The notes under the pieces: model-generated
The model's input: only the letters and a program-made list of their open reading frames with translations
Databases searched by the model: none
Told to the model about the DNA's origin: nothing
Part shown: in pieces, positions 1 to 64,000 of the stretch
Layout of the letters: the number at the start of each line of letters is the position of its first letter
Numbering within the stretch: the first letter of the stretch is position 1
Assembly: GCA_023623175.1 (NCBI GenBank)
Contig: JAMNXU010000021.1
Location: forward strand, 132,912-196,911
Source: Bacillota bacterium
GTDB taxonomy: Bacteria > Bacillota > Clostridia > Acetivibrionales > JAMNXU01
Direction of reading: 5' to 3'
Length of the DNA: 64,000 bases
Program-made: the position numbers and the translations under genes

Positions 1-3000
1 CCATATCATCAAGCTCGTACGCCTGTATAATGCTCCGGTACTTTTTGAGCCCGGTCGCTGCAAGGCCTGTAGACTTGTTGTAGAGCCTGTCGTGTATTTT
101 GTCTTTCAGCTCGCCATAACTCATCGAGCTGCCCCGGGCTGCTATTTTTATATCATTGAGCGTGGACACCTGGGTATGTCCTTTCGTAATGCCGCTTATA
201 TCAAGACTATTTCTTGTTATTTCGATGCCCAGGTATAAGTACCGGACCCCAGGGTCTGCCAGCACGGTTTTTATTTCGACGGAATTGTCAATGTCGGCTA
301 TTCCGCCGCGCAAGGTATATTCGGATCCCCTGGCCCTTATAACCAGCTCGGTATCCGTGGAAGACAGGGTTCTTGCCAGGTCCGACGGAACCAGCACAAC
401 ATCGGCTGATCCGGCCGCTGAAGCCGAAAGGTCGATAATAAACCTCCGGTCGCCGTCATTCTCAATGAAACCCGATACTTTGTCGGGTTTAAGAAGTATG
501 GTCCTTGCGTGCGGTCCGTAAGAAACATCCCAGTACAAACGCCGCTCAATGGCTTTTATGGCGTCCATGAAAGATTCTTCGATCCTGCGGTCCCTTTCTT
601 CATCGTCATAATCCTTCTGGTTGAATTCCGTCCGGGTTTCCACGGGGCCTGCGTACTTGGAATATACCGTCTCTCCGCGCCAGGTTTTCACCGCGCGGAC
701 CCTTATATAATATTTCGTATTGGATTTAAGCGGCAGGTGGCTCCTGGCTCCGCCCTGCAACACGACTTCGCGGGATTTTATGCGAGCGCTGTAGGTCAGC
801 GATGAATCAGCCAGCGTTGAGTTGGTTTCTTCCGTATACAGTTCGAAGTCAACGGATGTCAGCACCGTGTAATCATCTTCATTTTCCGCCCTGATTGCTA
901 TTTCGTAAGCGTAATCAGGCAATCCTTTCCACTGGACTTCAACCTGGTGCCTGTCGTCCCTCGTGGTCCTCCTGCCGTCCACGGGACTTATAAGCGGTAT
1001 TTCCAGCCCGTCCTTAAAAACCTTGACCTGGTAGGCTGAGTTGGGATTCAGGCGCAGCACCCTGCCGTAATAATAAAATCCGTCCTTTACTATCCTGTAT
1101 TCCGATTTCCCGAGCTGCCTGAAACCGGGGTCCTCCGGGCCCCTGAGCCATACCGTGAAGTCGTCGGCCCTGGTATTTATGCCGCTGTAAAACCAGGTAA
1201 AGGCTATCTGGATGTCCGTAAGGGCCGCCAGCATTTGCGGTCCGTCTATTAACAGCGTTGTGACGGGAACGGTTATCCATACGCTGGCAAGTCCCGACGG
1301 CCTGACGGCTCTCAGGCTGAAATAGTATAATTTGTTCGGGAACAGCCAGCGGTCGATTTCAAATTCGCAAATTTCATTTACCCTGTTCTTGGGGTTTATA
1401 AGCAATGTGTCACCGCCGTGATATACCCTGACGTAGTTTTGAACGAAATCAATATAGACCGGATCGTTCATAAATTCCGACTTTTCCGCTTCGGGAGATA
1501 TTTTTGTTGAAGTAACCACGAGCTCGTAGCTGACATCGCTCTCGAGCCTGGTCCAGTTGAACGCTGCCGATGAACCGGTGCGCCTTTCCACGCCCTTTTC
1601 ATCTTTCGCAATGGCAAAATCAACGGGAGCCAGCGGCCTGACCGTTGAATCGCCGGGAATTTCCACGGGTTCGCGCAGCGTTGTCACGGGGACGACGGCG
1701 GTAAACACCGATTCCACGTCCTCCCTGCCTTCAATGACAAGCCTGACCTTCAGTTTGAAATAATATGTCGTATTGGGCTTGATAAATCCGCCGAATTCCG
1801 TGTAAGCCTGGGAAGCTTCGGAAAAGGTATCTATCCGCGCCTTTATGTAATTTAACTGGATATCGTCCGCGCCCGTAAACAGCACGTCTCCGGCGGCTTC
1901 GGTGGAACCTATGAGTACAAACGGTACATCCTCGCGGTTGACCGTGTTCATGTACAAATCATAGTGAACCGCTTTCTGCGCATTTTCATCGGAAGTATAG
2001 GAAGACCAGTTTATTTCGACCTTGTCAAACTGGAGCTCGATATAATTGCGACCCGCAGCGTCAACACCATTTTCCGATACGAAGAAGTTTTTGGGTATGG
2101 GAACTTCGCGCGTGGTTTCAACGGGTGTCGTGAAACTTACCGTCAGGGATTTGTTGGACATGGCCGGCGAGGCCGGGTCATAGGGCAAATCCCTGGCTGC
2201 TTCCGTTGTAGTATACATCTGCAGGTAATACGTGGTGTTCGGCAACAGGAAACGCGGATAGTCGGGTTCCGGTTGCATTGCGTCACTAAGCTGGTGCAGG
2301 CTTCCGTCAGCGTCTTCGCGGTTAAACAGGTCAAAACCCTCGGCATCGCCCAGGTACCTGTTGAGCACGAGGCTCAGGCGGCCGTTCTTCTCTTTTATTG
2401 ACGGCGACGCTGCGCTGATGGATTTTACATACCTGTATTTCAGCTCAAACCTGCCGTATTTCACGCCGTCAGCTTCAAGCTCCGGCAACGGGTCGGTTTT
2501 CATTTCCGTCTGGAAGGTGTTGAGCATAAAATGAATGTAGTAGTTGTTTTGCTTGAGTTCAGTCCAGTTGGATGGTTTTTCCCATGTGATTTCTACTTCG
2601 CCCGATTTTATATAATTTCCGTTCACCGTGCCCGTTACGAGGTTTACGGTACCGGGCGCGATGTTTTTCGGCACGGGAGGCCTGGAAAGGTCGGCTCCCG
2701 GCGCATAGGCGAGCTTCTGGGATGTTGCGCAGACATTCCGGTTGTCGTCCAGCACTACTATCCTGTAATACATTAAGTTGTTCGGATTGATGTCGGTAAT
2801 ATTGGTAATCGCCCTGTCACCGACAAAGTTAATGTCCCTGAGCTGTCTCTGCTCGGTCCACGCCGATTCGGCGTCGGACGGCGTATAGCTTGACTGTATG
2901 GAGTAGTACATGCCGGGGAGATAGGTACTGCCCCTGTTAAGCCTGAAAACCGTCACGGTTACATTGTCCGCTTCATCCTTTGTGAGTTGAAACCGTATGT

Positions 3001-4012
3001 ATGTGTACACGTAATCCTTATCGGAATCCACGGGAAAACCCCTGCGTTCATGCTGGGGAGCCGTTCTCAGCGCATCGATGGCACCCCTCAGCGTCGGTTT
3101 AAGATAGATATAATAAAGCGTTCCCGGAAAAATATCCATGTGGGGCAGTTCACTTTCCGACTCGAGTTCTATTTCGGACGGATCGGTAACTGAAGCGTCC
3201 TTTCTTCCCGCGAGCGTAAAACTCAGGTACCTGTTGTCACCCGGCGCATCCGTCGTGTTTACTTTCGCCGATACGGGTATGCCTTCGAAGGACGCGCCTG
3301 CCGTGTACCCGTCCTGCTGCTGGGTTATATTTACGTATGTGCCGGTGTACGGATTGTCAATATCCTGGGAAATGCTTACAAGAAAATCCAGCGCCAGGTC
3401 CGGGACACTGTCGCCGTATATGCCTGAAAGGCGCGATTTGATTTCATCCATGACAAGGCTGGCGTCCCTGAATTCTCCCAAAGCCTGGCTGTAAGCTTTC
3501 GGCATGACCCACCTGAGGTTCAGCCGTGGTTTTGTGCCGATTTCATATCCGCCGCCCGGAATCTGCTCCGCCTGCTCGTCCACCCTGTTTACATAAAAGG
3601 TCATGTCAGAAATAAAATAGACAAGGCCCTTTCCCGTGACAGCCGGACTGTTTCCGTCGTCGGGCAGCGCCGTACTGTTGTTATAGAACCATATTTCAAA
3701 ATCATATATGTAGTCGGGCCGAATTCCGGTAATATCGACATGATCTATCGATGATTGCCCTTCCTCGGGAAAAACAGCCCTGTTGACCTCAGTCACCGCA
3801 CCGCTGTCATCGGGCGCATGGTACTTGAGCCTGACCGACTTTACTCCCGGCAGGGTCCAGTTTATCCTGACAGTGCCGTCAAGAAAGCTTTCCACGTTGA
3901 GCTGAACGGGCATGAAACCCGCGGCTTTTGTTACATGCACCGTTTGGGGCAACAGGTTTGTTAATGTTAAAAATACCAGCGTTATAGCCACCGTTCTGAC
4001 AACTTTTTTCAT
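1..4012 (-). CDS. Large secreted fibronectin type III-repeat surface protein (3' end outside window)
   Basis: The frame is open from the ATG at 4012 to the window edge, so at least 1,337 residues are encoded and the C-terminus is missing. GAGGGAG lies just upstream of the ATG. The N-terminus (MKKVVRTVAITLVFLTL...) reads as a signal peptide of about 30 residues. The mature part is beta-rich and repeats the fibronectin III signature of a Trp in strand B ('VRINW', 'AFNWTR') and an Asn-x-x-Tyr-Tyr strand F ('NTTYYLQM' near residue 589, 'NTTYYFKL' near 744, 'NKLYYFSL' near 894, 'NTKYYIRV' near 1100). The region nearest the edge ('VVLVPSDLARTL') resembles the segment that precedes wall-anchoring modules in clostridial surface proteins, but no anchor is visible. 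Probably a cell-surface or S-layer-associated protein. The exact role and binding partner are unknown. Confidence 0.85.
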   Translation of the reverse strand, partial: MKKVVRTVAITLVFLTLTNLLPQTVHVTKAAGFMPVQLNVESFLDGTVRINWTLPGVKSVRLKYHAPDDSGAVTEVNRAVFPEEGQSSIDHVDITGIRPDYIYDFEIWFYNNSTALPDDGNSPAVTGKGLVYFISDMTFYVNRVDEQAEQIPGGGYEIGTKPRLNLRWVMPKAYSQALGEFRDASLVMDEIKSRLSGIYGDSVPDLALDFLVSISQDIDNPYTGTYVNITQQQDGYTAGASFEGIPVSAKVNTTDAPGDNRYLSFTLAGRKDASVTDPSEIELESESELPHMDIFPGTLYYIYLKPTLRGAIDALRTAPQHERRGFPVDSDKDYVYTYIRFQLTKDEADNVTVTVFRLNRGSTYLPGMYYSIQSSYTPSDAESAWTEQRQLRDINFVGDRAITNITDINPNNLMYYRIVVLDDNRNVCATSQKLAYAPGADLSRPPVPKNIAPGTVNLVTGTVNGNYIKSGEVEITWEKPSNWTELKQNNYYIHFMLNTFQTEMKTDPLPELEADGVKYGRFELKYRYVKSISAASPSIKEKNGRLSLVLNRYLGDAEGFDLFNREDADGSLHQLSDAMQPEPDYPRFLLPNTTYYLQMYTTTEAARDLPYDPASPAMSNKSLTVSFTTPVETTREVPIPKNFFVSENGVDAAGRNYIELQFDKVEINWSSYTSDENAQKAVHYDLYMNTVNREDVPFVLIGSTEAAGDVLFTGADDIQLNYIKARIDTFSEASQAYTEFGGFIKPNTTYYFKLKVRLVIEGREDVESVFTAVVPVTTLREPVEIPGDSTVRPLAPVDFAIAKDEKGVERRTGSSAAFNWTRLESDVSYELVVTSTKISPEAEKSEFMNDPVYIDFVQNYVRVYHGGDTLLINPKNRVNEICEFEIDRWLFPNKLYYFSLRAVRPSGLASVWITVPVTTLLIDGPQMLAALTDIQIAFTWFYSGINTRADDFTVWLRGPEDPGFRQLGKSEYRIVKDGFYYYGRVLRLNPNSAYQVKVFKDGLEIPLISPVDGRRTTRDDRHQVEVQWKGLPDYAYEIAIRAENEDDYTVLTSVDFELYTEETNSTLADSSLTYSARIKSREVVLQGGARSHLPLKSNTKYYIRVRAVKTWRGETVYSKYAGPVETRTEFNQKDYDDEERDRRIEESFMDAIKAIERRLYWDVSYGPHARTILLKPDKVSGFIENDGDRRFIIDLSASAAGSADVVLVPSDLARTLSSTDTELVIRARGSEYTLRGGIADIDNSVEIKTVLADPGVRYLYLGIEITRNSLDISGITKGHTQVSTLNDIKIAARGSSMSYGELKDKIHDRLYNKSTGLAATGLKKYRSIIQAYELDDM

Positions 4013-4100
4013 GGCTCCCTCACATGTAAAACTCACAGTTGTTAATACAACATTGCAATTTTATATTGCAGCTTTTTACCGGATAATGCTCTGTGCAAAA

Positions 4101-4126
4101 AGCATTCTGTTCAAAAGAACAGTGCT
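4101..4126 (-). terminator. Hairpin with T-tract in the leader of the fibronectin-repeat gene
   Basis: On the minus strand a stem of CTGTTC/GAACAG with flanking AGCA/TGCT and a TTTT loop is followed by TTTTT. It lies about 90 nt upstream of the start codon at 4012 and downstream of a possible TATAAT box. It could be a leader attenuator or a second terminator for the upstream gene. Confidence 0.5.
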
Positions 4127-4153
4127 TACAGTCAGAACTATCGTTATAATGTC

Positions 4154-4159
4154 ATTATA
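4154..4159 (-). promoter_or_regulatory. Possible -10 box for the fibronectin-repeat gene
   Basis: TATAAT on the minus strand. I see no good TTGACA-like hexamer 16-18 nt upstream, so an activator or another sigma factor may be needed. The predicted start near 4147 would give a leader of about 135 nt containing the hairpin at 4101-4126. The rest of the gap 4013-4431 holds the terminator at 4316-4346 and a 12-bp palindrome AACAGCGCTGTT at 4268-4279. Confidence 0.3.
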
Positions 4160-4315
4160 AAATATCGGTATTTCGGCGTTCCGTATTAACTGTTTTGCAG
4201 CGTCAATCTTCCATCAAATCGCCCATCGGTATCGCCCGTCGCATTAACTTCAAAAAGCCTGGGGAAACAACAGCGCTGTTTGCTTGCAACAGGTTTTGTA
4301 TTTATGCGCATATAC

Positions 4316-4346
4316 AAAAAGACCGTGGCGCGATGCGCCTGCGGTC
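4316..4346 (-). terminator. Intrinsic terminator after the tagO-mnaA fusion
   Basis: Minus-strand GC-rich hairpin: GACCG and GGCGC arms pair around an ATC-type loop and are followed by TTTTT. It lies about 85 nt beyond the stop codon at 4432 and would end the long prfA-to-tagO transcript. Confidence 0.75.
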
Positions 4347-4431
4347 CCGGATCACACGGAAATGAAATATTGTCATAATCAAGCTTCTAGTTAATATCAA
4401 ACGTCCTATTAACGCATGAATCGTTCAAATA

Positions 4432-6723
4432 TCACATGGCGCAGAACTCTTCGGGCTTTTGATCGCTTAACCCGAACTCGTACAACAGCGCCTGCACTAT
4501 TCTTTGGGACGCCTTTCCGTCGCCGTACGGATTTACCGCTTTCGCCATGCGGTTGTACTCGTCCCCGTCGTCGAGCAGTTTTGCGGCGCTTGCGAATATT
4601 TTATCTTCGTCGGTGCCTGCAAGTTTCACCGTGCCGGCCTCAACCGCCTCGGGTCTTTCCGTGTCATTCCTGAGCACCAGCACGGGCTTGCCGAGAGCGG
4701 GAGCCTCTTCCTGCAAGCCTCCCGAATCGGTCATGACCATGTAAGACCTGCTCATGAGGTTATGCATGTCCTGCATGGAAACCGGATCGGTCAGGAAAAC
4801 CGATGGATGGTTACCGAGTATTTCACGCGCTGTTTCCTGCACAACAGGGTTCAGGTGTACGGGGTAAACAATGCGCACATCTTCGTAGGCATCGACAATA
4901 CGTTTCAGCGCCCGGCATATGTTGCGCAGCGGTTCGCCGAGGTTTTCGCGGCGATGGGCCGTAACGGCTATAATCCTGCAGTTTTTGTAATCCAGGTCGC
5001 GCAGCAACGGGTTTTCAAAGCAATAGTCTTCTCTTACGGTGGTCGCAATTGCGTCTATCACGGTATTTCCCGTGATATATATGCCGTTTTCCGGTATATT
5101 TTCGTTGAGAAGGTTCCTCTTGTTTGTCATTGTCGGGCAAAAGTGCAGGTCCGCCAGCGATGCCGTCAGCTTCCTGTTCATTTCCTCGGGATAGGGCGAG
5201 TATTTGTCAAACGTTCTCAACCCTGCCTCCACGTGGCCGACGCTTATTTTCTTGTAGAACGCCGCAAGGCTCCCTGCAAAGGTTGTTGAAGTATCGCCGT
5301 GGACAAGCACTATGTCCGGTTTTACCTCGTCAAGCACGCACGACAGTCCCTCAAGGACCCTTGTTGTTATATCCAGCAGCGTCTGCTTTTCCTGCATTAT
5401 GTTAAGGTCGTAATCGGGTTTGATGTCAAATACCCTCAAAACCTGGTCCAGCATCTCGCGGTGCTGGGCGGTGACACAGACCACCGAATCTATTTTATCG
5501 CATTTTTCCAGTTCCATGACCAGCGGCGCCATTTTTACCGCTTCCGGCCTGGTACCGAATACCGTCATTACCCTGATCTTATTCATATCTCGCACCCTGC
5601 CGGCCTGATCAATTTTCAGGCACAGCCTTTTGTCATTATTTTTATAATTGCTTTCTCCGTTAATACCGCTCATAAATTTTGCCCCGGCTATTATAAAAAC
5701 TGATATCGCAATTACCAGTATCAAAGCGCTGAAAGGCCCGCTGTCCGCCAGCACGATTGCGCACAGGCCCAGGGCCGCGCTTGATGCGTACATTACCACA
5801 ACCGTCTGTTTCTGGGTCAGCCCCATGTCGATAAGCTTGTGGTGCAGGTGGCCCCTGTCTGCTTCCATGATGGGCTTTCTGCTCATAACTCTTCTGAAAA
5901 TCGCAAGAATCGTGTCAAAAAGCGGAAGCCCCAGTACAAGAAGAGGTATGGCAATGGATATGGCTGTATAAGTTTTGAGAGTTCCCTGGATGGATATGAC
6001 TCCCAGTGTAAATCCGAGGAAAGCGGATCCCGTCTCGCCCATGAAAATTTTGGCCGGATTGAAATTGTAGGGCAGGAAACCCAGCGTTGCTCCGGCCAAC
6101 GAAGCCGTCATTATTGCCGTGTATATGTCCGGGCCCTCATCTATCCTCAATATTGAGATAAAAAACAGCGAAAGCGAAGCAATCGACGAAACTCCGGCAG
6201 CCAGGCCGTCAAGCCCGTCGATCAGGTTGAACGCGTTCGTAATTCCCACAATCCACAAAACCGTAAGGGGAATCGATATGTACGAAGGAAGCAGCGTTAT
6301 TCCTGTCTCGGAGAACGGGTTTGTCACGATTTTTATTTCAGTGCCCGTGACCACGACAACAATGGCCGCCAGCACCTGGAATACCAGCTTCATCTTTGCT
6401 TTCAGCGGCTTTATATCATCAGCCACTCCCATACATTCTATAATCAGCACGCCGCCGAGGAGTCCCAGGAGTTTTTGATCTGCCGGAAAAATATCAAACC
6501 CTGTCAGGGACAACACTACATTGAATAATATGGTCAGCAGGAAACCGGCGGCGATTGCCAGTCCACCCAGCCTTGCTACAGGCTTTTTGTGCATTCTCCT
6601 GTTATCCCTGGGCACATCGACCGCGCCTATCCTGAAAGCCGTGTTGCGCGCGGTGGGCGTGGCGATGAACGATATTATGAACGCCATTGCAAACGAAATC
6701 AGATATTCAAAAACATATGTCAA
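4432..6723 (-). CDS. TagO/WecA GlcNAc-1-P transferase fused to UDP-GlcNAc 2-epimerase (MnaA/WecB)
   Basis: Two complete enzymes lie in one 763-residue frame. Residues 1-355 are a polytopic polyprenyl-phosphate GlcNAc-1-P transferase: Asp pair in 'VADDIKPL' (102-103), 'NAFNLIDGLDG' (163-173) and 'HLHH' (292-295). It moves GlcNAc-1-P from UDP-GlcNAc to undecaprenyl phosphate, the first step of teichoic acid or cell-wall glycan synthesis. Residues 380-763 are a non-hydrolysing UDP-GlcNAc 2-epimerase ('FGTRPEAVKMAPL', 'TAHRRENLG', 'TDSGGLQEEAP'), which makes UDP-ManNAc for the next steps. The linker (about 355-379) is charged. At residue 380 the epimerase begins with Met-Asn-Lys preceded by AGGGTG, as if its own start had been kept. 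Last gene of the prfA-started run. The domain assignments are secure; which glycan it serves is inference. Confidence 0.93.
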   Translation of the reverse strand: MTYVFEYLISFAMAFIISFIATPTARNTAFRIGAVDVPRDNRRMHKKPVARLGGLAIAAGFLLTILFNVVLSLTGFDIFPADQKLLGLLGGVLIIECMGVADDIKPLKAKMKLVFQVLAAIVVVVTGTEIKIVTNPFSETGITLLPSYISIPLTVLWIVGITNAFNLIDGLDGLAAGVSSIASLSLFFISILRIDEGPDIYTAIMTASLAGATLGFLPYNFNPAKIFMGETGSAFLGFTLGVISIQGTLKTYTAISIAIPLLVLGLPLFDTILAIFRRVMSRKPIMEADRGHLHHKLIDMGLTQKQTVVVMYASSAALGLCAIVLADSGPFSALILVIAISVFIIAGAKFMSGINGESNYKNNDKRLCLKIDQAGRVRDMNKIRVMTVFGTRPEAVKMAPLVMELEKCDKIDSVVCVTAQHREMLDQVLRVFDIKPDYDLNIMQEKQTLLDITTRVLEGLSCVLDEVKPDIVLVHGDTSTTFAGSLAAFYKKISVGHVEAGLRTFDKYSPYPEEMNRKLTASLADLHFCPTMTNKRNLLNENIPENGIYITGNTVIDAIATTVREDYCFENPLLRDLDYKNCRIIAVTAHRRENLGEPLRNICRALKRIVDAYEDVRIVYPVHLNPVVQETAREILGNHPSVFLTDPVSMQDMHNLMSRSYMVMTDSGGLQEEAPALGKPVLVLRNDTERPEAVEAGTVKLAGTDEDKIFASAAKLLDDGDEYNRMAKAVNPYGDGKASQRIVQALLYEFGLSDQKPEEFCAM

Positions 6724-6826
6724 TGAAACACCTTCTTTGCGAGGTATACCTGCATTGATTATTGACTGCCGGAATCATTTTTAAAACCGTTTTTCAAGGC
6801 AAGCCCCGCCGTTAAATAAGGCGAAT

Positions 6827-7270
6827 CTATTCCATAAACTTAACAACTCTTATACCGGCTTCCTTAAGCATTTCCATGGCCATTTCGTCTGGATAGTCTC
6901 CCTTGAACACTATCTTGCTTATGCCGGCATTTATTGCCATTTTTGCGCACTGGACACAGGGCTGATGGGTTACGTACAACGTGCCTCCCTTGACGCTGGT
7001 CCCTGAATAGGCCGCCTGGACAATCGCATTTTGCTCGGCATGGATAGCCCTGCAGAGCTCATGCCTCTGGCCTGAAGGTATGCCCAGCTGCTCCCTGATA
7101 CATCCGACCTCACTGCAGTGACGGCAACCAATCGGGGCTCCGTTGTAACCTGTGGCAAGGATACGCTTGTCCTTCACAATCAAAGCTCCAACCTGTCTCC
7201 TGAGACAGGTTGAACGGGTTTTGACCAACTCTACGATTTCCATGAAATATTCATCCCACGAAGGCCTCAC
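6827..7270 (-). CDS. comEB: Deoxycytidylate (dCMP) deaminase, ComEB type
   Basis: A 147-residue cytidine-deaminase-fold zinc enzyme that deaminates dCMP to dUMP for thymidylate synthesis. The zinc and catalytic motifs are complete: 'HAEQNA' (His ligand and proton-shuttling Glu) and 'PCVQCAK' (two Cys ligands). An extra Cys/His cluster typical of dCMP deaminases is present in '[10 protein letters not shown]'. The start is a GTG preceded by GGGGG at a suitable distance. It follows upp and precedes the tagO fusion in the same direction, an arrangement common in Clostridia, so cotranscription is likely. Length is normal for the family. Confidence 0.93.
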
Positions 7271-7317
7271 GCTTCAACCCCCCATTCCCCGGTCCCGTGT
7301 GCCGGTTCCGGCAAATG

Positions 7318-7947
7318 TTATTTTGTGCCGAACAGCCTGTCTCCGGCATCGCCCAGACCCGGAACAATATATTTATGTTCGTTCAGCACCGGATCAACGG
7401 CAGCGCAGTAAATATCCACGTCGGGATGATCCGTTTGTATCCTGTTTATGCCCTCTGTCGCGGCGACGAGGCACATCAGTTTTATGCTGCTCACGCCCCT
7501 GTCTTTCAAAAAGCCGATTGCAGCTGATGCCGAACCCCCGGTGGCCAGCATGGGATCCAGTACCACCATTTCCCTTTCGCTGGCGTCCACGGGCAGTTTG
7601 CAGTAATATTCAACAGGCTCGTGTGTTTCAGGGTCGCGGTAAAGCCCTATATGTCCGACCTTTGCCATGGGAAGCAGCCGGAGCATGCCGTCCACCATCC
7701 CGAGACCCGCCCTGAGAATGGGTACAAATCCGAGCTTCTTGCCGGAGATTACCTTCGTCCTTGCAATACCGACAGGCGTTTCTACTTCAATTTCTTCCAG
7801 CGGCATGTTCCTTGTTACTTCGTAACCCATAAGCATGGACACTTCGCATACAAGTTCCCTGAATTCCTTGGTGTCGGTGTTTTTATCCCTCAGCAGCGAA
7901 ATCTTATGCTGAATCAGCGGATGATCAAGCACATAAACATTTCCCAT
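7318..7947 (-). CDS. upp: Uracil phosphoribosyltransferase
   Basis: A 209-residue salvage enzyme converting uracil and PRPP to UMP. The PRPP-binding loop '[17 protein letters not shown]' and the uracil-binding C-terminus ('[11 protein letters not shown]') are intact. I place the start at the ATG at 7947 (protein begins [10 protein letters not shown]) because GGAGGAA lies 6 nt upstream. A longer frame with ATG at 7965 exists, but its start overlaps that ribosome-binding site. The gene starts 15 nt after the rpiB stop, so translational coupling is likely. Confidence 0.96.
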
Positions 7948-7961
7948 AAAAAATTCCTCCA

Positions 7962-8411
7962 TCATTTTTTTAAGTACCTGTTTTCGATGGCCGTAATCTT
8001 GTCCACCCTGTTTTTATGGCGTCCGCCGAGAAATTCCGTATCGAGCCAGGTATCAACAATGTCCAGCGCCGCTCCCGGCCCCAGGACCCTTTCGCCGATT
8101 GCCAGGATATTTGCGTCATTATGCAGCCTGCTCATCTTGGCCATGTAGCTGTCCGTACACAACGCGGCGCGGATTCCGGGGACTTTGTTGGCTGATATGG
8201 AAATCCCGATCCCTGTTCCGCATATAATTATGCCCTTTTCGCATTCACCCCTGGCAACCGCCTCCGCTACCGCGAGGCCGATGTCAGGGTAATCTACGGG
8301 ATCGGGTCCACATGTCCCAAAGTCCCTTACGCTGAAACCCCTGCTTTCGAGGTGTTTTACGATTTCCTCCTTCAGCCTGTAACCGGCATGGTCACTGCCT
8401 ATACCTATCAC
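7962..8411 (-). CDS. rpiB: Ribose-5-phosphate isomerase B
   Basis: A 149-residue RpiB/LacAB-family isomerase linking ribose 5-phosphate and ribulose 5-phosphate in the pentose phosphate pathway. The N-terminal '[12 protein letters not shown]', the catalytic-Cys loop '[12 protein letters not shown]' and the '[10 protein letters not shown]' segment are all present. GTG start after AAGGGATGTAAC. It lies between ywlE and upp on the same strand. LacAB-type allose or galactose isomerases share the fold, but the neighbourhood is the standard rpiB one. Confidence 0.93.
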
Positions 8412-8502
8412 GTTACATCCCTTCTTTTTTCTTTACCCTTCCTCTGCCTGCCAAAATAATTTTATAGTAACGAGGGGGGTATGTCAAAATCTTTTTCGAC
8501 AA

Positions 8503-8997
8503 TTAACGGCTGTTTACCAGTTTTTTCAACACAGCCTCCACTGCGGCCCTGATGGTTCCCGCGCAGCTTTTGTAAACTTCCAGGGGCATGCCGTAAGGAT
8601 CCGGGATGTCCGTGTCAGCCGCGTCCGCTTCGCTGCTGCAACCGTTAGTATATGCGTATTCCTTCAAAGTATATACTTTGCCTTCCGCTTCGGGGAATTC
8701 GGCAAGAAGCGCCCTTTTGTGCGAACGCGTCATTGTCAGGATCAGCGAGGCTTCTTTCACGTCCCCGGCCGTGATTCTCCTTGAGACATGATTGCTTATG
8801 TCAATACCCCATTGCTGTTTCAACGCGTCAATTGCGTTCCGGCTCGCACCGTCCCCGTCCCAGGCGGCAAGCCCGGCTGACACGGCCCTGTAATCGTTCC
8901 TGAGACCATCAACCTGTGAAACGAGACTGTTGAATATTCCCTCCGCCATGCAACTCCTGCACGTATTGCCCGTACATACAAAAAGCACCTTTTTCAT
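8503..8997 (-). CDS. ywlE: Low-molecular-weight phosphatase, probable protein-arginine phosphatase YwlE
   Basis: A 164-residue LMW-PTP fold protein with the P-loop CTGNTCRS (Cys8, Arg14) near the N-terminus and the general-acid Asp in 'DIPDPYG'. In B. subtilis YwlE the Thr at the middle of this loop (CTGNTCR) favours phospho-arginine over phosphotyrosine. The same Thr is here (Thr12), so I infer arginine-phosphatase activity opposing a McsB-type kinase; no mcsB lies in the window. The ATG overlaps the end of ywlC by 4 nt, so the two are translationally coupled. Tyrosine phosphatase activity is the alternative. Confidence 0.85.
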   Translation of the reverse strand: MKKVLFVCTGNTCRSCMAEGIFNSLVSQVDGLRNDYRAVSAGLAAWDGDGASRNAIDALKQQWGIDISNHVSRRITAGDVKEASLILTMTRSHKRALLAEFPEAEGKVYTLKEYAYTNGCSSEADAADTDIPDPYGMPLEVYKSCAGTIRAAVEAVLKKLVNSR

Positions 8998-10064
8998 GTT
9001 TCCCCTCCGCCTGAAATATTGATAAGTTTTCCTCCTGCCGCCCTGTAAAGCCTGTTCATGACGGCCAGGCCGATTCCCTTCGCATCAAAGGCTTCCACGT
9101 AAATTACCTGCACCCCGAGGTGATCAAAACGGCGCAAATTGTCAAAAAGACCCGCAGCAACCGTCTCGGGCCTGTTCCTGTCGCCGGCGCATATCACTGT
9201 TGCGGGACCGTACTGCCTCATTGTCTGTTCACTGGCCAGGACCCCCGTTTTTATTCCTTTAGCGGCATTCTCCGCACATTTCCTGTTGATAAACTCCACT
9301 ACTTTTTCCATTGGTCCGTCCACTATGTAGACATCGGCCTCGGGGGAATAATGGGTGTACTTCATTCCCGGTGAGCGGGGAACGAAATTTTCATCGTTCC
9401 TGCCGAAGAGTGATGCATCCACCTGCACGGCGCCGGCAACCCTGCTTACCTGTTCCGGCGTTATTCCTCCCGGTCTCAGGATAACGGGAGGATCCACGGT
9501 TGCGTCAAGCACGGTGGATTCCACACCGACTTCGCTCGAGCCCGAATCTATAATCACATCAACTTTCCCCGCAAGATCTTCAATAACGTGAGCGGCCGTT
9601 GTGGTGCTGGGCTTCCCCGATATATTGGCGCTCGGGGCGGCCACCGGGACCTTTGCCAGCGCGATCAGTTCCCGCGCCACGGGATGCGACGGCATCCTTA
9701 TGCCCACCGTGTCAAGTCCCGCAGTAATCCGCGGCGGAATGACATCGCTTTTTTTCATTACCAGCGTCAGGGGACCCGGCCAGTAAGCGTCGATCAGCCT
9801 CTGCGCGGTCTCGGGAACTTCCCGGACCAGGCGCGGCAAATCCCCGGTATCGGCGATATGTACTATAAGCGGATTGTCCGACGGCCTGCCCTTGGCATTA
9901 AAAATACCGTACACTGCCTTTTCATCGAGGGCATTGGCCCCAAGACCGTATACGGTTTCCGTCGGAAAAGCGACAAGACCTCCCGATCTCAACACATCGG
10001 CTGCAAAGCGGAGCTTGTCCCTGTCCGGATTATTCCTGTCCACTTTTATTATGGTTGTATGCAA
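8994..10064 (-). CDS. ywlC: L-threonylcarbamoyladenylate synthase (Sua5/YwlC)
   Basis: A 356-residue two-domain Sua5: an N-terminal YrdC domain ('FPTETVYGLGANA', 'GRPSDNPLIVHI', 'PSANISGKPSTT') and a C-terminal Sua5 domain of about 130 residues. It makes threonylcarbamoyl-AMP for the universal t6A37 tRNA modification. The start is TTG, with GGAG and a 6-nt spacer. It overlaps ywlE by 4 nt and sits 21 nt after the ZIP transporter gene on the same strand. Length and motifs are normal. Confidence 0.94.
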   Translation of the reverse strand: MHTTIIKVDRNNPDRDKLRFAADVLRSGGLVAFPTETVYGLGANALDEKAVYGIFNAKGRPSDNPLIVHIADTGDLPRLVREVPETAQRLIDAYWPGPLTLVMKKSDVIPPRITAGLDTVGIRMPSHPVARELIALAKVPVAAPSANISGKPSTTTAAHVIEDLAGKVDVIIDSGSSEVGVESTVLDATVDPPVILRPGGITPEQVSRVAGAVQVDASLFGRNDENFVPRSPGMKYTHYSPEADVYIVDGPMEKVVEFINRKCAENAAKGIKTGVLASEQTMRQYGPATVICAGDRNRPETVAAGLFDNLRRFDHLGVQVIYVEAFDAKGIGLAVMNRLYRAAGGKLINISGGGET

Positions 10065-10085
10065 TTTTTACTCCTCACCTTTATA

Positions 10086-10826
10086 TCAATTATAAGTTGA
10101 TATTATTATACCACATAAAATGCCGATGACATTCCCTATTGAAGGCAGCCTTCCCCTGTATAGCCTTTTGGATTCGGAAATCAGTTCGCTGAAAACGATA
10201 TAAAGCATGGCACCTCCGGCAAAACCGAGGCAAGCCGAAATGAAAAAATCCGAAATATCTCCGAGCAGCGCTCCGAAAAACGCCCCGACTCCCATGGGAA
10301 CTCCCGACAGGATTGTCATTGCAAACGCCTTTACGGCCGAAAAACCTCCCATTTTCATGGGAACGGCCATGGCTATTCCCTCGGGAACATCATGGATAAT
10401 TATTGCGAGAGTAATGGCCGCGCCAACGCCCATGGACGTATTAAAACCCGAGCCCACGGCAAAACCCTCGGGAAGATTGTGCAGCGCAATGCCAATTGAC
10501 ATCAGTATGCCCGTTTTCAAAAGGCTCTTGTTGGGCTTTTTCTCCTTAAAATATTCCAGCTTCATCAACAGGTTTTCAACACAAATGATGGCCGCCACTC
10601 CCGCGACGGCGCCAACAAAGGTGTCCATTATGCCGCTGATTTTGAACGCTTCCGGGAAAAGTTCAAAACAGACCACCGCCGTCATGAGCCCCGCGGAGAA
10701 TTCCAGCAGTACGCTCAGCAGCCTGTTGCTGATGCTCTTTACGAAAAAGGCCATCATCCCGCCGATGCCTGTTCCGATTATGCCCGATATGAGACCGAAA
10801 AAAGCTACTTTAAGAAAATACCTCAC
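10086..10826 (-). CDS. ZIP family divalent metal transporter
   Basis: A 246-residue membrane protein with about eight hydrophobic segments. The ZIP signatures in the central helices are clear: 'ALHNLPEGFAVGSGF' and 'IIHDVPEGIAMAVPM', whose His and Glu form the binuclear metal site. It probably imports zinc or another divalent metal; the substrate cannot be read from sequence. GTG start after GGGGG. It follows prfA and precedes ywlC in the same order as in other Clostridia. The 175-bp spacer to prfA carries a degenerate repeat array. Confidence 0.88.
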   Translation of the reverse strand: MRYFLKVAFFGLISGIIGTGIGGMMAFFVKSISNRLLSVLLEFSAGLMTAVVCFELFPEAFKISGIMDTFVGAVAGVAAIICVENLLMKLEYFKEKKPNKSLLKTGILMSIGIALHNLPEGFAVGSGFNTSMGVGAAITLAIIIHDVPEGIAMAVPMKMGGFSAVKAFAMTILSGVPMGVGAFFGALLGDISDFFISACLGFAGGAMLYIVFSELISESKRLYRGRLPSIGNVIGILCGIIISTYN

Positions 10827-10876
10827 AAAAAGCCCCCGTTTTATATTCTATTCAACGGGAGCCTATATTATTTATT

Positions 10877-10956
10877 GGCTATTCATTTTAACCATTCATT
10901 TTTAGCCGTTCATTTTTTAGCCGTTCAATATTGGCCATTTTTAGCCGTGTCCAGTT
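10877..10956. repeat. Degenerate ~14-bp tandem repeat between prfA and the ZIP gene
   Basis: Units of the form GCCRTTCATTTTTA follow one another with small length changes (GGCTATTCATTTTA, ACCATTCATTTTTA, GCCGTTCATTTTTTA, GCCGTTCAATATT, GGCCATTTTTA). Two spaced GCCGAAAAGC copies follow. The array has no open frame and lies immediately upstream of the ZIP start codon. Confidence 0.7.
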
Positions 10957-11001
10957 GCCGAAAAGCCGTTCTGTCGCCGAAAAGCTTTCAGCTGTCAATA
11001 C

Positions 11002-12084
11002 TCAGCCGGCGTTATCCGATGAAACGGCGGCAAGTTTCTCGGCCTGTTCGTTTGTAATAAGCGCATCGATAAGTTCGTCGAAATCTCCCTCGAGGACCTG
11101 CTCGAGCTTGTATAATGTCAGTCCGATGCGATGGTCCGTCACCCTGCCCTGGGGGAAATTGTACGTCCTTATTCTTTCGCTCCTTTCGCCCGTGCCGACC
11201 TGCTTCCTGCGGGTTTCAGCCACTTCCGAATTAACCTGCTGCTGCGCCAGTTCATAGAGCTTGGACCTCAGCACCCTCATCGCCTTTTCCCTGTTCTTGT
11301 GCTGCGATCTTTCATCCTGGCACGTGACCACGATGCCCGTGGGTATATGGGTTATACGGATGGCGGATTCGGTCTTGTTGACATGCTGTCCGCCGGCACC
11401 TCCCGACCTGTAGGTGTCTATATGGAGGTCCGCAGGATTGATTTCAACCTCCACTTCATCAACCTCGGGCAAAACCGCGACGGTTATGGTTGATGTATGT
11501 ATCCTGCCGCTGGCCTCCGTCTCCGGAACCCTCTGGACACGGTGTACGCCGCTCTCAAACTTTAACCTGCTGTACGCTCCGCGGCCGTCGACGGAAAAAA
11601 TTACTTCCTTGAAACCGCCGAGTTCCGTGGGATTTGAATCAAGTATCTCAACCTTCCATCGCTTGCTTTCCGCGTACCTGGTATACGCCCTGAAAAGGTC
11701 CCCTGCAAACAGCGCAGCTTCCTCGCCGCCGGCGCCTCCCCTTATTTCGATAATGACGCTTCTCTCGTCATTGGGATCCTTGGGCAGAAGAAGCAGTTTC
11801 AATTCCTTTTTAACCTGTTCAAGCCGTTCTTCGGCCTCGGCCATCTCTGCCTCCACGAGTTCCCTGAAGTCCTTGTCGGGCTTTTCATCGAGAAGACTCC
11901 TGGCTTCTTCAATATCCGAGTTGATTTTTTTGTACTCCCGGAATTTTAAAACTATTTCCTCCAGTTCGGAATACTCTTTCATCAGTTTACGATATTCATT
12001 TGGATCTGCAATTACCGCCGGGTCGCTCACGCGGCGGCCCAGTTCCTCGTACCTGTCCTCAATTGCCTGCAGTTTTTCAATCAT
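11002..12084 (-). CDS. prfA: Peptide chain release factor 1
   Basis: A 360-residue class I release factor that reads UAA/UAG and triggers peptidyl-tRNA hydrolysis. The catalytic GGQ sits in '[14 protein letters not shown]'. Length and the '[21 protein letters not shown]' type C-terminal region (quoted in part) identify RF1 rather than RF2. ATG start after AGAGG. prmC, often its neighbour, is not adjacent; the DUF4097 gene lies upstream instead. Confidence 0.97.
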
Positions 12085-12132
12085 GTGTTAACCTCTCACT
12101 CCGGTATCAGTCATTTCATTTTTTGCCCGTCT

Positions 12133-12141
12133 ATTATACCA
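12133..12141 (-). promoter_or_regulatory. Extended -10 promoter for prfA
   Basis: Minus-strand TGGTATAAT (TGN plus a perfect TATAAT) lies about 50 nt upstream of the prfA start. The -35 region is weak, as expected for an extended -10 promoter. It would start the prfA-ZIP-ywlC-ywlE-rpiB-upp-comEB-tagO transcript. Confidence 0.5.
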
Positions 12142-12166
12142 CGATACAGGCAATTAATCCATTTTC

Positions 12167-13369
12167 CTATTTTACAATTTCAATATAGCCGTTGAAGGTG
12201 TCGGCATCAATATTGACCTTCCGGGGGCTTTGAGCATAATTACCGCTTTCGGCTTCCACAGACTGCCCGAGCTTTCCGCGGCGACTCATCTGGTGGTACG
12301 TCATTTCAGGAATAAGCAAATTCACGCTTCCGTTGGTGGTCCGGGCCCTGACCCTGTAAGCCCGGTCTTCCATGTCATTCATGTTGACCTTGATATTGCC
12401 GTTCGTGGTTTTAAGAATCATGTCAATAACATCGTTATTTCCAAAATTCTGCACATTCTCAACGTTAATCCTGCCGTTGGTGGTAACGGCGCTTATTTTC
12501 CCGGCCTTGATATGCCTTATGTCTATGAGCGAATTATTCGTGTTTATTTCGATCCTGTCGCCCATGACATAGCCAACCTGTATTTTCCCGTTTCTCGTAG
12601 ACGCGCTTATCAGTTCAGCATTTAATCCCATGAGCTCAATATGCCCGTTCTTGGTAACAATGGTAATCGTCTTCGATGCCGTGTCCTCTGCGTATATTCT
12701 GCCATTGGTTGTCACAAACCGGACATTTCCCAACCTCACATCGGGAATATAAACTTCATGGGAGACGCTGAGGTTGCCCGTTTTATTAATACTAAGCGTG
12801 ACACTGCCGCTCCTGTCCTCAAAACGCAGTATGCCGTCGACATTTTCCTGCGGACTCCTTATTTTGGACTTTATCACTATCTTGTTTTCAAAATGCCTTT
12901 TAACCTGTATCGGGCCGTTGACTGCCTCAATGCTCAGATCCATTCCTTCGACTGCCGCTGCTTCAAAACTTTTTTCCACAACGGAATATTTACTGAATAC
13001 GTTGAAAAAATTCGTGTCAACAAAACTGCCTATAAAATCTATTACCCTGTCTACAAGTCCAATAGTCGTGCTCGCCACGTTCTTCCCGAGCTTTTCGGCT
13101 TTAATGCTGAACTCGTCGATTAACCGTTCAAAATCGGTTTCATTGTACTTCCTGTTAAAATCCCGCCGCCATTCGTCCAGTTTTTGCCTGACTTTGTACA
13201 CTTCGTCCTGGAAACTCTGCTGACTGCTTTGCCTGCGGGTTTCCTGGCCGGTTTCCTGCCTGCCGCCGCTTTTACCCTCGAGGGCTTCCAGCAGCCTTGC
13301 TGCCTCTTCACTGTTAATTTTGCCCTCTTCAAGCATTTTTAATATCTTAAGCCTTTCTTCATTAATCAA
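12167..13369 (-). CDS. DUF4097 beta-helix protein with N-terminal helical module
   Basis: A 400-residue protein. Residues 1-32 form a short helical module ('LKILKMLEEGKINSEEAARL') also seen at the C-terminus of the neighbouring DUF2089 protein. A Gln/Arg-rich linker and a segment of about 80 residues follow. The C-terminal half is a DUF4097 solenoid with recurring 'TTNGRI', 'TKNGHI', 'TRNGKI', 'TTNGRI', 'TTNGNI', 'TTNGSV' turns, one per beta-helix rung. No signal peptide or obvious membrane span is visible. Family members occur with membrane-stress regulators, but the molecular function is unknown. TTG start after GGGGAGG. It lies 47 nt downstream of the DUF2089 gene in the same direction. 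Confidence 0.8.
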   Translation of the reverse strand: MINEERLKILKMLEEGKINSEEAARLLEALEGKSGGRQETGQETRRQSSQQSFQDEVYKVRQKLDEWRRDFNRKYNETDFERLIDEFSIKAEKLGKNVASTTIGLVDRVIDFIGSFVDTNFFNVFSKYSVVEKSFEAAAVEGMDLSIEAVNGPIQVKRHFENKIVIKSKIRSPQENVDGILRFEDRSGSVTLSINKTGNLSVSHEVYIPDVRLGNVRFVTTNGRIYAEDTASKTITIVTKNGHIELMGLNAELISASTRNGKIQVGYVMGDRIEINTNNSLIDIRHIKAGKISAVTTNGRINVENVQNFGNNDVIDMILKTTNGNIKVNMNDMEDRAYRVRARTTNGSVNLLIPEMTYHQMSRRGKLGQSVEAESGNYAQSPRKVNIDADTFNGYIEIVK

Positions 13370-13416
13370 CTTCCCATACCTCCCCGAAAAGCAGTTATAA
13401 AACGAACCCTCGCCAT

Positions 13417-13794
13417 TTAAAAGCCGTCCTTCAGGAGCTCTACGGCTTCGTCTACGGTAATCTCGCCTTTATTCAGCCGTTCCAGGATTTCCATCCTGTC
13501 AGCCGGCTGTTTTTCCCCATCATTTTCAGCTTCGTATCCCAATGCCCTGATCGCTTCATCCAGCCGGTTTTTTACCGTTGGGTAGGAAACTCCGAGCTCC
13601 TTTTCCACTTCCTTGATGTTACCCCTGCATTTTATAAACACGTCTATGAATGCCTTTTGTTCCTGGGTAAGCCTGCAAAATTTGCAAACCTGGAAATGCC
13701 CTTCGATCGTCGTATTGCAATTTAGACAACTGATCCTTGTAATTTCCGTACCTGCTCCGCAAACCGGGCACCTGCCCAGCACCTCTCGATTCAC
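13417..13794 (-). CDS. DUF2089 zinc-ribbon/HTH regulator
   Basis: About 125 residues in three parts. An N-terminal double zinc ribbon has 'CPVCG', 'CLNC' and 'CKFC' pairs. A central helix-turn-helix ('NIKEVEKELGVSYPTVKNRL') follows. The C-terminus is a short helical module ('EILERLNKGEITVDEAVELL'). Family proteins are small DNA-binding regulators paired with DUF4097 genes, so it probably controls its own operon. I chose the GTG at 13794 (MNREVLGR) because AGAGGTGA lies at proper spacing; the GTG at 13803 overlaps that site. Four copies of an ATTTAAYYGYTYAT motif lie upstream. Confidence 0.82.
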   Translation of the reverse strand: MNREVLGRCPVCGAGTEITRISCLNCNTTIEGHFQVCKFCRLTQEQKAFIDVFIKCRGNIKEVEKELGVSYPTVKNRLDEAIRALGYEAENDGEKQPADRMEILERLNKGEITVDEAVELLKDGF

Positions 13795-13858
13795 GTTTAT
13801 CACCTCTCAAATGCAATTAATTCAACCTGTTCCATTGTCAGCTACATTTTTCGCTGGC

Positions 13859-13935
13859 ATTTAATCGCTCATATTCAATGCATATTTAATTGTTCATAAA
13901 ATCTAATCGTTTATTCTATCTATTTAACCGTTTAT
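13859..13935. repeat. Four copies of a 14-bp ATTTAAYYGYTYAT motif upstream of the DUF2089 gene
   Basis: Copies at 13859-13872, 13884-13897, 13901-13914 and 13922-13935 differ at two to four positions from one another and start 25, 17 and 21 nt apart, all in the same orientation. They lie 65-140 nt upstream of the start codon, where operators or an upstream AT-rich element would sit. The gap otherwise holds only the GH130 terminator. Confidence 0.65.
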
Positions 13936-14021
13936 ATTTATATAATATTCTTTATACCTTTAAATCGTCAATAAACATTTTAATTATTTTAAAGTCATTA
14001 TTAATAATTTTAATTTATTGT

Positions 14022-14063
14022 AAAAACCCCGCGGAAATCTTTCCATGATTCCCACGGGGTTTC
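14022..14063 (-). terminator. Terminator after the GH130 gene
   Basis: Minus-strand arms AAACCCCG and CGGGGTTT enclose an inner paired segment and end in TTTTT. It lies about 45 nt past the stop at 14107. The plus-strand reading is also terminator-like. Confidence 0.75.
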
Positions 14064-14106
14064 TTAATCGTAACTGTAAATATAGTCCCAATCGCCCCTG
14101 TCTTAC

Positions 14107-15126
14107 CTATCTTCCCTCTTCCGCATCGCCCGCATTGAGCTCCGAGTTGGCCTTTATATAGTCCACGAGTTCGTCAACCAGCGTATAGGCAATGCATACA
14201 TAAGTGTCGGCAGCGCCGTAATAAATGGCTATTCTTCCGGTATCGGCGTCATGGAGCGTGGCGCACGGGAATATGACATTTGGCACGAATCCGACACATT
14301 CGTAGTTTTTTTCCGGGGTAAGGATGAAATCACGAGTCCTGTACAGAACCTTTGAAGGCCTGTCTATATCGAGTATGGCCGCCCCCATGCTGTACACATA
14401 ACCGTTGCACGTATTGTTTACGCCATGGTAAAACAGCAGCCAGCCCTCGGTGGTTTCAATCGGAACGGGTCCCGCTCCTATCTTGAGGTCCTGCCACCAT
14501 CCGCCGCCGCTGCTCATCACCTTTCTGTGCCGTCCCCAATAAACGAGATCCGGGCTCTCGCTTATGTAAATATCCCCGAAGGGAGTGTGCCCGCTGTCGC
14601 TCGGGCGGCTGAGCATCATGTACTTGCCGTTTATCTTCCTGGGAAATAAAACGCCGTTTCGGTTGAAAGGCACGCAGACGTTTTCATGCCGGACAAAATT
14701 CCTGAAATCCCTGGTGCTTCCGAGTCCAATAGCCGGGCATCCGCCAAATTCGGTGCACCACACTATGTAATAAGTATCGCCGATCTTCGCCACTCTCGGG
14801 TCATAGGCATAACCCGGCATGAAATCCTCACCGTTTTCATCCTTCCACCGGATGACCCCGTCATCAATCTCCCAGTTGACGGCATCCTTGCTGAACCCGG
14901 CATGCAGCATGGCCGTGCCGTTGTTGTGATCGGCTCGGAAAACTCCCGCAAATCCGCCTCCAAACGGGACCACTGCGCTGTTAAAAATCCTGTTGGTACC
15001 TGGCGTTGGATTCCAGTCGGTTATAGGATTCCCGCTGTGCCTCCATACCACTCCCCTGTAGCCGGCAGGCTTATCCTGCCACGGCATGTTTTTCAAAGGT
15101 TCTCCGATTATCCTGGCTTTACCCAT
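14107..15126 (-). CDS. GH130 family beta-mannoside phosphorylase
   Basis: A 339-residue five-bladed beta-propeller enzyme of family GH130. Members phosphorolyse beta-mannosides (mannosyl-glucose, mannooligosaccharides, 1,2-mannans) to mannose 1-phosphate, and a minority are hydrolases. Supporting segments are 'TNRIFNSAVVPFGGGFAGVF' with the following Arg-Ala-Asp, 'YAYDPRVAKIGDTYYIVWC', and the late 'LLFYHGVNN' and 'IAIYYGAADTYVCIAYT'. It has no signal peptide, so it acts on imported oligosaccharides. The start is ATG at 15126 (MGKARIIG), with AGGAGG 7 nt upstream; an in-frame start at 15159 lacks one. Length fits the shorter GH130 subfamilies. The exact linkage cannot be told from sequence. 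Confidence 0.85.
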   Translation of the reverse strand: MGKARIIGEPLKNMPWQDKPAGYRGVVWRHSGNPITDWNPTPGTNRIFNSAVVPFGGGFAGVFRADHNNGTAMLHAGFSKDAVNWEIDDGVIRWKDENGEDFMPGYAYDPRVAKIGDTYYIVWCTEFGGCPAIGLGSTRDFRNFVRHENVCVPFNRNGVLFPRKINGKYMMLSRPSDSGHTPFGDIYISESPDLVYWGRHRKVMSSGGGWWQDLKIGAGPVPIETTEGWLLFYHGVNNTCNGYVYSMGAAILDIDRPSKVLYRTRDFILTPEKNYECVGFVPNVIFPCATLHDADTGRIAIYYGAADTYVCIAYTLVDELVDYIKANSELNAGDAEEGR

Positions 15127-15161
15127 GCCAAACCCTCCTGTGTACTGTTTTAATAACAATT

Positions 15162-15204
15162 ATGAAGACGGCAGCCATCCCGATTGGGCAGCTGCCATCT
15201 TCAT
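15162..15204 (-). terminator. Strong hairpin between the 95-residue membrane protein gene and GH130
   Basis: ATGAAGA and GGCAGC arms pair with GCTGCC and TCTTCAT around a 15-nt loop, with one mismatch. The minus-strand tail is AATTGTTATT rather than a clean T-run, so termination efficiency is uncertain. Confidence 0.5.
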
Positions 15205-15319
15205 CCTTTACATGATTCTATACATTTGATCCTGTACATTTTCACTCAAAGTGCATTTGTAAATACACACTTCATCAACAGCACCGTCAAACATGTCACC
15301 TGAGCATACTGCCTGCAAC

Positions 15320-15607
15320 TTAAAAATACCTGATTGCCAGATATATAATGGCAAGTACAACAGCAATGCCTGCAATCAGCCAGTCTTTTCCGGTTGATTT
15401 CAAGCCCATTTTATAACCTGTGAAAGCCCTCATCAAACCTGAAGCAATTGCAGTTGCCAGTGAAACCGTTGCGCCGACGGCCGCAGCAATCATCAATGCT
15501 TCCGGCAATTCGGCATAAATCATATACCATAATAAAAGCATAAAGACAGCATAAACGATACAGCTAATCCCCTGTATCAAATGCCACCTTCTGTATTTGT
15601 CCTCCAT
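15320..15607 (-). CDS. Small membrane protein of unknown function
   Basis: I do not recognise a family. The 95-residue protein starts at the ATG at 15607 (MEDKYRRWHL), chosen because GGAGGTGA precedes it. It has three hydrophobic segments (roughly residues 10-30, 35-58 and 75-93) with a Lys/Gly-rich loop before the last. It lies 31 nt downstream of recR on the same strand, so it is probably the last gene of the dnaX operon. Many Firmicutes carry short membrane or sporulation genes at this spot, but no similarity to BofA is evident. Confidence 0.7.
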   Translation of the reverse strand: MEDKYRRWHLIQGISCIVYAVFMLLLWYMIYAELPEALMIAAAVGATVSLATAIASGLMRAFTGYKMGLKSTGKDWLIAGIAVVLAIIYLAIRYF

Positions 15608-15638
15608 GCTGCTCACCTCCGGAACGTACTGGGCTGAC

Positions 15639-16238
15639 TTATATCTCCCTCCTGCCTTCAAGCGCCTTGGCCAGCGTCACCTCGTCGGCATACTCGAGGT
15701 CGCCTCCTACCGGTATGCCGTGGGCCAGGCGCGTGGTTTTGATACCCAGGGGCTTCAGGAGCTTCGCGATGTACATTGCCGTAGCCTCCCCCTCGATGTT
15801 GGGATTCGTGGCCAGTATTATTTCCGCAATGTTGTTTTTTCTGACTCTCTCCAAAAGTTCTTTTATCTTTATATCCTCGGGACCGATACCTTCCATCGGG
15901 GATATGGCGCCATGCAACACATGGTAAAGGCCCTTGAATTCCCGCGTCCGTTCCATTGCCGCTACATCCCTGGGATCTTCGACCACGCAAATAACGGAAG
16001 AGTCCCGCGACGGATTTGAACAAATACTGCATGGGTCAACATCGGTCAGATTGGAACAAACGGAACAGTATTTTATCCTGGTCCTGGCTTCGCGAATGGC
16101 GTTGGCCAGTCCCTCCACCTTTTCCACAGGCATATTCATAACATGAAAGGCCAGCCTCTGGGCCGTCTTTCTGCCTATGCCCGGAAGCTTTTCAAACTCC
16201 TCGATAAGTCTTGCTACCGGCGCAGCATATAAACTCAT
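15639..16238 (-). CDS. recR: Recombination mediator RecR
   Basis: A 199-residue RecR with helix-hairpin-helix ('[16 protein letters not shown]'), a four-Cys zinc finger ('[16 protein letters not shown]'), a Toprim domain ('[15 protein letters not shown]') and a Walker-B-like C-terminal region. It works with RecF/RecO to load RecA at gaps. It is third in the dnaX-ybaB-recR operon found across bacteria. Motifs and length are complete. Confidence 0.97.
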
Positions 16239-16277
16239 GTTCCACGTCCTCGGTTCAATCTTGTTGTAATATATTCA

Positions 16278-16619
16278 TCAGAACAGGCCCATTCCGCCGA
16301 AGCCGCCAGTCAGTTTGGCCATTTCAGAGCTGACCATTTCGTCGGCTTTCCTCAAAGCCTCGTTCACGGCTGCCAATACCAGGTCCTGAAGCATTTCGAC
16401 ATCATCGGGATCAACGACTTCAGGCTTTATGGATATTTCCTTCAGTTCCTTCTTCCCCGAAACAACCACGGTTACGGCTCCGCCGCCCGCTGATGCCTCG
16501 ACGGTCCTTTCTTCAAGTTCAGCCTGGAGCTTTTCCATCTCCTTCTGCATTTTCTGAGCCTGTTTCATGAGATTATTTATATTGCCCCCGCCAAAACCGG
16601 GGAAACCGCCCCTTGCCAT
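16278..16619 (-). CDS. YbaB/EbfC nucleoid-associated protein
   Basis: A 113-residue small DNA-binding protein with the family's long N-terminal helix ('[20 protein letters not shown]'), a beta-sheet core ('[20 protein letters not shown]') and a flexible Gly-rich tail. It binds DNA as a dimer; its precise role beside dnaX/recR is unresolved. ATG start after AGGAGG. It lies between dnaX and recR with short spacers, so it is part of the same transcript. Confidence 0.94.
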
Positions 16620-16730
16620 CCTGTTTCCTCCTGTTTTCCATAATGGATTTTATTTTAATCAATTGTATTTATTATACAGTTATTCCGCCGTATTATACAA
16701 TACCTGGCACGGCCGCCCGGGTTTCCGCTG

Positions 16731-18446
16731 TCATTCAACAACCTCAAGGGGGACATTGTGCCTCCTGGCTATGTCCTTGAGCTTCTCCTCCACTTCGTCC
16801 CTTGTATCAGGTTTTTCTTCTTTAATCCCGGAAATATCCTCTTCATCTATAAATTTAACCCTCACAGTTCTGCCAAGCCGCCGTGAAGCCGCTTCCTTCA
16901 CGACATCGAGATTCTCCGTCTTTGTAAAATAATCCTTGATTGTGCGGTTTTCCGCTGTAAACACCACGCCAATGGCACCGGTTCCGAGTTCAACGGCGTA
17001 GGTACCCACAAGGTATAAATAAATGGCCATTCTTCCGCTGTTTTTAATGTCAGTTACAACCTGGTCCCATTCCGGGATTCGCCTGTATTGAAACTCCTGG
17101 GCAGCAGTTTTTTTGCTGTTTTTGGATTTTGCCCCGTCAATTTGTACACTTTTGTTATTCTCTGCGTTATAACCCGATTTGTCGTCTCCGGCGGGTTCCC
17201 GTTCTATTCCCGCAGTTTCATTGGGGCTTTCCGGCCTGCTGTCCGCCCCTCCCTTTTGGGTTTCGCCGGCAGCACCCGCAGCGCCTGTTAATGCGCCCCT
17301 TTCTATTATGTGCTCCAGCCGCGCGAGCCTGGTCAAAACGTCATTTTCGGCAATATTCAGGTTCATTTCACTAAGCTTGATAAGAGTCGCTTCAAGCAGT
17401 ATCCTGGGATGGGCGGACCATTTCAGGTTGGCCTCGCATTCCGAAAGGTCCCTGATTATGCTTATCAGCAGATTATGATCAAGCTTCTCGGACTGTTTCT
17501 TAAGCCTTTCAATCACATCGCCCCGGAGTTCCAGCAGTTTTTCCGGGGATGAAGCCACTTTGCAGACAAGCATATTCCTGAAATAAAGTATCATGTCCCC
17601 GATAAACTTTCCTGTGTCCTTTCCCTGCGCGACAAGCTCGCTCACGGCATTCAAAACGGAAACGGTATCCCTGTTAATAATGAAATCCGCCAGGTCTGCC
17701 ATGAAGTCATCATTGACCATGCCGGCAACGGACAGGACATCATTGTAGCTTATAACCTCATTTCCCGGTGCGATGCACTGATCAAGCAGGCTGATGGCGT
17801 CCCTCAAAGCGCCGTCGGACAACTTGGCTATCAGTCCCGCCGCGTCCGCATCCAGCGTAATACCGTTCGCCGCGGCTATTTTATGGAGCCGCGCCACAAT
17901 GCCTTCGGCGCTTATTCTCCTGAAATCAAACCTCTGGCACCGGGACAGTATCGTGGCCGGAAGCCTGTGCGGTTCAGTAGTGGCCAGGATGAAAACAACA
18001 TGCGGCGGCGGTTCCTCAAGGGTTTTCAAAAGCGCATTGAAGGCTCCCGTTGAAAGCATATGCACTTCATCGATTATATAAACCTTGTATTTTGCCCTCG
18101 ACGGGGCATACACAACCTCGTCGCGTATTTCCCTGACATTGTCGACACTGTTGTTGGATGCCGCGTCTATTTCTATGACATCGAGTATGCTGCCGTCAAG
18201 AATTCCCGTGCAAATCTCGCACCGGTTGCACGGATCCCCGTTTACGGGATCCAGGCAGTTTATCGCCCTTGCCAGGATATGGGCCATCGTGGTCTTTCCC
18301 GTACCACGGGTACCGCAAAAAAGGTAGGCATGGGCAATCCGGCCCGAAATCACGCTGTTGCGCAGCGTCCTGACCACATGCTCCTGTTCCACCACATCTT
18401 CAAATACCTGGGGTCTCCATTTCCTGTACAGACTAATATACGACAT
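16731..18446 (-). CDS. dnaX: DNA polymerase III subunit gamma/tau
   Basis: A 571-residue clamp-loader ATPase that opens and loads the beta clamp. Residues 45-53 hold the P-loop (GTRGTGKTT). Four Cys at about 64, 73, 76 and 79 form the zinc site. 'IIDEVHML' (around 124-131) is Walker B, and an 'RCQRFDFRR' sensor region follows. The tail after about 375 is an acidic/Lys-rich linker and a C-terminal domain, giving a tau-like length. I see no strong frameshift site for a separate gamma form. ATG start after AGGAGG. The SRP RNA lies just upstream, as in Bacillus. Confidence 0.96.
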   Translation of the reverse strand: MSYISLYRKWRPQVFEDVVEQEHVVRTLRNSVISGRIAHAYLFCGTRGTGKTTMAHILARAINCLDPVNGDPCNRCEICTGILDGSILDVIEIDAASNNSVDNVREIRDEVVYAPSRAKYKVYIIDEVHMLSTGAFNALLKTLEEPPPHVVFILATTEPHRLPATILSRCQRFDFRRISAEGIVARLHKIAAANGITLDADAAGLIAKLSDGALRDAISLLDQCIAPGNEVISYNDVLSVAGMVNDDFMADLADFIINRDTVSVLNAVSELVAQGKDTGKFIGDMILYFRNMLVCKVASSPEKLLELRGDVIERLKKQSEKLDHNLLISIIRDLSECEANLKWSAHPRILLEATLIKLSEMNLNIAENDVLTRLARLEHIIERGALTGAAGAAGETQKGGADSRPESPNETAGIEREPAGDDKSGYNAENNKSVQIDGAKSKNSKKTAAQEFQYRRIPEWDQVVTDIKNSGRMAIYLYLVGTYAVELGTGAIGVVFTAENRTIKDYFTKTENLDVVKEAASRRLGRTVRVKFIDEEDISGIKEEKPDTRDEVEEKLKDIARRHNVPLEVVE

Positions 18447-18566
18447 CGGGACCTCCTGTTACAAAAAACTGTGACAACTTTCCAAATACAAGCAAATATC
18501 CTTCCTTAACCAAATATCTTTCCTTCAAGAAAGCAATTGTCCGTACAACATAACCAATCAATAATT

Positions 18567-18594
18567 ATTCTATCACACACGGAGCAAACAACAA
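18567..18594 (-). promoter_or_regulatory. Probable promoter of the dnaX operon
   Basis: Minus-strand TTGTTG, a 16-nt spacer and TAGAAT lie about 120 nt upstream of the dnaX start and downstream of the SRP RNA terminator. Confidence 0.4.
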
Positions 18595-18626
18595 ATACGA
18601 ACAGGCAACAAACCGGCTAAAACGCA

Positions 18627-18659
18627 AAAAAACAGGTCCGGAACCAACCCGAACCCGCT
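18627..18659 (-). terminator. Terminator of the SRP RNA gene
   Basis: Minus-strand hairpin GGTTCGGG/TTCCGGACC (about 8-10 bp with a G-U pair) is followed by seven T. It lies 32 nt past the mature 3' end of the SRP RNA. Confidence 0.75.
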
Positions 18660-18690
18660 TCATCAAATCAATCGGCATTATGTTATTAAA

Positions 18691-18964
18691 TTGGCCGTGC
18701 ACCTACCATCGACCTTCCGCCCATAAGCGTAACCCTTGCAGTTAACTCTAACCAGGCACCCTCACGGCACACGGAAATATCTGCTTACCGCTGCTTTCTT
18801 CCGAACCTGACGGGGTTCACAGGTTTCCGTTGCGTAAGACCCGGTTTTCATTGCCACTTACGAGGGGCAGACCTTACAGGGAAAAGCCTGCGGTAGGAAT
18901 TCAACCCTGCTATAGCGGATTGCAGGAACCAGGGCACCGCTACCTCCCCGCCTAGCACGGCCAA
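18691..18964 (-). ncRNA. ffs: Signal recognition particle RNA, large Firmicute type
   Basis: About 274 nt. The 5' region GCCGTGCTAGGCGGGGAGGT matches the Bacillus scRNA Alu domain almost base for base. The helix-8 tip GTCAGGTTCGGAAGAAAGCA binds Ffh. The termini TTGGCCGTGC and GCACGGCCAA are perfectly complementary. It is the scaffold for co-translational targeting of membrane and secreted proteins. A position upstream of dnaX is conserved in Firmicutes. One base in the helix-8 loop region (AGAAAG for AGGAAG) departs from the most common form. Confidence 0.97.
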
Positions 18965-19026
18965 AACCTTTTGTCAGTTTTTCAGGCATCAAAATCGGCT
19001 TTTCCCGCCTTATCGATGCATTGCTA

Positions 19027-19055
19027 ATTATATCGAAAAAAGCCTTGGTTGGCAA
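19027..19055 (-). promoter_or_regulatory. SRP RNA promoter
   Basis: Minus-strand TTGCCA, exactly 17 nt, then TATAAT. The predicted start near 19020 leaves a precursor leader of about 55 nt before the mature 5' end, implying processing. Confidence 0.85.
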
Positions 19056-19142
19056 GCAAATTGAGCAAGGCTGGCATGGTATTTTCAGGAAACGGGCAAC
19101 ATGATTTGAATGTGTTGCTGGATGTATAAAAAAATAAAAAAA

Positions 19143-19191
19143 AAGCACTTATTATAATGATTTATAAATAATACCGGATAACACAGTGCTT
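19143..19191 (-). terminator. Possible terminator downstream of the DUF350 operon
   Basis: Minus-strand arms AAGCACT and AGTGCTT are 35 nt apart and followed by a long T-run. The long loop makes this uncertain. If real, it ends the transcript of the four-gene operon at 19400-22669. Confidence 0.4.
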
Positions 19192-19236
19192 CCAAATATG
19201 AACTCAACTCACATCAATCATTTAAGGAGGAATAAA

Positions 19237-19347
19237 ATGAAAAAGCAAAATCATTGGCTCTGGTACTATAATAATAGCATATATAAATTAAAAATTCCAT
19301 ACTTTAGAAAGAAATATTATTTAAATTTTTCCTTAAATATTTGCTAA
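19237..19347 (+). CDS. Putative 36-residue aromatic, basic small protein
   Basis: I do not recognise it. An ideal ribosome-binding site (AAGGAGG, 6-nt spacer) precedes ATG. The frame encodes a peptide beginning MKKQNHWLWYYNNSIYKLKI, rich in Tyr, Trp, Lys and Asn, ending in Cys and TAA. It is not hydrophobic enough for a membrane span. It lies alone on the plus strand between the SRP RNA and DUF350 genes. The local sequence is very AT-rich, so a chance frame remains possible, but the spacing of the Shine-Dalgarno is hard to dismiss. Confidence 0.45.
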   Translation: MKKQNHWLWYYNNSIYKLKIPYFRKKYYLNFSLNIC

Positions 19348-19399
19348 TTCCAACAAAAATCTAAAAATTATTAAGTCTTTAAAAATCTTTCATGAATAT

Positions 19400-20293
19400 T
19401 TACTTAATAAAATGCAGAATTATTCCCGATACTCCGATATATATGGCCGCGATCCCGATGGCAGCGCCGATGTTGTTCTGCTCGTACACTTCGTTCCATA
19501 AATCTATTTTCAGGGCGGCCGTAAAAACGCGCCTGAACAGGAAGTTTAAAAAACCGTACAAAAACATGCACGCCAGGAAGACCATAGCCTGCTCGTTCAG
19601 GTGGAACTCGGTCTGAACCGACACAATGCCGCCAAGCAAGGATTCCATTCCAAAAACAAAACCAAGGAAACAGATGCCTTCCGCAATATTGTTGTCAATA
19701 AAAAGCTCCCTGACAAGCGAAGTCTTTCTTCTTAAAAGCAAAACATAAAAGACAAGACTCAGCAGAGAAAAAATAAATATGTTCAAAACCACGAGGATTG
19801 ATTCCATTATGTATTGCGCCTGCACGTCCATAAACCGGACCATGTTCGCGAAAATAACCGAAAGCGCGGTGGAAAACAGTGCTGCGGCAACATTGTGCTG
19901 CTTGAAAATCTCATCATTCAGAATCACGATCTCATTTCCCGTGGTGTCCGTCAGGAACCGCACAATAAATCCTGATGCCATCCTGAGAAACGTAAATACC
20001 GCCACGTAACCTATAACATAAGACAGGCAAACAAGCAGGTCTACAAAAATATTGCTGCTGGCCGAACCCTGGATTGCGCTGGCCGCAAGAAAAAGCGTCG
20101 GACCTACGAAAGCTCCTATAAACTCAACCCAGGCGGCAACGTTGTCTTTTTCAAAAAGGGCTTCCCTGAGATTTATCCTGCCAAGGACCAGGTAACTGTA
20201 AAGGAGCCACCCCATGGTAAAGCTAACTGCAATAATGGCAAAACTGAATAAAAAATTGTTGGCAAAAAACATCAAAAAGTCACTGAGTCCCAC
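19400..20293 (-). CDS. DUF350-type membrane protein with fourfold internal repeat
   Basis: A 297-residue protein of about eight hydrophobic segments. A motif of the form [E/D]-x-[F/Y]-x(3)-N-[V/I]-A recurs four times: 'LFEKDNVAAWVEF' near 46, 'IFKQHNVAAALFS' near 129, 'LFIDNNIAEGICF' near 198 and 'VYEQNNIGAAIGI' near 269. Each precedes a membrane helix. This is the DUF350 (YjfL) signature in duplicate, so the protein equals two fused family members. DUF350 proteins are inner-membrane proteins of unknown function. GTG start after GGGGGG. It begins 2 nt after the upstream 188-residue gene and is the last gene of the operon. Confidence 0.75.
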   Translation of the reverse strand: MGLSDFLMFFANNFLFSFAIIAVSFTMGWLLYSYLVLGRINLREALFEKDNVAAWVEFIGAFVGPTLFLAASAIQGSASSNIFVDLLVCLSYVIGYVAVFTFLRMASGFIVRFLTDTTGNEIVILNDEIFKQHNVAAALFSTALSVIFANMVRFMDVQAQYIMESILVVLNIFIFSLLSLVFYVLLLRRKTSLVRELFIDNNIAEGICFLGFVFGMESLLGGIVSVQTEFHLNEQAMVFLACMFLYGFLNFLFRRVFTAALKIDLWNEVYEQNNIGAAIGIAAIYIGVSGIILHFIK

Positions 20294-20295
20294 TT

Positions 20296-20862
20296 TTAAC
20301 CCCCCTGGTAAAATTTATAGAAAACATCGTCAACGGATTCTCCCCTGAACAGGCGGAACATGCCGGTATCCTGCGTAAGCTCGATATTGAGGTATTCCGT
20401 TTCTCCGTCGGCCATTCGCTCGAAAATCCAGATTTTTGCGCCTGTTTCCCTCTCCAGGCGGCCTGTTTCAACATCGTAAACCCTTATGGCGGCCCTGATT
20501 CCGTCGGCGCGTATTTCGCCGCGATACTCACGGCCTTCCGGGTCTACTGCATATCCCTGTTCCAGGGTTTTTAGAAAATCTTCATGGAACGGAAATGCAT
20601 AAATCAATTCAAAAAGATAAGCCTGGAGCTCTTCATTTTCATCTTCGATGACCTCGAAAACATACTCCGACGTTTTATCGCGGTCGAATATTACATACCG
20701 GGCAATTATGCGTTCCCGCGTCTCTATCTCCACAATCTTGCCAAACCTGTAAATCCCCGTGTCCCTGAGTTTTCCGCCGCTGAATTCAATAGTGGAGCTT
20801 CTTGTTATTTTAAGGGGGTTATAGATATCCTCAATGACCTTTTTACCGGATTTAAAAAACAT
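20296..20862 (-). CDS. Soluble acidic protein of unknown function in the DUF350 operon
   Basis: A 188-residue protein with no signal peptide or membrane span. It is rich in Glu and Arg and in predicted strands ('YVIFDRDKTSEYVFEVIEDE', 'GETEYLNIELTQDTGMFRLF'). I do not recognise a family. Soluble partners of DUF350 proteins (YjfK/DUF2491, DUF4178) have similar beta-rich character, but I see no motif proving membership. ATG start after GAGGAG. Spacing of 2 nt to the DUF350 gene and 31 nt from the exported-protein gene indicates one transcript and probably one complex. Confidence 0.7.
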   Translation of the reverse strand: MFFKSGKKVIEDIYNPLKITRSSTIEFSGGKLRDTGIYRFGKIVEIETRERIIARYVIFDRDKTSEYVFEVIEDENEELQAYLFELIYAFPFHEDFLKTLEQGYAVDPEGREYRGEIRADGIRAAIRVYDVETGRLERETGAKIWIFERMADGETEYLNIELTQDTGMFRLFRGESVDDVFYKFYQGG

Positions 20863-20893
20863 ATCCCCAACTCCTCCGCCTCTTAACGGCCTC

Positions 20894-21736
20894 TTAGTAT
20901 ATCCTGCTCCTGTACGGCTCTTTCGGGACGGGTGCTGAGAACATTTTCAGCATGACAAGCAGAACCGCGGATATAATAACCAGCGCAGCAACCGTTAATC
21001 CGAAATGCCTGACCGATCCCGGGTGCTTCGTTGTATAATAAACCATGTTAATATTGTCCAGCAGGTAATCCTCCGCAAACTGCAAATCCGGGTCCACATC
21101 GGGGTCGACATAGGTGGGATCCCTGGGAATGCCCTTTTGCTCCAAAGCCCTGATCCTGCTCTCAAGTTTTTCATATCCTACTTCATCAAAATGTTCCCTG
21201 AACTGGGACAGTTCATTCCAGTGATGGTACCAGAAAAGATCCGGAGCCCTCAGCAAAAACCAGAAATCCCACGGGCCGATTCGGGCTGAGCCGTAACTTA
21301 AGGCGTCTCCGTACAATTTTACATTCGCGCCTATGGTAACCGGTCTCGTTTCAAACGATGCAATCCTGTCATTCCTGGTTTTAACAGCTTCTTCGAAATT
21401 CATGCGTTCGTTCACGAAATATCTGCCGCTTCGCATCAAATCATTAACCTTTTGCTGCTGCTCGCTGAATTTCTGGTTGTAAGTTTCCCGACTGGTTTGG
21501 GAAGTTGCTTCTCTGAAGGCTTCCTGCATATACGTGTTTTTAAGTTTCTTAAGCCCAATGGAAAAAGACTGGCCGGAAAAGCCCGCAAGACTTTTGGAGA
21601 AGGATTTGCTTCCCGAAATACTTCTCCCTATTCCAAAATTGCCTCCTGTGAAAGCATTTCCCTTTGCCTCGGCATGTGCAAACCATGAGAAGACAATTAA
21701 AACTGAAATAAGCATAAAAATAAATTTCTGCCTCAC
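20894..21736 (-). CDS. Exported, C-terminally membrane-anchored protein of unknown function
   Basis: A 280-residue protein. A signal peptide (residues 1-24, ending in 'WFAHAEA') is followed by a Gly/Ser/Phe-rich stretch ('FTGGNFGIGRSISGSKSFSK'), a Gln/Glu/Lys-rich helical region and an aromatic core ('WDFWFLLRAPDLFWYHHWNE'). A single membrane helix (about 247-266) with a short basic tail ends it. Most of the chain would sit outside the cell. GTG start 3 nt after the lipid-kinase stop. No homologue recognised. Context suggests an envelope function with the DUF350 protein. Confidence 0.7.
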   Translation of the reverse strand: MRQKFIFMLISVLIVFSWFAHAEAKGNAFTGGNFGIGRSISGSKSFSKSLAGFSGQSFSIGLKKLKNTYMQEAFREATSQTSRETYNQKFSEQQQKVNDLMRSGRYFVNERMNFEEAVKTRNDRIASFETRPVTIGANVKLYGDALSYGSARIGPWDFWFLLRAPDLFWYHHWNELSQFREHFDEVGYEKLESRIRALEQKGIPRDPTYVDPDVDPDLQFAEDYLLDNINMVYYTTKHPGSVRHFGLTVAALVIISAVLLVMLKMFSAPVPKEPYRSRIY

Positions 21737-21739
21737 GTC

Positions 21740-22669
21740 TTATCTCTCCCTGGCAAACTGAAAAGTTTGAGGAAAAACCACTTTTATTGCGCGGGGATAA
21801 ATTTCAAATTCCGCTTTGCTGGTTCTCATCAATTCCCCGTCTATGTTCAGAGGCACTTCTTCATCGCTGCTGACGACAATTTTGCGGCAGGTGTGGAAAC
21901 TCACTCCTTCAATGCTTCCGTGACTGCCTTCCATGTACCTCGGGAACAACCTGAGTACCCTGCGCCGCGTCTGGCCTGCTACATGACAGACACTCAGCAG
22001 GCCGTCATCTATCGAAGCCCCGGGCACAGGCATCATGCCGCCGCCGTAATACCTGCCATTGGCAATGGCCGCGAGCAGCGTTGCCGATCGCATTTCACTG
22101 CCGTCCATGTCCAAAACAAGATTGTAATTTTTTAAGCCCCATACGGCTGAAATAATACCAAGAACATAGGCCATGCTTCCGCTTATGCCCGGTTTTTTCT
22201 TGAATTTCATCGTGCTCTCAACCACTCTTGCGTCAAAACCCACCGACGCAATGTTCACAAAAAACCTGCCGTTAACACGGGCAAGGTCAATGGCCCGTTC
22301 CCGGCCCTTCAGCAGCTGAAGCAGTATTTTTTCTATATAGCTCCCGCTCGGTCGCTTTTTTCCGGGATCAATGCCTATGCTTCTTACAAAGTCATTCCCG
22401 GAACCGCCGGGGACAACGGCAAGGCTTATATCGCTTCCGACCATTCCGTTAACTATTTCATTAACGGTTCCGTCGCCCCCGACGGAATATATACGGTCAA
22501 ATCCTTTCGACTGAGCCGCTTTTGCAATTTCCGTCGCATGGCCCGGAGAATTCGTTAGCTCTATAACATGGTCGACATTATTCTCTTCACAGTGTTTTTT
22601 TATAATCGGCACATATTCGCCGGTCCGGCCTTTTCCCGCAACAGGATTTACAATAAACAGGCATTTCAT
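21740..22669 (-). CDS. Diacylglycerol kinase family lipid kinase (YegS/DgkB type)
   Basis: A 309-residue cytosolic kinase of the DAGK catalytic superfamily. The nucleotide-binding 'VGGDGTVNEIVNG' (GGDGT) and 'VVPGGSGNDFVRSIG' are intact. It would phosphorylate diacylglycerol or a related lipid, recycling lipid head-group turnover products. Substrates in this family vary. ATG start after AAGGAG. It is first of the tight run leading to the exported protein, the soluble protein and the DUF350 protein. The URO-D gene upstream ends 30 nt before it and may be cotranscribed. Confidence 0.9.
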   Translation of the reverse strand: MKCLFIVNPVAGKGRTGEYVPIIKKHCEENNVDHVIELTNSPGHATEIAKAAQSKGFDRIYSVGGDGTVNEIVNGMVGSDISLAVVPGGSGNDFVRSIGIDPGKKRPSGSYIEKILLQLLKGRERAIDLARVNGRFFVNIASVGFDARVVESTMKFKKKPGISGSMAYVLGIISAVWGLKNYNLVLDMDGSEMRSATLLAAIANGRYYGGGMMPVPGASIDDGLLSVCHVAGQTRRRVLRLFPRYMEGSHGSIEGVSFHTCRKIVVSSDEEVPLNIDGELMRTSKAEFEIYPRAIKVVFPQTFQFARER

Positions 22670-22699
22670 ATTTATCTCCTTGAAATCGGCATACCTGTT

Positions 22700-23824
22700 T
22701 CAGGCTTTCATGCCGAACATTCTTTCCTTAAGATCCAGGTAATACAGGTAGTCCTCCGGTTTTACGTTGGGCGGGCAACGATGGTCGCAGAAAGGTATAT
22801 AACCTCCCCTGGCAACAAGGGGTTCAAGGGTCTCAAGGTATGCCTTTATTGCTTCAGGCCCTTTCGCAAGTTCCAGCTTGTCTACACCGCCCATAATGCG
22901 CAGTTCCTTGCCGTATTCATTGAGCAGCTCCGCGGGATGGGAACATCCGTTGACTTCGAAGGGGAAAAGACAGTTTATGCCGCCTTCCAGCATATATGGA
23001 AGCAGGGGCCTGACATCTCCGTCACAGTCGGTGTACCAGAGGTCAATGCCGTATTGTCTCAGTTTTTTGCTTATGCGCTTGTATCTCGGCACCACGACTT
23101 CCTTGAAAAAGTCTACCCTGACGATGGGACCGTTTTTGAAGCAAATATCCTCCCAGCCCGATGCAAAGTCAAACTTGAAATGGGGCAGAACCTGATCGAG
23201 GAAATCCTCCACGAGCTGGCAGCATGTCTCCACCATGTCCTCAACCATGTCAGGGTAATCGAAGCAGGCATAGGCGAGACCTTCAAAGGTCAGCATATCC
23301 CTGATTTTCCCTATCATGGAACCACAGCTTACGCCAAGCGGATAATCCCTGTCATCGGGATGGAGTTTTTTAAGTTTTTCAATATCGACCTTCCTTGCGG
23401 GATCATCGCGCCTGAAACGTTCTTCCTTTACCCTTTTCCAGTCGTCGGGAGTAACAACGGTTGACTTTATAAAGTGGGGTATGGTGTCATGTCCGTCCTT
23501 GGGCACTTCAGCCAGCAATCCGTCTTCGTTTATAATTATCCTGCTTGTCGGTGTTTCATCCACCACTTTTTCCTCGAAAGGCGGATTCATCCATACTTTT
23601 CCGCTTATTGTCTCAATCCTGTCAAAATTAAAAAACCTGTCGGCCTGCCTGTTATTGGTTATTCCGTTTTCGTAAAAAATAGGCCAGACCTTGAAATTCT
23701 CGTCCCAATAACCAAACTCCATATTGAAGCATCGGTCAAAGGGCTTGTAATGCATTTGGTTGTTAAATCTCTCGCGATCAGTCATGGTGCCTTTCCACTT
23801 GGGCCGAATTGGTTTGATTTCCAT
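22700..23824 (-). CDS. Uroporphyrinogen-decarboxylase-fold protein (putative methyltransferase), copy 1
   Basis: A 374-residue TIM barrel of the URO-D superfamily, which includes both HemE and corrinoid methyltransferases (MtaA, CmuA). Characteristic segments are 'TDRERFNNQMHYKPFDRCFN' at the start, 'GWEDICFKNGPIV', 'WYTDCDGDVRPLLPYMLEGG' and 'IMGGVDKLELAKG'. The HxCG zinc motif of MtaA is replaced by 'TDCDGD', and HemE's N-terminal Arg-rich site is absent, so heme synthesis is unlikely. Start chosen at ATG 23824 with GAGGAGG upstream. It shares the 'WED-x-x-F-x-NGP' and 'D-G-D' motifs with the copy at 61724. Substrate unknown. Confidence 0.82.
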   Translation of the reverse strand: MEIKPIRPKWKGTMTDRERFNNQMHYKPFDRCFNMEFGYWDENFKVWPIFYENGITNNRQADRFFNFDRIETISGKVWMNPPFEEKVVDETPTSRIIINEDGLLAEVPKDGHDTIPHFIKSTVVTPDDWKRVKEERFRRDDPARKVDIEKLKKLHPDDRDYPLGVSCGSMIGKIRDMLTFEGLAYACFDYPDMVEDMVETCCQLVEDFLDQVLPHFKFDFASGWEDICFKNGPIVRVDFFKEVVVPRYKRISKKLRQYGIDLWYTDCDGDVRPLLPYMLEGGINCLFPFEVNGCSHPAELLNEYGKELRIMGGVDKLELAKGPEAIKAYLETLEPLVARGGYIPFCDHRCPPNVKPEDYLYYLDLKERMFGMKA

Positions 23825-23922
23825 GCGATACCTCCTCGCCGGGCAGATCCTCAACCCGGAATTTACGCAAAAATTGATAAGTCCATACTTATTATTCAAT
23901 ATAAACTTAAATTTTAATTTAA

Positions 23923-23951
23923 ATTTTAATATAATTTCACTGCCATGTCAC
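23923..23951 (-). promoter_or_regulatory. Probable promoter for the URO-D/lipid-kinase operon
   Basis: Minus-strand GTGACA, a 17-nt spacer and TAAAAT lie about 100 nt upstream of the start at 23824. Confidence 0.45.
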
Positions 23952-24047
23952 CCAAATATTTATGTTAGATTAAAAACGGAAAACTCCTGCCTGAAACAGA
24001 ATATTTCAGAAAAAATAAATATAAATACGGCTGCCGGGACAAAGCCC

Positions 24048-24076
24048 TTGCCGCTTTTAAAAAATGGTATTAAAAT
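24048..24076 (+). promoter_or_regulatory. Promoter of the small membrane protein gene
   Basis: TTGCCG, a 17-nt spacer and TAAAAT, about 43 nt upstream of the start at 24119. Confidence 0.5.
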
Positions 24077-24118
24077 CAATATATAACAAGCCGGCTTGGC
24101 CCAAAAAGGAGTATGCCC

Positions 24119-24463
24119 ATGAGCGAAACCGCAAGCACTGTACTGTTCTATATTTTTTTGGCGGCTTTACTGGGAATGATAATATCGAATATTATTCTCG
24201 TCAGGGAGACAGGCCGCAGGCTGGCGATCTTTTTGACGAGTGTCGTCCTGCCGCTGGTTTTGTTTTTGCTCTATTATTATTATGAGGCTCCGAAAATTAA
24301 AGACACGAGGGAATTATCCAGGGACACCGCTCTTCTCCTTTTGAAAATGGACCTGATAACCTATTTCCTCGTGGTGGTTTTTGTGATCCATGCGGTCATC
24401 CTGGTCTTCCAGGCGTTTCGAAAGGGAGTCGGAAAAAAGAAAAACGGCCGGGAAAAATCTTAG
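24119..24463 (+). CDS. Small three-helix membrane protein of unknown function
   Basis: A 114-residue protein with three hydrophobic segments (about residues 5-25, 35-55 and 78-100) and a basic tail (KKKNGREK). I do not recognise a family. AAGGAG lies 7 nt before the ATG at 24119 (MSETAS); the ATG at 24113 is too close to that site. It is a single plus-strand gene between two minus-strand genes, with its own promoter. Confidence 0.65.
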   Translation: MSETASTVLFYIFLAALLGMIISNIILVRETGRRLAIFLTSVVLPLVLFLLYYYYEAPKIKDTRELSRDTALLLLKMDLITYFLVVVFVIHAVILVFQAFRKGVGKKKNGREKS

Positions 24464-24550
24464 CCGTTCCGAAAAAGGACAAGTCCTGTATTGGGCAGGA
24501 TATATCCTGTACCTTGTTAAACCGTTTATTTAAACAGCGTCGCGATTTAA

Positions 24551-25831
24551 TTACAATACTTTCCTCACGTCATACAGCGAGCTCAGAACGAGCCAGTTCT
24601 GCGGGAAATACCTGCCTATGGTCCAGTAACTTGCCCCATTGAGATTGTACTGGTTAATCAGGCGCAGTTTTGCTTCAATGCTCCTTGCATCGTCAAACCA
24701 GACAACATGCTGTCTTCCGCTGCTGTCATAATAATTGAAAAACGGCGCCTGGGAAACGGGGTCAAACATTATGGCAGCGTTCATCCTTGCCGCAAGGTCA
24801 ACGGCCGCGGTATTGCCTACCACCCGTGCCCTGCTGCCCGGAACGTAGGGCAGCGTCCAGTCATATCCATAGTTGGGGATGCCCATCAGTATTTTATTCC
24901 TAGGTATTGCTGTAACCGCGTAGTTCAGTACGCGCCGCACTTCATTGAGAGGGGCGACCGCCATGGGCGGGCCGAAAGTGTAGCCCCATTCATAGGTCAT
25001 CAATATGACATCGTCAGCCAGCGCTCCGTGGACCGGGTAATCATGGGCTTCATAAAGAAGGCCAGGCTGATCGGCCCTTATTTTCGGCGCGAGCGCCGTG
25101 CTGATGTGATAGCCCAAGGGCCTGAGTCTTGCAGAGACCCTTCTGAGGAAATCGTTGTAAAGCTCCCTGTCCTCAGGATAAACATATTCGAAATCGATGT
25201 CGAGGCCGTAGTAGTTACGCTGTCTGAGCTTTGCAACTATGTTGTCTATAAGGGTTGTCTGAATTTGTTCGCTGGATAAAATCGTCCTTGCAAGATCGCT
25301 GTCAAAACCGCCTCCCTCTCTCATGTTGGTAATCACAAGCAAGGGAGCCACGTTAGCCGCCCGTGCGGCCCGGATCAGAGGTTCGTCGGGAATATCGGGC
25401 AGTGTTCCGTCAGGGCGCACTTCATGGCTGAAAATGCTGAGATAGGTCAGGTACGGCAGCGTCCTGCGCAGCACATCCATGTTTATGCTCGGAAAAGCGT
25501 AACCGTTCACCGTAATTGTGCCCAGTTTCTGTGTCCTCGGCGGAATCGTCAGAACCTGCCCGACATATATAAGTCCGCTTGCCGGAACCTGGGGATTTGC
25601 CTGCCTTAACTGTTCGACGGTTACCCCGTATCGCCTTGCAATGGTGAACAGGCTTTCACCGGGCATTACGGTATGCCGGCGCGTCCCTTCCATAATAACC
25701 AGCGCCTGTCCTACAACGAGCCTAGAAGGGTCAGCCAGTTCATTGTCGGATATTATCCTTGTAAGCGGCACTCCATACTGCCTTGATATTTTGTAGACCG
25801 TGTCGTCCGGTCTTACGACATGTATTATCAC
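24551..25831 (-). CDS. LysM-GH18 spore cortex/peptidoglycan hydrolase (SleL/YaaH type)
   Basis: A 426-residue protein with two N-terminal LysM domains (about residues 3-48 and 53-98: 'VYKISRQYGVPLTRI', 'LFTIARRYGVTVEQL') and a GH18 barrel whose catalytic motif is 'YYGLDIDFEY' (DxDxE). SleL/YaaH enzymes are N-acetylglucosaminidases that act on spore cortex fragments during germination. There is no signal peptide, typical of proteins deposited on the spore from the mother cell. The start is the GTG at 25831 (MIIHVVRPDD), with AAAGGTG upstream; the GTG at 25840 overlaps that site. Confidence 0.9.
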   Translation of the reverse strand: MIIHVVRPDDTVYKISRQYGVPLTRIISDNELADPSRLVVGQALVIMEGTRRHTVMPGESLFTIARRYGVTVEQLRQANPQVPASGLIYVGQVLTIPPRTQKLGTITVNGYAFPSINMDVLRRTLPYLTYLSIFSHEVRPDGTLPDIPDEPLIRAARAANVAPLLVITNMREGGGFDSDLARTILSSEQIQTTLIDNIVAKLRQRNYYGLDIDFEYVYPEDRELYNDFLRRVSARLRPLGYHISTALAPKIRADQPGLLYEAHDYPVHGALADDVILMTYEWGYTFGPPMAVAPLNEVRRVLNYAVTAIPRNKILMGIPNYGYDWTLPYVPGSRARVVGNTAAVDLAARMNAAIMFDPVSQAPFFNYYDSSGRQHVVWFDDARSIEAKLRLINQYNLNGASYWTIGRYFPQNWLVLSSLYDVRKVL

Positions 25832-26300
25832 AAAAATCACACCTTTCAGTTAACTGGTAAAATTGGTTTTTAGCAACTGAAAAATACCTTTTCATAAAGA
25901 TTGCTTTTTTTATGAAAATCACTAACTTTTTTAAAAAACAGTAACATTAAAAAAACATGTGAATAACCGCTTTTAACCGCTCTCAAATATTCCTCTTCAC
26001 TCAAAAACCGGATGTTCCGATTGAAATTTTTACTTTTGCATTTCTAATTCAATATATGTCGGTTAACCATAATGTGATACTTTAAACCTCCGCGGAACTT
26101 TGCTCTCCTTACCCTGACTGCAGTTATGCCACGGAACAAGTACGGAACCGGACCCGGGAAGAATTTTTATCAGCATGCCGAAGTTACAAAGAGCCCGGCG
26201 TCGTCCCAAAAAGCCTGGTGTTATACGAAGAAATAATAATATCGAAGCATAATAAGCGGACGGCAGGATTCATAATAAACGATAAAATGAATAAAAAAAT
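25832..26300. other. Gene-free interval between divergent LysM-GH18 and MetH-activation genes
   Basis: Apart from AT-rich promoter-like sequence near 25850-26050, I see a GC-richer stretch at 26085-26215. It has a short direct repeat (CGGAAC twice, 12 nt apart) and CCGG-type inverted pairs that could fold as a leader RNA, but no riboswitch class I can name. Confidence 0.3.
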
Positions 26301-26323
26301 GATATTAAATATTCAGCCGTTGT

Positions 26324-26331
26324 GCTATTAT
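26324..26331 (+). promoter_or_regulatory. Extended -10 promoter for the MetH-activation/GH operon
   Basis: TG-C-TATTAT (the hexamer at 26326-26331, TG at 26323-26324) lies 20 nt before the AAAGGAG ribosome-binding site. The -35 is weak. Its closeness to the ribosome-binding site supports the TTG start at 26365. Confidence 0.4.
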
Positions 26332-26364
26332 GCACTCGAAGCTTCCAACGAAAGGAGAATTCCT

Positions 26365-27057
26365 TTGGATCAGAAAACCGTCATTCTGGATAAAATACCC
26401 TTCGAAATAGACATTCCCCGGCTTTTTGAAAGGTTGCGCATTGAAGAAGACGATGATATGGCAGAAGACGTTGTTGCGCTTGTAAAGGAAGCCTCCGGAC
26501 TGGGAAGGCCCAAAGGCATCTACAGCACGGCATATATCGACGAAAAGGATGATTGCGGCATCGCCGCCGGCGGCATCCGGTTCGTCAGCCGTGTAATGCG
26601 CGTGAACCTCGACAAGGTGCACAGATTCTTTCCGTTTGTAGTGACAGCGGGAGTCGAGCTCGATCAGTGGGCCAGGAGCTATGGATCCGGCCTCGAAAGA
26701 TACTGGGCTGACTGCATCCAGGAAGCGATTTTAAGATGCGCGTCCGAGTACGTCAGGTCCCACATAGTCGCAAACAACAGTCTTGACGCCGGCGGAGTCG
26801 CGGTTATGAACCCGGGTTCTCTCCAGGACTGGCCTATCTCGGAGCAGCCTAAATTATTCGAGCTGATAGGCAATGTAAAGGAGGCCACAGGAGTCGAACT
26901 TACCGACAGCTTCCTGATGCTCCCGGTAAAGTCGATTTCGGGCATTTTGTTCGCTTCTGATTCAAATTACGAAAACTGCCGGCTGTGTCCCAGGGAAAAC
27001 TGCCCCGGCAGAAGGGCTCCCTATGATGCAACCCTCTATGAAAGAAAATACAAATAA
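26365..27057 (+). CDS. Stand-alone methionine synthase reactivation-domain protein
   Basis: A 230-residue relative of the AdoMet-binding activation domain of cobalamin-dependent methionine synthase (MetH). The hallmark block 'MNPGSLQDWPISEQPKLFEL' followed by 'TGVELTDSFLMLPVKSISGI' is clear, and a Cys-rich end ('CRLCPRENCPGR') follows. In split MetH systems it re-methylates oxidised cob(II)alamin with AdoMet, and relatives accompany corrinoid methyltransferases. I place the start at TTG 26365 because AAAGGAG with a 7-nt spacer precedes it and the family starts here ('ILDKIPFEIDIPRLFERL'). The longer frame from 26218 has no ribosome-binding site. It is followed 23 nt later by the first GH42-like gene, an unexpected partner. 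Confidence 0.82.
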   Translation: MDQKTVILDKIPFEIDIPRLFERLRIEEDDDMAEDVVALVKEASGLGRPKGIYSTAYIDEKDDCGIAAGGIRFVSRVMRVNLDKVHRFFPFVVTAGVELDQWARSYGSGLERYWADCIQEAILRCASEYVRSHIVANNSLDAGGVAVMNPGSLQDWPISEQPKLFELIGNVKEATGVELTDSFLMLPVKSISGILFASDSNYENCRLCPRENCPGRRAPYDATLYERKYK

Positions 27058-27080
27058 CCAAAAAAAGGAGGTAATCTGCC

Positions 27081-29795
27081 TTGGAAGCCACATTATCAAT
27101 CTTGAACGACGGTTTGATAACCGCGTCGGACAATCTTCGGCTGAGATTGAAATTCAGTGAGCCGATCCACGGCGAAGCGGGTTTGAGGATCGTCTGGACT
27201 GACACTTACGATCGCACTGTGACCGATGAATTCAGAACGGTAAACGCGGACGGCGACTTCCTGGACTTTGAACTTTGCCTTGAGCGCGTTCTCTCGGTAG
27301 TCAACCGTCTCAACGTCCGGTTACATGTAGCGGGGACCGTTATTGAAGTCCCTGAGCTTGAGTTTGTTGTAACTCCAAAAGCCAACAAGCTGGATGATTA
27401 CAATGTAATAATGTATTACGCCTATCCGGAACACCAGGAACGCCTGAGAGAAATAGGCATAGTTGCAGGCATGATCCAGCCCAGGAGAAAAATTGAGGGC
27501 GAAATAACCGTCGCAGATCCCGAAATTTCAAAAAAACTGTGGGTTGAAAACAACTACGGGTATTACTGCGACCAGATTGCGGTTCCCTACTACGCGACCT
27601 ACCATACCCCGGCCTTCGATCCGAAAAATAAGCTGTTGATAGAAGCCAAGGAACTCTATTTAAAGGATCGCACCAAGAAAGACGCTTTTATCCGCAAGCC
27701 AAGTTTCCACGACGAGGAAGCCACCGCGGAAGCCCTTGAAAGAATACGCCTCACCGTTGAAAAGCACAAAAAGTACAAGCCGATTATGTATACCACCGAC
27801 GAATGCGGAGTGGCAGACCTTCTCACCGCCTGGGATTTTGACTTTGACCCCCGGGCCCTCGCGGCAATGAGAGAATGGTTGCTGGAACAGTATGGTTCTC
27901 TCGAAGCCATAAATGAAGAATGGGGAACCAATTTCAAATCCATCGACGAGGTCGTGCCTTTCACAACGGACGAAATGCTTGAGCGCGACGACTATAACCT
28001 TTCTCCCTGGGCAGATCATCGTTTCTTTATGAATGAGACCTTTGCCAATGCAATTGACAGGGGCAGAAAGGCTGCCCATGCCGAGGATCCTGAGGCTCTG
28101 TCCGGTATAGTAGGCGCCCAGGCTCCGGGAACATTCGGAGGTTATGACTACTGGCTCCTTACAAGGGTGCTTGACGTGATTGAACCCTACAACATAGGAA
28201 ACAACCGCGAAATAATACGTTCCCTCGCTCCCGGGCTGCCCTGTTTCACGACCTTCTTCAGGTACAGCAACTTCGAAATATGGAGACTGTGGTACCAGGC
28301 TCTGCATGGAGACCGCGGAATCATCATATACAACGACAGCAGAAACGCTTATCTTGATGAGCAGGGCAATTTCACCGAAATAGCGCTCGGGTTCGCCCCT
28401 CATTTCAGGGAACTGGCTTCAGGTGTCGTAAAACAGATTGCCCATGCCAAACCGGCGAAAAATCAGGTTTCTGTTCTTTATTCCCATAGGTCCATTACAG
28501 CCCACTGGAGAATAGAAAATGAACATCTCGGCAAAAACTGGCTCCAGCGCGGCAGCTACCTTGAATACAAGGATTCCACCTATCTCAGGCTGCGCGAAGC
28601 CTTTGTCAGGATCATCGAAGACAACCACATCGAATATGATTTTGTAGCCTACGGCCAGCTCGAAAACGGTGAGTTTGACAAAATGGACAGAAAAGTCCTC
28701 ATCCTGCCCCAGGTAATCGCTCTTTCGGAAAAAGAAGCTGAAGCGATAAAACGTTTCGTGGAGCGCGGAGGAACGGTTGTGGCCGACTGCATCCCGGGGC
28801 TGATGGACGGGCACTGCAAGCTCCTTGGCGCAGGGCAGCTTGACGACCTGTTCGGGATATCCAGAGAAAAAGTCACGCCCAGGATCATGGAAGGTCCTGC
28901 AGGGCTTGAGCCCACGGGAAACATTCCGGAAGAATACAGCTGGGCTTCGGCTTTCGCCAATGCTCCCATTGAAAGAGTGACAACCGCCGAACCGTGGATA
29001 AAACCCAAAGACGGCGCCATTGCTCTTTACCGCGACAGCAACGGAATTCCTGCGGTTATAGTGAACAACTATGGAGCAGGAAAGACCATTTATCTCAACT
29101 TCCTCGCCACAGACTATCACCGCTGGAGAATGAAGCCGCCGGAACACGAAAATCTGCGGGTATTTATGGTCAACCTGTTCAGGGCCGCCGGCATTGAGTG
29201 GGACGTAAAACTTTACGCCGCCGACGGGGGACATCCTCACGCCGTCGAAATGTTCACCTATGATTTCGGCGCGATGAAAATGTATGCATTCCTCAGGCTT
29301 TATCAAAACCGCGTTACCGAGCTTGGTCCCCCGGAATACCAGGACCAGAGCTCCTTGGAGACGGAAATAGACCTTTCGCTGGACCTCGGCGGGGAAAAAG
29401 CCGTGTATGACGCAAGGAAAGGCGTTTATCTCGGCAGGATGTCAAAAGTGCCGTTTACACTGGGCAAATGGGAACCCGTCATAATAACGGTTATGGATGA
29501 GCCGGCGGAAGAACTGGTTGTATGCGCACCGGAAAAAATCGAAAGATGCGGCATCGCAAAAGTGTCCGTAAGTCTTAAGGGACAATCCACGGGCGATTTC
29601 CATGCCTTCAGGGTCACCGTTGTGGACCCCGACGGCGAGGAAAAATGGTATCTCGCCACAAACCTGTCAGCCCCGCAGGGCAAGGCTGAATGGCTGTTCA
29701 AAACCGCCGCGAGCGACAAGCCCGGGGCGTGGAAAGTGAGAATTCGCGATTATGCGACGGGCATTTGCGCTGAGAAAATAATTAACGTAGTTTAG
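27081..29795 (+). CDS. GH42-like glycoside hydrolase, paralogue A
   Basis: A 904-residue protein. Order of parts: beta domain (1-120), a TIM barrel (about 125-480), a class-I-amidotransferase-like 'trimerisation' domain ('VLILPQVIALSEKEAEAIKR', about 500-700) and C-terminal beta domains. Clan GH-A features resembling beta-galactosidase GH42 are 'WLLEQYGSLEAINEEWGTNF', a likely acid/base Glu241 in 'TTDECGVADL' and a candidate nucleophile Glu368 in 'VIEPYNIGNNRE'. No signal peptide, so cytoplasmic. TTG start after AAGGAGGT. It follows the MetH-activation gene by 23 nt. The family could also be one of the newer GH-A families; the substrate is unknown. Confidence 0.8.
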   Translation: MEATLSILNDGLITASDNLRLRLKFSEPIHGEAGLRIVWTDTYDRTVTDEFRTVNADGDFLDFELCLERVLSVVNRLNVRLHVAGTVIEVPELEFVVTPKANKLDDYNVIMYYAYPEHQERLREIGIVAGMIQPRRKIEGEITVADPEISKKLWVENNYGYYCDQIAVPYYATYHTPAFDPKNKLLIEAKELYLKDRTKKDAFIRKPSFHDEEATAEALERIRLTVEKHKKYKPIMYTTDECGVADLLTAWDFDFDPRALAAMREWLLEQYGSLEAINEEWGTNFKSIDEVVPFTTDEMLERDDYNLSPWADHRFFMNETFANAIDRGRKAAHAEDPEALSGIVGAQAPGTFGGYDYWLLTRVLDVIEPYNIGNNREIIRSLAPGLPCFTTFFRYSNFEIWRLWYQALHGDRGIIIYNDSRNAYLDEQGNFTEIALGFAPHFRELASGVVKQIAHAKPAKNQVSVLYSHRSITAHWRIENEHLGKNWLQRGSYLEYKDSTYLRLREAFVRIIEDNHIEYDFVAYGQLENGEFDKMDRKVLILPQVIALSEKEAEAIKRFVERGGTVVADCIPGLMDGHCKLLGAGQLDDLFGISREKVTPRIMEGPAGLEPTGNIPEEYSWASAFANAPIERVTTAEPWIKPKDGAIALYRDSNGIPAVIVNNYGAGKTIYLNFLATDYHRWRMKPPEHENLRVFMVNLFRAAGIEWDVKLYAADGGHPHAVEMFTYDFGAMKMYAFLRLYQNRVTELGPPEYQDQSSLETEIDLSLDLGGEKAVYDARKGVYLGRMSKVPFTLGKWEPVIITVMDEPAEELVVCAPEKIERCGIAKVSVSLKGQSTGDFHAFRVTVVDPDGEEKWYLATNLSAPQGKAEWLFKTAASDKPGAWKVRIRDYATGICAEKIINVV

Positions 29796-29809
29796 GCACA
29801 TAATCCAAG

Positions 29810-30026
29810 GGTGATTTTCCTGCAAAACTCAATTTGCCAAAGATTCGTTGAAATCAGCGACGTCTCGCCCCGCGTCTCAAACGAACGGACCACATACGCG
29901 CCTCCTGCGCCAGGAGTGGTCCTTTCGGAGGCATCCGGCCTCCGAATCGTTTTCGACGCTGCGGCTCGACGGCTGATTTTGACAACTCATCTTTAAAGCA
30001 AATCTCGTTTTTGCAGGAAAATCACC
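29810..30026. repeat. 217-bp palindromic MITE-like element
   Basis: Both ends read GGTGATTTTCCTGCAAAA in opposite orientation. Imperfect arms of about 75 bp continue inward (AAATCAGC and AAACGA blocks on both). The centre holds nested hairpins: GGACCA/TGGTCC enclosing CTCCTG/CAGGAG, then CGGAGGC/GCCTCCG. It has no coding frame. A related half-copy lies at 34160-34208. It fills the gap between the twin GH42-like genes. Confidence 0.8.
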
Positions 30027-30122
30027 TGCATTAACATAATCAAAGCAGAATTCGTTGCAAAACCGATTTGCTTTAGATTAACCTCGAAAATACAATCATT
30101 AACAAACAAAGGGGTGAATCCC

Positions 30123-32828
30123 GTGACAGGCAAAATTGTTATACAGAATACCGACCTCGTGACAAAAAATGATGTTCTGAAGGCCGTTTTCAGCATGGAC
30201 ACGCCGGTGGCATCGGGCGGCAGCCTGCGAATCGCCTGGACCGACAGCTACGGTCGTACGGTCATGGAGAAAACCGTCAGCGTGGAACCGGGCTGCAGCG
30301 CGGTGGAATTCAGCCTGCCGCTGGACAGGGCAGTCGCCATGCTGAATTTCCTGGAAGCGCGCCTTGAAACCGGGCAAACCGTTATCGAAGTTCAGAAAAC
30401 GGAGTTTATCGTCACTCCTGAACCCCACAAGCTCGACGACTACAGCATCATAATGTATTATCCCTATAAGCCCCACCAGCAGGAAGCGCTTCGTAAAATA
30501 GGAATAAACGCCGGTCAGCTTCAAACAAGGAAAAAGGACCAGGTGATTGACCCGGACAACAGCTATGTGTGGTACAGGTATAATTACAGGTTTTACTGCG
30601 ACCAGGTAGCCGTCCCTTACTACGCGACGTATCATTCCCCCTCCTACAATCCGAAAAACCAGCTGTTAATTGAAGCAAAGGAACTTTATAAAAAAGACAG
30701 GAGCAAAAAGGACGCATTTATACGCAAACCCAGTTTCCATGACGAAGAGGCTACACAAACCGCGCTGAACAATATCAGGGAAACCGTTCGTCGGCTTAAG
30801 CGTTACAAGCCGCTCATGTATACTACCGACGAATGTGGTGTTGCCGATCTTGTGAGCGCCTGGGATTTTGACTTTGACCCGCGCGCGCTGGACGCGATGC
30901 GCAAATGGCTCCTGGAGCAGTATGGTTCGCTGGAGGAAATCAACAGGGAATGGGGCACAAATTTCGCCACCATCGACGAAGTGGTTCCATTTACCACCGA
31001 TGAAATAATGGCCAGGGTGGCGAAAGGCGACTATAACCTCTCTCCGTGGGCCGATCACAGGCATTTTATGAACCTTGCCTTCGCAGCAGCCGTGAAAAAA
31101 GCCACTGAAGCTGTCCATTCCGTTGACAGCGATGCACTGTGGGGACTCAACGGATGCCAGATGCCCTCGGCCTTCGGCGGATATGATTACTGGCTGCTTT
31201 CGAAAGCAATGGATGTTATTGAGCCTTATAACATAGGCAACAACCGCGAGCTGTGGAGGTCCTTCGCGCCTGAAAAACCGGCATTCACCACGTTCTTCGG
31301 GCACAGGGACTTTGAAATCTGGAGACTTTGGTACCAGGCGCTCCATGGCGACAGGGGCATCATTATTTATGACGAACAGTTCAGGTACCTCAACGAGGAC
31401 GGCAGTCCCACGCAGCTGGGCCTCGACATTGCGCCGAGTTACAGGGAACTCACCTCGGGCATTGTGCGGCAACTGGCCTACGGCAAACCAATTCCGAATT
31501 CCGTTGCTATCCATTATTCCCATCCTTCAATCACGGCTCACTGGATATTTGACGTAAGTCCCATGGGTCCCGACTGGGTAGAAAGGGGATCCAAAAATGA
31601 GAGGCTTGACTCCAACTTCCTCAGGCTCAGGGAATCGTTCGTCAGGCTCATGGAAGACAATCTCATCGACTATGACTTCGTCGCCTATGAACAGCTTGAA
31701 AACGGCGAGTTTGAAGCAATGGACAAAAAGCTGCTTATCCTGCCTCAGTCCGTTGCCATGTCCCGCAAGGAGGCAGAAGCTGTCAGGCGGTTCGCGGAAA
31801 ACGGCGGCGTAGTGGTTGCCGACTGCAGAATTGCACTCATGGACAACCATTGCAAAATGCTAAGCGAGGGACAGCTTGATGAGCTGTTCGGGATCAGACG
31901 CGCATCGATGCTTCCGTCACCCGGCGTTCCAGGCCTTAAGCCCGTAGCTTCGATTCCCCGGGAATATGAATGGGCAAAACCTCTTGTCAGCGTGGGAGAA
32001 CTTGAAAACATCGCAGTGGCAGAACCCGATATATCCCCTGCAAACGGCGCTTTCGCGCTGTTCAGTGACAATGCAGGCGCGCCGGCGGTAATTGTCAGGA
32101 ATTGCGGCAGGGGAAAAACAATTTACCTGAATATGTACCTGACCGACTACCACCGGTGGAGGCTGAAGAAAGGAGAAGGAAGCGGCGCCCGCAAACTCAT
32201 GTCGCGCATATTTGAAGTCGCTGGAGTCGGCAGTATCGTTTCAGTAAAGGACCGGGACGGAAACACTCCGTCAGGCGTTGAACTCTTTGCCTGGAATTAC
32301 GGCAGCATGAAAATCCTTGCCTTCCATCGCAATTACCAGAACAGGGTATCCGAACTCGGACCCCCGGAGTACCAGGACCAGAGCCTGCTGGAAGCCGACA
32401 AGGAGCTCACATGTGACCTGGGTAAGAAATACAGCGTTTATGAAACAAGAACAGGCAGGTACCTGGGCAGTTTGAAGGAAATAACGTTCAGCCTCGACAA
32501 GTGGGAACCCTCATTGTTCACTTTAATTGAAAATCCCGTCCGCGGATTGAAACACAATGCTCCCGCTTCCGCTGAGCGCGGCGAAATTGTCAGCGTGGAA
32601 ATAAAAATTGACTGCGACGTCCCGGGAGATTTCCACACCTTCAGATCCGTAGTACTGGATCCTGCGGGAAGTGAGCTGGAAATGCACAGCGCAAACCTCC
32701 ACGGTCCCGGCGGAAAGGCAACCTGGAAAATCCCCTTTGCCGTGAGCGACGCTCCCGGAACATATACAATCAGGGTCCGGGATGTAGCTACGGGAGTAGC
32801 AGCGGAACATCAAATCGAACTTAAATAA
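30123..32828 (+). CDS. GH42-like glycoside hydrolase, paralogue B
   Basis: A tandem duplicate of the preceding gene, clearly diverged but colinear end to end, about 901 residues. The acid/base candidate 'TTDECGVADL' (Glu near 237) and 'VIEPYNIGNNRE' (Glu near 367) are kept, as are 'GPPEYQDQS' and the C-terminal 'PGDFHTFR' region. The N-terminal beta domain is the most different part. The GTG at 30123 is preferred (MTGKIVIQ) because AAAGGGG sits 8 nt upstream; the GTG at 30114 overlaps it. Retention of all core residues suggests two active enzymes with shifted specificity. No signal peptide. Confidence 0.8.
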   Translation: MTGKIVIQNTDLVTKNDVLKAVFSMDTPVASGGSLRIAWTDSYGRTVMEKTVSVEPGCSAVEFSLPLDRAVAMLNFLEARLETGQTVIEVQKTEFIVTPEPHKLDDYSIIMYYPYKPHQQEALRKIGINAGQLQTRKKDQVIDPDNSYVWYRYNYRFYCDQVAVPYYATYHSPSYNPKNQLLIEAKELYKKDRSKKDAFIRKPSFHDEEATQTALNNIRETVRRLKRYKPLMYTTDECGVADLVSAWDFDFDPRALDAMRKWLLEQYGSLEEINREWGTNFATIDEVVPFTTDEIMARVAKGDYNLSPWADHRHFMNLAFAAAVKKATEAVHSVDSDALWGLNGCQMPSAFGGYDYWLLSKAMDVIEPYNIGNNRELWRSFAPEKPAFTTFFGHRDFEIWRLWYQALHGDRGIIIYDEQFRYLNEDGSPTQLGLDIAPSYRELTSGIVRQLAYGKPIPNSVAIHYSHPSITAHWIFDVSPMGPDWVERGSKNERLDSNFLRLRESFVRLMEDNLIDYDFVAYEQLENGEFEAMDKKLLILPQSVAMSRKEAEAVRRFAENGGVVVADCRIALMDNHCKMLSEGQLDELFGIRRASMLPSPGVPGLKPVASIPREYEWAKPLVSVGELENIAVAEPDISPANGAFALFSDNAGAPAVIVRNCGRGKTIYLNMYLTDYHRWRLKKGEGSGARKLMSRIFEVAGVGSIVSVKDRDGNTPSGVELFAWNYGSMKILAFHRNYQNRVSELGPPEYQDQSLLEADKELTCDLGKKYSVYETRTGRYLGSLKEITFSLDKWEPSLFTLIENPVRGLKHNAPASAERGEIVSVEIKIDCDVPGDFHTFRSVVLDPAGSELEMHSANLHGPGGKATWKIPFAVSDAPGTYTIRVRDVATGVAAEHQIELK

Positions 32829-32982
32829 CCGGCACAGGTAACCACATACGGGCTTAGCGAAAATTACAAGGCCAGGACCATTATGCAGGATGCGCGGTGT
32901 CGACTGTTCAGTCACTAAAATAGTTAATCATAAAACCTGTGATACAATTGCAAAATAAATGCAGATGAATACAAATACAATA

Positions 32983-33021
32983 AAAACAGGCGGGGCCACA
33001 GATTCGCTTCCCGCCTGTTTT
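32983..33021. terminator. Bidirectional terminator between GH42-like B and yabG
   Basis: Perfect arms AAAACAGGCGGG and CCCGCCTGTTTT around a 15-nt loop. A-run on one side and T-run on the other serve both converging genes. Confidence 0.9.
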
Positions 33022-33076
33022 CATCTGTTTGAACTTGCCTGCTGCCTTAGCTTCCCTGCTTCCTTCGACTTCCTCG

Positions 33077-33895
33077 CTACTTTTTATTATACTGTCCCCT
33101 CGTATTCCTTCCCCAAATTCCCTCGCTGCCCGAGATGGTCAGGGCTGCGACCTGTTTTGGCGTTACCATGTACCTGTTGTCGGTAAGGGCGACTTTTTCC
33201 GAAACAAAAGCCGGATCAAGGGCATTTATCATTATCCTTCCCGGAGAGCTCGCAAAATTGGCGCCTGCATCCATTATTCCTTCATAATATGACTGGCAGG
33301 CACCGGCAAAAATGCACAGGCTGTTATAATCGGGTTCATATCTTCTGGCCTCTTTAACCGATTGTATAAAATACATCGAATTCCTGTAACTGTCCACACG
33401 ATTAAGATTTTTAGCGTCCTTTTTTATACCGTCATGTCCCGTCACAACCAGTATATCCGGTTTATGCTTCTCCAAAAGTTCCCTCACTTCAGCAGGCTGG
33501 TTCTTTTCCGCGATTGCCTTTCCCACGGCCCTGATTCCCGCTTCCTTGTAATGGTCCAGGCAGGTCTGGAGGAATTTCGCGTCACCGTCTATATGCAGCA
33601 CTTTGCCGGGCCGGCCCCGGAACACAAAAAATCTTGTGCGTTTGAAAACCGGCAACTGCCTGAAGGCATGCCTGCATGCCATATCGATCTCAGATCTCAT
33701 CATTGTCTCTATCATTCGTGAATCCTGCAGCACAAGGTCGTCGCCGTCAGAGTCAGCCTGAATCCTGTACATCATTCCCTTCAAAACGTAGACAGGTTTT
33801 CCTCTGTCGCTTTTTATAATGTCCGCTACTATAAAAGGGATATCCCTCCCGTAGGATTTCCTTGTTACAATGTCACCCACCTTTATTTCACTCAT
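33077..33895 (-). CDS. yabG: Sporulation-specific protease YabG
   Basis: A 272-residue cysteine peptidase (family U57) of the mother cell that processes spore coat proteins. Recognisable segments are the N-terminal 'VGDIVTRKSYGRDIPFIV', 'DILVVTGHDG' and 'CIFAGACQSYYEGIMDAGAN' with the likely active-site Cys. ATG at 33895 chosen because GGGGTG precedes it. A sigma-K-like -10 (CATATTATG) sits in the upstream inverted repeat, fitting late mother-cell expression. It proves the organism is a spore former. Confidence 0.93.
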   Translation of the reverse strand: MSEIKVGDIVTRKSYGRDIPFIVADIIKSDRGKPVYVLKGMMYRIQADSDGDDLVLQDSRMIETMMRSEIDMACRHAFRQLPVFKRTRFFVFRGRPGKVLHIDGDAKFLQTCLDHYKEAGIRAVGKAIAEKNQPAEVRELLEKHKPDILVVTGHDGIKKDAKNLNRVDSYRNSMYFIQSVKEARRYEPDYNSLCIFAGACQSYYEGIMDAGANFASSPGRIMINALDPAFVSEKVALTDNRYMVTPKQVAALTISGSEGIWGRNTRGQYNKK

Positions 33896-33903
33896 CCGTT
33901 TCA

Positions 33904-33957
33904 CCCCAAATGAAAGAATTTCATGCTACATAATATGCAGCTCGATTTCATTTGGGG
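33904..33957 (-). promoter_or_regulatory. 12-bp inverted repeat around a putative yabG sigma-K promoter
   Basis: CCCCAAATGAAA and TTTCATTTGGGG are perfect arms 30 nt apart. The minus-strand CATATTATG at 33929-33937 lies between them and resembles the sigma-K -10 (CATAnnnTA). The distal arm would lie upstream of the transcription start, so the repeat more likely acts on DNA than as an RNA hairpin. The arm nearest the gene overlaps the ribosome-binding site. Confidence 0.45.
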
Positions 33958-34030
33958 ATTGATATAAAGGCGAAAAATCGGGCTTTTGCAGGTTTGTCCC
34001 CGGGTTTACATAAAGATTTAACAGGACAAT

Positions 34031-34056
34031 AAAAAAAAGCAACCCTTGCAGGTTGC
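34031..34056 (-). terminator. Terminator after the CE2-type esterase gene
   Basis: Minus-strand GCAACC-loop-GGTTGC followed by eight T, about 170 nt beyond the stop at 34225. A repeat array lies in between. Confidence 0.75.
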
Positions 34057-34064
34057 TGCATATA

Positions 34065-34143
34065 TCTTATTTATGTATCTGTTTTATTTATGTATCTGTT
34101 TTATTTATGCATCTGTCTTATTTATGCATCTGTCTTATTTATG
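34065..34143. repeat. 17-bp tandem repeat, four full copies
   Basis: Unit TYTTATTTATGYATCTG at 34065, 34082, 34099 and 34116, then a partial copy. Copies differ only by T/C changes at two positions, showing recent duplication. Non-coding, in the 3' region of the esterase gene. Confidence 0.9.
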
Positions 34144-34159
34144 CTGTATATGTCTTATA

Positions 34160-34208
34160 CCGTTTTCGGCGCTGCGGCCCCATGGCTGATTTTGGCAACT
34201 TATCATTA
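34160..34208. repeat. Partial copy of the 29810-30026 palindromic element
   Basis: CGTTTTCGGCGCTGCGG and GGCTGATTTTGGCAACT, with ATTAAAG after them, match the right arm of the element at about 29947-29998 with few mismatches. The outer inverted end and the left arm are missing. Confidence 0.7.
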
Positions 34209-34224
34209 AAGTAAGCCTGGTATT

Positions 34225-35235
34225 TTACCAGCCCAGTCTTTCCCTTATTTCATGTGCCAGCTGCTTTCCCACGCGCAGATGGGTCCTGACCGAGGGATGC
34301 CAGTGGCCTCCTACGCCTTCAGTCTTTCCGTTCATTAGCGGAATTTCTACAAAATACACCTTTTTGTCACCGGAGTCGTTCATTTCGCCCACAACGCGCA
34401 GAATGCAGTCCTTTGTCCGGTGGTCCATGGGCCCCGAGCAGCAGAAAATATGAGCCTCGCTGTAATTGCTCCTTACAAAGCGGACAAATTTAAGATACGT
34501 TTGAACAAAAGCCTCCGTATCAAGCCCGGGATGAGCAAAATCATTGGTTCCCAGGTTTATTACCACGGCATGCGGAATCCACGACGCAAAATCCCAGAGT
34601 ATGTCGGGCTGCTTGGGCAGCGTCCTGACATAGAGCTCGGGCAGTGTGTTTGTGGTGTCGCAATCATAGTTCCTGTACATTCCCCTTCCGCCCCAGGCTA
34701 TGGAAATGTGGTCAGCGCCCAGTTCGCGGGCGGCAACGGAACCAAAGGCAAGATAATTGTTTTCCTGGTGAGCCTTGTAACCCTCCTCGGCACAGGAAGC
34801 TTCATTTCCGTATCCGCAAGTTATCGAATCTCCCACGAACTCAATCCTTCTTTCGCTGGGCGGAGGAGGGGGCAACATTCTGCCGCCTTCAGAAGGTATG
34901 AAGCCCAGGAACTGCAATTCCCCGCATGCAGCTCCGGTTCTTTTCCAAAAAGTAATTTCATGTTCTCCGTCGGACAGGCCCGAAGCCAGTTCGTACACTC
35001 CGTCCCTGTCTATTAAAACTTTAAAGGGCTCGCCGTCATCAATGATAACATTGAACCAGTTTTCGTTGTCAGCCTGGTTCCTTAGTTTCATATGTACGCC
35101 TATCCCGGTTCCCGAGAATCTTGCCTTAATATGACTTCCGGGCCAACCGAAGACCGGTCCGGCAGGATCGCTGAAACTAAAACGTCCAATGAAAGTCGCC
35201 ATGTTCATCCAATTAACTCCACTGATATTTTCCAT
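34225..35235 (-). CDS. CE2-type carbohydrate esterase (SGNH hydrolase)
   Basis: A 336-residue two-domain esterase: an N-terminal beta-jelly-roll (about 1-120) and an SGNH hydrolase domain. Block I 'FVGDSITCGYGNE' carries the nucleophile Ser, 'INLGTNDFAHPG' is block III and 'VGGHWHPSVRTH' carries the catalytic His. This layout matches family CE2, which removes acetyl groups from xylan, mannan and related oligosaccharides. No signal peptide, so probably intracellular deacetylation. ATG start after GGGGAGG. It is transcribed away from the URO-D gene at 35470. Confidence 0.85.
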   Translation of the reverse strand: MENISGVNWMNMATFIGRFSFSDPAGPVFGWPGSHIKARFSGTGIGVHMKLRNQADNENWFNVIIDDGEPFKVLIDRDGVYELASGLSDGEHEITFWKRTGAACGELQFLGFIPSEGGRMLPPPPPSERRIEFVGDSITCGYGNEASCAEEGYKAHQENNYLAFGSVAARELGADHISIAWGGRGMYRNYDCDTTNTLPELYVRTLPKQPDILWDFASWIPHAVVINLGTNDFAHPGLDTEAFVQTYLKFVRFVRSNYSEAHIFCCSGPMDHRTKDCILRVVGEMNDSGDKKVYFVEIPLMNGKTEGVGGHWHPSVRTHLRVGKQLAHEIRERLGW

Positions 35236-35337
35236 GCTTCATACCTCCCCAAATGCCTGTGCATGTTAAGCAAAGAAGCCATGCCCTGGCCCTGTTGTTG
35301 CCCAGGCCTGATTGCAGTGGCTTTTATTATTTCAGTA

Positions 35338-35346
35338 TGCTATAAT
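35338..35346 (+). promoter_or_regulatory. Extended -10 promoter for the URO-D gene at 35470
   Basis: TGCTATAAT (extended -10 with perfect TATAAT at 35341-35346). No clear -35. It gives a leader of about 115 nt. Confidence 0.45.
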
Positions 35347-35469
35347 CTGATTATCCCAAATTAGGCATATATACGCAAAAACCAAATTTGCAAAACCTTT
35401 CTCTTTTTTTAAAGAACTTATTTAAGGAACTTAAAATCAAAGTATCCAAAGCCAAATTACGGAGGAGCC

Positions 35470-36543
35470 ATGAAACTTTTTCATCACTCGTTCACCGATA
35501 TCGAATCCATAAAAAAAATTAAAAGGCAGCCCGACTTTGACAACCTTCTCAGGGTGCTGAACAGACAAAAGCCCTCAAGGCATACGCTTTTCGAATACTT
35601 TTTAAACGGCCCGCTGACCTATTTACTCACGTCCCACATTGAGTATGACGCCAACGATCCGCTGGCGCCTTACAAAAAAGTGATTGACTCATACCGCGTG
35701 GCCGGTTATGATTACGCTCCCCTGCAGGGAGCGGGTTTCGGCTTTGAAGCCGGCTCCCGCAACAGGCGTGAAGGAACCAAAACAATATCGCTCAACGAAG
35801 GCGCCGTAATTACCGACTGGGAAAGTTTTGAGAAATATGGATGGCCCGATCCTGACAGTTTTGATTATTCCAGGCTGGAGAAGCTTAAAAGCTATTTGCC
35901 CGACGGAATGAAAATAATCGTGTGCGACCGCGACGGAATTTTTGAAACGGTGGTATACCTTACGGGCTACGAGAACCTGTGCTTCATGCTGTACGAGGAA
36001 CCCGAACTGGTAAGGGAAATATTCAACCAGGTGGGTCCACGCTGGGTCAGGTACCATGAAATATGCGCGTCATTTGATGCTGTAGGCGCCCACATTATCG
36101 GCGAAGACCTGGGCTTTAACAAGCAGACCATGCTACCGCCCGGCGTCCTGCGCGAATACCTTTTCCCTTGGCATAAAAAAATAACTGAAACAATCCATCG
36201 CGCGGGCAAAAAGGCCATACTTCACTCCTGCGGACAGGTGGAAGAAATTATGGATGATATAATCGACGATATTAAATACGACGCCAAGCATTCCTTCGAA
36301 GACAAGATCCTCCCGATAGAGCAGGTTTACGACAGGTATTCGGACAGAATAGCCGTGCTGGGAGGCCTGGACGTGGATTTCATGGCAAGGGCAAAACCTG
36401 AAGAGGTATATAACAGGGCAGTTGCCATGCTGGAAAGGAGCGCGGAAAAAGGCGGTTACGCCCTGGGCACCGGCAACAGCATACCGGAATACATACCCCA
36501 CGAGAATTACTTCGCAATGATTGCCGCGGCACTGTTCAACTGA
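35470..36543 (+). CDS. URO-D superfamily methyltransferase-like protein (MtaA/CmuA type), copy 2
   Basis: A 357-residue TIM barrel. 'ILHSCGQVEEIMDDIID' holds the His-x-Cys-Gly zinc motif seen in MtaA/CmuA corrinoid methyltransferases. The third zinc ligand region reads 'GTGNSIPEYIPHENY', without the usual Cys, so zinc binding may differ. Of the four URO-D proteins here it is the closest to a bona fide methyltransferase. It would move a methyl group between a corrinoid protein and an acceptor, or from an unusual methyl donor. No corrinoid (B12-binding) protein is adjacent. ATG start after GGAGGAG. The esterase and rubrerythrin genes flank it on the opposite strand. Confidence 0.82.
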   Translation: MKLFHHSFTDIESIKKIKRQPDFDNLLRVLNRQKPSRHTLFEYFLNGPLTYLLTSHIEYDANDPLAPYKKVIDSYRVAGYDYAPLQGAGFGFEAGSRNRREGTKTISLNEGAVITDWESFEKYGWPDPDSFDYSRLEKLKSYLPDGMKIIVCDRDGIFETVVYLTGYENLCFMLYEEPELVREIFNQVGPRWVRYHEICASFDAVGAHIIGEDLGFNKQTMLPPGVLREYLFPWHKKITETIHRAGKKAILHSCGQVEEIMDDIIDDIKYDAKHSFEDKILPIEQVYDRYSDRIAVLGGLDVDFMARAKPEEVYNRAVAMLERSAEKGGYALGTGNSIPEYIPHENYFAMIAAALFN

Positions 36544-36570
36544 CAGTCGGCATTGTTCAGCTGATCTAAG

Positions 36571-36611
36571 GCTGCGATACTGTTGCTGCGATACTGTTTT
36601 TTAAAAAACAG
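36571..36611. repeat. 14-bp tandem duplication and 18-bp perfect palindrome
   Basis: GCTGCGATACTGTT occurs twice in a row (36571-36584, 36585-36598). CTGTTTTTTAAAAAACAG (36594-36611) is a perfect palindrome overlapping the second copy. A further degenerate doublet (RGATCCTT..TTATTAACA) lies at about 36669-36710. Confidence 0.8.
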
Positions 36612-36653
36612 GGAGGCTGTACTGAAAGGGTATGGAACCTTTCAGACGGCCTC
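36612..36653. terminator. Terminator between converging URO-D and rubrerythrin genes
   Basis: GGAGGC and CTGAAAGG arms pair with CCTTTCAG and GCCTCC around an 8-nt loop. On the minus strand it is followed by a T-run (CTGTTTTTT), so it serves rubrerythrin best; on the plus strand the tail is TTAACA. Confidence 0.8.
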
Positions 36654-36760
36654 CTTAACACATGGCACGGATCCTTTTAGTTTATTAACAGATCCTTGCA
36701 GTTATTAACAATACCTGCGCAATGCTTGATACGATGACTGCTTCAAACCTGAAGCGACGG

Positions 36761-37351
36761 CTATTTTGCAGCAAAGGATTCATTGAAGGGCATAAAGTAG
36801 CCTTTCGGATGCAGGCAGGCGCTGCAGATTTCAGGAGCCTCCCTGCCTATATGGATGTGCCCGCAGTTCGTGCAGATCCATGCAATTTCTTCATCACGGC
36901 GGAAAAGAGTGCCTTGTTCGATCTCTTCGGCAAGCCTGCCGAAGCGGTCAGCATGGGTTTTTTCAATTCTCGCGATGAGTTCAAAGGCAGTTGCAATATC
37001 GTTAAACCCTTCTTCCCTGGCCACCTGGCCAAACTCCCTGTATACCTTGTCCCATTCCTCGAGTTCATTGCGCTGGGCCGCCCTGAGGGCCTGGGCAACG
37101 GAATCGTACAGGTCGACAGGATATCCCCCGCTGATGTTAATATTGTCGCCGGCCACCTCGCGGAGTTTCTGGTAAAAGACCTTGGCGTGGGCTCTTTCCT
37201 GGTCCGCCGTATAGTCAAATACCGCTGCGACCACGTAGAAACCCTGTTTTCTTGCCTCGGATGAAGCGATATTGTACCTGTTTCTTGCCTGGCTTTCACC
37301 GGCAAAGGCTCTCATCAAGTTTACATAAGTTCTGCTTTCCCTGAAATTCAT
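36761..37351 (-). CDS. rbr: Rubrerythrin
   Basis: A 196-residue peroxide-scavenging protein of anaerobes that reduces H2O2 with electrons from rubredoxin. The N-terminal four-helix ferritin-like domain has the diiron Glu ligands ('FAGESQARNRY', 'DQERAHAKVFY', 'ELIARIEKTHADRF'). The C-terminal rubredoxin-like domain has two CxxC knuckles ('WICTNCGHIHIG', 'CSACLHPKGYF'). ATG start after GAGGAG. Complete and of normal length. Confidence 0.96.
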   Translation of the reverse strand: MNFRESRTYVNLMRAFAGESQARNRYNIASSEARKQGFYVVAAVFDYTADQERAHAKVFYQKLREVAGDNINISGGYPVDLYDSVAQALRAAQRNELEEWDKVYREFGQVAREEGFNDIATAFELIARIEKTHADRFGRLAEEIEQGTLFRRDEEIAWICTNCGHIHIGREAPEICSACLHPKGYFMPFNESFAAK

Positions 37352-37465
37352 AGGACTTCTCTCCTCTTTGCTACATTCTTTCGTGCATATCCGACTGCTG
37401 AACTGAACAGCAGTTAATTATGCCTATTTTATTTTGGTAGTATTGAGGAAAAATATTCACCAGGT

Positions 37466-38656
37466 TCAGCCGAGAAGTCCTTTTAGTCCGGTTAGGTCTA
37501 TCCTGTAAACAGCCCTGTACCCTTCTTTATTCGAAGTAAAATACACCGCAGTATCTCCGTGATTGAATATGGGGTGCGGATGGCTGTCCTGGGAATCCCA
37601 GTTTGAACCGCTTTTGCAAAGCGGAATCCATTCAATGCGCCGGTTTTCCCAATCGACTTTCTGAAAGCTTATCCACTGCCCATGTCCACTGCTGTCCTCG
37701 TTTTCCTCCTGGTAATAGCCGTCGGAAACCAGGAGTCCCGAATTGCTGACGGTAAAATGGCCGTACTTGCGGTAGGACTCGGGCAAAGGAATTTCTGTAA
37801 TGTTTGAGCCGTCGGCATTCATCTTTCCTATGTACGGAACATTGTTTTTATATATGCCGTGATATATGATTTCGTTGCCGCTTCGCTGCCACATTTCATG
37901 GCAGGTCCAGTCCTCGCGGCTTCTGCCGTCGCCTTCGGTCCTCATCCTGATATGTTTTTTCCCGTCCCAAAGCCATATCCTGCGGATGCCGCAGTCCGAG
38001 GGCCATTCGTGGTTATACAGGATTTTTTTGTTATCGACGGGATTGAACTGGACATGGGTAATCCATGCCCGGGGTACCTGTTCTGCCAGGACTTCCTTCC
38101 CCGTGCGGGTGTCATAAACCCGGAGCCATGAACTGAGATTTTCCCTGCGAACCCTCTCGTCTATATCGTAATTTGGCCTGTACCGGCTCGTATCCTGTGG
38201 AGTGTCATACTCGAGCGCCCTTGCGTCGGTTGTGGGAACGCACAGCAGCGTCCCGTCAGAGCTGACGTGGGTAAAGGCCGTAACCTGCTTATCAGGCAGC
38301 TCAGCCAGGATTCTCTGATTTCCCTCGATATCAACGCAGCAGATATCTCTGCCCTGTATGTAGTAAATGTTGCCGCTTTCTGCATGGAGGCACACGCTCG
38401 CCTTGCCGAGGCCCTTGTATTCATTTCCCCAGAAATAGACATAGGACTTCAAAACCCCGTCCTCATTGAACGTAAGCTGCCTTTCCTCTCCCGTTTTTAA
38501 ATTCATGTAAAAAATATTCGGATGTCCCGTGCGCTCGCTGAGAAATACAATGGCGTCATCTCCCGCGAGAAGGCTCGTGGATGTGAAATACAGGAGCTGG
38601 TTGTTGCTGCCTGCCGGTGTTATCCTGGCCGGCTTTATTTCCCTGACCGGCTGCAT
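37466..38656 (-). CDS. Oligogalacturonate-lyase-like beta-propeller (PL22)
   Basis: A 396-residue seven-bladed propeller resembling oligogalacturonide lyase Ogl, which cleaves short pectin fragments in the cytoplasm to 5-keto-4-deoxyuronate. Supporting features are the His-containing segments typical of the metal and active site ('AWITHVQFNP', 'TCHEMWQ', 'DSHPHPIFNHGDTAVYFTSN'), repeated 'V-x-F-x-S-x-R-x-G' blade motifs ('IVFLSERTGHPNIFYMN') and the absence of a signal peptide. TolB-like propellers are the alternative. ATG start after GGGGGGAGG. A 14-bp perfect inverted repeat lies immediately upstream. Confidence 0.7.
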   Translation of the reverse strand: MQPVREIKPARITPAGSNNQLLYFTSTSLLAGDDAIVFLSERTGHPNIFYMNLKTGEERQLTFNEDGVLKSYVYFWGNEYKGLGKASVCLHAESGNIYYIQGRDICCVDIEGNQRILAELPDKQVTAFTHVSSDGTLLCVPTTDARALEYDTPQDTSRYRPNYDIDERVRRENLSSWLRVYDTRTGKEVLAEQVPRAWITHVQFNPVDNKKILYNHEWPSDCGIRRIWLWDGKKHIRMRTEGDGRSREDWTCHEMWQRSGNEIIYHGIYKNNVPYIGKMNADGSNITEIPLPESYRKYGHFTVSNSGLLVSDGYYQEENEDSSGHGQWISFQKVDWENRRIEWIPLCKSGSNWDSQDSHPHPIFNHGDTAVYFTSNKEGYRAVYRIDLTGLKGLLG

Positions 38657-38674
38657 TTTCTGCCTCCCCCCAAA

Positions 38675-38708
38675 CGCAACTGACAGGATGCTTCTCCTGT
38701 CAGTTGCG
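38675..38708 (-). promoter_or_regulatory. 14-bp perfect inverted repeat before the PL22-like gene
   Basis: CGCAACTGACAGGA and TCCTGTCAGTTGCG flank a 6-nt loop. The hairpin ends about 19 nt upstream of the start codon, directly before the GGGGGGAGG ribosome-binding site. No T-run follows, so an operator or mRNA-stabilising/translation-control hairpin is more likely than a terminator. Confidence 0.7.
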
Positions 38709-38781
38709 GAAATTAATTATTAGGACTTTAACTTTTTACTCAAAATCCTCTTTTTAATCTTACAACCCTGTTCCCCGGATC

Positions 38782-38961
38782 CTATTTCTTTATTTCCCAG
38801 AAGCAGCGCTTCGGAGATACAATTTTCCCTTCCTTCTTCAGCTGATCCATTGCCTTTTCTACCTCTTTTTTGTCAAGTCCGGTTGCAGCAGCCACGTCTC
38901 CGGATCTTACAGGTTTGTCCGCCTTGCTGAAGAATTCCAGTACAACTTCATAACTGCTCAT
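38782..38961 (-). CDS. 59-residue winged-helix DNA-binding protein
   Basis: The complete frame from ATG 38961 to TAG encodes a compact winged-helix: 'KPVRSGDVAAATGLDKKEVE' (helix-turn-helix) and 'KKEGKIVSPKRCFWEI' (wing). Very short proteins of this type ('LKKEGKI-x-SPKRC') are widespread in Clostridia and archaea as stand-alone putative regulators. The Shine-Dalgarno is weak (GAGTG). It sits alone between the PL22-like gene and the HD-domain gene, all on the same strand. Its targets are unknown; the palindrome upstream of the PL22-like gene is an obvious candidate but unproven. Confidence 0.85.
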   Translation of the reverse strand: MSSYEVVLEFFSKADKPVRSGDVAAATGLDKKEVEKAMDQLKKEGKIVSPKRCFWEIKK

Positions 38962-39041
38962 AACGAATCACTCTGCCTTTCTCGTTGTTTTTGCCCGGGG
39001 CCTGGCTTTCCCGGGTAATTTGTCCTTTTTCACTTTTACCC

Positions 39042-39080
39042 AATATTATTAAATTTTAAAAAGCTTTTTAAAATAATATT
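39042..39080. repeat. AT-rich palindrome downstream of the HD-domain gene
   Basis: TTTTAAAAAGCTTTTTAAAA (39054-39073) is a perfect 20-bp palindrome, extended by AATATTA/TAATATT outside. It may act as a weak terminator for the minus-strand HD gene. No T-run follows. Confidence 0.6.
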
Positions 39081-39175
39081 AAGGCTAATCTTTTCGACAG
39101 GTTAAAAGCTTATTTTTTAAATTATTTCGACCCTGCAGCCGAATCCTTCTTCGAGTGTAAAAAAGAATGCCGTTT

Positions 39176-39769
39176 TCACCGCTTCAGGATTCCCTTTCTG
39201 ACGGAATCCTCTATTATCTCTTTTGCATATTCCCAAAGACCGGGAGCAGCTTTTTCCAGGATTGCATTTCTTTCATACACTTTGCCGCTTGTAACGCCGG
39301 GTTTCTGCCAGGTATGCCCGTCGGTGTTATAATTCAAAAGCAGCGGCTGAAGCCTGTCGAGGCATGCGGCAAATTGCGATTCAGGCGTTTTCATTTCTTC
39401 AAATTCCCGCCACAGTTCCCATATTTCCCTGGCCTGGTCGTCGGGCAGCAATCCAAAAAGCCTTTTCGCGGCTTTAAGTTCGCGTTCGTCCTTGCCTTCG
39501 CGGGCTTTATCATCATAGCAAAAGGTGTCTCCCGCATCAATTTCCACAAGGTCATGAACCAGCACCATCTTGATAACCTTCAGAAGATCCAGGTTTTCAT
39601 GTGCCGAATACTCGGACAGAAGCACGGCCATTACAGCCAAATGCCACGAGTGCTCCGCGTCATTTTCATTCCTTTTTGTCCCGATAACCACGTTTTGCCG
39701 TAAAACCTGCTTGAGCTTGTCTGTTTCGAGAATAAAACGAACCTGCTTCTGCAAACGTTCCCTGTCCAT
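39176..39769 (-). CDS. HD-domain phosphohydrolase (YfbR/HDDC2-like 5'-nucleotidase)
   Basis: A 197-residue metal-dependent phosphohydrolase. Motifs are 'NDAEHSWHLAVMAVLL' (His ligand), 'VLVHDLVEIDAGDTF' (the HD pair followed by the family's E-x-D) and a later conserved Asp region ('ACLDRLQPLLLNY'). YfbR-type members hydrolyse deoxynucleoside 5'-monophosphates. GGGAGG precedes the ATG. It sits between the wHTH gene and the germination operon, with no clear functional link to either. Confidence 0.85.
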   Translation of the reverse strand: MDRERLQKQVRFILETDKLKQVLRQNVVIGTKRNENDAEHSWHLAVMAVLLSEYSAHENLDLLKVIKMVLVHDLVEIDAGDTFCYDDKAREGKDERELKAAKRLFGLLPDDQAREIWELWREFEEMKTPESQFAACLDRLQPLLLNYNTDGHTWQKPGVTSGKVYERNAILEKAAPGLWEYAKEIIEDSVRKGILKR

Positions 39770-39868
39770 TGTTTTAATTCCTCCCGGGTCCTGGCTGCGT
39801 GATGCACTAAGCCTCGTGCATCGCCGGAGAATTTGTAATTATTATAACATATTCCATAATGCTTTCCA

Positions 39869-40087
39869 TCACTTTGGATATTTCAGGCCCAGGATATCGG
39901 AAATAAGGTAATCCAGGCCTTTCATCGGGCTCGGGATGGGTATGTCGAGCGCGTATAACACGCTCAGGACAAAGGCGATGACATACAGAACGGAGAAAGC
40001 CGCAAGCTCCCTCCACTCTTTTCTCTTCACGATCCCCGGAAGGACCAGTACCAACATGAATGCGTAAACCAGGAATACAATTATCAT
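39869..40087 (-). CDS. Small two-helix germinant-receptor-associated protein (D-subunit type)
   Basis: A 72-residue protein with two membrane helices (residues 2-20 and 28-48) and a C-terminal 'IPSPMKGLDYLISDILGLKY'. Its ATG overlaps the gerB stop codon (ATGA), so it is translationally coupled to the receptor. Two-helix proteins of 60-80 residues encoded within gerA-family operons are known as D subunits that modulate receptor function in Bacillus. Membership is inferred from size, topology and operon position, not from sequence similarity I can verify. Confidence 0.7.
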   Translation of the reverse strand: MIIVFLVYAFMLVLVLPGIVKRKEWRELAAFSVLYVIAFVLSVLYALDIPIPSPMKGLDYLISDILGLKYPK

Positions 40088-41190
40088 TTGCCACCGCCCC
40101 TTTTACGCTGTGGTAAACCACGAATTTTCGCAACCAGGAGCGTTAATGGAGGGATGACAAACATCAGTGGCACGGAATATATTATCCCTGTACTCTGGGT
40201 GATTTCGGCATGGTCCACCGGTGACTGAAATACGGTGGCGGCAAGAATGACCAGGATGCCCGCGAGCGGCAAAATAACCGGCAAATACGTTTTCAGGCCA
40301 AGCAGTTGAGAGACGGCTGTTACAAGCGCATAAAAAAACACGCAGCACTTGATGAATATCAGCACCGTCTGCGCTATGCCGACGAGGAAATCCATCCTCG
40401 TCAGCACGTTGCCGATATCTATCAGCCGTGTTGACTGAAAGGACGGTGAAGTCCACACGGACTGCGTCCTGCCCAATACCGCCGTATTCCTGACGGCCAC
40501 GATCAGGAGGCATATTGCGCCTGTCAGCAAACCTGCCAGGGCGCTCCTTACGGTATGACGGTTTTTGTTCAGGGATCCCAAAATCATCAAAAAAGTAACA
40601 GTCTCGCCGAAAGGAATAGCCGCCATGATATGGATACCCTGGAACAGCTTTATTGCGGGAAGTTCAAAAAGAGGCAGAAAATCAGAAAAATCCATCTGGT
40701 CAATCAGAAGAATAAAGGTACTTATCGGCACGACCGCTCCCACGATTACAAACAGGTGGCTGATTCTTGCCAGGACTTCTATGCCCTTGGAAACGGCATA
40801 GGCAACGGCGGCCGCAAAAACCGCCATGAAGAAAACAAAAGGCGCGTCCGGCATCAGGAAAGTCAGGTATAATTCACTGACGTCAAGGGTGTTGAATGAC
40901 AGCGTCATTAAGTAAAAGAGAATATAATAAAGCGATATAATTTTACCCAGAAAACGTCCATACACAATATCATTGATCTGGACCACGTTCATTCCCGGAA
41001 ATCTTTTTGAGAGAGCTGCATAAGACAGAACAAACGGCAGGGATACTGCCAATCCTGCCAGTATAACCATCCACGTCTGGTGCTCGGTCAATGAAACCGT
41101 AAAATCTATCAATAATAACGAGCCCTGCACAAAGGCCGTCATAAGGAAAAACAACTCTAAATCACAGATTTTTCCCTTTTCAACACTCAT
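40084..41190 (-). CDS. Spore germinant receptor permease subunit (GerAB family)
   Basis: A 368-residue integral membrane protein with about ten helices, belonging to the APC-superfamily endospore germination permeases (B subunit). It forms the germinant-binding part of the inner-spore-membrane receptor. The family features 'VVQINDIVYGRFLGKIISLY' and 'ISHLFVIVGAVVPIS' are typical. The ATG overlaps the gerC stop, and its own stop overlaps the small D-type gene. Order here is A-C-B-D rather than A-B-C. Confidence 0.92.
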   Translation of the reverse strand: MSVEKGKICDLELFFLMTAFVQGSLLLIDFTVSLTEHQTWMVILAGLAVSLPFVLSYAALSKRFPGMNVVQINDIVYGRFLGKIISLYYILFYLMTLSFNTLDVSELYLTFLMPDAPFVFFMAVFAAAVAYAVSKGIEVLARISHLFVIVGAVVPISTFILLIDQMDFSDFLPLFELPAIKLFQGIHIMAAIPFGETVTFLMILGSLNKNRHTVRSALAGLLTGAICLLIVAVRNTAVLGRTQSVWTSPSFQSTRLIDIGNVLTRMDFLVGIAQTVLIFIKCCVFFYALVTAVSQLLGLKTYLPVILPLAGILVILAATVFQSPVDHAEITQSTGIIYSVPLMFVIPPLTLLVAKIRGLPQRKRGGGK

Positions 41191-42377
41191 TTTTTATTCC
41201 CCCTTTCGATCGCCGCCACCGGTTTCTTTAAAAGATCGGTCTTGCGTATTAAGGCCTCGACATCAATATCCAGTTCCAAATCTTGATATATTTCTTCCCA
41301 GTTGTTCTTGATAATTTTCCATTTACCATTTTGCTTTTTATGAAGCAATTCCCCGAATCCAAAAATGTCGGCATTCAGTTTTTTGGATTTTTCATAAGTC
41401 GTCATTATCTCTTTCCGGATAGCGTCGGCGATATCGTTCTGCATTTTCTTAAATTTTTGTTCGGTTGCAAGGATCTCATCCGTCATCTGTTCGGACAAGC
41501 TTACATCCACCTTGATTTTTATATGGAACGTTATTTTTCCGTTTCCTATTTCCGGTTTTACCTTACTTTTGGCTTCTATAATCTCAAACGATACCAGGCC
41601 TTTCTTTTCAGGCGAAGGAATGACGATCACACCGCTTTTAACCTCCCCGAGTACCCATAACAGTCCCCGGGTCTCTTCAAAACTCAGGCTGCCCACCATT
41701 TTGTCCTTCCTGAAAACAGCCATGCCCGATATATTAATGTCCCTGCTCCCATTTTCCGTAGAAATGCTTATCAGTGGCGCCACCGGCGACATGGAATCGC
41801 ACATCAGACATGATGAAAAATTTTTCATGTTCATCTTGTAGTAATATGAAGTAAAGCCATAGGTTTTCATCAGTTTTGTCAGGTTAATGCCCGGGAAGTT
41901 CTCGGTTTCAGGTTTGGCATTCATTACATCCTGGATAGGTACTTCGGTAATTAATATCATTGCGGTAGGCCTCATTTCGTGGGCTCTCAAAAAGAAGTCC
42001 AGGTATTCCTGCAAGCCCTCTTCAGCCAGTTCCTTTCCGAAAAAGACCGCCTGGTTGTGGGAAACAAAAAGCCTGTTCCCGGTCTTGTGCGTAATCATTC
42101 TCACTGCGTCAAAAACTGTTTTGCCTGTGCCCGAGACATTCCAGTACGCTTTGCCGCTTTCTCCTCCCCCGTCTCCCGACGGCTGCGACAATGCCACCTT
42201 CTTGACTATCTGCGCCGTGACCTGTATATCTCCCGTCGCTTCATCCTTTTCCACCCCCATTAAAATTACAATCTCCAAATCATTTACTTCCGTTCCGCCG
42301 GAACAACCGGTCAAAATGAGCAGCAGAACGAGGCATAAAACCAGTTTTGCGATTAGCTTAACTCCCGTCTTTACCAT
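41187..42377 (-). CDS. Spore germinant receptor lipoprotein subunit (Ger(x)C family)
   Basis: A 396-residue lipoprotein. A signal peptide ends in the lipobox 'LILTGCSG', so the mature protein starts with an acylated Cys. Ger(x)C features include 'ILMGVEKDEATGDIQVTAQI', 'FVSHNQAVFFGKELAEEGL' and a long C-terminal domain. The ATG at 42377 lies 2 nt after the gerA stop and is preceded by AAAGGAG inside gerA. A longer frame from 42467 would remove the signal peptide from the N-terminus, so I reject it. Confidence 0.93.
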   Translation of the reverse strand: MVKTGVKLIAKLVLCLVLLLILTGCSGGTEVNDLEIVILMGVEKDEATGDIQVTAQIVKKVALSQPSGDGGGESGKAYWNVSGTGKTVFDAVRMITHKTGNRLFVSHNQAVFFGKELAEEGLQEYLDFFLRAHEMRPTAMILITEVPIQDVMNAKPETENFPGINLTKLMKTYGFTSYYYKMNMKNFSSCLMCDSMSPVAPLISISTENGSRDINISGMAVFRKDKMVGSLSFEETRGLLWVLGEVKSGVIVIPSPEKKGLVSFEIIEAKSKVKPEIGNGKITFHIKIKVDVSLSEQMTDEILATEQKFKKMQNDIADAIRKEIMTTYEKSKKLNADIFGFGELLHKKQNGKWKIIKNNWEEIYQDLELDIDVEALIRKTDLLKKPVAAIERGNKK

Positions 42378-42378
42378 T

Positions 42379-44007
42379 TCAGTCCCGCTCCTTTCGCTCT
42401 GAATTGCCTTCGTTTTTTCCGGGCGGCGCGGGCATGAGGCCGGACCCCTGGCTATATGAGCCCTCATCGCTCCAAATAACGGCGCTGGGACGTCTTGATA
42501 AGGTCCAGATCGGCATTCTTATGAATACGTCCCTGAGTCCGTAAAAATTCAAAGGCACAATCGGCCATAAATACGGAGTCCCGAAAGACCTTAACGAGGC
42601 CAGGTGAACCAATAACACCAGGAGTCCGATGATTATGCCGAAACCCCCGGCTATGCCGGCAAGCATAAGAAACAGGTACCTCAGTATTGTACTTGAATCA
42701 GTCTGCGCAGGCACCGCGAAACTTGCAATGGCCGTTGCCGATACTACAATCACCATGAAGGGGCTTATAAGGCCTGCTTCAACGGAAGCCTGGCCAAGCA
42801 CGAGGGCTCCCACGATACCTATTGTCTGACCCACGGCCTTCGGCAGGCGCACCCCCGCTTCCCTTAAAATGTCAAAAGTAAACAGCATCAGGAAAGCTTC
42901 AAGGATCGCGGGAAAGGGAACCCTCTGGCGACCCCCCGCGATGGATATCAGCAGGCTCGTTGGTATCAGCTCCTGGTGAAAAACGGTTAACGCCACATAA
43001 ATGGCCGGACCCAGGAAACTGATCAGATAGGACAGGAACCTGATTATACGCATGATGCTTGCAAGAAAAGGCCTGGAATAATAATCTTCGCCTATTTGAA
43101 AGCTTTCGATGAACAGCATGGGTACCGCGAGGGCAAAGGGCGTGCCGTCAACCAGGATTGCCGCGCGGCCTTCGAGGATTTTGGCCACAACCTTGTCAGG
43201 CTTCTCACTGTTGGAAATGGTGGGAAAAATGGATAATGGCGCGTCCTCTATAAATTGCTCAATATAGCCCGAGTCGAGAATCGCATCAACCCTGATGCGG
43301 TTAAGCCTCCTCCGGATTTCTTCAATCAGTTTCGGATTAGCCACTCTTTTCAGGTATACTATATAAACGTCGGTCTGGGACTTTTCCCCGATTACAAATT
43401 TTTCAACGCACAAATCGGGATCCTTTATTTTCCTCCTTATCAGGGAAATGTTAGCATTTACATCTTCATTAAATCCTTCCCTCGGCCCGCGTACAACGGC
43501 TTCCGTTCCCGGTTCCTCGATATTGCGCGTTTTCCTTTTCTCGCTTTTAATTGCCAGGGCCTCCTTGGAACCGTGTACCAGCAGTATCGTCGCGCCCAGG
43601 AGCAAATTTTCCATGATTTCGCTGACAAGGGAAATATTTTGGCAGTCCGTAACGGAAATCAAATTTCTCTTTATGGTTTCTACCTGCGTAAAATCCATGT
43701 CCACATCCTCTTTAAGCATCAATGAGCCGAACATCATGGGCTGAAGAATGTTTTCATGGATTTCCTGCCTGTCCGCCATGCTGCTAAAAAAAACAAGGGC
43801 CCCCCTGAACCTTCTGTCATGGCCGAAGTTAAACTCATGGATTGTAACGTCGCTGCTGTCGCGCATGACCTCCTTGATCATCTGCAGATTCCTTTTCAAA
43901 TCGGCACAAATAGGTTCATTGTTATTTTCAACTGTCACGGCACCATTATTTTCATTTTTGTTTTTCAAAGATAAATAGCGAATTACCCTTGATATATATC
44001 TGAACAT
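42379..44007 (-). CDS. Spore germinant receptor subunit A (GerA family)
   Basis: A 542-residue protein: a long hydrophilic N-terminal domain (about 1-310) and a C-terminal membrane domain with about five helices. The family block 'DGTPFALAVPMLFIESFQ' followed by 'EDYYSRPFLASIMRIIRFLS' and 'GGRQRVPFPAILEAFLMLF' is diagnostic. First gene of the four-gene operon; in spore formers this operon is under sigma-G in the forespore. I did not find a convincing sigma-G promoter by eye. The germinant specificity is unknown. Confidence 0.94.
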   Translation of the reverse strand: MFRYISRVIRYLSLKNKNENNGAVTVENNNEPICADLKRNLQMIKEVMRDSSDVTIHEFNFGHDRRFRGALVFFSSMADRQEIHENILQPMMFGSLMLKEDVDMDFTQVETIKRNLISVTDCQNISLVSEIMENLLLGATILLVHGSKEALAIKSEKRKTRNIEEPGTEAVVRGPREGFNEDVNANISLIRRKIKDPDLCVEKFVIGEKSQTDVYIVYLKRVANPKLIEEIRRRLNRIRVDAILDSGYIEQFIEDAPLSIFPTISNSEKPDKVVAKILEGRAAILVDGTPFALAVPMLFIESFQIGEDYYSRPFLASIMRIIRFLSYLISFLGPAIYVALTVFHQELIPTSLLISIAGGRQRVPFPAILEAFLMLFTFDILREAGVRLPKAVGQTIGIVGALVLGQASVEAGLISPFMVIVVSATAIASFAVPAQTDSSTILRYLFLMLAGIAGGFGIIIGLLVLLVHLASLRSFGTPYLWPIVPLNFYGLRDVFIRMPIWTLSRRPSAVIWSDEGSYSQGSGLMPAPPGKNEGNSERKERD

Positions 44008-44283
44008 ATGGACTCTTCCCCGTTGCTTTTATCTATTTTTTGACATGTGCCGGAAAATTATGCACAAAAGGCAAATAGAAGTTCCCCTGGAAGTCTTGGC
44101 TTCGGATAAGTTCCCTAATCCTTTAAGCGCGTCCCTTGTTAACCGGCTGAATCATGCGCCGGTATTGGGAGCCTATTACTTTATAAGTCCGGTTGGATAT
44201 ATTGTCTGCGAACAGGAAACGGAGTGATTGCATGGATGTACAAAAAACAACGACAAAATTGCTCATATAATTAAAAAAAACCA
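44008..44283. other. Intergenic region between gerA and hppA
   Basis: Divergent spacer. It must hold the gerA promoter (minus strand). A 60-codon plus-strand frame (44045-44227) exists but has no ribosome-binding site and is not counted as a gene. Confidence 0.4.
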
Positions 44284-44313
44284 TTGTAATATACTCTGAA
44301 TCTGTATTATAAT
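44284..44313 (+). promoter_or_regulatory. hppA promoter
   Basis: TTGTAA, an 18-nt spacer and TATAAT. Predicted start near 44320, 49 nt before the ATG. Confidence 0.65.
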
Positions 44314-44368
44314 CAGGCAGTTATGTCGAAATATGCAGATTCATAAAATGAAAGGAGATCAGTATTAA

Positions 44369-46555
44369 ATGAGCATCTTGGCCCTCGTCATAGTTGCATC
44401 TTTACTTACTTTAAGTTTTGCAGCATTGAACTATGTAAAAGTAAAAAAGATGAATGAAGGCACTGAAAAAATGGCGGAAATTGCTTCGGCAATCCGCATT
44501 GGTGCAAATGCATTTATCAATTACGAGTATAAGATATTGCTGATCGTTGTCACATGTGTATTTGCAGCGCTTTTGGTACTTGTAAGCATTTACACGGCAT
44601 TTGCATTTTTGATAGGTGCTGTTATGAGTGCTTCTGCCGGCTATGTGGGAATGAAAATTGCTACATATGCCAATGTCAGGGTTGCCAATGAAGCACGGGT
44701 AACAAAGAATCTTGGAAGCACGCTGAAAGTGGCCTTCAGGGGCGGCAGCGTTATGGGCCTTTGTGTCGGCGGGTTTGCGCTTCTCGGCCTTTTTCTCGTC
44801 TATATTATCTTCGGTATTGGTTTGAGGATGCTGGAACCCGAGAATGTAGTACTTGTTTCGAACTGGTTAGGTGTTGAATTTGTACCCTTTACGATGGTCC
44901 TTTCAGGGTATGCGCTCGGTTGTTCACTGATAGCCATGTTTAATCGTGTTGGCGGCGGTATTTATACCAAAGCCGCGGACATGGGCGCTGACCTGGTAGG
45001 AAAGGTTGAAGCGCACATTCCGGAGGACGACCCGAGGAATCCTGCCACGATAGCTGACAATGTCGGTGATAATGTAGGTGATGTTGCAGGCCTTGGCAGT
45101 GACCTGCTGGAAAGCTATGTCGGTGCAATAACTGCAGCTGTTATTCTTGGCTTCCATCTGTTCCTGACAAGCCAGTACACCGGCGGAGAAATGACAAATG
45201 GGTTAATATCAAACAGCCTTTTGAGCAAACTCTTTTTGTTCCCGGTTGTTTTTGCTGCAGGCGGACTTATTGCCTGTGTTATTGGGATAGCATCACTTCT
45301 GCTCAAAAAACTTTCGGATAATCCTCACCGTGAACTGAATGGTTCGACATGGTTGTCTGCAGGTCTTACAATTGTGTTCGGATTCTTTATATCATATGTA
45401 CTGTTCAAAGGTGAAGATTTGTCCGGCGCCGGTTTCGCCGCAGGATTTGCTTCTCCCTGGATTGCTTCCGCGCTTGGTGTTGTGGCAGGAATTATTGTCG
45501 GAATAATTGCGGAATACTATACATCATATGATTATAAACCTACACGTCAGATTGCCTCAGCAAGCGTGGAAGGAGCAGCCCTTACAATTACCCAGGGACT
45601 TGGAATCGGTATGAAGAGCTGCATGGCTCCGTTGATCGTACTCGGTACTGCAATCGCTGCTTCCTACTTTATATCCGGAATGTACGGCGTGGCAATGGCT
45701 GCTGTAGGAATGCTGAGTTTCGTAAGCGCAGTTGTTTCTGTTGACACTTACGGTCCAATATCAGACAATGCCGGCGGTATAGCCGAAATGAGCAAACTTG
45801 AACCTGAAGTGCGTGAAATTACCGATAAGCTGGACTCCGTCGGCAACACAACCGCTGCAATAGGAAAAGGCTTTGCAATCGGTTCTGCGGCACTTGCTGC
45901 ATTATCCCTCATGGTAAGTTACCTGTATTCGTACAATGATCCCGCCACAGAACTGATTTTTAACCTTATTGATCCGATGATTCTTGTCGGTGTTCTTTGC
46001 GGCGCCGCACTTCCATTCATGTTCAGTGGTATGCTTATTGACGCTGTTACAAAGGCAGCAAGAAGAATGGTGGACGAAGTTCGTCGCCAGTTCCGTACAA
46101 TTCCAGGAATCCTGGACGGCACTGCAAAACCGGATTATAAGACTTGTATTGAGATAAGCTCCCAGGGAGCACTGAGGGAAATGAAGCTACCCTCGATGCT
46201 TGCCATAGTCGTTCCTGTAGTCTGCGGTTTCCTCTTTGGACCCGGATTTGTGGGGGGAATCCTGATCGGTTCTACTGTTTCGGCAGTAATGCTGGCTATT
46301 TTCACCGGTAATGCAGGCGGCGCATGGGACAATGCCAAAAAGTACATTGAGAGCGGTGCAATTGAAGGACATAGAAAAGGTTCCCCTGCGCACAGTGCGG
46401 CAGTTGTGGGAGACACTGTCGGCGATCCTCTCAAGGATACAGTAGGTCCCTCACTGGATATCTTTATCAAGATAATGTCGGTTGTGTCGCTTGTAGCTGT
46501 CAGCATATTCTCGAAATACAACCTGATTAGCTTCCTGATTTCGCTGTTTAAATGA
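44369..46555 (+). CDS. hppA: Membrane-bound ion-translocating pyrophosphatase, K+-stimulated type
   Basis: A 728-residue, roughly 16-helix pump that couples PPi hydrolysis to Na+ and/or H+ export. The catalytic site is complete: 'DDPRNPATIADNVGDNVGDV' with its Asp cluster, and the C-terminal 'GGAWDNAKKYIE' with 'VGDTVGDPLKDT'. The 'VGNTTAAIGKG' segment has Ala at the position that is Lys in K+-independent enzymes, predicting K+ dependence, and most such clostridial enzymes pump Na+. AAAGGAG precedes the ATG. Single gene with its own promoter and probable terminator. PPi use as an energy currency fits an anaerobe. Confidence 0.96.
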   Translation: MSILALVIVASLLTLSFAALNYVKVKKMNEGTEKMAEIASAIRIGANAFINYEYKILLIVVTCVFAALLVLVSIYTAFAFLIGAVMSASAGYVGMKIATYANVRVANEARVTKNLGSTLKVAFRGGSVMGLCVGGFALLGLFLVYIIFGIGLRMLEPENVVLVSNWLGVEFVPFTMVLSGYALGCSLIAMFNRVGGGIYTKAADMGADLVGKVEAHIPEDDPRNPATIADNVGDNVGDVAGLGSDLLESYVGAITAAVILGFHLFLTSQYTGGEMTNGLISNSLLSKLFLFPVVFAAGGLIACVIGIASLLLKKLSDNPHRELNGSTWLSAGLTIVFGFFISYVLFKGEDLSGAGFAAGFASPWIASALGVVAGIIVGIIAEYYTSYDYKPTRQIASASVEGAALTITQGLGIGMKSCMAPLIVLGTAIAASYFISGMYGVAMAAVGMLSFVSAVVSVDTYGPISDNAGGIAEMSKLEPEVREITDKLDSVGNTTAAIGKGFAIGSAALAALSLMVSYLYSYNDPATELIFNLIDPMILVGVLCGAALPFMFSGMLIDAVTKAARRMVDEVRRQFRTIPGILDGTAKPDYKTCIEISSQGALREMKLPSMLAIVVPVVCGFLFGPGFVGGILIGSTVSAVMLAIFTGNAGGAWDNAKKYIESGAIEGHRKGSPAHSAAVVGDTVGDPLKDTVGPSLDIFIKIMSVVSLVAVSIFSKYNLISFLISLFK

Positions 46556-46626
46556 TAATTATAACTCTTTTTCTGTCTGCCAGAAAAAGAAATGATGTAG
46601 CGGAAACAGTCTGAAAATAATGAAAA

Positions 46627-46672
46627 GGCCTGATTTTCAGTCAATTACTGCACTGAGAGTCAGGCCCCTGTT
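46627..46672 (+). terminator. Probable hppA terminator
   Basis: GGCCTGA and TCAGGCC arms, 26 nt apart with inner pairing possible, followed by CCTGTTTATT. Modest T-tract. Confidence 0.5.
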
Positions 46673-46683
46673 TATTAATGAAC

Positions 46684-46718
46684 AAAAAAACCGCAGAAAT
46701 GCTTCATTCATGCGGTTT
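46684..46718 (-). terminator. Terminator of the tRNA-Ser gene
   Basis: Minus-strand AAACCGCA / TGCGGTTTTTTT around a 15-nt loop, beginning directly after the encoded CCA end. Confidence 0.85.
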
Positions 46719-46809
46719 TGGCGGAGAGTCAGGGATTCGAACCCTGGATACCCTTACGGGTATACATGATTTCCAGTCATGCGCCCTCGACCATCTAGGC
46801 GAACTCTCC
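46719..46809 (-). tRNA. tRNA-Ser (anticodon GGA)
   Basis: A 91-nt class II tRNA. The acceptor GGAGAGT pairs with ACTCTCC, and G-CCA is encoded. The anticodon stem CATGA/TCATG encloses CTGGAAA (anticodon GGA, reading UCC/UCU). The long variable arm TACCC/GGGTA is typical of tRNA-Ser, and the T-loop is GGTTCGAATCC. All four arms pair. Confidence 0.97.
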
Positions 46810-46810
46810 G

Positions 46811-46894
46811 TGTATGATTATTCGATTTTTATGTGGTTTTCAGGCACTTTTACATTATTTAGAGTTACGCGTCCTTGATCATCCGGGCAACTCT
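46811..46894 (-). pseudogene. Degenerate tRNA-Ser copy upstream of the functional gene
   Basis: The minus-strand sequence from 46894 aligns with the functional tRNA-Ser through acceptor, D-arm and anticodon region: AGAGTT is shared, then about 25 of 33 positions from GATGATCAAGG onward match. The anticodon stem no longer pairs and the GGA anticodon is lost. The T-loop region retains only TCGAAT. Size and spacing fit a whole decayed tRNA gene lying between the promoter and the intact copy. Confidence 0.6.
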
Positions 46895-46921
46895 TTGTGA
46901 GTTTCTTATGGTCGCTTTACT

Positions 46922-46950
46922 ATAGTACATTAAAAATAGCTTCCTGTCAA
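46922..46950 (-). promoter_or_regulatory. tRNA-Ser promoter
   Basis: Minus-strand TTGACA, 17 nt, TACTAT. The predicted start lies about 20 nt before the degenerate tRNA copy, so the transcript carries both. Confidence 0.8.
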
Positions 46951-46983
46951 CTGTATATAAAGTTTAAACCCTGGTAATATCTG

Positions 46984-48939
46984 CTATGTATTCAGCCATT
47001 TCCGCAGATCTCCAATATCAAAATATTCAAGAATGCCAGGCATGACTATGCTTGAAGCGTCGTAGGAATTGTAGTATCTTGATACGACCATGTCCCGGAA
47101 GCTTACTTCTTCACCGGCATAAGCAATCTTCTTTATCCTGTTGTCCACGGCAGCGGCCATCAGTCCGTAGATACCGTATCTTCCGCAGGCATACACACTT
47201 ATATCGCTGGCGTCCAGTCCTTCCCACGCCCCGATCATATCAAGGGCCCTTGTCACATCATAGGCTCTGAGAGCCGGAAGGCTGTCACCGAGCCAGATCA
47301 GGTCACGGGCAATCTTATAATAAATATCGTACAGGTCGAACGGGTCCGATTCATAATCATTGCCCAGGCTATGCTGCTGCAGCGCCCCGACGCCGGAAAC
47401 ATCCAGCACCATGACCGCGCGCCCGGTTTTGCATGTTTCCCTTATCCACCCGATATGGGGGACAATGCACGATGTGCCCCCGTCCCACAGGGCAACAGTC
47501 ACGGGAAGCCGCTTTCCTGCAAGATCAAGAGACCTGAACAGGAATGCATGGTTTATAAGACCCGTCTGCGACCACCAGAAACATTTCTGCACCGTCATAT
47601 CTTCCGCGTGCTCTGTCCGGTAAAACCTGGGGTTCAGTTCACAGGGTTTCCTGTTGTAGAAGACCTTTTCGCTGAGCCATTTCAGTGCCCGGTCCCTGCG
47701 TTCTTCCTCCGTCAAGTCATTTTTTGCCTTTTCAATTTCCTTCAGCCGGTCGAGGTTTTCCTCGTAAACAAATTTCGCCTTTTGGTAATCTCCGCGCACC
47801 TGGCCGCTTTGGGTGCAATTAAGAAGGCTTTCTTCAAGAACGGGCATATCCGTCCTGTTTTCATAGGGTTTGCCGAGCAAGTGCCGGCTGAAAAAGTCCG
47901 CAGCCCTCCGCGCCATGTCTTCCGTATAGGAATGGGGCGAATTATCCACAAATATTTCGAGATTTTCAGGTTTCCCGTACAATTCCCAAAAACGCTTCGC
48001 CCGCCGGAAAGTTTCCATCGTGCCTTCAACAGGGAAAAAGTCATAGCTTGCGGCAAGCACAAGCACCGGCCTGGGCGCCATTGCGAGCAGAATGTCCTCG
48101 TGGTCGAATCCCAGGGCCGACATGCCCTCCCAGATCTGTTCTGCGTCGAGGACCCCGCGGGCTTTCACGAAAGAACGCCGGTTCATTATAAATGTTCCGG
48201 GTGCAGCAGCCGCTATGCGCTGATCGCAAATCATCATCAGCGAAGTCTGGGTTCCGCCTCCCGAGTTGCCCGTAACGCCTATCCTTGCCGGATCCACCTC
48301 TGCGCGGCTGCACAGGTAATCGATGCCTCTCATGGCATCGTGCAGAAAATATCTTGCGATGCTGTCACCGAGCAACATGCACTGAATACCGGCATAATCA
48401 TGTTCAACGGTACCCCAGTCAACGGTCGTGGCGTTAATCGACGGTTCATAATAACTGAGCCGTTCCCCCTGACCAACGGGGTCCTGGGCCAGCACAACAA
48501 ATCCCGCCGCGGCCAAATGCCTGCAAACTTTCTGGTATTGCCTGTACTGCTTCGCTTCTTTTGCGTGGCCGCACAGGAAAAGAATCGCCGCCGCAGGTTT
48601 CTCAATTCCGTCGGGCACATAAAGGTTCGCGGTAACATATACCCCGGGCCGGGATTCATAAATGACCTTCTCGATCCTGAAACCGCCCTGCTGTATTACC
48701 CCCGTTATCTTCGCGTTCAGCGGGATGCGGAAATCGGGTATGCCCCCGATTGCCCTGATAAAACAATCCCTGAGAAATTCACGCCTGCGTTCAAAATCCT
48801 CAATGCTGGTTATTGAGTCCCTCGCGGCATCGCCGCGGTCGAAGGCCTCGAAAGACATGGCGTCTGTAAAATCGCCCAACTGGCTCATGACGTTATAATA
48901 GGCATTCATGTCGGTGTTTTTAATTTCGTGAATTCTCAT
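46984..48939 (-). CDS. Alpha/beta-hydrolase, acetyl-xylan-esterase-like
   Basis: A 651-residue two-part protein. The N-terminal half is an alpha/beta-hydrolase ('ILFLCGHAKEAKQYRQYQ', nucleophile elbow 'GVTGNSGGGTQTS', late 'DNSPHSYTEDMARRA' with the likely His). The C-terminal half ('VALWDGGTSCIVPHIGWIRE', 'YACGRYGIYGLMAAAVDNRI') looks like a second, decayed hydrolase-type fold. Relatives act on acetylated or feruloylated sugars, and the substrate here is unknown. The start is ATG 48939 (MRIHEIKN), preferred over the frame extension to 49032, which lacks a ribosome-binding site. No signal peptide. A terminator hairpin separates it from the DUF4091 gene. Confidence 0.75.
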   Translation of the reverse strand: MRIHEIKNTDMNAYYNVMSQLGDFTDAMSFEAFDRGDAARDSITSIEDFERRREFLRDCFIRAIGGIPDFRIPLNAKITGVIQQGGFRIEKVIYESRPGVYVTANLYVPDGIEKPAAAILFLCGHAKEAKQYRQYQKVCRHLAAAGFVVLAQDPVGQGERLSYYEPSINATTVDWGTVEHDYAGIQCMLLGDSIARYFLHDAMRGIDYLCSRAEVDPARIGVTGNSGGGTQTSLMMICDQRIAAAAPGTFIMNRRSFVKARGVLDAEQIWEGMSALGFDHEDILLAMAPRPVLVLAASYDFFPVEGTMETFRRAKRFWELYGKPENLEIFVDNSPHSYTEDMARRAADFFSRHLLGKPYENRTDMPVLEESLLNCTQSGQVRGDYQKAKFVYEENLDRLKEIEKAKNDLTEEERRDRALKWLSEKVFYNRKPCELNPRFYRTEHAEDMTVQKCFWWSQTGLINHAFLFRSLDLAGKRLPVTVALWDGGTSCIVPHIGWIRETCKTGRAVMVLDVSGVGALQQHSLGNDYESDPFDLYDIYYKIARDLIWLGDSLPALRAYDVTRALDMIGAWEGLDASDISVYACGRYGIYGLMAAAVDNRIKKIAYAGEEVSFRDMVVSRYYNSYDASSIVMPGILEYFDIGDLRKWLNT

Positions 48940-48996
48940 TTTGCCCCGCCCTTTCCACAACCGGAAAATTTTAAATACTTTAAAAGTTGTATATTG

Positions 48997-49034
48997 GAAA
49001 ATGGCCGGACATTTATTTTTAATGCCGGCCATTT
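48997..49034 (-). terminator. Terminator after the DUF4091 gene
   Basis: AAATGGCCGG and CCGGCCATTT arms with an AT-rich loop, ending in TTTTCC on the minus strand. Confidence 0.65.
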
Positions 49035-49144
49035 CTCCTGCTTCATCAATATCATAAATGTTGTCATATCAAAATCCAAAACCGGCTCAACGGCCAGGAC
49101 GCCGCCGGCATGGCAAAAAGCCGGCCCCAATCCCTGGAGCAATC

Positions 49145-50968
49145 TCAGAATGCCAGCTCGATACCCTTTGCAATATCCCTGATGGATCCGGTTTCAAGCA
49201 GCTTTATGACATCCCGGCCCAGGTTTTCGATAATGGCAGGGGATTTGTCCAGGTAATGCGGCCTGACTACATATTGCCTGAAGTTCGGACCAAAATCCCA
49301 GTATCTCGGGGGCTCATTCACAAACGGCGGTTTTTCCCTCCACCAGCTTGACATATCCTTGTAGCCGTAGTGCATGTTCACGAGCCTTTCGGCATCCCTC
49401 TTGAGGCCGGGACCTTCATCGTCAAATCCGCAGGTCAGTTTGAGCAAATCCGCTGTCTGGTTGGAATTCCTTATTACCTTGAGCCTCAATGACGGCAGCG
49501 GACCGTCGTAACCGAACTCCACGCCGGGATAGTAAACCGTTACACTTCCGTTGCCGTGCGGCGTTACGAGGTAATTATCCCCGCAGTGCGTCGTATTCCA
49601 CAGGCAGTATCCGTCAACGCCCGTCATGAAGCACGTTATGGCCACGGAGAAGTTCGCATGCAGCGGTTTTCCTATTTCTCCGAGCATACCACCGCCATAT
49701 ATCCACAAAATGTTCCCCTTTTCCTTCATAACAGGAACACTTTCAGGGAACCAGCAGAACATTCCCGTTCCGACAACCCACATTTTACACCAGTCGGAGT
49801 ACTTGGTGTTGAAGTGGTTTCCGTAATGGTTGCTCGAGTCAATCCTGAATATGAACTTGGCCCTCGTATCCTCAAAGGTGCCCCTGATTACGTCATAGTA
49901 GGCTTCGAGGCCTTCCTCGTCGTGCTCATACCATATTTCGTCAATGGTATAGGGGAAGAAACGGTATTCCTTTTTATGGTTCAGAAGGAATTCAAGATAA
50001 GTCTGGGTCCAGCCCTTCTCCTCAAAATGGCGGACAAACTCGGATATGATCCTCCTGTTTTCAGTCTTGTACCCTTTTGAACCCCACTTTTCGTAACTTG
50101 AAGGCCATCCCATGTTAAAGGGCAGATAGAGGAATTCTATTGGGTACTGTCCGCGCCTGGAACCCTTGAAGACACTGCCGTCAAGGTAAGGGCCGAAATG
50201 CCTGTCATACCTTTCCCAGCTCTTAATCCTGATGTCCTTTCCTTCGCCTTCAATCTCCGGGGCAAACGAATCCACCACGGTGCCCGAATGCTTGTATCCG
50301 AGATTGTGGAAAACGCTCCTGTGTTCCCTTGCAAGCTTGACGTGCTCGCTTTCGAGCGCAAAGAAACTTCCGTCGTTGTAGCGGTTCTTATTTGCCCGTA
50401 CCTTGGGATAATATCGGGAAATGGAGTCCGCATAGTTGTTGAGGTCGGCGATAATCCTGCTTTTTGTGGGTACCGTCACATTGCGGACATCGACACCGAT
50501 TTCAAACCGTTTTTCTTCTCCGTCGGCATTGACCGTAATCGTGCCGTTATACTGTCCGGGTTCAACTTCGCGGTCAATGAACAGGTCCACCCACAGTGCC
50601 CCGACTCTCTGGTTGAGGAGGTATTTTTCACTCAGCGGTATCCTGAATTCCAGTTCGGTCTCCCCGAGGGGAACAAGCATATCAGGAATATAGGACCCGT
50701 TGATGTTGTGGTACCATTCAATATAGGCCTTGTATTCACTGCCGGGTATGGTCGAAGGCCCGCTGAGGTCGCTGAATTCAACGGATATCTTGTTTACTTT
50801 GCGTCCCTGGGAATCAACGATTACCTGGAACGAAATAAACTGGTTCTTCGCGCTTGTGAAATCAATTCGCTTGTCAAATTTTTTAAATCCCTTTTCATAA
50901 CCCTTTTCAACTATGTCTCCGGTCATGCATTCGATCCGGTAATAATCCTTTATGAGATAAATGTTCAT
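49145..50968 (-). CDS. DUF4091 glycoside-hydrolase-like protein
   Basis: A 607-residue protein with a beta-sandwich N-terminal domain (about 1-170, 'EVEPGQYNGTITVNADGEEK' is the family's typical strand pair) and a TIM-barrel-like middle. The DUF4091 C-terminal region follows ('GVDGYCLWNTTHCGDNYLVT', 'SLRLKVIRNSNQTADLLKL'). Candidate catalytic acids are in 'FPYTIDEIWYEHDE'. DUF4091 proteins are common in polysaccharide loci but lack a firmly assigned activity. No signal peptide. AAAGGGG precedes the ATG. It starts 12 nt after the 148-residue gene upstream, so the two form an operon. Confidence 0.78.
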   Translation of the reverse strand: MNIYLIKDYYRIECMTGDIVEKGYEKGFKKFDKRIDFTSAKNQFISFQVIVDSQGRKVNKISVEFSDLSGPSTIPGSEYKAYIEWYHNINGSYIPDMLVPLGETELEFRIPLSEKYLLNQRVGALWVDLFIDREVEPGQYNGTITVNADGEEKRFEIGVDVRNVTVPTKSRIIADLNNYADSISRYYPKVRANKNRYNDGSFFALESEHVKLAREHRSVFHNLGYKHSGTVVDSFAPEIEGEGKDIRIKSWERYDRHFGPYLDGSVFKGSRRGQYPIEFLYLPFNMGWPSSYEKWGSKGYKTENRRIISEFVRHFEEKGWTQTYLEFLLNHKKEYRFFPYTIDEIWYEHDEEGLEAYYDVIRGTFEDTRAKFIFRIDSSNHYGNHFNTKYSDWCKMWVVGTGMFCWFPESVPVMKEKGNILWIYGGGMLGEIGKPLHANFSVAITCFMTGVDGYCLWNTTHCGDNYLVTPHGNGSVTVYYPGVEFGYDGPLPSLRLKVIRNSNQTADLLKLTCGFDDEGPGLKRDAERLVNMHYGYKDMSSWWREKPPFVNEPPRYWDFGPNFRQYVVRPHYLDKSPAIIENLGRDVIKLLETGSIRDIAKGIELAF

Positions 50969-50980
50969 AACGCCACCCCT

Positions 50981-51427
50981 TTATATGTCATTAGGCACTA
51001 TTACTCCCGAAATAAGCTCAAGCACGCCGACTATTTCAGCATCGCTGTTCTTGATCGGGTAGTAATACGACACGACGCCGTTTCCCCTGTCATAAACCCT
51101 TTTCTGTCCCGTCTCAAACACTTCTCTCATATGCTGGTTGATCCATCTTCTGCCGTGGCCTTCGACAGGCAAAGCGCGGCCGCACACCACGGGAAACACG
51201 ACATCCTCATTGTCAATCCTTCTCTGCCATATTACGGCAATCAAGTTCAGATCGGGATTGATTTTCTCCAGTTTAATTACGGAGCTTTTCACCGCGTTGA
51301 AATTCTCAAAAACATAATCGGTATGACCCAGTTTTTCAACGAGGATGTTTTCCAGCTTATCGCCGTCGATATACATGAGTCCTATGCGGGCGACATTGTC
51401 AATGTCAAGAATCCTGTAATCGCTCAT
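50981..51427 (-). CDS. Small sensor-like protein of unknown function
   Basis: A 148-residue soluble protein, alpha/beta in character. The C-terminal part ('NGVVSYYYPIKNSDAEIVGV', then 'LELISGV') reads like the last strands of a PAS or Cache-type sensor domain, but no output domain follows. The start is uncertain: ATG 51427 gives MSDYRILDID without a good Shine-Dalgarno. A strong AAGGGAGGTG lies about 90 nt upstream (51515-51524) with no suitable in-frame start near it. Coupled by 12 nt to the DUF4091 gene, it may regulate or sense for that operon. That is inference. Confidence 0.55.
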   Translation of the reverse strand: MSDYRILDIDNVARIGLMYIDGDKLENILVEKLGHTDYVFENFNAVKSSVIKLEKINPDLNLIAVIWQRRIDNEDVVFPVVCGRALPVEGHGRRWINQHMREVFETGQKRVYDRGNGVVSYYYPIKNSDAEIVGVLELISGVIVPNDI

Positions 51428-51588
51428 GATAGTCCGTCGCGTCAAACCTCCCAGGCTCCGGAAACATCAGCCGCAACACGGTATCCCGTGCCCGGGACAA
51501 TACAGTTTAACGCTGCACCTCCCTTCCCCGTATTTATTGTTAATTGATTGTTAATGCATACTAATTTTTAATAAAAATGTTTTTATAG

Positions 51589-51680
51589 TTAATTGCTTAA
51601 AGTTTATTGCTTTAAAATAATCGCTTTTCCATACCGTATAATAACTGTTTTGGCCGCTCAATAATTGCTTTAATAATCGT
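51589..51680. repeat. Six degenerate TAAYYGYTT motifs upstream of the DUF4091 operon
   Basis: TAATTGCTT, TTATTGCTT, TAATCGCTT, TAACTGTTT, TAATTGCTT and TAATCGTTT occur in the same orientation 12-24 nt apart. The core matches the array upstream of the DUF2089 gene. The rest of the gap 51428-51737 shows a CACGG/CCGTG hairpin and no gene. Confidence 0.5.
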
Positions 51681-51737
51681 TTTTTTTATTATTTTTAACT
51701 GTCCGATAAATTCTTTCAAACCAATAAGTTCATAAAA

Positions 51738-52529
51738 TCATATCGCCTTCATCTGCTCCAGGGCAAGGGCAAGTTTTTCACCCATGGCCTTTAAGGCTTC
51801 CATGCCCGCTTCCACGCTGTAAACCCTTCTAGGGGCTACGTGGAGCGTTTCTTCAATATAATCATGTCCCACTTCACTTATTTCAAACACCTTTTTTATA
51901 GACGAAGGCCTGAATCCGGCTCCTTCTTCTCCAAATTCCTCCACGGCAGCGTCTGTTAACTCCATTACCTTCCGGACCAGTTCATCCCTGCCGGCCTTTT
52001 TCAAACCTGCAAGCATCTGGCTCGTCTCGTAGGCGTTCCAGTCCCCGGGCTTTATTCCGTACCTGCTCCAGATCTGGTGGAGTTCAGGCCAGGCATCGTA
52101 CACCCTTGAAGGATATATTGCGAGAACCGGTATTCCTGTTTTCTTAAAAAGCCGTGTCGCCACTGAAAAAACTATTTCTCGCCCTCCACCGTGGCAGTTT
52201 ATGAGCAACAGCCGTTTAAAACCCATCCTGATCGCCGCTGAAGCCACCTCTTCCAGTAATTGCGCTTCGTTTCGCGAACGGATGTCCACCGTGCCCGACC
52301 ACACTCTCAGACCGCCTATCCAGGAAAAAGGTATCAAGGGGAAAAGCACCGCGCCCGAGGCTTCCGCGGTAAATTCCGCCAGAGCCTGGGTTATAAAACT
52401 GTCACAGCCCAAAAGCAGGTGAGGTCCGTGCTGTTCCACTGAGCCCACAGGTATGATTGCGGCGTCCCTGCCCCGGTTAAGGCAGTCGTCCAGTTCCCCG
52501 GGGAACATGTCGGTTATTTTGTATTCCAT
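51738..52529 (-). CDS. Creatininase-family amidohydrolase
   Basis: A 263-residue creatininase-fold metallo-amidohydrolase. The metal motifs are intact: 'GSVEQHGPHLLLGCDS' (Glu, His and Asp ligands) and 'NCHGGG' (His, although the usual NGHGGN ends differ). Relatives open creatinine-like rings or hydrolyse amides in cofactor pathways (for example formamides in riboflavin/F420 synthesis and mycofactocin MftE peptidase). The substrate is unknown. ATG at 52529 after AAAGGAGG. It lies 11 nt downstream of a second, degenerate creatininase gene, so the pair is probably an operon and perhaps a hetero-oligomer. Confidence 0.88.
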   Translation of the reverse strand: MEYKITDMFPGELDDCLNRGRDAAIIPVGSVEQHGPHLLLGCDSFITQALAEFTAEASGAVLFPLIPFSWIGGLRVWSGTVDIRSRNEAQLLEEVASAAIRMGFKRLLLINCHGGGREIVFSVATRLFKKTGIPVLAIYPSRVYDAWPELHQIWSRYGIKPGDWNAYETSQMLAGLKKAGRDELVRKVMELTDAAVEEFGEEGAGFRPSSIKKVFEISEVGHDYIEETLHVAPRRVYSVEAGMEALKAMGEKLALALEQMKAI

Positions 52530-52540
52530 GGCCCCCTCCT

Positions 52541-53320
52541 TTAAATCATGCCCCTGTCCGCTCTTCTCCGGGACAGGTAATAGGCATAGTCCTTCAAAGC
52601 ATCTATGGCCTCTTTCTTCACATTGACCCAATTCTCAAGGTCCCTGGCCGCCTCTTCCACATATATTTCCTTTACGGGAAGCACCGGGTATTCGCCGGTC
52701 CTGAATTCATAGCTCATTCTGCCCAGCTTCCTGAGACTTGACAGGAGTTCAAGCCTGGTCGGCGAAGTTTCATATTTCCCGAACATTAACCGGTTATTTT
52801 CCAGGACCCGTTCAAGCAGTTCTGTTTTGCCCGTCAGCCGCAGGCATGCCGCAGCAAGCGAAGTTTCACGAACATCGCGATCCCTGCCCTCAAGAATGGG
52901 AATATTATCGGGGCACACCCAGGCCAGCGGCACATTTTCCTGCTGGAAAAATTCAGCAATAACGTAGTACAGCTCCCTGAAATAGCTGACAAACACAATT
53001 CTTCTGAAACCATTGGCCACGAGTTCCCTGCAAATGTCATACACGAAGTCGTACAATACCTGGGGGTCCGTGTCCACCGAACCCGGCGCCGCACAGGTAT
53101 CGCACAGCGTTGAATACGGTATGACGGGCAGGCAGTAACCGTTATTTTTTTCCGCCATCATATTTGCTATCGCCGACACGATGTAGCACTTTATTCCCAG
53201 CGGCAAATGGGGTCCGAGCCTTTCAACGGAACCTACGGGCAAAAAGGCGAGATCCCCGCCCTCGGTCAGGTATCTCCTGCATTCCCTTGAGGTAATCTCC
53301 GTTAACTGGACAGTGGCCAA
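52541..53320 (-). CDS. Creatininase-fold protein lacking the metal ligands
   Basis: A 259-residue homologue of the next gene. The ligand motif reads 'GSVERLGPHLPLGIKC', so the His after Glu is Leu and the Asp is Lys. The NGHGGN region reads 'VFVSYFREL', losing the second His. The rest of the fold and length is preserved, and the reading frame is intact, so this looks like a maintained pseudoenzyme rather than a decaying gene. I choose a TTG start at 53320 because AAAGGGGTG precedes it; an ATG at 53341 has no such site. It probably partners the active copy. Confidence 0.8.
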   Translation of the reverse strand: MATVQLTEITSRECRRYLTEGGDLAFLPVGSVERLGPHLPLGIKCYIVSAIANMMAEKNNGYCLPVIPYSTLCDTCAAPGSVDTDPQVLYDFVYDICRELVANGFRRIVFVSYFRELYYVIAEFFQQENVPLAWVCPDNIPILEGRDRDVRETSLAAACLRLTGKTELLERVLENNRLMFGKYETSPTRLELLSSLRKLGRMSYEFRTGEYPVLPVKEIYVEEAARDLENWVNVKKEAIDALKDYAYYLSRRRADRGMI

Positions 53321-53370
53321 TTGAAACACCCCTTTTGGCATTCGTTGCGCTGTTTTGTACTTTTGGCAAA

Positions 53371-53461
53371 ACGCCGCTTTCCCTTCCGGAAGAATGCCCC
53401 GGCCTTTCGGAAAAAAGCCTTGCCTTTCGGCAGCACTCCGGCCATTCGCAGCAATATGCCG
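53371..53461. repeat. Degenerate ~20-bp tandem repeat between the creatininase and M28 genes
   Basis: GCCTTTCGG-type units: CCCTTCCGGAAGAAT, GGCCTTTCGGAAAAAAG, TGCCTTTCGGCAGCACT and GGCCATTCGCAGCAATA follow one another at 19-20-nt intervals. Non-coding. Confidence 0.6.
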
Positions 53462-53525
53462 TTAAATTTTTGCAAAATTCAGCATGCTTATAATCATTTG
53501 AATTTTATTCCTGTAATCAACTTAA

Positions 53526-55394
53526 TCAAATAAATTTAATAAACCCGTGCTTTTCAAGGAACCGGAAATATTCCATGGTCTCGTCGAAATATGCTTTAAT
53601 ATCGGTTTTGCCCAGCTCTACGGCGGACATTACTGCTATTTCCCTCATCGTCCTCTTTCCGTCAGCCCAGAAAAGCGGTGTGTTCAGGGCGTCATTCCAT
53701 GACGGGTGCCATTTGGATTCAGCCATCTGTTCCCTTGTCAACTGGGAGAAATTGAGAGTACCCTTCACGATACGGACGGGAACGAGGTCTCCTCCCTTTT
53801 CTTTAATATCGTCTCCCTCGAGGCTGTATTCCGCCGGCAGGGGTTTTAGCGGCAATTCGCCCGCGACAGCATCTATTTCCCTTTTCACGTCCTCATCGTC
53901 GGTAAGATCCTTGAGCGACAGGCATCCACTGCGGAACAACGCGCTGATCAGGCATCCCTGGGCCTCGCTGACAGCGGACCTCTTCTCAATTTCTTCCGAC
54001 GCGTGTTTCTTTATTTCCGAAAGCAACCACCGGATGTCGTCGGGCCGGAAATCCGCAATGGTATACAGGTATGTTCCCGCAATCATTGCACTTCTCCTGA
54101 GAACCTTCGGATCTACGAGGTCCATCGTGTCATAGGATGAATGGTAGCTTAAAGCCGGGTACATCAGAATAGCGGCCGTGGGCATACCGAATATAGGGTC
54201 GCTCAGAATGTTGTCGGTAGCTATGCTGAACCTGTCGATAACCGTTTTATAACCGTTATCACCGCTAAACCTGCGATATTCCCTCTCCAGCGCGAGAATC
54301 AGCGTGTCGGTGTATGACCAGTTGGAAAGGGTGTTGTGCCAGAGATGATAGTCAGCCCTGTCCTTTTCCGAGGCACCGACCATGTCGCAGACCATTGCCG
54401 CGACAGTCTTTTCAACCCTGTCGGGGTGGGCATGCACATATCCCATGGAACCGCCGCATTCCCATCCCATGGCAAATCTTATACCCCTGCGGGGTCTCGG
54501 CAGCCTGCCGTCATTTATAGCCTTGTTAAGGGCTGTGGCTATTTCCAGTATTGTGGCGCATCCCGAAGCGTTGTCGTTGGCGCCGGGTTCATAAAGGTGA
54601 CCGTAAATGAACACTTCCTCCCCGGAGGGATCGCAGCCCGGAATCAGCCCTGATACGGTATAGCACACGCCGTCATAGAACTCGGTCTGCACTTCGGCAC
54701 TGAGAACCAGTTTTTCTCCGGACTGTTCGCATTTCTTCACCAGTTCCCTCAGGTAGTCGCCCTTTCTCGGCGACAGGCTGAAGGCAAAAAGGCAGGAATC
54801 GTTAACCGGGGCCTTGAAGGCGTTCTCCCAGCGCACAGCGTCGTAGACATCCTGCCGGCTGTCCCTGATACCTTCGTACATGGGGAAGAAGTCGGAAACA
54901 ATGCCGACAGCTCCTCCTTTCAGCGCAAGATCGACGAGTGCCTGGGGTTTTAAGGCAGACGTGAATATAATCTTGCCCTTTACCGATTCGGGTTCAACAT
55001 TTTTCGGATCATCGACAATTATAACTTCTGCGCTGATTCCGCCTGCAGGCGTCGGCGCGCTGTACATCACAAGGGACTGCGGTATTTTTTCGTAATCCGC
55101 CAGGATGGGATCTTCCACCGAGGGACTCACTATTTTCAGCACACCTTTCCTTGCGTCCCAGGCCTTCGGTATCACCCAGTCGCCATAGGGAGTGCGGCCG
55201 TCGGCCCTGAGAGGCAAAAGCTCCACTTCGCTGAGCCCTGCTTTCTCCATCTGCTCGGCGCAGAATCCGGCGGTTTTTTCAAACATCCTGAAATTAAACC
55301 AGCGGTCCGTGCTGTGAATACCCTCGACATACCTGAAGCAGCGTTCACCGCTCACATACTCCTGCAACACTGAAAAAACATCCCTGTAGCCCAT
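53526..55394 (-). CDS. M28-family metallopeptidase with inserted PA-like domain and C-terminal winged helix
   Basis: A 622-residue protein. A PA-like domain (about 120-230) is inserted before the zinc peptidase core: 'YGHLYEPGANDNASGCATIL' with its His/Asp ligands, 'MGWECGGSMGY' with the catalytic/ligand Glu, 'VCDMVGASE' and 'LSYHSSYDTMDLVD' with the final His. The last 80 residues resemble a winged-helix ('LNTPLFWADGKRTMREIAVM'). M28 enzymes of this kind are aminopeptidases. No signal peptide is seen, so a cytoplasmic aminopeptidase or an amidase is likely. Substrate unknown. Its place in a sugar locus is unexplained. Confidence 0.82.
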   Translation of the reverse strand: MGYRDVFSVLQEYVSGERCFRYVEGIHSTDRWFNFRMFEKTAGFCAEQMEKAGLSEVELLPLRADGRTPYGDWVIPKAWDARKGVLKIVSPSVEDPILADYEKIPQSLVMYSAPTPAGGISAEVIIVDDPKNVEPESVKGKIIFTSALKPQALVDLALKGGAVGIVSDFFPMYEGIRDSRQDVYDAVRWENAFKAPVNDSCLFAFSLSPRKGDYLRELVKKCEQSGEKLVLSAEVQTEFYDGVCYTVSGLIPGCDPSGEEVFIYGHLYEPGANDNASGCATILEIATALNKAINDGRLPRPRRGIRFAMGWECGGSMGYVHAHPDRVEKTVAAMVCDMVGASEKDRADYHLWHNTLSNWSYTDTLILALEREYRRFSGDNGYKTVIDRFSIATDNILSDPIFGMPTAAILMYPALSYHSSYDTMDLVDPKVLRRSAMIAGTYLYTIADFRPDDIRWLLSEIKKHASEEIEKRSAVSEAQGCLISALFRSGCLSLKDLTDDEDVKREIDAVAGELPLKPLPAEYSLEGDDIKEKGGDLVPVRIVKGTLNFSQLTREQMAESKWHPSWNDALNTPLFWADGKRTMREIAVMSAVELGKTDIKAYFDETMEYFRFLEKHGFIKFI

Positions 55395-55460
55395 AAAACA
55401 CCATCCTTTTTATGTATAAAACATATCAGAAATTAATACAAAGTTTATACAATACATCAA

Positions 55461-55480
55461 GGCAGGTTTTGCAACCTGCC
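55461..55480 (-). terminator. Hairpin after the GH94 gene
   Basis: GGCAGGTT/AACCTGCC with a 4-nt loop, 25 nt past the stop at 55506. Tail TTGATGTATT, so a weak terminator. Confidence 0.5.
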
Positions 55481-55505
55481 CCGATTTTGGCTCAATTTTT
55501 TCAAA

Positions 55506-57809
55506 TTACATTATGACCTTTACCTTGTGCACCTTCCCGTCGCTGAACACGGGCAGCAGCGTCCCCGATATGGGCTGACCGTCCACTTCAATCGAAGTGA
55601 CTCCGTGCTGTTTCCTGTTGGGATTTTCAAACATCACCTCGTAAACGGCTCCCAGGTAGCTGCGGCGAATACCGAACTTTTCCCAGTGGGAGGGCACGCA
55701 CGGGTCTATAACAAGGCCGTCGTATGTAGCCCTGACCCCGATTATGTGGCTTCCCATGGCCTTGAACAGCCAGTCGGCGGTGCCGGTAATCCAGGAATAC
55801 AGTATCTGTCCCTTCCTGGGATGCTCGGGTCCGTAGTACATGTTGGTGACCATGTAGGGCGGAACTCCCGAGTGGGACGAAGGATTGAGATCGCTGTCGG
55901 GCAATATCTTCATCATGGTGCGGTATGCGATGTCTCCCCTTTTCAGGTAAGTGTCCGCCACAATTTTGAAAGCCGAGCCATGGCAATAGGGAGACGCGTT
56001 TTCCCACATTCCGGGAACGAAGTAAGTCAGCCTGCCTATCCTGGGATTCGGGGTCTTGTAAGCCGGCGTCAGGACCAGCGAACCGTAGTCGCATTCGAGA
56101 TCATTGTCAATCACGTGCAACACTGATTCCAGTCTCTCCGGAGGAACCACTCCGGCCATTATGGCCCAGGTCTGGGGATTCAGGTATACATAGCCTTCCT
56201 TTTCCACGTGGGAACCTACCTTGTCCCCGTCATCGTTGTATCCCTGGAGATACCATTTTCCATCCCAGCCGGCATCGTTAATGGCTTTTTTAAGCTTTTC
56301 GGCCCTTTCCTTCAGCTCTTTGACAACAGCTTCGTCCTTGAGCACGTGCCGGGCTATTTCAATCGCGCAGTTTATCGCGAATACTATACCGATAGTTGTC
56401 CAGTTCGATTCGCCGCGCCCTTCATTGCCCATCATGTTGAGCGAATCGTTCCAGTCGCCGTAATGAATCCTCACAAGACCATGGGGTCCCAAATCTTCGG
56501 ACGCATGGCGCAAACCCTGGAGCACATGCTCCCAAACCGTCGCTTCCCCCTTGTCAAAGTACGGGACCACTTCGTTAAGGAAATCAAAATCCCTCGTTTC
56601 CTTGAGATAGGAGTCAACGGCAGGCGCAATCCATACGGGACCGTCGGAATAGTGGTGATCATCGATGGGATTCCAGCCCCTCAGCGTATGACCGTCAGCA
56701 TACTGATGCTTCAGGCAGTCTATTATCTTCTGCTTTGCTCCTGCGGGGTCATAGCTGGAAACGGCCCATGCAGCCTGGAGCACGTCCCTGAGACCTCTTC
56801 CGGTGTCCGTTCCTACCTCGGTATGGAGCTGGACGGAACGCTTGATCCAGTGATTGAACAGGCAGTTGATTTTTTCCTCGGGCGTGAAGAACTGCATTCT
56901 TCCGTAGTCATTCCGGATCCTTGTTACTACCTTTTCAAACTCCTCTTCAATCCTGCCCGGCACAAAATAGTAATCGGCGAATTTCTCCGCGGTGGCTGTC
57001 GAATCAGCCGCTCCTATAAGCACGTTGAACGTTTTTTCCTCTCCGGGTTTCAATACAAGGGTATGTTCGAATGCGGCCACGAGCTTTTCGCATACGCCTA
57101 TGCTGTTGCTGCATTTACCCCTCAAAACGGCGAGGGGCCTGTTAACCTGGCTGTACCCGAGGAAAGCCTTTCTCGAGGAGTCAAAACCGGAAGGCTTGAG
57201 ATCCGACGCCATGAAGCCGTTGAAGAAGTCATGGACCCTTTCCGGAGTCTTGTTGTAGCACATGAGGACATTCTTTTCCTCGCTGTATTCGCACTGCAGG
57301 CTGGAGTGATAGTCGCAGTATTCCGGATACCCCTTGAGAAGCCAGTCCACGAAGGAATAGAACTTGATTCTTCTTTCGGTAGAGCCGGTATTTCCGATGG
57401 TAATGGTCCATATTTCCAGCGGATCTTTTGACGGAACGAAAATCCTGAGCACGGATTTGATATTGTCGAGACTGGATTCGAGTATGGAGTAGCCAAGGCC
57501 ATGGCGGCATTTGTATTCATCAAGGTCTTCAAGCACGGGATACCATCCGGGGCTCCATATCTTGCCCGTCTCATCATCCCTGAGATAGAAATGCCTGTTT
57601 TCATCCCTGACCAGCAGGGCCCTGCAATAGGGATCCATGTACTGCATGGGTCTTTCGGTGAAACATCCGATACCCGCCATGTGCTGGCTCACGCCTGAAA
57701 TAAAGGTGTCATTCCAGAAATAATTGACAAAAGGCAACGGGGTATTTACTTCGGTAACGACGTATTCCCTTCCGCCGTCAACGAAGTATCCATAGTTTTG
57801 CTTCTGCAT
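55506..57809 (-). CDS. GH94 family disaccharide phosphorylase
   Basis: A 767-residue inverting phosphorylase with an N-terminal beta-sandwich (about 1-270), helical linker, (alpha/alpha)6 barrel (about 310-690) and C-terminal beta domain. The active-site region includes 'TLRGWNPIDDHHYSDGPVWI' and 'VRIHYGDWNDSLNMMGNEGR' (catalytic Asp in GDWND). 'VPGMWENASPYCHGSAFKIV' holds phosphate- and sugar-binding residues. Family members phosphorolyse cellobiose, chitobiose, cellodextrin, laminaribiose or similar, releasing a sugar 1-phosphate. Length is close to cellobiose/chitobiose phosphorylases; specificity is not readable. Cytoplasmic. ATG start after GGAGG. Confidence 0.9.
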   Translation of the reverse strand: MQKQNYGYFVDGGREYVVTEVNTPLPFVNYFWNDTFISGVSQHMAGIGCFTERPMQYMDPYCRALLVRDENRHFYLRDDETGKIWSPGWYPVLEDLDEYKCRHGLGYSILESSLDNIKSVLRIFVPSKDPLEIWTITIGNTGSTERRIKFYSFVDWLLKGYPEYCDYHSSLQCEYSEEKNVLMCYNKTPERVHDFFNGFMASDLKPSGFDSSRKAFLGYSQVNRPLAVLRGKCSNSIGVCEKLVAAFEHTLVLKPGEEKTFNVLIGAADSTATAEKFADYYFVPGRIEEEFEKVVTRIRNDYGRMQFFTPEEKINCLFNHWIKRSVQLHTEVGTDTGRGLRDVLQAAWAVSSYDPAGAKQKIIDCLKHQYADGHTLRGWNPIDDHHYSDGPVWIAPAVDSYLKETRDFDFLNEVVPYFDKGEATVWEHVLQGLRHASEDLGPHGLVRIHYGDWNDSLNMMGNEGRGESNWTTIGIVFAINCAIEIARHVLKDEAVVKELKERAEKLKKAINDAGWDGKWYLQGYNDDGDKVGSHVEKEGYVYLNPQTWAIMAGVVPPERLESVLHVIDNDLECDYGSLVLTPAYKTPNPRIGRLTYFVPGMWENASPYCHGSAFKIVADTYLKRGDIAYRTMMKILPDSDLNPSSHSGVPPYMVTNMYYGPEHPRKGQILYSWITGTADWLFKAMGSHIIGVRATYDGLVIDPCVPSHWEKFGIRRSYLGAVYEVMFENPNRKQHGVTSIEVDGQPISGTLLPVFSDGKVHKVKVIM

Positions 57810-58017
57810 ATTTCATCCTCCATCAGCGTTTTTTATTCCTTACATATAACCTTAAAAATTGATTTTGAATTCATTGCCGGGAGATATATTCCTGTTCCGG
57901 TAACCCCGTCCGATAACCGGGGCTCCTGCCGTTATCAGGCATCCGAGGTTATATGCCACAATTATAATTCAAAAATTTATAAAAAACAAACCTGATAATA
58001 CAAAGTCTTTACGGTAT

Positions 58018-59100
58018 TTAACTATTGAGCCGGTCAATCATCCACGGAATGGAATGCACGCCGTGGAAGGCATGCCCGCCGTCAAAACGGTCAAGACCAA
58101 GCATGTCGGCTTCCCCAAGTAATTCATAAGCTCGCTTAACCATTGAAAATGCCGGTTCAAGCGGGTATTGGACATCTTCTTTCCCGGACTCCACAAACTG
58201 GGCCCTGGGAGCTATGAGCGCGGAAATATCAGGCATATCACAGTATTTCCCGATTCCAAAGGGATGGTGGCACACGCAGTGTCCCAGCCACGCCGTTTGA
58301 ACAAAGGTTGTGAAATAACCGCTCAGAATAACGGCTTTAACCCTGGTGTCAAGGGCAGCCAAAACCTGGGACAGCCAGCACCCGCCCGACAGGCCGGCGC
58401 ACCCGATGCGCCCGCTGTCCACCTCATCGAGCGAGGACAGCAAATTGAGTCCCACCTGGAGCTCGAATACCCTGAATCCCGTAATATCAAGGCCCATGTG
58501 CTGGAGCCTTCTGAACAGAAGGTTGCACCCTGTCTCCTTTTGCCCGACACCATAATCGGCGGGAACGTCCCTCTCATTTGTTCCCCTGTGATCCGGTATA
58601 CTGAGTCCTGCAATATCCGGAGCCAGGACCACGAGGCCCCTTTTCGCGAATTCATGCCCGTAGGCCACTCCGGCAGCCAGTTCAGGTTTAACCACGGCTT
58701 CCTTTGCGCCGCGGAAATGACCGTGGGGACAGAGCACAGCCGGAACGGGCGATTTTATGCCGTCCGGTATCAAAAGGTAAGCCACGGCCCAGTTCCCGGG
58801 CATGGTTTCATAGGCCACCTTTTTTCTTGTATAACCCTCGCATTTTTCTTCTTTTAATATTACAAGCTCCGGTGTCGGCGGAAGCCCCCAGTGATCCAGC
58901 GTAAATACCTGCCTGAGTTTTTCCCTGAGCCTGCTGCGCCATTCATTCCATACCCGGGGATCGGAAGTTTCAGGCATGGCAAGCTCCCTCTCATATTCCG
59001 AGTACACATTGGTGAAATAATAGGCCGGCACCGGGTTTTCAGGTGTTACAGGCACAATGGGATCCACAAGGTCGTACCCCTTGTTGAATATCCGTTTCAT
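58018..59100 (-). CDS. Alpha/beta-hydrolase, acetyl-esterase/dienelactone-hydrolase-like
   Basis: A 360-residue hydrolase: 'AVLCPHGHFRGAKEAV' (oxyanion region), nucleophile elbow 'IGCAGLSGGCWLSQVLAALD', 'LIAPRAQFVESGKED' (Asp region) and 'FDGGHAFHGVH' (His). No signal peptide. It resembles cytoplasmic esterases that deacetylate imported oligosaccharides. ATG start after AAAGGG. It follows the sugar-isomerase gene by 70 nt and probably belongs to the iolB-like operon. Confidence 0.8.
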   Translation of the reverse strand: MKRIFNKGYDLVDPIVPVTPENPVPAYYFTNVYSEYERELAMPETSDPRVWNEWRSRLREKLRQVFTLDHWGLPPTPELVILKEEKCEGYTRKKVAYETMPGNWAVAYLLIPDGIKSPVPAVLCPHGHFRGAKEAVVKPELAAGVAYGHEFAKRGLVVLAPDIAGLSIPDHRGTNERDVPADYGVGQKETGCNLLFRRLQHMGLDITGFRVFELQVGLNLLSSLDEVDSGRIGCAGLSGGCWLSQVLAALDTRVKAVILSGYFTTFVQTAWLGHCVCHHPFGIGKYCDMPDISALIAPRAQFVESGKEDVQYPLEPAFSMVKRAYELLGEADMLGLDRFDGGHAFHGVHSIPWMIDRLNS

Positions 59101-59170
59101 ATATCAGCATCCCTTTCATTCTGCAAAACTATTCCGCGGACTTGCTCCGCAAATTTTGCCTGAATCCGGC

Positions 59171-60007
59171 TTACTCATTGGAAATAGCCGTGAATATATC
59201 CTTCATAAAATCATAGGTCTTTCTTGCCGCTGTCTCGGGATCGGGAACGGGAAGCAGTTCACCGGAAATGAAACCTTCGTATCCCGTGGCATACAGCTCC
59301 CTGAGCACCGGTAAAAAGTCAATATGACCATACCCGGGAGCCCGGCGGTTGCTGTCGGCAACATGAAAGTGAAAAATCCTTTTTCCAGCCTTTCTGATGC
59401 TTTCTTCAATAACCGGCTCCTCGATATTCATGTGGAAAGTGTCGAGCAGAAGCCCGATATTATCCATTCCAAGCCTGTCAATAAGCTCAAGACCCTGCTT
59501 GACATCGTTAATCAGTGCCGTTTCGTACCGGTTTATCGGTTCAATGGCCAGTTTAACATTTGCTTCCCGGGCATATTCGGCGCATTTAACAAGACATTCT
59601 TCCATCCGGGCTGTAGCCCGGGGAATGGACACCGGGTCAAATATTTTCCCCCGTATAAGGCCGATGATAACCACCGGCCTGCCAACTCTCCCGGAAAAAT
59701 CCACGTGCTGTTTAATCCTGTCCACGGCTTTTTGCCTGATTTTCGGATCCGGGTCAATAAAGCTGAGCCCGTCTTCTCCAAATGCCCTTCCTGTGCCAAG
59801 GGCTGTTACAGGCATATCCCACTGCTCAAGCATTTCAATGAAGGCCTTAAGATTTATATCCGATGGATCCTTTATATTGATTTCCACGCCATTGAACCCT
59901 ATAGCCTTCATCCTGGCAAGGGATTCGGCCGAAATTTCCCTGAAAACTATCGGCCCAAACCGGGCAGTGGAATCGGTACATACCATGCTGATATTAAACT
60001 TATTCAT
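59171..60007 (-). CDS. Sugar phosphate isomerase/epimerase (AP-endonuclease-2 fold TIM barrel)
   Basis: A 278-residue TIM barrel of the IolE/IolI/tagatose-epimerase superfamily. Metal-ligand positions are visible in 'LAIEPINRYETALINDVKQG' (Glu), 'LLLDTFHMNIEEP' (Asp and His), 'FHFHVADSNRRAPGYGHIDF' (His) and 'FISGELLPV' (Glu). Substrates range from ketohexoses to inosose. Overlap of function with the adjacent IolB-like isomerase (8-nt gap) suggests both act on one uronate- or inositol-derived intermediate. The exact substrate is unknown. Confidence 0.85.
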   Translation of the reverse strand: MNKFNISMVCTDSTARFGPIVFREISAESLARMKAIGFNGVEINIKDPSDINLKAFIEMLEQWDMPVTALGTGRAFGEDGLSFIDPDPKIRQKAVDRIKQHVDFSGRVGRPVVIIGLIRGKIFDPVSIPRATARMEECLVKCAEYAREANVKLAIEPINRYETALINDVKQGLELIDRLGMDNIGLLLDTFHMNIEEPVIEESIRKAGKRIFHFHVADSNRRAPGYGHIDFLPVLRELYATGYEGFISGELLPVPDPETAARKTYDFMKDIFTAISNE

Positions 60008-60015
60008 TTTGTCAC

Positions 60016-60870
60016 CTATTCCCGGTCTCCTTTAATAATCGTTTCGGCACCCCGGATCCAGGCATGTTTAGGGTCATCGCGCCATGCGCCGTATCCGCGG
60101 AAGTCACCGGCCAGGCAGAACAGATAAAGCATCCTGTAACCCGGTGCCACGGCTATGCAGTGATAGCCTCTTTTAATAGTTACAATATCCCCGTCTTTAA
60201 GCAAATAAGTTTCATCAAAAGGATCCTTCGCGTCCTCGTTTGTATATAGCCTCAAAAATGCAAAACCTTCAGGCCTGTCAAAGTGAAACCAATATATCTC
60301 CTCGGAAGGTTTTTCAAAGGGAGGGTAGTACTCGTCATGCTTGTGCGGCGGATATCCGGACCAGTTTCCCGACGGATTCAGCGTCTCTCCCAGTATAAGG
60401 CGGTGCGCCTCCACACTATCTCCTATACCCTGCCTTACAATCCGGCTCCAGTTCAGCACACCGGTTTTTTTGCTTTCCACTTCCCCACAGCTGACCACGC
60501 GCGGAATGCAGTCAAGAGAGGAAGGAGCACTGTAAACAGCTGCATCAAAAGGGCCTTTCAGTACGGTAAATGTGTATTTACTGTTGATTGGTATGTAAAT
60601 CATTTCGGGCGCTCCCTCGAAAACATTCATCCGGTTTCCGACCCTTTCAAAGCGGTAAACTTCTCCGGCAGCAGTGGTGACTTCCAGCTTAACAATACCC
60701 GAAAGTATGTTAATTCCAACTTCCCGGTCAGTGGTAAAACCGTTATAAACCTTTCCCTCTTTTTCAAGGTATAGCCTGCCCAGCTCAATATAACTAAGGT
60801 CGCTGTTACTGCTGTCAACAATCCTTGTATACCCCTCTACCCTGGCTTTGTAATTGCGCTGCTTGTTCAT
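60016..60870 (-). CDS. IolB/KduI-type cupin isomerase (5-deoxyglucuronate isomerase-like)
   Basis: A 284-residue double cupin. Metal ligands lie in 'PPHKHDEYYPP' (two His), 'SEEIYWFHF' (Glu) and 'IKRGYHCIAVAPGYRMLYLF' (His). IolB isomerises 5-deoxy-glucuronate in inositol catabolism, and the related KduI acts on 5-keto-4-deoxyuronate from pectin, so both routes are open. The oligogalacturonate-lyase-like gene at 37466 would fit the second. Start is ATG 60870 (MNKQRNYKAR), with GGAGG 7 nt upstream; the frame reaches 60996 but lacks a ribosome-binding site. First gene of a probable operon with the isomerase and esterase. Confidence 0.82.
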   Translation of the reverse strand: MNKQRNYKARVEGYTRIVDSSNSDLSYIELGRLYLEKEGKVYNGFTTDREVGINILSGIVKLEVTTAAGEVYRFERVGNRMNVFEGAPEMIYIPINSKYTFTVLKGPFDAAVYSAPSSLDCIPRVVSCGEVESKKTGVLNWSRIVRQGIGDSVEAHRLILGETLNPSGNWSGYPPHKHDEYYPPFEKPSEEIYWFHFDRPEGFAFLRLYTNEDAKDPFDETYLLKDGDIVTIKRGYHCIAVAPGYRMLYLFCLAGDFRGYGAWRDDPKHAWIRGAETIIKGDRE

Positions 60871-61023
60871 GAATCTGCCTCCATTCCTGAAAAAGCTTGC
60901 TTCTGAGCTTGCTTTCGGAAAGCGCATCGGGATTTCTTCTTCAATGAACTGTTCATCGGCCTGCATAAGAATTCCTGCAAACATGAAATCCTGCAAACAA
61001 AAAACATGATGCGTTCCAGTTCC

Positions 61024-61052
61024 ATTTTAGGTTAGTGCTGCCGCAGTGTCAA
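61024..61052 (-). promoter_or_regulatory. Promoter of the iolB-like operon
   Basis: Minus-strand TTGACA, 17 nt, TAAAAT. Predicted start near 61017, leaving a leader of about 150 nt. It faces away from the plus-strand promoter at 61111. Confidence 0.75.
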
Positions 61053-61110
61053 TTAAACGGAAATACATCCGGCGAGGGTCCTTTGAAATTTAAACTTCAT
61101 TTGTAACAAC

Positions 61111-61139
61111 TTGACATAACCGTGAATAGTATATACTAT
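61111..61139 (+). promoter_or_regulatory. Promoter of the 33-residue peptide gene
   Basis: TTGACA, 17 nt, TACTAT. Predicted start near 61146 gives a leader of about 110 nt. Confidence 0.75.
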
Positions 61140-61256
61140 GCCGGATGCAGCAGGCAATGCCCCAGCGCTGGAGGACATCAATCTGCACGACATCGACCGG
61201 ATTTGTATCAGTCTCGAGATGGCAACACCTGAAGCAACCTGAAAGGAGGGACCGTT

Positions 61257-61358
61257 ATGTCAGATAAAAAGGGCTTCTTCGGCGATAACAGCGAAATCCT
61301 GTTCTTCATCCTCGTTTTCCTGCTCCTGTTCTTTAATGGCCGCGATTTCTGCGATTAA
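61257..61358 (+). CDS. 33-residue single-helix membrane peptide
   Basis: AAAGGAGGG precedes the ATG. The frame encodes MSDKKGFFGDNSEILFFILV and then a continuous hydrophobic helix ending in 'FNGRDFCD'. Short single-span proteins of this type (polar start, 'ILFF' helix, Cys near the end) are found in spore-forming Firmicutes, some linked to the spore coat or cortex; no firm family can be named. It has a consensus promoter, a strong ribosome-binding site and a perfect terminator about 90 nt after the stop, so it is a self-contained transcription unit of some 330 nt. Confidence 0.75.
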   Translation: MSDKKGFFGDNSEILFFILVFLLLFFNGRDFCD

Positions 61359-61443
61359 AAAATAACAAAACATATGCATAATATATAAATATTTATACTG
61401 CCCGGAACATGGTTCCTTTCCCCCTGTAACCGGTAGAACCTCC

Positions 61444-61475
61444 AAAAAGAGCATCATTTTCGGTGCTCTTTTTTT
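61444..61475 (+). terminator. Terminator of the 33-residue peptide gene
   Basis: AAAAAGAGCA / TGCTCTTTTT around a 10-nt loop, seven T at the end. Confidence 0.9.
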
Positions 61476-61492
61476 CATTGTGTCGAATTTTA

Positions 61493-61522
61493 TTGATGAT
61501 TTTTTCTTAAAAATAGTATAAT
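61493..61522 (+). promoter_or_regulatory. Promoter for the URO-D gene pair
   Basis: TTGATG, 18 nt, TATAAT. Leader of about 195 nt containing a duplicated TATATGAATTT. Confidence 0.6.
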
Positions 61523-61723
61523 ATGAATAATATGCAATAACATGCAGCTGCTTGATTTACACCTGCCTTATATTTTGCTTTGTGTGCATTTGCCTTATAT
61601 GAATTTATATGAATTTACCTGGATTGAGTCAACTGCAATATACCGATATAATATGCATCAATCAATACGGCAAGATACGGCAGGCCGGGACAGGGCCGCC
61701 GGTCTGAACTCCGGGGGATTGCG

Positions 61724-62890
61724 ATGACCAGCCGCGAACGGTTTTTAAGGGTTCTTGAATTTAAAAAAACTGATTACATACCCAACATGGAATGGGGTCC
61801 CATGTCCAGGAAAGTCGTCGATGAGTGGAAAAAGCAGGGCATGCCCCTGGACGCGGATTTTTGGAGCTATTTCAATTTTGACGACGGGGACTCGCTGCGC
61901 TTCGGTATGTTTGAGCCTATTCCCGGCGTGCCCGGCCAGGGTGTCATATACGAGGACGAGTATAAAAGGATAGCCCGCGACTGCTGGGGCCAGGTTATTG
62001 AATTTTACAGGCACGGCGATTCCATGGCCCAGGGCGCGCGGAGAACCCTGGAGCATGGGCTTGACACCCGGGAGAAGTGGGAATTTCTCAAAAGCCATTT
62101 CCGGGATGACGAACCCCTGAGATTCCCCAGCCACTGGGATGACTCGAGACCGCCTCTATACCTTTTCTGGCCCACCCAGGGTCCGACTCCCTACCACGTA
62201 ATAAACCGGGAGCCCTGGGAGCAGCAGGTTAAAAGGTGGAAAAACCGTGATTACAGGCTCGAAATAGAAGGACCCAGCATAGGAATGATAAAGGAAGTAA
62301 TGGGCCTTGAGAATTTCTGCTACATGCTTTATGACGATTTTGAAATGCTCGGGGAAATCGTTGAAACACGCGCTGTCCTCGCCGAAAGCGTTATAAATAA
62401 AATGTCTGAAGAAATAGACTTTGATGTATTGCACTTCTGGGAGGATCTTGCCTTCAACAATGGTCCGCTTATCTCTCCGCAGCATCTCGAAAAACTGGCA
62501 GGTCCCATGTACAGGCGACTGGCTGACCTGTTCCGTTCAAAAGGCGGCAGGATAGTGTCAGTAGACTCCGACGGAGACATTTGGGAGCTGATACCCGTGT
62601 GGATCAGGAACGGCATTAACCATATATGGCCAATGGAATACAAGGCGGGCATGGATGTTGTCAGGGTCCGCGCCGAGTTCGGGCACTCCTTCAGCATGAG
62701 GGGAGGTATAAACAAATATGCGCTCCTGGAAGGGAAAGATGCCATAGACCGCGAACTTGACCGCATAGCCCCGGTAGTCCAGGACGGGGGATATATCCCG
62801 ATGCTGGACCACCATGTCCCTGAAGGCGTGACCTTTGATAACTTCTGCTACTACATAGAAAAGAAAAAAGAACTCCTGGGCTGCCCGTGA
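61724..62890 (+). CDS. URO-D superfamily protein, copy 3
   Basis: A 388-residue TIM barrel, closest in the window to copy 1 (22700-23824). It shares 'FWEDLAFNNGPLISPQHLEK', 'VDSDGDIWELIPVWIRNGIN' and 'MRGGINKYALLEG'. As there, the MtaA zinc motif is absent and an Asp-x-Asp-Gly-Asp motif takes its place. Family function is methyl transfer or decarboxylation, but this subgroup is uncharacterised as far as I know. The Shine-Dalgarno is poor (GGGGG). Followed 88 nt later by copy 4, so the two are likely cotranscribed. Confidence 0.82.
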   Translation: MTSRERFLRVLEFKKTDYIPNMEWGPMSRKVVDEWKKQGMPLDADFWSYFNFDDGDSLRFGMFEPIPGVPGQGVIYEDEYKRIARDCWGQVIEFYRHGDSMAQGARRTLEHGLDTREKWEFLKSHFRDDEPLRFPSHWDDSRPPLYLFWPTQGPTPYHVINREPWEQQVKRWKNRDYRLEIEGPSIGMIKEVMGLENFCYMLYDDFEMLGEIVETRAVLAESVINKMSEEIDFDVLHFWEDLAFNNGPLISPQHLEKLAGPMYRRLADLFRSKGGRIVSVDSDGDIWELIPVWIRNGINHIWPMEYKAGMDVVRVRAEFGHSFSMRGGINKYALLEGKDAIDRELDRIAPVVQDGGYIPMLDHHVPEGVTFDNFCYYIEKKKELLGCP

Positions 62891-62978
62891 CAACCGCTCC
62901 GGATGTCTTCAGTCCCGACCCGCACGGACAAACAGCAAATAATCAACAAAAACAAACTTTAAGCCGGAGGTAGCAAAA

Positions 62979-64000
62979 ATGAAAGTTGACCTTGATGTCA
63001 AAAAATTCTGGGAAGTCAACGCGCAATGCTTCAAGCCCTTTTCCACCGACAAGCCGAGGGTGCCCATAAGCTTCTGGCTTGACGACCATTTTGTCCTGGA
63101 ATACATGAATCTGCCCTCAACGATCAGGTACTACAATGATCCTGATTACAGGAACGAAATCAACAAGAAGTTCAACGACGAGATCGAGCCGATACTCGGA
63201 AAAAGGTTCCAGTCCGAAGACTATAACCCCGCAATACAGCCCAACCGGTTCGAGGTGATAATGGGTTCCTACTGGGCTATTTCAGAAGGCGCGACTCCCT
63301 GGCTTGAATCCACCGTGGAAAGTATCGAGGACGTTAAAAAGCTGATTAAAAAATATGAAACCATGGATATGCGCAGCGTAATTTATCCCGAAGGCTGGCA
63401 TGAAGCAAAAGAAAAATATGAAAAGGAAACGGGCAAAAAACTCCGCCTGGGGGGTACGGGCTCGCGCGGTCCGGCCACCATGGCCACGAGCATCCTGGGA
63501 ACCGTGAACACATGCATGTTCATTATGGACGAACCGGAAATAATGGACGAATTTTTCAAGCTGCTGTGCGAAAGGCTCATCGAATACCACCATATATTAA
63601 TGGAAGACACGGGCAATGAAAAAAGAAACAGGTATTCATTAACAGATGACAACTGCTACCTGTTCTCTCCCGCATTGTACGAAAGATTCTGCGCACCCTT
63701 CCTTGCCAGGCTGTTCGAGGAGTTCGCCAATGAACCCGGGTATGTCAGGCACCAGCATTCCGACAGCGACATGGGACACCTGATGGAAATACTCAGTGAT
63801 CTCGGAGTAAATGAAGTAAACCTGGGCCCCAACATCCATCCGCTTGAGATAAGGAAGAAAATGCCCAGGGCGGTTATATACGGGCAAATGCCTCCATTTG
63901 TCCTGAGAAACGGAACCCATGAAGAAATAATAGAAATTGTCAAGAGAGATATTGACTGCCTTGCAGGCGACGGCGGCCTGGTCGAATGCACGGCGGGCAG
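62979..64000 (+). CDS. URO-D superfamily protein, copy 4 (3' end outside window)
   Basis: The first 340 residues of a URO-D-fold protein that runs past the window edge. 'GYVRHQHSDSDMGHLMEILS' sits where the HxCG motif of MtaA would be, giving His-x-His and Asp instead of Cys. 'LGVNEVNLGPNIHPLEIRKK' and 'AVIYGQMPPFVLRNGT' mark the C-terminal barrel strands. It differs from copies 1 and 3 and is a distinct subgroup. ATG after CGGAGG with 8-nt spacing. Probably the second gene of a URO-D operon. Confidence 0.8.
   Translation, partial: MKVDLDVKKFWEVNAQCFKPFSTDKPRVPISFWLDDHFVLEYMNLPSTIRYYNDPDYRNEINKKFNDEIEPILGKRFQSEDYNPAIQPNRFEVIMGSYWAISEGATPWLESTVESIEDVKKLIKKYETMDMRSVIYPEGWHEAKEKYEKETGKKLRLGGTGSRGPATMATSILGTVNTCMFIMDEPEIMDEFFKLLCERLIEYHHILMEDTGNEKRNRYSLTDDNCYLFSPALYERFCAPFLARLFEEFANEPGYVRHQHSDSDMGHLMEILSDLGVNEVNLGPNIHPLEIRKKMPRAVIYGQMPPFVLRNGTHEEIIEIVKRDIDCLAGDGGLVECTAG

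Follow-up and report, generated by a model that had tools for sequence, protein, structure and literature searches.

DUF350 membrane proteins are widespread: of 14 well-known genomes used as controls, 4 encode them, including those of E. coli and B. subtilis, and the literature searched assigns them no role. A compact gene group in the clostridial DNA analysed here, a stretch of 64,000 nucleotides referred to as the window, raises the question of which genes belong together with DUF350 and what their products might do. An earlier reading of the letters alone (the sequence-only reading) described four genes spaced by 3, 31 and 2 nt. The coordinates of the open reading frames agree exactly, with 2 nt between D350 and P2, 31 nt between P2 and P3 and 3 nt between P3 and the kinase, and a purine-rich ribosome site lies ahead of the start codon in all four genes. 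The features are, in the direction of transcription:

22700..23824 (or to 23899), minus strand: URO-D/MtaA-like gene (PF01208, 34.6 bits)
21740..22669, minus strand: kinase of the YegS/BmrU/DgkB family (TIGR00147 above cut-off)
20894..21736, minus strand: P3, exported anchored protein of a new family (alignments, transmembrane prediction, no family match)
20296..20862, minus strand: P2, soluble acidic all-beta protein (hhalign to DUF4178, AlphaFold2 model)
19400..20293, minus strand: D350, protein with eight transmembrane helices and two tandem DUF350 (YjfL-type) domains (PF03994 twice)

The URO-D-like gene lies upstream and ends 30 nt before the kinase start. Its listed start is a TTG at 23899; since a strong ribosome site (GAGGAGGT) precedes an ATG at 23824, the gene probably extends over 22700-23824. 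It may be the first gene of the kinase-P3-P2-D350 transcript, and it was a singleton in neighbourhood clustering and is not kept beside the other genes in relatives. On the far side, a bacterial large SRP RNA gene (18695-18960, minus strand; RF01854, 218 bits) with a near-consensus promoter at 19055-19027 lies between D350 and dnaX.

Comparison with relatives singled out three of these genes. P2 and P3 were found in the identical 14 of 40 relatives of the same order and in no other (chance of the same 14: 1/C(40,14) = 4e-11, before phylogeny), and P3, P2 and D350 are adjacent in this order in all 14. The trio is also intact in four more records from clostridia, of which three belong to Ruminiclostridium. 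Because the flanking genes differ (gyrBA, recJ, dnaX-ybaB-recR and others elsewhere; dnaX, SRP RNA and URO-D genes in the window) while the trio stays in line, it behaves as a unit, and P3-P2-D350 is one inherited membrane module. This module is accessory, being absent from 26 of the 40 relatives, and is confined largely to this order, since a survey of 299 genomes spread over the phylum recovered P2 from the window's own genome only. Its culturable hosts include Ruminiclostridium and Pseudobacteroides. Distances among the three proteins, compared with one another without a control gene, correlate at 0.88-0.92, a level that joint vertical descent would give. P3 was absent from the plasmids and viral contigs searched, a result that gives no hint of carriage by a mobile element or phage.

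A profile search with P3 also recovered the same three families from two Deltaproteobacteria MAGs (L052, L053) and one Proteobacteria MAG (L054), at 15-30% identity to the proteins of the window. Here the order is D350-P3-P2, with D350 again an eight-helix DUF350 protein; in L053 three small open reading frames without an identified family separate D350 from P3. P3 was not found in 62 other genomes from the class to which L054 belongs. In L052 and L053 the trio is followed by a PspA-like gene (Pfam E 1.6e-4 and 5.5e-5 over the full length, below the curated cut-off); in one of these loci the protein encoded between the two shows a very weak resemblance to CesT/Tir (E 0.05). In addition, a GmrSD_N protein and a RiboL-PSP-HEPN protein are encoded between P2 and the PspA-like gene in L052 (9123-10710), a pair absent at the same place in the closely related L053.

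D350 matches PF03994 in two stretches (65.3 bits against a curated cut-off of 26; E 7.5e-18). Both sequence prediction and an AlphaFold2 model (pLDDT 83) give eight transmembrane helices, as the sequence-only reading had stated. The model contains eight long and four short interfacial helices, each repeat consisting of a helix, a short interfacial helix and a second helix. D350 contains [FY]-x3-N-[VI]-[AG] four times, at residues 47, 130, 198 and 270, and none of 200,000 shuffled D350 sequences contained the fourfold motif. The motif had originally been written as [E/D]-x-F/Y-x3-N-V/I-A; its four copies stand, but the first leads with A, leaving an acidic residue in only three, and the last ends in G. 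The repeat is no special trait of this protein and belongs to the DUF350 family, with two copies per Pfam domain. D350 is a tandem duplication of a four-helix DUF350 unit with two N-[VI]-A repeats, and it has four copies because the domain was duplicated. Lys/Arg counts in the loops, read by the positive-inside rule, predict that the four motif loops (residues 42-55, 125-135, 193-204 and 265-276) are cytoplasmic and both termini outside. One genome without P2 and P3 (G015) keeps a D350-like protein with 30% identity, so D350 may act alone.

P2 is soluble and acidic, as described earlier, with a pI of 4.8 and an all-beta AlphaFold2 model (pLDDT 89.8). Neither P2 nor any other protein in the window's genome exceeded the Pfam cut-off for DUF4178 (PF13785). 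However, hhalign matched P2 to DUF4178 at 94% (score 52.8, 159 columns), against at most score 24.8 and 7% for 150 column-shuffled profiles, 0.3% for a reversed profile and 0.1% for unrelated profiles. The clostridial P2s alone reached 28%; the link arises because the proteobacterial P2s bridge the two sides, with 90% to DUF4178 and 99% to clostridial P2. As the Pfam cut-off is not reached, we regard P2 as a very remote relative of DUF4178 and not a member, a homology drawn wholly from profile-profile comparison. A fold search of P2 against the PDB gave no match at E<=0.001 (the best, RnlA, with Z 5.3 over 73 residues, lies within background), and a PDB sequence search gave no credible match. 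Pfam, NCBIfam, PHROGs and PADLOC returned nothing significant for P2 and P3; OB-fold (E 0.045) and TTC3 (E 0.001) matches among the searches with these proteins fell below cut-offs and were dropped. The profile searches suggested earlier for these two proteins thus led to remote DUF4178 for P2 and to no family for P3.

P3 has a signal-peptide-like N-terminus with an invariant A24 (AEA/KG) and no lipobox Cys. A single transmembrane segment is predicted near its C-terminus (245-263), followed by a short basic tail ending SRIY, which bears out the earlier description of an exported protein with a C-terminal anchor. The protein further contains a Ser/Gly-rich linker and the conserved core WD-x-WFLxRAxDLFWYHHW; a PDB sequence search found no relative, and P3 is a new, previously undescribed exported family. 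P3-like proteins also occur alone, beside typA/bipA, in Myxococcales-type MAGs (L055:1934-2872, L056:7500-8330, L057:7530-8345) in whose genomes P2 was not found; this neighbourhood gives the P3 core domain another setting besides the trio.

Some DUF350 genes are known from larger assemblies. In E. coli, yjfI-yjfJ(PspA)-yjfK-yjfL(DUF350)-yjfM-yjfC is a multi-gene envelope-related set, which resembles the trio in placing a DUF350 membrane protein in a multi-gene set and differs in its four-helix DUF350 and in its partners (DUF2491, DUF1190, ATP-grasp). Bacillota clusters of DUF4178, PspA and four-helix DUF350/lipoprotein genes (L098-L106) place DUF4178 beside a single-domain DUF350-like membrane protein (L104-L106); unlike in the trio, this small protein has four helices and not eight, PspA is present and the exported protein is unrelated in appearance. 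Separately, DUF350-like membrane proteins of 285-290 aa stand beside partners of about 400 and 250 aa in L090, L091 and L092, an arrangement conserved in three genomes.

A further class was described by Ravi et al. 2024 (PMC11237479, group 2), whose operons combine a CesT/Tir-PspA dyad, a 7TM-fused spermine synthase, a YjfL-family 8TM DUF350 protein, a lipoprotein (Ctha_1186 domain) and a beta-rich intracellular DUF4178 protein. The relative G025 carries such a canonical operon (L093), with Spermine_synth-7TM, DUF350, exported protein, DUF4178, CesT/Tir and PspA. Both this class and the trio have an eight-helix DUF350 protein, a beta-rich cytosolic protein and an exported membrane-anchored protein side by side. 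In contrast to that class, the trio has no spermine synthase, CesT/Tir, PspA or ion channel, its exported protein carries a signal peptide and a C-terminal transmembrane segment rather than a lipid anchor, and P2 falls far below the DUF4178 cut-off. Comparison of P3 with the single lipoprotein-like protein of L093 (possibly Ctha_1186 family) gave an hhalign value of 0.5%, with no homology detected, and P3 appears not to be homologous to the lipoprotein of that operon. Likewise, BLAST of the CesT- and PspA-like proteins of L053 against their L093 counterparts gave no useful similarity.

No CesT/Tir-PspA dyad lies at the window trio; the only PspA candidate of the window's genome (G000:C1:251167-251799; L094:4575-5303) is below the Pfam cut-off and about 97 kb away, where it adjoins a 274-aa predicted protein without a family. 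A 7TM-fused spermine synthase is also absent from the window trio, a fused-length spermine-synthase gene being located elsewhere in the genome on contig C20. Since another relative, G023, has both the trio and a canonical-type locus (L147: small speD-like gene, 7TM spermine synthase, interrupted DUF350, exported protein and K-channel-like protein), the two are not simple substitutes. The DUF350 gene is apparently interrupted by stop codons in both L093 (G025:C140) and L147 (G023:C69), apparently reflecting parallel decay or assembly error. On these comparisons, the trio is best read as a variant of the Ravi-type module without PspA or spermidine synthase, comprising its membrane-cytosol-exterior core with a different exported protein.

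What such a core might do can be outlined from its parts. In our estimate there is about an even chance that the trio forms an envelope-integrity complex, with D350 as core, P2 docked inside, P3 as an outside sensor and the kinase as a helper. D350 would be the membrane core, its four repeats offering P2 a docking site at the acidic/Asn motif, which they would display towards the cytoplasm. P3, a single-pass protein in this view, would expose its large conserved domain on the outer side and keep its basic tail within, and it would pass on the condition of the wall or membrane surface to D350-P2; this complex would then stabilise or remodel the membrane as PspA-associated systems do. To this extent the envelope-stress idea of the sequence-only reading fits the PMC11237479 context and the PspA-like gene that follows the trio in L052 and L053.

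A function in transport seems rather unlikely to us, though it deserves most weight among the alternatives: D350 would be a transporter or channel, moving for example polyamines or some other small cation, P2 would serve as its cytosolic gate or regulator and P3 as an outside capture or gating subunit, and the kinase would be incidental. Eight transmembrane helices that are duplicated and internally repeated, the conserved acidic and Asn residues of the repeats, and the recurrence of DUF350 genes with polyamine genes (PMC11237479; L093, L095, L147) would suit such a role. However, prediction and model place the conserved acidic motifs at cytoplasmic loops and not mid-membrane, and the loci and proteins examined showed no recognised polyamine gene near the trio. 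For the D350 model no solved transporter or channel rose above background, the best solved fold being AmtB (Z 8.2, rmsd 4.4, 144 residues or about half of D350), a level typical of helical bundles; a PDB sequence search with D350 gave no credible match. The fold searches weigh neither for nor against a channel or transporter, and the channel proposed from the letters gained no positive evidence.

The kinase is, judged by its motifs and profile matches, a plain YegS/BmrU/DgkB-type lipid kinase, as expected from its earlier assignment to the DAG-kinase family: it contains DAGK_cat and YegS_C (Pfam E about 1e-30), scores 184.9 bits against a cut-off of 118.65 for TIGR00147, carries GGDGTVNE and PGGSGNDF and matches DgkB 2qv7 at E 4.6e-23. 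It shares whole-length homology and the GGDGT and GGSGNDF motifs with the DgkB/YegS kinases (2qv7, 2bon) and differs from them in operon context; its diacylglycerol substrate is putative. Had it been a fixed operon member, as first supposed, it would be expected beside the trio throughout, but among the 15 clostridial loci with a readable upstream flank a lipid kinase adjoins the trio in 4 and is missing in 11. Neighbourhood conservation, raised earlier as a check, thus holds for the trio, in all clostridial relatives with P2 and P3 examined and in the three proteobacterial MAGs, and not for the kinase. The adjoining kinases fall into two orthologous groups: type A stands at the window trio, type B at those of L029 and L031, and L038 has both; in the trio tree these loci occupy three separate branches. 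Genomes carry 0-2 DAGK_cat genes, and a crude chance of adjacency in at least 3 of 14, ignoring phylogeny, is about 1e-8. The kinase is a facultative neighbour, linked to the trio well above chance and not obligatory.

This recurrent adjacency of two orthologues, together with the 3-nt kinase-P3 gap in the window, would also be expected of a lipid-modification pathway in which the kinase supplies a substrate or a signal, and in which the task of the trio is to flip, bind or further modify a phosphorylated lipid or a lipid-linked wall precursor. A point against the complex favoured here is that the conserved operon could stem from a metabolic pathway instead. We hold the lipid-modification pathway somewhat less probable than transport, as the kinase neighbour is missing not only from those 11 clostridial loci but also from all three proteobacterial ones, and no catalytic motif or enzyme fold was found for P2, P3 or D350. 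Moreover, the adjacency would need no pathway if the genes once stood in the order A-B-P3-P2-D350 and were separated later, and such a history suits G023, where a type A kinase lies 11 kb upstream of the trio on the same contig. That the trio is a spore or wall assembly unit peculiar to these sporeformers, as the yabG spore protease upstream in a Ruminiclostridium-type locus (L027) and the Ser-rich exported protein might suggest, is very improbable given its presence in proteobacterial MAGs, from lineages not known to form such spores, and its absence from 26 of 40 relatives.

Under the envelope-integrity reading that we favour, the kinase would act in the same conditions as the complex, returning diacylglycerol-like lipids to the pool of anionic phospholipid precursors, as a helper and not a subunit. 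Mutations in dgkB alter the sensitivity of Lactococcus to envelope-acting agents (PMC7864038). Of the proposal that the genes work with lipid phosphorylation, the above-chance adjacency in 4 of 15 loci survives; our best guess is that lipid phosphorylation is a side branch of the module.

Among the DUF350 units examined, the trio is the smallest that is conserved, and neither PspA nor polyamine genes belong to it. It narrows the core function of DUF350 to three proteins, offers a simple genetic system, and adds the exported family P3 and a recurrent, optional lipid-kinase link. A more specific version, in which a PspA-independent membrane-integrity complex senses the envelope through P3 and its DUF350 core couples through the DUF4178-like subunit to lipid phosphorylation, is rather unlikely in our view; if true, it would represent the minimal form of DUF350 modules and provide the first testable role for DUF350.
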